DNA from: Saccoglossus kowalevskii
Lineage: Eukaryota > Hemichordata > Enteropneusta > Harrimaniidae
Reading direction: 5' to 3'
Assembly: GCF_000003605.2 (NCBI RefSeq)
Contig: NW_003123425.1
Span: forward strand, 81,849 to 103,401
DNA length: 21,553 nt
Shown: positions 1 to 21,553 of the stretch, piece by piece
How the letters are laid out: each line of letters opens with the position of its first letter
Numbering within the stretch: position 1 is the stretch's first letter
Translations under genes and position numbers: made by a program
Notes under the pieces: generated by a model
What the model saw: only the letters and a program-made list of their open reading frames with translations
What the model was told of the DNA's origin: nothing
The model's database searches: none

Positions 1-2270
1 CTATTTTGATAGGTATTTGCACCAATTTCCATTTGTTTGCTTGAGAATACATTTTCTGGTTTTTAGCTTCAGACATTCAAATAACCTGACAAGGTTACAG
101 ATGAAAGAAATAAGGAGGAGAGGAAGAAGAAGAAAAACAAACTTACAATACCTGGGACCTTGAAAACCGGACAATAATAAAATGGACCTAGCCCTTCATG
201 CTTGTGTCCTTGAAAACTGGGTCCTAGTGCTTCGAACTCGGACCCCCTAAGACGGGCAATAATAATAGGCCCTCTAAATAACTGAACAATAATAGAGGCC
301 TAGGTAACACCATGGGCAGTAAGGTGTTGCAAGGGTGTACCTCGAATCACCATCGCAATATAATGCCAGCGGTGTTACCCCTACGCATTTGATTTACAGC
401 GTGAGTAGCCAATCAGAGAGCACGTTGCATTATTAAACGCAAATTATGATATTACTTGGCCATAATTCCCAACGATAAACTTTAAAGTGCCTGATAGTTT
501 CAGTGTGCCATTGAGAGGATAGAGTTATCAGCGAATCCATATAGCAGGTGTGGTCCTTGATTTTGAGTGATCAGATGTTTACAGATGTTTGTAATTAGAG
601 AATGCTTTGTGGATGGAAGATATGTGTTGACTTCTGTACTACTTTAAAATAAGTTGAAGCAGCCAGTGTATGCGTATATAACAACACTCACAACACCTCT
701 CCGCCACGCAGTATTACATATACTTACTACCTTAAATATATGTCAACAATACCATTAAAAACTTGCGCGGCAGCAGCAGTAATGCATTGCCATTGCCTTG
801 TTACACCCCTATATTTCGACAACCCTATGTTGTGATGCTAATAGGTTCTGACACCTACGAAATTTTAGAAACGTTTTTGACATTTCACTGCATTTTTATC
901 TCTTTACTATAAGAAACAATATCATTATTCTTCTTCAAATATTATCCTGCGCCCACATTTTGTAACACAATGTTACATTTCTTTACATTGAAAACAAATA
1001 AGTATGCCGAATTATAATACTTGTCACTCCTCTGGCCATGAGCTTTCATGTAGGTGTTTTGTGAACATCGTCGGTAATTGTACATTCAGATTTACAATGT
1101 CAAACAATATTCTCAGACGTGCAGTATCCTATCAAGCTCCAGACGCAAAATATACTTTTTTTAATGTACCTGACAGTCTTCAAGTCCTCTGACAACTTGT
1201 AGACCTAAATTACATTGTTAAGTACTTTTAAAGTCGACGAACATCCGTTAAATCCTGGGCCGGCGAGAATGTGCCATATTTTCATTCAAAATGTGTACGC
1301 TAGCGGTCGGAAGCCAAGTGTGAACCAATTTCTCTGTTCAACGCGATCAGTCTAGTTACAGAATACTGGTTGTACAATTAAAATGTAAGTCAAATTTAAT
1401 TGGGTAAATTTTGGCTGAAGACACTGAGCCGTTGTTGTGATATTTGCCCCAGACAATCAGGGTGAATGTGTTAAGTTTAAAAAAATTAACACAGCGTCAA
1501 ACAAAAAGTGAATTTCATGGGATTAACTTTATACAAAAAATCTGGATTTGGAAGTTATTTAAGTGACGACACCTCTTTTTTTCAAGATATTTGCATAATT
1601 ACGTAATAGCCTGTCACATATTAAATGGAAATTCCTCAGACAAACACCATCATATTATATATCAAATTAAAACTATTTTGATGTAGCGTACATATATTGC
1701 GGTGGTTATTACATCGTATAATCCATTACTTATTGACATGAATTCATTAACTTTAATAATAATTTTCTTGGCAAATCCTGTCTATGATAAAATGAATTAG
1801 TTATGACATATTCATGCATTTGAAAATAAGTTATTTTATGTTTTCCCAATATTTTATTTACTTATTTTACTTATTTATTTAAGAGAACGTTATTACACTT
1901 CCAAGTAATTACATATAGACGAAAATGGAATTCAAATAGATGGCGAGACGTTGCCTGACCTAAGATTTACATAAGTAAATTAAACATATGTAGCAAAGAA
2001 GTTGTATTGTACATGTAGGTCCCCCTCTGATATCGATCTAACAATAAGATAGTTATGAGAGAATATGCGAGAAATTTTAAGATTACAAAAAAATCAAGTG
2101 TAGAATTCTGATGTGGATGTTGTCTAACATGGACCGTAACCTTGAACGGGAAATTATGAATCAAATTTGCTGAAGCCGGTAATATAAACTTGTAGAATAC
2201 CCCGGCTCCTGGCATTAGAGGAAGCCGGCCTATTGTACATTTGAATTATCGCATAATTATCTGATAATTC
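1..2270. other. Non-coding flank, no supported gene
   Basis: I find no credible gene here. The ORFs are short, lack splice context and do not look like known proteins. At about 150-310 there are diverged copies of a short unit built around 'ccttgaaaac' and 'ggacaataataa'. A CCAAT box (about 409-414, 'gccaatcagagag') could belong to a promoter, but no first exon can be tied to it. The rest is AT-rich sequence with simple A/T runs. Confidence 0.6.
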
Positions 2271-2740
<470 letters not shown>

Positions 2741-3314
2741 TAGTTAGGTTTTAGGTTGGAAACACACCCAACACACACGGATATTGTCAAATAATTGTCG
2801 AAGTATTAGACTGATACAATAGGCAACATTGTTTGATAATTCTCTGATATTTATCCGATACAAACATGCAAGATCCCGCCTCATGGATATTCGAGCATTT
2901 GACATGGCCGGACTCTGGTTCACCACAGTTGGATTTCTAGTATTAACCCACATGACATCCTGGTTACAGGTCAAATGTTAGCAGTCAAAAGTCACGCAGG
3001 GTATCATGTGCATTATAATTACTTGTGGCCGCATAGAGCTAGTCAGTTTGAGTTTGACACAAGTATACTTTGTTTCGGAACATAGGGCAGTCCCCCTGCA
3101 TGGAATTATCAGCTGCAACGCTGTAGCCTTTTGACTACTCGCGCTGTTGATCACTTGACCTGTGCATAAAGTTGATAATACTCAAAATCAGTTCAACGCA
3201 TTAATAAGCGCAGTTTGATATAATCAAAGTACACTGACAATTGAACATTCATGTTCTATAGTACATTGTGATCTTCATTGCCAGAACATTTAAAAGAATA
3301 TCTTTATTTCATAG
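2741..3314. other. Non-coding stretch
   Basis: No supported gene or repeat. A good acceptor-like sequence ends the stretch (pyrimidine-rich, 'tttatttcatag', about 3303-3314). Confidence 0.5.
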
Positions 3315-3334
3315 CTATGTTATTCTAAGGAAGA

Positions 3335-3601
3335 TTGGAGAACGGTATGATGTATACGGCAAAGACGGTGCCAATGTACTTGGAAACGTGGCATGTACTA
3401 AATAAAGAAGTACACCCTAAGTTGCACGCCGTCGAGCAAGAAGAGATCCAAGTAGGGGATTTCCCTGACCACGTGACTCGGGTCACAGGCGGATCGAAAA
3501 GAGAACAGCGAAGAACTACTACTGTTCTATATGAGTGTACAGGGAAATATGTTTTTCTTTGTTGCGGTCCGTTCATTCTTTGGGTTTTGATATTGTATTA
3601 A
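3335..3601 (+). CDS. Unrecognised ORF, possible exon
   Basis: An open frame of 88 codons that is richer in GC than its surroundings, just after an acceptor-like 'tttatttcatag' (3303-3314). I do not recognise the product. It begins MENGMMYTAKT, has a polar middle, and ends with a hydrophobic Cys-rich stretch (YVFLCCGPFILW) that could be a membrane segment or simply intron read-through. Overlapping frames on both strands are also open, so this may be chance. An overlapping plus-strand frame to 3780 ends just before the SAM-like exon at 3806. No link to the death-fold exons can be shown. Confidence 0.2.
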   Translation: MENGMMYTAKTVPMYLETWHVLNKEVHPKLHAVEQEEIQVGDFPDHVTRVTGGSKREQRRTTTVLYECTGKYVFLCCGPFILWVLILY

Positions 3602-3805
3602 TAGTAAGGAAATTAAAAGGGCGTCCCAAACAGCTAGTCACAGCAGTAATAATCATTGATGATTGTGTGCATATCAGGGCGAATAATGGAAGGAGTTACC
3701 CTTTGTGGAAACATCCAAGATGTAGAGAGCTGATACACATTTTTGATGATATAAGTGTTTTTATGAGTTACTTCAGATAAAATAAATGCTTTTTAAATTA
3801 TATAG

Positions 3806-4152
3806 CAATGGAACCTGACAAGGGGTCCAGTAATGCAGAAACGAATCAAGATTTAATCGGTGAATCTGATGTCAGACGATGGGGACACAAAAATAATTTA
3901 AAGCAGTCAACGATTGATGCCCTTCTTAAAGAAGGTTTTGACTGTATACCTGCATTACAAGTAATGGAGAAACAAGATGCAGATGCATTAAATATCAATG
4001 AAACTAGGACAACGCCGTCTTCTTCTACGGGCTTTGGATAATCTAACTACACGAGAACCAACAAGCCGAACATTTCTAGCGAATTTGAAACGTATGGCAA
4101 CAATGCGATTCAACTACCTGTTTGTCAAACTTATCTACAGCAATAGAAGGCA
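3806..4152 (+). pseudogene. SAM-like exon of unit 0, frameshifted
   Basis: After an acceptor (…tatag, 3801-3805) the frame reads AMEPDKGSSNAETNQ, then a SAM-like domain: VRRWGHKNNL, STIDALLKEGFDCIPALQ and DADALNI. Relative to the SAM exon at 7977-8192, an extra four bases (about 3997-4000, AATG) push the last helix (KLGQRRLLLRALDNL) into another frame, opening at 3998. The donor used by the other copy (GAAG|GTATGT) is absent at the matching place. The next good donor is GTATGT at 4153. SAM domains usually form protein-protein polymers or heterodimers. This is probably the 3' remnant of a third paralogous unit, or a stray duplicated exon. No DED, TRADD-N or coiled-coil exon of the same unit is visible upstream. 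Confidence 0.6.
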
Positions 4153-4222
4153 GTATGTATGCGTCAATATAATCAGATTGTACTCAATATACAATTCCTA
4201 ATGAAATGGAATACGCTTTCAG

Positions 4223-4343
4223 AATAATTGTCCAAAGCTATTTCTGAATTGTGCACGTGACTTTACCCCAGAACGAAATTTTCATAGACTTACTGATTCA
4301 TGTCTAAAACGTCTATATATGAGTGTGTTTAATGTTAGATCGG
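4223..4343 (+). CDS. Orphan exon-like segment between unit 0 and unit A
   Basis: An acceptor-like 'acgctttcag' precedes an open frame (NNCPKLFLNCARDFTPE, then FHRLTDSCLKRLYMSVF) that ends in a good phase-1 donor, TCGG|GTAAAT. If the donor is skipped, the frame stops at 4346-4348. Two readings fit. It may be the terminal tail of unit 0, as 8341-8480 is for unit A. Or it may supply helix 1 of the unit A DED, because the next exon (4613) needs a phase-1 partner and joining gives …RS-D-TMYKLKSLC. Similarity to either is weak and there is no suitable initiator Met. Confidence 0.25.
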
Positions 4344-4612
4344 GTAAATAATCCCGTGCTCTGGATCTTTTAATACTTTAACTCATCTCCCTAGCATGAA
4401 TCACACAAATCAATTTCATTGGTCTCTAGGTCCAACATTACGGTGGATTTATCCCAGACAAAAAGATAATACAAGTTCTAACTTAATGTTAATATATTTT
4501 TGTTGTTGCTTGAGTAGTTAATTAATTAACATTATAATCGTACACACATTTACCATATCTAGTAAAAGCTCTACGATTCACCACCGAATCTGTTTTGTCT
4601 AATGATTTACAG

Positions 4613-4820
4613 ATACAATGTACAAATTGAAGTCGTTGTGTCATGATATCATAGACCGTACTGTTATTGAACAATGTCAACACGCATCGCAACTAATACT
4701 AGCGCTCAAAGATGCTGGATTGGTAAGAGTTGATAACGTAGCCGAATTAGTTAAGTTCTTTGAATCTGGAACGAGATCTGGTCAATGAAACTCAGGAATA
4801 TGCAAATAACCACTGCCAAG
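4613..4820 (+). pseudogene. Unit A: DED exon, frameshifted
   Basis: The exon lies between tgatttacag and a GTGTGT donor. It encodes DED helices 2-6: YKLKSLCHDIIDRTVIEQ, ASQLILALKDAGLVRVDN and VAELVKFFESG. This follows the DED pattern, including a 'Leu-x-x-Ala-Leu-x-x-x-Gly-Leu' helix 3/4 region. One extra base near 4765-4772 sends the frame to a TGA at 4786. In the corrected frame the domain ends ERDLVNETQEYANN, matching VDEYANR in unit B, and then reaches the donor in the expected phase 1. Length is 208 nt against 219 in unit B. DEDs make homotypic contacts in caspase-8/FADD-type complexes. No certain helix-1 exon is seen upstream. Confidence 0.7.
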
Positions 4821-4858
4821 GTGTGTAACATTGTGACACAGGTTATCATGAGGTTAGA

Positions 4859-5278
4859 TGTATAATAAAAAAGTTTATTACGAGAATACGAGAATAAGTA
4901 TGCACGAAGAAAGTGCAGCTGGAGAATCGACCGACGCGCAGCGGAGATCGATGCGCGGCGTACTGTCTGAGTGCATAATTCGAGGTATTCTCGTAATAAC
5001 CTTATTATTATACATCTTTTTCTTCCAAGGATACACCATTGGAATGCCGAAATTCAAAATGTTTAGAACAGAATCAGCGAACTTCTTTGTGTGGAGTTCG
5101 GTCAAACTCTGGTGGCAGCCATATTTGTTTTTATTATTAGGGGACGCTTACGTGGGTAGTCATTCCATACGTGGAATTCGCATTTCCTAATATGTTAGCA
5201 TGAAAATACTCCGTAAAATACCGCAAAATTACGGCACACTGTAACTTATGGCGTTACTGTGACAGATGTATAATAATG
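4859..5278 (+). mobile_element. Dispersed repeat, foldback type, copy 1
   Basis: Two parts are visible. At 4859-4889 and 4985-5014 are inverted arms of about 30 bases (tgtataataa…ttacgagaatac) that would fold into a hairpin around a GC-rich loop region. From 4997 to 5278 the sequence matches, with opposite orientation, the last 283 bases of the window (21271-21553), by eye at roughly three quarters identity or better. The open frame across it (4858-5190) is not conserved in the other copy, so I treat it as non-coding. It sits in the unit A intron after the DED exon. A MITE or other non-autonomous element is likely; the family is unknown. Confidence 0.75.
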
Positions 5279-5365
5279 ACTTTTACTCTGTACCTGCTCA
5301 CGTCAGTTCACGTTTGTCCATTCAAATCATATGTAGAATAATGATAATTTGTTCAACATTTACAG

Positions 5366-5422
5366 AATTAAAACAACGCTCTGACGAAGGAAACATATCA
5401 TATTTCAAGATGCCGTGTTTTG
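5366..5422 (+). CDS. Unit A: 57-nt linker exon
   Basis: The exon runs from acceptor …catttacag to donor TTTG|GTAAAT. With phase 1 at both ends it reads LKQRSDEGNISYFKMPCF. Unit B has an exon of the same length and phase (19586-19642) reading LKQGFDDNDIEYFKTPCC, which supports a real exon. It joins the DED to the TRADD-N-like region. No known motif; the aromatic 'YFK-x-PC' core is the conserved part. Confidence 0.8.
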
Positions 5423-5860
5423 GTAAATAACAATATTACTCTTTATCGTACATGTTTCTTACTTATTTTACAAAAGGATAATTTCGTAAATTACACAAAA
5501 GCGTGTAAATCGGACACTAGCACTATACATCATTGTTCATCTTAAAAATTGTTATTGGCGTAGTAAAAGTTGGATCGGGGCGATGTATAACAATATCATT
5601 ACAAGCATACCGCAAAGTGTGCAATTTATTCTATACTTCAGTTACAGTATCAGGTTTAATGATGTTTCATTATACATCATTAACTTGTTCTTATAGTTAA
5701 CTACCAATCATGGACAAGGTGTTAGATGGCTTAATTACGCGTACTTTTGGTACTCAACTAATTATAAGCTTTTGCACTGTTGTCTATATTAAAGTTTCAT
5801 TGTAGTATGACACCTAGACACAGGTAACTATATAATAACTATATAATAATTTTACTGCAG

Positions 5861-6223
5861 ATATAACCCTCCTTGTTAAAGTGAGTGATGTACATCAGGC
5901 GGCATTTTGTGAACAAATGAAGAAAATCAAAGCAAACCCATCATCAGCAAATGAAAAAATGAAACAAATCCAAGAAATAATGGATAAATTTAAAGTTCAC
6001 TTGATTGAAATTAAGATGTCTAGCGTAAAATTTATTGTGAGATGTCGAAGAATGTCAAGCCTGAGAGTTTTAAAGAAAGGTGTACAATCCGGTAAGATGG
6101 GCAAACTATTAACCCCTGTCTTAGTTACAGCCAAATTGAAAGAAATCATGAACGCTGAAGACATTGAAATATCTGTCAATGTGGATCCAAAGCAGTTTGA
6201 AGACTGTGAACGATATTTTAAAG
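5861..6223 (+). CDS. Unit A: TRADD-N-like domain exon
   Basis: The exon runs from acceptor tttactgcag to donor AAAG|GTATGT and is phase 1 at both ends. The first third is a charged helix (EKMKQIQEIMDKF). The rest is a compact alpha/beta domain: VKFIVRCRRMSSLRVL, SGKMGKLLTPVLVT and IEISVNVDPKQFEDCERYF. This fits the pattern I know for TRADD-like N-terminal domains of invertebrate adaptors: strand ending in Cys, helix, 'SG-x-L/M', 'VT', strand, then 'D-x-x-x-x-x-x-C'. In vertebrate TRADD this domain binds TRAF2; the partner here is unknown. The exon is 10 codons shorter than in unit B, all near the start, and has no frameshift. Identity to unit B over about 70 core residues is about 84%. Confidence 0.8.
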
Positions 6224-6435
6224 GTATGTTGCGCAGTACTTCGATAGTAGATGTATAACTCAAATTTAAACAAATGAAATTACATTAAACAACTTAGTGA
6301 TTAGTGTCCCAATGTTGACAGGCCATACAGCGTTTATAATCTGATCGGACACATGCATGTGATGTTGTTTTTATTTCAGATGTATTTAACATGGGTTCAT
6401 CATTACTTTGACAATGTATTCTCATTTATTTTTAG

Positions 6436-6900
6436 AATTTGAAAGCTTGGAAAAAATATTTTCTATGGGACGAAAACAACGTTTGGTGAATCATAAAGTC
6501 CTGGAATCATTGAACCCACATTTCACGAGACTACCAAGCCAAAAGGACATACGCTCATTCGGAGAACACGTGATCGATCGAAGAATGAAGCAATTAGGAA
6601 AAGACCGTCTTACACTTCGTAATTCATCAAACCAATATCTGCAGCAGAAGCTAGGCGACCAAGAAAGAAGCAATACACATGATGTATCTGCACTAAAATA
6701 TGAAGTGGAAGCAAAGCAGAAGATGATTAACAGCTTGGAAGCTGAAAAAAATCATCAACGACCAACTAAAACAAGTACAGCAAGAGTGTGATCAAAAACA
6801 TATCACAGTATTAAGTGAAAGGACGATTCACATACAGAAATTAGAAAATCAGCTGAAAATGAAAAACAAAAGCAAATCTATGCGGGAGTCTGATTCTGAG
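6436..6900 (+). pseudogene. Unit A: coiled-coil exon, frameshifted
   Basis: The exon runs from acceptor cttatttttag-type (…atttttag) to donor GATTCTGAG|GTAACA. It encodes FESLEKIFSMGRKQRLVN, RLPSQKDIRSFGEHVI and a coiled coil. Compared with unit B, two bases are missing near 6750-6752, so the frame reaches TGA at 6789-6791. The downstream sequence still matches unit B (QLKQVQQECDQKHI and KLENQLKMK) in the lost frame. Unit A also lacks 105 nt (35 codons, in frame) that unit B has after QLKM, and has 36 extra nt (12 codons, around NQYLQQKLGD). The donor lies at the same place in both units. Confidence 0.75.
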
Positions 6901-7358
6901 GTAACATAATAATATACAATTATACCATCCCATATTTCAGTGCAATAATATTAGGTTTCCATGAGAATGCAGCTTTTTACAGAACGGCAAACCTTTTTGT
7001 CTTCAGTCTTAGCTGTATGATAATTTCCGTTATCTCAATAGAAGCAGGAAGTGACCTTCTGTCTAAATTTTTTTTTTAAATTTAATTTGTAATCCAATGA
7101 TACATGAATATATGCAAAGTGTAAACATTATGACCTACTCATGCGCAGATTATGGAATATGTATAGATTAGATTAAATGCTACGGATTTGGATACATAAC
7201 AATTATACGGATACAACACGTAAACTATCACGGCAATCAGGCATTTTTTAAGAAGTTGATACTAGGAGAAATATTGTCTAAAATTGAAGAATTGAGGGGT
7301 TCGACATGAAATGTGACAAATCTGAGGTAGCATCAAATGCAATTTGTTTATTTCACAG

Positions 7359-7389
7359 GAACAAATTATGGTTGCTGATGATGTAAAAG
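7359..7389 (+). CDS. Unit A: 31-nt mini exon
   Basis: The exon runs from acceptor tttatttcacag to donor AAAG|GTACGA. It takes phase 0 from the coiled-coil exon and returns phase 1, reading EEQIMVADDVK. Its value is in the phase: it converts the 0-phase end of the coiled-coil exon to the phase 1 needed by the SAM exon. It has no counterpart inside the window for unit B, which is cut off before this point. Confidence 0.5.
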
Positions 7390-7976
7390 GTACGAACACA
7401 TTAATTGTTCAATTTGCACGCAGCTATTACATTATTTAATACATGTATACATATTGTATAGGTCATGATGTAGATATTAAATTGGTAATTTACACACAAG
7501 TCAGTAAAATACATGAATATAGGCATTCATATAGAAAGTCTTCATATATATATATAAGTACATTATGCTGAACATATATTTAGGACTTCATATAAATAGT
7601 ATATTAGTAAACCTGCATACATTTCACTGAATTATACTATAAATTTCATATTTGCATGCGATAATTTACGCTGCAACAAATCTTCGGACTTTCTCATATA
7701 TATGCACATGGGCAGATTGGGTTAGAAATGTAGGTCGCATGGTAAACTTTAATCTTATCAAATAGTTCTGGCGGGATATATGTATAGATATTTTACCACT
7801 GCATGTATACTGGTACATTACATTCAAGAATATATAAGTAAAGCGATTAATTTTAATTAATTGTTCATTGGTTATGTTTAAGCGAACTAACTGACTTCTC
7901 CATATCATCAATGATTAGTTATAAATAGATTTGTGGTCTGATTTCAAATAAATTAGTTTTTCATGTTACATGACAG

Positions 7977-8192
7977 AAACTGACAGATCAAGCATGGCAG
8001 AATGTGAAATTAGGCGATGGGGGCAAAGTCATTCTTTACTGACTTCAACGATTGACGTTCTTCTAGAAGGAGGCTATGACAGTATTCCTGCTTTACAAGC
8101 AATGGTAAAAGAAGACGTAGATGCATTAGATATAAAATCTGGGCAACACCAACTTCTTCAACATGCATTGAATAAACTAACTAAAGATGAAG
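7977..8192 (+). CDS. Unit A: SAM-like domain exon
   Basis: The exon runs from acceptor gttacatgacag to donor GAAG|GTATGT and is phase 1 at both ends (216 nt). It encodes CEIRRWGQSHSLLTSTIDVL, EGGYDSIPALQAM, VKEDVDALDIKSGQ and LLQHALNKL. The order 'W…L…L…G-Y/F-D…L…D…L-x-I…G…L…L' is that of a SAM domain. In this family SAM usually mediates oligomerisation. The frame is intact, unlike the copy at 3806. The donor phase fits two downstream exons equally, 8341-8480 and 8793-10262. Confidence 0.72.
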
Positions 8193-8340
8193 GTATGTTT
8201 ACAATATTACGTAATAAGCAATATGAATGCCCAAAACACAAACTATTGTAGATGATAATCGGCACGTTGTCGCTACCAGATCGTAGCCCTGATAAAGCTA
8301 TTACATTGGCATGCACTATTATTTCACTAATAAATTGCAG

Positions 8341-8480
8341 TTGATAACTTTGTACTGTTCCAACCATCTCGATTTAATTCTTCTCTATTACATCTTTCTA
8401 TTGAAAGACGACGTGAACGTTTAGAAATTCGAAATAGAGTTTATAACAACTTAAATTGGAATGGTTATCACTCATTGTGA
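8341..8480 (+). CDS. Unit A: short alternative terminal exon
   Basis: After acceptor aataaattgcag, phase 1 joins the SAM exon (…LTKDE-V-DNFVLFQPSR) and continues SSLLHLSIERRRERLEIR to a TGA at 8478-8480. The tail is Arg/Glu-rich and likely helical; I do not recognise it. ATTAAA (8531) and AATAAA (8539-8544) follow the stop by about 50-60 bases, as expected for a last exon. Using it would give a protein without LRRs; skipping it would reach the LRR exon in the same phase. Confidence 0.5.
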
Positions 8481-8538
8481 TGTGAAAAGTATTATGATGA
8501 ATTGTTTTAATATTAGATTTGAAAAAATGGATTAAATG

Positions 8539-8544
8539 AATAAA
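8539..8544 (+). terminator. Poly(A) signal AATAAA for the short terminal exon
   Basis: AATAAA about 58 bases after the stop at 8480, with an ATTAAA variant eight bases earlier. T-rich sequence follows ('cctttctttt'). Confidence 0.45.
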
Positions 8545-8792
8545 ATGAAATCATTAACCTTTCTTTTGAAATTAGCAAGATGAATTCAACATTTTGCTTT
8601 CGAAGTTTTAGCACATAACCTTACACAGGCGGCGTATACCACCATGCCACAGCATTATTTCATCTTACTAATAACATCACCCGCTAGTGTGAAATGCGTG
8701 GATATGCTTTCTAATCATGGACATTATACACACTGCGACTGTATACTTCATCCCAGAGTCCCATTATATTAATTAATATATTTTGTTTGTAG

Positions 8793-10262
8793 GACCATAT
8801 TCTGGAACTATATCCCCGACATGGAATGAAAAAACTAAGATATTTCATGCACATAACCTGGAACTAACCGCGGTGCCAGAGGAACTTTTGACAATATATC
8901 CAGCATGCACGCAAAGTACTATTACAGACAAACAAATTGTCCACTTTGCCAAATACTGTAAGCAAGCTACAACAGTTGCAGCATCTAAACCTGAATTTTA
9001 ATATTCTTACATCACTTCCTGATTCCATCGGCGATCTACATCAACTTTCTACTTTGGATGTGGGTTCTAATAGATTGGAATTTATTACCTGACAGCATTG
9101 GCGATCTACAACAACTCTCTACCTTTGATGTGCATAATAATAGATTGAAATCTTTACCTGATAGCATCGGCAATCTGTTCCAACTTAGTTATTTGGATGT
9201 GCATAATAATATATTGGAATCATTACCTGATAGCATCGGCAATCTTCCCCAACTTACTTACGTGGGTGTGGGCACTAATAGATTAGAGTCTTTACCCGCC
9301 ATCATCGGCTATCTACACCAACTTACTAACTTGGATTTGCGTAATAATAGGTTAAAGTCCTTACCTGATAGCATCGGTAATCTCACAGACTTACTAACTT
9401 GGATGTGCATGATAATACGTTGCAGTCTTTGCCTGACAACATCGGCGATGTACACCAACTTTCTACCTTGAATGCAAGCACTAATAGCTTTCAGTCTTTA
9501 CCTGACAGCATCGGCAATGTACACCAACTTACTACCTTGAATATAAGCACTAATAGATTGGAGTCTTTACCTGATAGCATATGTAATATACAGCGTCTGA
9601 CAAACTTGGATGTGGGGCATAATTCATTGAAGTCATTACCTGATAAGATCGGTAATCTACATCATTTAAAACGCTTGGTTTTGCCAAATAATAAATTTAA
9701 ATCCTTTCCTAGCGGGGTTAGTAATCTACAGCAGCTCGTTCAACTATCCGTGTTTAATAACGCAATACTGGAGTTACCTGATAGCCTCGGGAATCTGAAA
9801 GAGCTTAAATTATTAGAAGTGGGCAATTGTAAATTAAAGAGTTTGCCTGAAACCATTGGTGAACTACATAATTTGACAACGTTAGATGTGCAAAGTAACG
9901 AACTCGAACAATTACCAGATAGTATTGGAAAACTGCTGCAGCTCAGGTCATTACGTGCGGACCGTAATCAACTGTCATCATTACCTGCTTCCATTAGCAA
10001 TCTAATAAATCTAGAGCAATTATATCTTGAAAACAATAAACTGATATCAATGCCCAATGTCAGAAATCTGAAGCAATTACGTTTTTTCAAGTTTAATGGA
10101 AATCATCTACAGTCACTGCCAAATGGTATTAGTCAATTACGTCAACTAACTTCGCTTCAGTTTGATGACATCGGTGATATAGGTGCTGTGAATATTAGCC
10201 ACAGTGAGAACGAGGTTGCTAAACTATTCAACAAACTATTCGGGTATCACTACGACCAATGA
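8793..10262 (+). pseudogene. Unit A: LRR exon, about 19 repeats, three frameshifts
   Basis: After acceptor attttgtttgtag, phase 1 fits the SAM exon. The exon begins PYSGTISPTWNEKTKIF and then enters leucine-rich repeats of about 23 residues, mostly of the form L-x-x-LPDSIGNLxQLxxLDV-x-x-N-x-L (short intracellular type, as in SHOC2, PIDD or LRSAM1). I count about 19, from LELTAVPEEL to FNGNHLQSLPNGI, followed by a polar tail ending GYHYDQ. The frame changes three times: +1 near 8911-8917, +1 near 9081-9088 and -1 near 9383-9390. After 9399 it is open to TGA at 10260-10262. No initiator Met, signal peptide or membrane segment is seen, so it depends on splicing from upstream and should be cytosolic. 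The middle repeats are nearly identical at DNA level, suggesting recent tandem expansion. Confidence 0.85.
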
Positions 10263-11936
10263 GTGAGTGGACGGCGAAGTTTATTTGTCCTTAAATACAT
10301 TCAGCGAAAAACGGAAAACTTGTATTATATTTGGTTTCGTTGACATTCAATTAGTATTGAAGTCACTGCACAAACTGAAAACCGTTACCTTATTCAATAT
10401 CTAGACATTAACTATAACCTTAGTCAAACATGACGAGCAAATCCCTACTCCCTCAGTCAGGAATTGATTTCGGTGGTGAAGAGGATGTGCATTTCTAATG
10501 CTAATTTTAAACAACCACCCTAAAATGGGTGTAATTGGCGCAACGCACATTCATTTAATTGGATTATCGATTTGCGGGACAACAGTGTCCTGCAATTAAA
10601 TTTAATGCTCGGCTGACGGTAAATGAATATTTACAATTTCAGTTCCTACAAACCTAGTGACTTAATTAACAAGCATTCTGCATGCTCTATTTAATTAAGT
10701 GAAGCTGAAATACTTCATACATATATTGAATATACATTGAATCTTTATACATAGTATTTAAATTTTAAATGACGTATTATAGTATTATAATAGTATGCCT
10801 CAGATTTTTTTCTGAAGACATCTCAATAGTATTTTGAGACACATTTCTTATAATGTAAAAATACGGACCCTTGTAAATATATAAATTAATTATCACTGCG
10901 TCACAGAAGACGTTCACATTATTTGATTTAATGTCTACTTTTCCATTTTTTTCTTTGTATGAACATTTACAATGTTACCTCGGGTTACTAAATATTATGA
11001 AACTGTGTAGATGTGTGTAATTAGCCAATTTTCTGCAAGCCACTGTTTATCGAGATGATATTTTATTTTCAATATACATTTTAAAGATTTTACGTGTCAC
11101 CAGCCGGCCAAGGGTCAGATTATGAGAATTTCTAGTAGTGGGATTGTCTGTTTGTCATTGCAATCTGAATTTTGTCTGGATCGTTTAATCTTTTTCAAGA
11201 AAAAAAACAACTTATCGGTTTGAAAGTTGCTTGAACCATATTTACTTGTGCACGACTCATTTCAGGGTTACGGTTTTAGTGAAAATTACTTTGTGTGACA
11301 AGTTTGATAACATTGCCCTGCGAATACTTGATTGAATGGTTTTGTTCCGTGTATCACTGTGTTACCTATTGTTTATCATCGAATATTGTATTATCATTTA
11401 GTTAGTGTGCGCAAGTTGCATATGTTACCAAAGAGAATAATATAATTATCATTGATTGTATGAATCGATTTGTGTTTATGTTCTGTTACATTGCAAGCGT
11501 GACATGGTGATGTCATGCCTCACAGGACCTTAATTAAATAAGTGTATTTAGCAAAGTGACAATTTTATCTAACTTCGACCGCATTTGGGGCGAAAAATGG
11601 AAAGAACATTTATCCTAGCGGTTTGGCAGACGTAGTGTATTTGAAAGCCACAATAATAACACTACATTCAAATTGCTGGTGTCTTAAAATAGGACCCTGT
11701 AGGAATTGTGGCGTTTTCGGGACAGCCTGGTTTTCCGGTGTGCAGTGTATGCGATTAAAATACTATTAGCATAATATTTTGTTACAAAAACTGTTCAGAG
11801 TATCACAATCAATAATTGTACGACCTAAGGTAGATTACGTTATTCTAATACGTACTGGGTTACTAGGGAAAAAAGTCCTCATTATTTTCACTGTGTAATC
11901 ATTTTTTGGGTTGATTTTACTTTCTATTTTGAATTG
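10263..11936 (+). other. Long 3' flank / 3'UTR of the LRR exon with hairpins
   Basis: No coding region supported. Four inverted repeats lie close together: 10572-10595 (10-bp stem with one G-U, loop ACAG), 10670-10700 (outer 10-bp stem ACTTAATTAA, inner 5-bp stem AGCAT), about 10801-10817 (TCAGA…TCTGA) and about 10821-10840 (TCTCAA…TTGAGA). The remainder is AT-rich and featureless. Confidence 0.45.
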
Positions 11937-11942
11937 AATAAA
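11937..11942 (+). terminator. Candidate poly(A) signal AATAAA
   Basis: AATAAA about 1.7 kb after the LRR stop, followed within about 30-45 bases by a GT-rich run (gtgtctggtggtgatg), the usual downstream element. Weaker ATTAAA variants lie nearer the stop, for example about 10594. Confidence 0.4.
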
Positions 11943-12079
11943 CTATTCCTGTTTTGATTTCATTGTTTATAGTGTCTGGTGGTGATGTAACTATTGACTA
12001 CTGTATTTTATTTTTGTTAGTCTTTCATTAAATTCTCTGTTTACTTTTTTTCTATTTGTATTATGAAGGGAGGCAAGGG

Positions 12080-12560
12080 GGTAGCTGGTACGGTTTTACG
12101 GAAAATAAAAAGGGTTTTTTACAACTTACAAGGAAAAAAAGACGTTTTTACAGTTTAATGTGTTAAAAAATGGAACATTGAATGGTCCGAAGAGCTCTCC
12201 GACTCAAATTCCATTACTGCGCCGTGTTTAGAGACGCATGCGCATATTACCCTCGTTATGCTCTTCATTCGGTTAGAGGGCATTTTACGTCTTGACATTC
12301 AATTTTGTAGTGAATTTTGTCATCTAGTCGTTTTACAGTTTCTAAAATGTAATTTTCCTGGATTATTGTTTACGATTTTGTTATTTGGATGTAAATTCTT
12401 GTACGTACCGTAAAAAATTGCACATTTTTACAGTGTACGAAAAAAATATTTGATTGATTACGTTGTACGTCTAGCCTGTGATTACATAATTACGGAATTT
12501 ATTTTTTCTATTTACGTTGTACGAAAAAAAAAATATTGCAATTACGTTGAACGAAAATAA
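12080..12560. repeat. Diverged short interspersed repeats
   Basis: A loose unit 'TTACGTTGTACG' followed by a run of A recurs at 12458-12469, 12522-12533 and 12542-12553 (one mismatch); a part unit, 'gtgtacgaaaaaaatatt', is at about 12434. Similar 'ttttacgg'/'ttttacag' pieces occur from 12096 on. A near-palindrome (GTACCGTAAAAA…TTTTTACAGTGTAC) spans 12405-12438. This looks like an old minisatellite or decayed element. No coding region is supported. Confidence 0.5.
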
Positions 12561-15023
12561 CCCTTGCCCTTACGTTTCACATGCAGATCTGAGAGGGTTT
12601 CTTTTCAAGCTAATTTTGTATTATCTCAATAGTACGCTTGTGTGCCACGCCGAGACGTTGGTCGTTATATTTTGCAAACTACAATGTCCCAACAAATGTC
12701 TAAAAATGAGTTGAATAGGAAAGTAAATATAATATCTTTGGATCTTTTGAGTGTTTATCTAGTGTTATTCAAACTTTGCCGTTTGTGTTTTTGACAGTTT
12801 TTCATTCCCATGTGTGCCGCATTCTTATATATGACAACTTCCCCATTTTATAACCTGATGAAATGTAACTCCATATGGAGGCCGCTGATTGGAGGATTGA
12901 AACATCACGTGTGCATATTATAGTGCAGCGGCTTCTTACTATATAAATCTTTTGTGTTGTTGCACACAGCACAAATGCACACAAATGATATTCCATTTTA
13001 CTTTTGTGATTCATGTTGGGTTTAACGGGGAAAAGTTTGTGCCTGTGCTTGGCGAACTGTCTACAACAAGGTGTCTGCCAAAACATTGATGCCTATCTTG
13101 TGCAAGTCTACATTGGGGAGTCTGCACAATGAAAGCATAGCCGTGCATCGCCGGTAGTTCTTGCCTGAATATTTCACGACAGTAAATAATTAAAAACACA
13201 GAAGAACACCTGGTAACGTGAAATTGCACATACACACAAACTCCACTGAATATTTCCGATTCGGACAGTGATTTATTATTCCGAGAGAACTTTTTTTAAT
13301 TAAATATTATTTAGTTAAAACAATTTTTCTAGCATTATGTTTCAGCCGGTGTAGCCGTTTTTTTTATTGTTTGGTTGATTGATTTTACATATGCATACAT
13401 CGCGTATCGTTGTGCATAATACTTTATAATTTAGTTTATGTGTGGTCTTTGCATCAGTGTGTGTAGCAATATCTTGTAACACGCAATTGTACATTGTGAA
13501 TCATCCATCAATATCTTGACGTTCTGTTATGTGATTGGTCGTGTAGTAACCAAAACCCACACAAATATGTGAATATCCTTGAACATCTTGACACACAAAC
13601 TCAGTTCAGTTGTTCTACAAATCAAAAATCAAAACGGTATTGTCTTTTTTCATTGTTTTTGTGAAAAGAAATTGTAAACATTTACAAGATTTCATAACTT
13701 ATTATGTAACAATCAATTATAGTTTTGGTATTGTTGAAGACTCAACTGAACCATTTGTTGAATAACTGGCAAACAGTTATCATGTCTATTATAATGTTTG
13801 TTTCGGTATTGCGTAATAAAAATTGTCATAAATAACATAATAATCATGAGTTAAAACATTTAGTGCCACTGTATGGACCTGGTTTTTAATATGTGGATGA
13901 TTGTCTAGTCGTGTCACGTTGTGCCACTTTATCTAACTTAACAGTCTGCTATTCACTGAAAACGTATGACATGAAAGTAATGAACTGTTCTGCAGCACTG
14001 TTCTGTTTTATTAATATACTTATGTATTAGAAATATAACGTGCATTAAACAATGTATGTAATGCACCATTCAAAAGTTTATAATCAACAATTCTTTTGAA
14101 TTTTAGGGAATACAAGTGACACGCTCTTAAATATGCATACAAATGAAATCGCTTTGAGTGAACGAAATAAACCATACCTCACTATCAAAGTAATGTATCT
14201 ATGCATAGAAAATAATAATTACTCAGGGCATAATAAATGTAACTAATCAACTCAAATAAATACTGTAAGAGTTGGTTAAAAATACAGAATATAATCTAAT
14301 ATCAAAAATTACAAAATGTATTAATAGTTAAACTAAATTCAACAACAACATTCTTTGACGTTCATTGGAAAATGGTCAAAATCGTGAATGTAATTTACGT
14401 TGCTGAAATCTTATCATGAGTAACATACATGTCAGCTAAATCAATTGCACATTTCAAAGACTATACTAGATTGTGCAATTAATTCTTACTTGTAAACATT
14501 GCATATTAGTTACTAAACACTAGCACAGCAGTTTAAATTAAAAATTATATCACATTTTTATACTCACATAAATTGTTTCACAACTCAAACAAAAATGACG
14601 CCATTATTGACGGTTTTTAAAAAGGGCTTTATAAGCGATAAACTACAGATAACTTGTAGTAAGCCTAAATACAAATGATTAAAGTATATACATTGCACTA
14701 TATATTAAATCATAACATACATAACAAACAAGTACAGATTTAATCAACAATTGGTAAATTCATATATACATACACATCGTATTATTTTCACCCCTCGTGT
14801 TCCTTTTTCGGTGACCAAATGACACTGCTCACCGTGCAGCGGCATGTGAAAGGGAAACTGGTCTTAATATTCGGACTCAGACATTTGTATTGAGAAACAT
14901 TGTTTTCCACACAATCCAATGCGCTCTTCTAATGGAAATCACAAGTATGAGGTTTTACCTGGTGCCACCTTACAATAATTACCGCTGATGACTCGCTCGA
15001 TACTTTCCAACCACCTAAAATAC
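12561..15023. other. Non-coding stretch
   Basis: No gene supported on either strand; the minus-strand ORFs at 12802-13235 overlap one another and lack splice or protein support. An inverted CCAAT box (ATTGG, 12888-12892), an E-box CACGTG (about 12906) and TATATAAA (12940-12947) are spaced like a promoter, but no credible first exon follows. A second ATTGG lies near 13535. The rest is AT-rich. Confidence 0.5.
12888..12947 (+). promoter_or_regulatory. Promoter-like CCAAT/E-box/TATA cluster
   Basis: ATTGG (inverted CCAAT), CACGTG and TATATAAA occur in order within 60 bases. A start site would fall near 12970. The next ATG (about 12975) opens only 16 codons, so this could serve a spliced 5'UTR of unit B 4.6 kb away, or be chance. 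Confidence 0.2.
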
Positions 15024-15056
15024 CTAATTAAAGCTTCGTAACGTCTCAGTTTGTAC

Positions 15057-15137
15057 CTCGTCATCTTTGTTTATATGAAATCCGTATATCTCGCGCATGC
15101 GTGGCGCGACGTCTACCGTCCTTAAATCGCTGTCTGC
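15057..15137 (-). CDS. Candidate minus-strand exon of an unrecognised gene
   Basis: On the minus strand a strong acceptor (pyrimidine-rich, ttttcattttcag) is followed by an open phase-0 frame: ADSDLRTVDVAPRMREIYGF then HINKDDE, ending at a possible donor GAG|GTACAA. If the donor is not used the frame continues ten codons to TAG at 15024. The stretch is richer in GC than the flanks and has a protein-like mix of residues. 'REIYGF' is loosely like the lead into some RabGAP/TBC domains, but this is far too short to name. No other exon of this gene is certain, so it may be a lone exon or a chance match. Confidence 0.35.
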
Positions 15138-15933
15138 CTGAAAATGAAAATCCATCGTTATGATGTTTGATATTTTATACAAGGTTATCTAAACTTGGAA
15201 TATTGTTTTCACGTATTTTCTTTTTATATTAGATGTGGTACAATGTAACGCCTCTGTGATGACAGACCAAACCATATTTGATAATAATATCTACATGTGT
15301 TGAACTATTACGAATTAAAAGTACGTTTTGCTCTACATTCGAAAAAAATAATGCAATCTTGAAAGGAATTCTGTCAACTTTCAGGAACCTCGTTAAGCTT
15401 TACTTCACCCGTTACGGTACATGAGTCTATTCAAACATAAATCGAAAGATGGTGACCGAGATGCCATTGTTATTCAAATTACGTTATGGGTGTGTATGTT
15501 TGTATGAATAAATTAAACCCCAAAATCTACTAGAAAAACTGTTTATATTATTTATTGGGAATATTTATCATAAATAATATGTAAATTATATACTAGTATG
15601 CCGATTTAAAATAGCGTTTATCTTAACCAGGACGTGTTGAAATTAGCGTCCGATAGTTTTATGTAGCTTCACACAAGTCCACACTTAACCTGTTCTCTGT
15701 GTTTAACCGATAGCATAAAATCTACTTTTAGTTCAGAAAATTAATATATACTGTATCCTTATTATTTAAAATAGATCTGTTCTGCCATTCCCCACCGGTC
15801 GTGAAACAAGTACATGCTTGGGGTGTAAATAAAACAATTCAGTAGGAACGAGTGATTGATCGGTATACGTTCTATAGGCAATTTAACTGACAGTTAACAG
15901 AAAGTGGGTGGAACTCCTACGGTGTCAGGTATC
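15138..15933. other. Non-coding stretch
   Basis: AT-rich, with no supported gene. A perfect 10-bp inverted repeat (ATATTATTTA…TAAATAATAT) lies at about 15545-15580. Confidence 0.5.
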
Positions 15934-15945
15934 GTCCGCCATTTT
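15934..15945 (-). promoter_or_regulatory. YY1-type motif in a likely promoter
   Basis: GTCCGCCATTTT, read on the minus strand as AAAATGGCGGAC, matches the YY1 core-promoter motif that often sits just downstream of animal start sites. It precedes a donor-like AAG|GTAATA at 15987/15988, so it may mark the first exon of unit B. The overlapping minus-strand ATG opens only MADDT before a stop. Confidence 0.35.
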
Positions 15946-15987
15946 AAAATAGGAATCGGTGTGCGCAGGTCAGACAGAGATAACAAG
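15946..15987 (+). other. Possible non-coding first exon of unit B (5'UTR)
   Basis: A short stretch ending in donor AACAAG|GTAATA. The unit B coding start at 17595 lies 21 bases after an acceptor (ttaacag, ending 17573), so its 5'UTR is probably spliced and needs an upstream first exon. This segment next to the YY1 motif is the best candidate I see. The exon start is not defined by sequence. Confidence 0.25.
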
Positions 15988-17573
15988 GTAATATTAAACA
16001 ACTCTCTAATTATATCCTGTGATATCAAGTTACTAACATAATGTGAGCTCAGTTCGAACGAGTTTGACATATTTTATCGGAGGTTAAACTCAAGAAACTC
16101 ATGGCTTCGGTCGATCACGACTATAGACGGGAGTATCATTTCCGGGTGAGCCATGTACACATTGGAAGGACTGCAGCCCGTGAGCTACCGATATTGTTAT
16201 CGCTTGGGATTTTACATGAATTCGGGTACATGGGGTAATGTGTAGGTATCAAGAGGAGAGGAGAGAATACAACCTGTCTACTGAGGATTTTCAACAAAAT
16301 TAATTATATGGAGAGCGGCAGTATCCAGTTCAAAGGTCATACGCTTGTTGTGACTGCCTTTTCGAAACCCATGTTTTAATATACGTGTGTCGTGGTTTGA
16401 CTTTGAACATAATGGCAGAACTGTTATTATTTTTCAAAATCATATGCACCTTTAGCGTTTTGTTTCATTTAATTTGACATTGGTGACTGGCAATGCATTG
16501 TATATTTTGTTTACTCTTCTTAACAAGTATATTAGGAGTTTACGCCACTACAATTCAATTTTCAATTTACGTAAACTTGGTATAAACATAATTATTGAAT
16601 AAAAAACAATATCTTAAGACACAATAATAATCAATATCTTACCCTAGTTCTCCTAATTTCGATCACCAGTATCTGATTTAGTCTAACCTTGTGTGACCTT
16701 TGACCTACATTTAGCCACAATACACAGGACCTATTACACCAAAATGTAGTTATTGCAATATTTGTAACTAAATATTTGTTTTCTACTGGTGTTTTAGGTT
16801 AAATATCTCAAAACTCACCACAGTATCTGACCTACTCCAACTCGAAATTAATTTCTCAGAGACATAGTTCTTCGAAATACTTGGCAGTTCATCTCGTTTT
16901 ATTATTTGATTAAAATGGGGAGCACGTACTTGAGTTAAATTAGGGTTGGGGAATAGCAGTAACTCTTTCCTACTGGAATCTGACTCCAATATTATGAGCC
17001 CACGTTGTTTGTTTACATGAATTCATGTATCCAGTAAACAATATATATTTTAAATCCATTTTAATCATTTTACCTGTTTGTTCGTGCTGATTAACCCTGT
17101 TTTAAATAACGATGAGTTAGTAATAATTATTTAGTAGATTTTCAAGCGATCGGCGGTTTGGTCAGCATCTTCCATTCGAATAGACTCGTTTATCGTAACG
17201 GGTTAAATAAATCTCGACGAGGTTCTTGGCATTCTTTGATTGATTTTAAGAGCAAAAATTTACAATTGATAGTAATAACACATATATATATATACCATTT
17301 GCAAAAAAAAAATCATGGTCGTTCATCACAATGATATTGCTTGGAATAAGAGACAGTGGTGTTACAATGTACCATCTACATAAAAAGACAACACGTGAAA
17401 ACAATATCATAAGTTTAGATTATCAAGATATAAAATATCAAACATACCAATGGATTTTCATTTTCAGACAGATAGTGATTGTCCAACTGTCCGAACATTT
17501 AACGACACTGGGAATACATATTGATCTGTTTCTCAAAATTATATGTTAGACCTCTTTTATATATATTTAACAG
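15988..17573. other. Probable 5'UTR intron of unit B
   Basis: No coding region supported; ORFs at 16783-16989 (minus) and 17331-17549 (plus) show no protein character or splice context. It contains a perfect DR1 nuclear-receptor half-site pair (16694-16706), a TA repeat (about 17283-17294) and an A run. Confidence 0.4.
16694..16706 (-). promoter_or_regulatory. DR1 nuclear-receptor-type element
   Basis: TGACCTTTGACCT is, on the minus strand, two perfect AGGTCA half-sites one base apart (AGGTCAAAGGTCA). That is the classical DR1 bound by RXR heterodimers, HNF4 and COUP-TF. It lies about 0.9 kb before the unit B start codon. A 13-base perfect match is unlikely by chance in 21 kb, but function is not shown. 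Confidence 0.35.
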
Positions 17574-17679
17574 CAGAGAAGCAAATAGCTTAGGATGAGT
17601 TCCCATTCGAGTGTTAACGATGATGATGATGAAGCCTTTGCTTTTTTCATCGAGGAAATAGGTGCAGAAATAAAAGAAG
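17574..17679 (+). CDS. Unit B: first coding exon, DED helix 1
   Basis: The exon follows acceptor atatatttaacag and has a 21-base leader and ATG at 17595. It reads MSSHSSVNDDDDEAF then AFFIEEIGAEIKE and ends with donor GAAG|GTAAGT in phase 1. The Ser/Asp-rich start is probably flexible. The following amphipathic helix fits DED helix 1 (compare 'F…L…I…L' in caspase-8/FADD DEDs). I choose this ATG because it is the only one in the exon in the frame that joins the DED exon, and a spliced leader precedes it. Confidence 0.75.
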
Positions 17680-17833
17680 GTAAGTGATTTATAACAACTT
17701 ACAGAACTTCATGTATATATGAATATACCAATTGTTGATTTGAATAAATTTAGTTGTTAGTTCTACTTATACAATGTGTACAAAATTATATTAAATACAA
17801 ACAACCCGAAAGCCGATACACAGTGTGTGTGTG

Positions 17834-17895
17834 TACGCAGTCGTGTGATTGGGCACAATGCACAGACCTGTTAAGTTTCGGGTTCAAATCCCGGC
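17834..17895 (+). repeat. tRNA-like fragment, possible SINE head
   Basis: GGTTCAAATCC (17881-17891) is a near-perfect Pol III B box, inside a TpsiC-like stem-loop (CGGG-TTCAAAT-CCCG). TCGTGTGATTGG (17841-17852) resembles an A box at the right distance. Acceptor and anticodon stems do not close, so it is not a working tRNA gene. It may be a decayed tRNA or tRNA-derived SINE in unit B intron 1. Confidence 0.35.
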
Positions 17896-18074
17896 ATGAT
17901 AATTATCTAACTTGCATAAATTAGGCTATTTTTTATATTCACATATATCTTAATAACCATTCATATTATTTTACTGGGACTTGATAATGCTCTGGTCAAA
18001 TCAACTGCACCTCACATAACCATATATGGCCATATGGGTACATTAATATACATAATCTCAATATCTAATAATAT

Positions 18075-18231
18075 TTAAAGCGGGATGGTCGTCACCTGCG
18101 CACGCACGGGAATTGAGTCCCAAGCAACGATAACAACGCATGCTAAAACGCAATGGGTAGACGCTTGTTTGTAAACAATGACACGCTATGGCCATCTAAC
18201 GCATGCGCAGGTGACGACTCCCCCGCTTTAA
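18075..18231. mobile_element. TTAA-flanked MITE (piggyBac-like)
   Basis: TTAA (18075-18078) and TTAA (18228-18231) flank a 149-bp element with terminal inverted repeats. The left arm starts AGCGGG and the right arm ends CCCGCT; 23 of the outer 27 bases match, including GTCGTCACCTGCGCA. A TTAA duplication is the hallmark of piggyBac-type insertion. There is no transposase, so it is non-autonomous. It lies in unit B intron 1. Confidence 0.75.
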
Positions 18232-18615
18232 TGTATCCGACAAATGATAAGACTAAAATAACAGATATCCATCTATAGTAATGAGGTCTCAATAATAGAC
18301 AACTGTAGATATGCAAGTGAAATGTGAAATGAAATGAATGCTATATGTACCTCGAATATTGCACAGATTTTTTTCTAAGCTTTATTTAAATTGTAAGTTG
18401 TTATTGAATACCAATATAGTTAGATCTCCGGACATTTAATTTGTTCATAACAAAGAACCCTTGGTACTTCAAACTAGATATCATAATACACATAATACAG
18501 TGCAGGAAACTGTTATGGTAAGTTAGTAGTGTAAATAGGTTTAGTGAATAGAGACTTAGCAATAATTAATATATTATTAGTAATATTTTGAACATTATTT
18601 TGCTTGTCTTCATAG

Positions 18616-18834
18616 ATGCATTTCAAAGGATGAAACGTCTGAGTGGATGTAAATTGTCACAAGGGAAAATCGAAACTATAACAGCACCTGCGGAACTGAT
18701 ATGGGCACTTGTAGACGCAGACAGTATATCTCAGTGTAACCTGTGTTTTCTGTCAAAAATGTTAAAGAGCGCAAGTCAATTTAAACTCGCCAAACAAGTG
18801 GATGAATATGCAAATCGTTGTGGTGGTAATATAG
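18616..18834 (+). CDS. Unit B: DED exon
   Basis: The exon follows acceptor tgtcttcatag, ends with donor ATAG|GTAAGT, and is phase 1 at both ends (219 nt, residues 29-102). It encodes DED helices 2-6: FQRMKRLSGCKLSQGKIE, PAELIWALVDADSISQCN, LCFLSKMLKSASQFKLAKQ and VDEYANR. With helix 1 on the previous exon, the whole DED spans about residues 13-95. The helix 3-4 region 'L-x-x-AL-x-x-x-x…N-L-x-F-L-x-x-x-L' is typical. The 'RxDL' motif of many DEDs is not kept (QFKL here). The frame is intact, unlike unit A. A homotypic adaptor role in caspase or NF-kB type signalling is inferred from the family. Distant alternatives are other death-fold members (CARD, PYD, Death). Confidence 0.75.
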
Positions 18835-19455
18835 GTAAGTGCAGACAATTTTGTGTAGGAAGAGATGTATCTATTCGTAATCAAGTATCACAATTTGTGA
18901 ACTACAATTACTAGACCAAGAGCACAACAAATGTGACGTATTGTATGTGACGTTTAATTGACGTATATGGGTATGGTCATAGAAGTCAGGAATGGCACGT
19001 ACACTGAACTTATGCCATACATACATTTTAAGGATGAAATCACTAAGAATTTGAAGCATTTGAGCATTTTCTGTTTCAAATTCAATTGAAATTGGAAACC
19101 AGACCAATTGACCGATCAAGACAACCTTGTCAAATATGATGCACTTGACCCATATATAATACAAAGCAAATGCCAATTCGATCGAAAGTTTTGAAGGAAA
19201 AGATTAAATTTAAGCGTTTTGTATTTTAGTGATTTTGATAAAACTTATTTAGAATAGAATTTGGTGGCTAAGGTGTCTGATTACTAAGATTTGTATTCGT
19301 GAAAAAAGTAGTCCGTATATTGCAACAATCATTTAAAAATATGGCAAACCTATAAAGAATTGGAACTCTGTGGATTCTTAAAAAAACGTTTTAACTGGGA
19401 TAGGCTTTCTGAGTTGGAGTGGTGTGTCACAATCATGGCGAACTCTCTCACACCC

Positions 19456-19553
19456 TCACTCACTCACTCACTCACTCACTCACTCACTCACTCACTCACT
19501 CACTCACTCACTCACTCACTCACTCACTCACTCACTCACTCACTCACTCACCC
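19456..19553. repeat. (CACT)n microsatellite beside a splice acceptor
   Basis: About 24 CACT units, ending some 32 bases before the acceptor at 19585. The Ser-Leu-Thr-His polypeptide read through it is an artefact of the repeat. Confidence 0.97.
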
Positions 19554-19585
19554 ACTAACTCATAATATCTTTCCGATATTTACAG

Positions 19586-19642
19586 GATTGAAACAAGGCT
19601 TTGACGATAATGACATCGAGTATTTTAAAACGCCATGTTGTA
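19586..19642 (+). CDS. Unit B: 57-nt linker exon
   Basis: The exon runs from acceptor ccgatatttacag to donor TGTA|GTAAGT, phase 1 at both ends, reading LKQGFDDNDIEYFKTPCC (residues 102-121 with split codons). It has the same length, phase and core (YFK-x-PC) as 5366-5422 in unit A. Confidence 0.85.
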
Positions 19643-20098
19643 GTAAGTACGATCATTATTATGTTTAATCATTATTATACGCGATAATTGTTATTTTTAC
19701 TCATTATTATTTATAATCATTGTTATGGCAACCAAATTAGAATTAGGAATATCTACTACCACTTATCATTAATGTAACAAATCGAAATTTCGGAATACTT
19801 TTACACTAAACACAACTGCAAATCTTGATACAAGTAATACTACTAATACTACTATTGCCTGTCAATAGCTCACAGGCAAATTGTTATTACCTGTTTAGTT
19901 GTGTCAACATGTTCATTCGTGGGACTTCAAACTGATAAAACGTGTATCATTACTGTTTGAAAATACATCATATCTGTTTTTGTTGTTTGCTTTGAGTAAT
20001 TGATTCATTGAGGAAATGAGAAAAGATTTGTTCATACTCAGACATATTATGTTTTATTTGTGACTGTATAATAATTCATAATTGTGCTCTATTTTCAG

Positions 20099-20491
20099 AT
20101 ATCATCCTTCCAGTTGGCCTGAAAATTGGCGACAAGAGTAGTGTACATTTGGCGGGAGTGTATTCGGTTTTTCGTGAACAGATTGCAATAATAAAATCAG
20201 ATGACAAGATGTCAGCAAAAGAGAAACTAGAACAAATACGCCAAATATTCAATGATTTTAAAGTAGAGCTGAGTGAAATTAAGATGTCCATTGTCAAATT
20301 TATTGTGAAATGTCGGACAATGTCAAGCTTTAGAATTTTAAAGAAAGGTGTACAATCTGGTAAGCTGGGCAAACTGTTAACTCCTGTCTTAGTTACAGAC
20401 AAGATGAAAGAAATGGTGAACGGTGAAGACATTGAAATATCTGTCAATGTAGATCCAAAGCAATTTGAAGACTGTGAACGATATTTTAAAG
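20099..20491 (+). CDS. Unit B: TRADD-N-like domain exon
   Basis: The exon runs from acceptor gctctattttcag to donor AAAG|GTATGT, phase 1 at both ends (residues 122-251). A first part (IILPVGLKIGDKSSVHL and EKLEQIRQIFNDFKVEL) leads by helix into the alpha/beta domain at about 183-250: VKFIVKCRTMSSFRIL, SGKLGKLLTPVLVTDKMKE and IEISVNVDPKQFEDCERYF. The arrangement of a strand with Cys, helix, 'SGKL', 'VTDK', strand and Asp/Cys helix matches TRADD-like N-terminal domains as I know them. The fold is best known for TRAF binding by TRADD; the ligand here is unknown. The frame is intact. Confidence 0.82.
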
Positions 20492-20695
20492 GTATGTTGT
20501 CAAGTATTTCTATGTCGAGATGTATAACGCGTATTTACACAATTATATAGTAGTAGAGTATATTTAAGTAGGTATTTAGTCTGCTTACATTGGCAGTGCC
20601 GCACATTGTTTAGAATCCGTGTAATTGAAGGACACGGTGCGTGTAATGTGGCTAGTGTTGTTTTATTCTGACAATGTATTCTCACTTATTTTTAG

Positions 20696-21231
20696 AATTT
20701 GAAAGCTTGGAAAAACTATTTTCTATGGGGCGAAAACAACGTTTGGTGAATCATAAAGTCCTGGAGTCATTGGGCCCACATTTCACGAGACTACCCAGTC
20801 GAATGGACATACGCTCATTCAGAGAACATGTGATCTTTCGAAGTATGAAGCAATTAGGAGCCGACAATCGTACACTGAGACAGCTAGAAAGAAGCAAGAC
20901 GCGTGATGTAAGTGCACTCAGGCATGAAGTAGAAACGAAGAAGGCGATGATTAACAACTTGGAAGCTGAAAAAGATGTCATCATCGATCAACTAAAACAA
21001 GTACAGCAAGAGTGTGATCAAAAACATATCACAGTATTAAGTGAAAGGGAGATTCACGTGCAGAAATTAGAAAATCAGCTGAAAATGACAAACGACCTGA
21101 TAGCAAATATTCCACGAACTGATCCCGAATTAGCTACGAAATACAAGAGATTCAAGTCAGCCTACACAAAAAAACTCGAAGAGGTTCCGGATGAAAGCAA
21201 AACTAAATCTATGCGGCAGTCAGATTCGGAG
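20696..21231 (+). CDS. Unit B: coiled-coil exon, last visible exon
   Basis: The exon runs from acceptor cttatttttag to donor GATTCGGAG|GTAAGA, phase 1 in and phase 0 out (residues 252-430). It encodes FESLEKLFSMGRKQRLVN, LPSRMDIRSFREHVIF and then a coiled coil at about 311-388 (LRHEVETKKAMINNLEAEK, LKQVQQECDQKHI, KLENQLKM). The end is a charged segment with SMRQSDSE. Unit A has the same start and donor but lacks 105 nt after QLKM. By analogy with unit A, a mini exon and a SAM exon should follow outside the window. If unspliced, the frame stops at 21238-21240. Confidence 0.85.
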
Positions 21232-21270
21232 GTAAGATAATACAATGCAAACTAGTCGCAATAAAAAATA

Positions 21271-21553
21271 TTATTACATCTGTCACCGTAAGTTATATAT
21301 ATGTCATTATAAGTTACAGCGTGCTGTAATTTTGCGGTATTTTACGGGGTATTTTCATCATATCATATAAGGAAGTACGAATTCTAAATACGGAATGATT
21401 ACGCGCATAAGCGTCCTCTAATAATAAAAACAAACGTGACTTCCACCAGGATTTGACCGTTTGAAGTTTGCTGATTCTGATCTAAACTTTTTTCTATTTC
21501 GTCATTCTCATGATGTAACCTTGAAAGAAAAGATGTGTAATAATAAGGTTATT
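21271..21553 (-). mobile_element. Dispersed repeat, copy 2, inverted and cut by the window end
   Basis: Read on the minus strand this matches 4997-5278 nearly end to end. Shared stretches include aataaccttattatta, tttgtttttattatta, ggacgctta and taaaataccgcaaaattac. Open frames are not kept between copies. It lies in the unit B intron after the coiled-coil exon, a different place from copy 1, so the two arrived separately. The rest of the element lies beyond the window. Confidence 0.75.

Follow-up and report, generated by a model that had tools for sequence, protein, structure and literature searches.

Two DED-containing gene copies and nearby LRR exons

The window (the whole stretch of 21,553 nucleotides of Saccoglossus kowalevskii DNA that was analyzed) lies in a 572-Mb animal genome, in what is probably a small tandem cluster of innate-immunity-type genes with DED, TRADD-N, coil and LRR exons. 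Two copies fall within it, both on the forward strand: c1 (4613-10262), the exon series of the original prediction, and a sister copy, c2 (17595-21231), which that prediction passed over together with the frame breaks of c1 and a SAM-like exon at 3808. At the DNA level, c1 and c2 are 80% identical in the TRADD-N exon and 84% identical in the coil exon, more than expected by chance. We rejected a prokaryotic or viral origin of the window on its setting in an animal genome and because A1 had no relatives in genome_contigs or viral_contigs. Among seven exons scanned against NCBIfam, the LRR exon matched bacterial LRR families and the others gave low-score rows; Rfam and ARAGORN returned no matches.

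The c1 series comprises a DED exon (4613-4820), a linker exon (5366-5422, phase 1-1, with splice sites and 59% identity to the c2 linker over 17 amino acids), a TRADD-N-like exon (5861-6223, phase 1-1, open), a coil-like exon (6436-6900), a 31-nt candidate adaptor exon (7359-7389), a SAM-like exon that we call SAM1 (7977-8192, phase 1-1, open), and a terminal LRR exon (8793-10262). At 6223/6436, 7389/7977, and 8192/8793, the introns run from GT to AG and the flanking exons are compatible in phase. The exon series is therefore real, with canonical splice sites and matching phases, as had been proposed; the proposed protein, on the other hand, is not intact. Homology places one frame break in the DED exon (near 4770), one in the coil exon (near 6747, because it has 2 nt fewer than its c2 counterpart), and three (around 8900, 9084, and 9380) in the LRR exon, where a merely stop-free reading already needs two changes. 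In the assembled sequence, these breaks rule out c1 as a single open protein.

The five exons of c2, by contrast, form one open frame of 430 amino acids (1290 nt) with no breaks. They are exon 1 (17595-17679), which supplies the start codon and, probably, helix 1 of the DED; an open DED exon (18616-18834); a linker exon flanked by splice sites (19586-19642); an open TRADD-N-like exon (20099-20491), identified by its 70% identity to c1 and the family alignment; and an open coil-like exon (20696-21231). The c2 gene appears to continue beyond the end of the window. An intact, single-frame LRR exon of 1050 nt lies 10.4 kb beyond the coil exon of c2 (C1613:113467-114516), with the same leader and phase-1 acceptor as the c1 LRR exon, and is the putative end of c2; about 5 kb of the sequence between them was read. 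Behind this exon lie decayed TRADD-N and LRR fragments, showing that decay of copies does occur in the cluster.

The predicted death effector domain was borne out. Against the curated PF01335 cut-off of 35.9 bits, the c1 exon alone scored 25.7 bits (E = 1.3e-5) and the c2 exon alone 33.1 bits (E = 6.8e-8), both under the cut-off; joining exon 1 raised the c2 match to 38.1 bits, above it, and the DED of a paralog elsewhere in the genome (L022) reached 49 bits. On these profile matches, we consider the DED in c2 firm. A PDB sequence search with the DED gave weak rows only, among them viral FLIP proteins (E = 0.098 or worse). At the other end, Pfam matched LRRs with E = 6.6e-39 for 9381-10259, and LRRs are certain, by above-cut-off profile matches, in both the c1 terminal exon and the intact LRR exon. 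The predicted repeats are thus unambiguous, although their number is 18 rather than about 19: we counted 18 cores between 8931 and 10101 in c1, after setting aside two chance-like overlaps from 20 rows.

SAM-like, coil-like and candidate adaptor exons

SAM1 is likely to be a SAM domain. Its PF00536 match is below the cut-off (E = 0.093), its predicted helices are compatible with the assignment, and its best Foldseek match was the ASK3 SAM domain (E = 0.88); a PDB sequence search gave weak rows to ANKS1B, SASH1, Caskin, and TEL (E = 0.098 or worse). Like its DED, TRADD-N-like, and LRR calls, the SAM call of the original prediction survives as the best reading found, with a weak Pfam match. A second SAM-like exon, SAM0 (3808-4030, 3' end approximate), lies upstream of the c1 DED, has its own ATG, and matches SAM1 by tblastn (E = 1.9e-16); in a DNA alignment it has 4 nt more than SAM1, and its frame is broken near 4000. 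In a relative on C1348, the corresponding place upstream of the DED is likewise occupied by a SAM-like exon. The heptad pattern of the coil was not significant against composition, with 151 of 2000 shuffles as good.

On an alternative reading, c1 represents two adjacent genes, SAM0–DED–TRADD-N–coil and SAM1–LRR, and a chain of five domains never existed. An ATG stands shortly before the domain in all three close SAM exons, and the SAM exon of L022 is upstream of the DED rather than ahead of a sensor. Moreover, nothing beyond its splice sites and phase supports the 31-nt exon that would link the coil with SAM1; no counterpart of it was seen elsewhere in the sequence compared, and the 5 kb read upstream of the intact LRR exon showed no SAM. 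Splice phases argue the other way: the coil donors of c1 and c2 are in phase 0, SAM1 and both LRR exons begin in phase 1, including the intact one that again lies downstream of a coil exon, and the 31-nt exon, which has canonical ends, would carry the frame exactly from phase 0 to phase 1. We regard two separate genes as a tentative possibility, and the SAM1–LRR joint as predicted from phases and splice sites. This and the alternatives discussed below overlap, and their probabilities need not sum to one.

Frame breaks and exon kinship of c1

The frame breaks, set against the intact LRR exon past c2, point to c1 as a probable young pseudogene, or else to errors in the assembly. The latter reading, which takes c1 for a working gene and puts its breaks down to an uncorrected assembly, draws on several observations. 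No nonsense substitutions were noticed in the open pieces of c1, which is slightly unusual for a pseudogene; neither the TRADD-N exon nor the SAM1 exon shows damage; and dN/dS between c1 and c2 is 0.43 over 260 codons (bootstrap 0.29-0.64), which shows past constraint. The absence of nonsense and the dN/dS value together leave assembly errors some probability. However, the breaks go beyond single-base slips, as in the 2-nt loss of the coil exon and the 4-nt gain of SAM0, and there are none in the 1290 coding nt of c2 or the 1050 nt of the neighboring LRR exon, an excess over c2 that is modest by plain count. A working c1 therefore seems to us rather doubtful. We consider it probable, if well short of certain, that the locus is a cluster of DED–TRADD-N–coil/LRR immunity-type genes in which c1 was recently broken and is likely a pseudogene, while the c2 exons seen are intact.

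The exons of c1 also differ in their kinship. In FastTree trees, the DED of c1 grouped with that of L022 in 500 of 500 resamplings (52% identity, 52 residues used, versus 27% to c2), whereas its TRADD-N grouped with that of c2 (72% versus 56% to L022), L022 being preferred in only 1 of 500 resamplings. As judged from these sequences, c1 is a mosaic, its DED nearest one paralog and its TRADD-N nearest another. Inspection of the L022 sequence by eye revealed a DED–linker boundary spliced unlike that of c1 and a SAM exon with no obvious donor, hence L022 itself may be altered or otherwise spliced.

That the DED and TRADD-N exons of c1 have different nearest relatives is sequence evidence for the domain shuffling that has been proposed for this class of proteins. 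Genes of the cluster might exchange exons with their paralogs, and c1 may persist only as a sequence donor. A bolder version, which we think unlikely, is that the locus builds motorless intracellular sensors by exon-level shuffling of phase-1 cassettes. A front cassette (SAM, DED, TRADD-N, and coil) in phase 1 would be recombined between paralogs, the ends would be interchangeable (LRRs here and, in the relative on C1348, perhaps a TPR exon of IFIT-like type), and broken copies such as c1 would donate sequence. The cluster is small, and hence open to testing.

The TRADD-N-like segment and related proteins

The TRADD-N assignment is weak on c1 alone and stronger at the level of the family. PF20694 matched the c1 segment with 12.9 bits (E = 0.1), under its cut-off of 23.7 bits, and was absent from the rows for c2. 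Ten TRADD-N matches were found in the animal's own genome, c1 and c2 included, and a DED exon lies upstream of seven of them (c1, c2, L022, L024, L025, L027, and L028). Three of nine family members matched PF20694 with E values up to 1, the best being 0.0039; every other family was matched by at most one member, and no tested member of the DED–TRADD-N family reached the cut-off. A tiny residue occupies the turn linking strand 2 to strand 3 (uS motif) in all nine aligned copies, with strand positions taken from a poor model (pLDDT 45); serine follows it in seven, c1 among them, while c2 has isoleucine and L022 threonine. A query with the c2 segment reached, at E = 0.005, a GT4-conflict-linked TRADD-N whose turn reads GS; this GT4–TRADD-N locus of the same genome (L029) matched PF20706 with 2.4e-22 and PF20694 with 0.0073 (16.6 bits).

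Other comparisons were uninformative or negative. Foldseek placed no TRADD among the best 50 matches listed, nor in a second look, a result without weight because the model was too poor to judge the RRM/ACT-like fold expected of TRADD-N. Comparison of A1 and A4 with the NCOA6-like TRADD-N stretch of this genome by hhalign found nothing. That the segment is instead an unrelated alpha/beta or helical domain would fit the sub-threshold Pfam scores, the low-confidence model and a PDB sequence search that returned weak rows and no TRADD match, but we consider this very improbable given the recurrent PF20694 matches, the GT4-linked hit of c2, the upstream DED exons, and a predicted strand/helix order that suits TRADD-N. 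Profile searches, which the original prediction had named as a way to refute it, thus yielded a match for the DED and a weak, family-wide one for TRADD-N. In c1 the segment sits between the DED exon and the LRR exon downstream, to which its joining is predicted.

Lineage-specific TRADD-N proteins of marine invertebrates, including DEDD2 and NCOA6 clades, have been described (Kaur, Iyer, Burroughs, Aravind 2021, PMC8195603). Their constant front is a death-fold domain, usually a DED, followed by TRADD-N; the C-terminus is variable, the genes are multi-copy, and shuffling is proposed. The death-fold front, multi-copy families, and uS turn are shared with c1 and c2, and the variable end would be as well if the LRR exons are joined. 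The general domain combination, which the original prediction did not know as a named family, accordingly belongs to a kind already described; "SAM" is absent from the main text of PMC8195603, and a coil plus LRRs behind DED–TRADD-N from its sections 10 and 11. LRRs are reported there behind SH3 in sponge and in GT4 proteins; the GT4–TRADD-N–LRR proteins have TRADD-N and LRRs in common with the present cluster, with a glycosyltransferase in place of the DED. In the open-licence articles searched, we found no printed instance of the exact combination, and it may be listed in the Figure 4 source data of PMC8195603. We read the arrangement in c1 as a new one within an already known kind of invertebrate defence protein.

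NLRs that carry a DED or another death-fold domain at the front likewise combine an adaptor front with an LRR sensor end. NLRs have NACHT or NB-ARC; in agreement with the prediction of a protein without NACHT, Pfam listed neither for the exons scanned, though c2 may have further exons that encode one. An intact member would use its LRRs to bind a signal of microbial origin or of damage; TRADD-N might serve as the hinge joining its front and back parts, and the coil, plus SAM if joined, would cluster the protein. Clustered DEDs could then recruit DED caspases or adaptors, leading to cell death or inflammatory signaling, an NLR-like logic without a nucleotide-binding motor. If intact members do join all five domains, they would represent an animal NLR-like sensor in which passive oligomerizers (coil and SAM) replace the NTPase motor.

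PIDD1 also joins LRRs of a similar type to death-fold signaling; it has ZU5-UPA and a death domain, none of which Pfam listed for the exons examined here. LRSAM1, with a RING, a reversed order, and neither DED nor TRADD-N, has LRRs, a coil, and a SAM domain in one chain, as is predicted for c1.

Exon layout and reading frame of the two gene copies

The window sequence (C1613:81849-103401) is animal-type DNA, part of a 572-Mb genome. The exons originally predicted for the first gene copy (c1) are all present on the plus strand with canonical splice ends: a DED exon (4613-4820), a linker exon (5366-5422), a TRADD-N-like exon (5861-6223), a coil-like exon (6436-6900), a 31-nt exon (7359-7389), a SAM-like exon (SAM1, 7977-8192) and an LRR exon (8793-10262). 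Nearly every joint is in phase 1; the coil exon terminates in phase 0, which the 31-nt exon then converts to 1. The prediction that these exons encode one open protein failed, as the frame is broken in the DED exon (a shift near 4770), in the coil exon (2 nt fewer than the sister copy, c2, near 6747) and in the LRR exon (shifts near 8900, 9084 and 9380). Aligning an intact neighbouring LRR exon to c1 by tblastn gave the same three shifts (frames 3, 1, 2, 1); a merely stop-free reading needs only two. The five exons of c2 (17595-21231, plus strand) form a single open frame of 430 aa, that is, 1290 nt without a frame break, and the intact LRR exon downstream (in L003) runs for 350 codons without one.

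Assembly error is a possible cause of the breaks in c1, since no nonsense substitution was noticed in its open pieces. However, indels in the c1 region measure 1, 2 and 4 nt (SAM0, a SAM-like exon ahead of the DED exon, is 4 nt longer than SAM1), which favours mutation over simple base slips. The dN/dS ratio between c1 and c2 was 0.43 (bootstrap 0.29-0.64, 260 codons), so both descended from constrained coding sequence. No full-length product is expected from c1 itself.

A 151-nt element, a dispersed repeat and perhaps a MITE, occupies two places that are 84% complementary, one inside the c1 DED–linker intron (5099-5249), the other 3' of the c2 coil exon (21309-21459). Simple repeats (long AAAT/AAAC-type and CACT) lie at 2440-2610 and 19440-19550, and a B-box-like stretch at 17827-17905 may be a tRNA-derived SINE; ARAGORN and Rfam scans of the window returned no match.

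Domain assignments

Profile searches of the exons bore out the predicted DED: single exons of c1 (1.3e-5) and c2 (6.8e-8) both fell under the cut-off, c2 passed it once its exon 1 was joined, and the DED of L022, a relative on another contig, scored 49 bits. The LRR match was far over the cut-off; our pattern gave 18 cores (20 rows, less two overlapping), where about 19 had been predicted. The SAM match was under the cut-off both for SAM1 (E 0.093) and for L022 (0.079), with no row for SAM1 scanned joined to its neighbour exons or for SAM0. The SAM1 model has the expected helices (pLDDT 66), and its top Foldseek match is the ASK3 SAM (E 0.88); upon a second look, 17 of 47 rows were SAM by title with middling Z, and NusA and RAD51 rows were among the best. 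A SAM search of the genome found four places: SAM1, SAM0, L022 and, within a frame rich in Ser and Thr, a weak one at C3724:15260-15451 (30%, E 0.008). The coil exon was not significant in a simple heptad test.

For TRADD-N, PF20694 matched c1 alone at E 0.1, with no row for c2 or for shorter pieces of either copy. A search of the animal's own genome gave 10 matches, counting c1 and c2, nine of which were aligned (the decayed L023 was excluded). Three of these nine match PF20694 (best 0.0039), and each other family, among those listed, matched at most one. A tiny residue occupies the turn in all nine, followed by Ser in seven (Ile in c2, Thr in L022); a uS motif of this type, in the turn joining strands 2 and 3, is described in PMC8195603. 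Counting against the assignment are the sub-cut-off scores, a poor fold model (pLDDT 45) and the lack of any hhalign link between this family and the genome's own NCOA6-like TRADD-N, the sole PF20694 match in a genome-wide family search. The latter lies in a frame with glutamine runs (C3686:460449-460646) and is above the cut-off. The weakest of the 10 matches (L029, E 0.005) sits 3' of a GT4-conflict glycosyltransferase (PF20706, 2.4e-22), the same architecture as the GT4–TRADD-N proteins in PMC8195603; the C4098:10152 region reads glycosyltransferase frame, TRADD-N, then another, unassigned frame (2037-2522).

A candidate variant of a described class

PMC8195603 already describes a class of proteins that combine a death-fold domain and TRADD-N with a C-terminal part that varies and can consist of LRRs; they come from cnidarians, Crassostrea, brachiopods, echinoderms, hemichordates, cephalochordates and one sponge. 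The word SAM is absent from its main text, hence we judge the locus a variant of that class. The joining of SAM1–LRR and DED–TRADD-N–coil into a single chain is putative. Going by established roles of the named domains and the model in PMC8195603, the LRRs of an intact member would act as sensor, TRADD-N would keep it inactive, the coil or SAM could cluster it, and DED assembly might pass the signal to caspases or adaptors.

Mosaic kinship and relatives

The DED of c1 is 52% identical to that of L022 and 27% to that of c2, over 52 residues ending about at the frame break, whereas for its TRADD-N the identities are 56% with L022 and 72% with c2 (seven copies compared for each). Upon column resampling, c1 was closer to L022 in 500/500 replicates for DED (52 columns) and 1/500 for TRADD-N (113 columns); FastTree support was 0.959 for the c1–L022 DED grouping and 0.994 for the c1–c2 TRADD-N grouping. 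This pattern fits exon-level recombination or gene conversion among paralogs, with either copy as recipient. The front end may likewise have been exchanged, since a SAM-like exon precedes DED in c1 and L022, whereas c2 has a helix-1 exon, no counterpart of which was found near c1.

The intact LRR exon (C1613:113467-114516) lies 10.4 kb downstream of the c2 coil exon; it is in one frame, shares its leader with the c1 LRR exon and starts from a phase-1 acceptor. It putatively belongs to c2, the interval between them including the unread 103402-108377. Decayed TRADD-N and LRR fragments follow ~1 kb past it. No further copies were found on C1613 in the sequence read from 18 stretches of 10 kb (nine complete, nine partly or wholly unread; 60001-61848 and positions beyond 203401 lay outside). 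In the nearest relative elsewhere, L022 (minus strand of C1348), a SAM-like exon is followed in turn by DED-, TRADD-N- and coil-like ones. Approximately 2 kb downstream on the same strand is an IFIT-like TPR frame (L030:5126-5749, minus strand; PDB IFIT1, 9.7e-7), a candidate part of the L022 gene.
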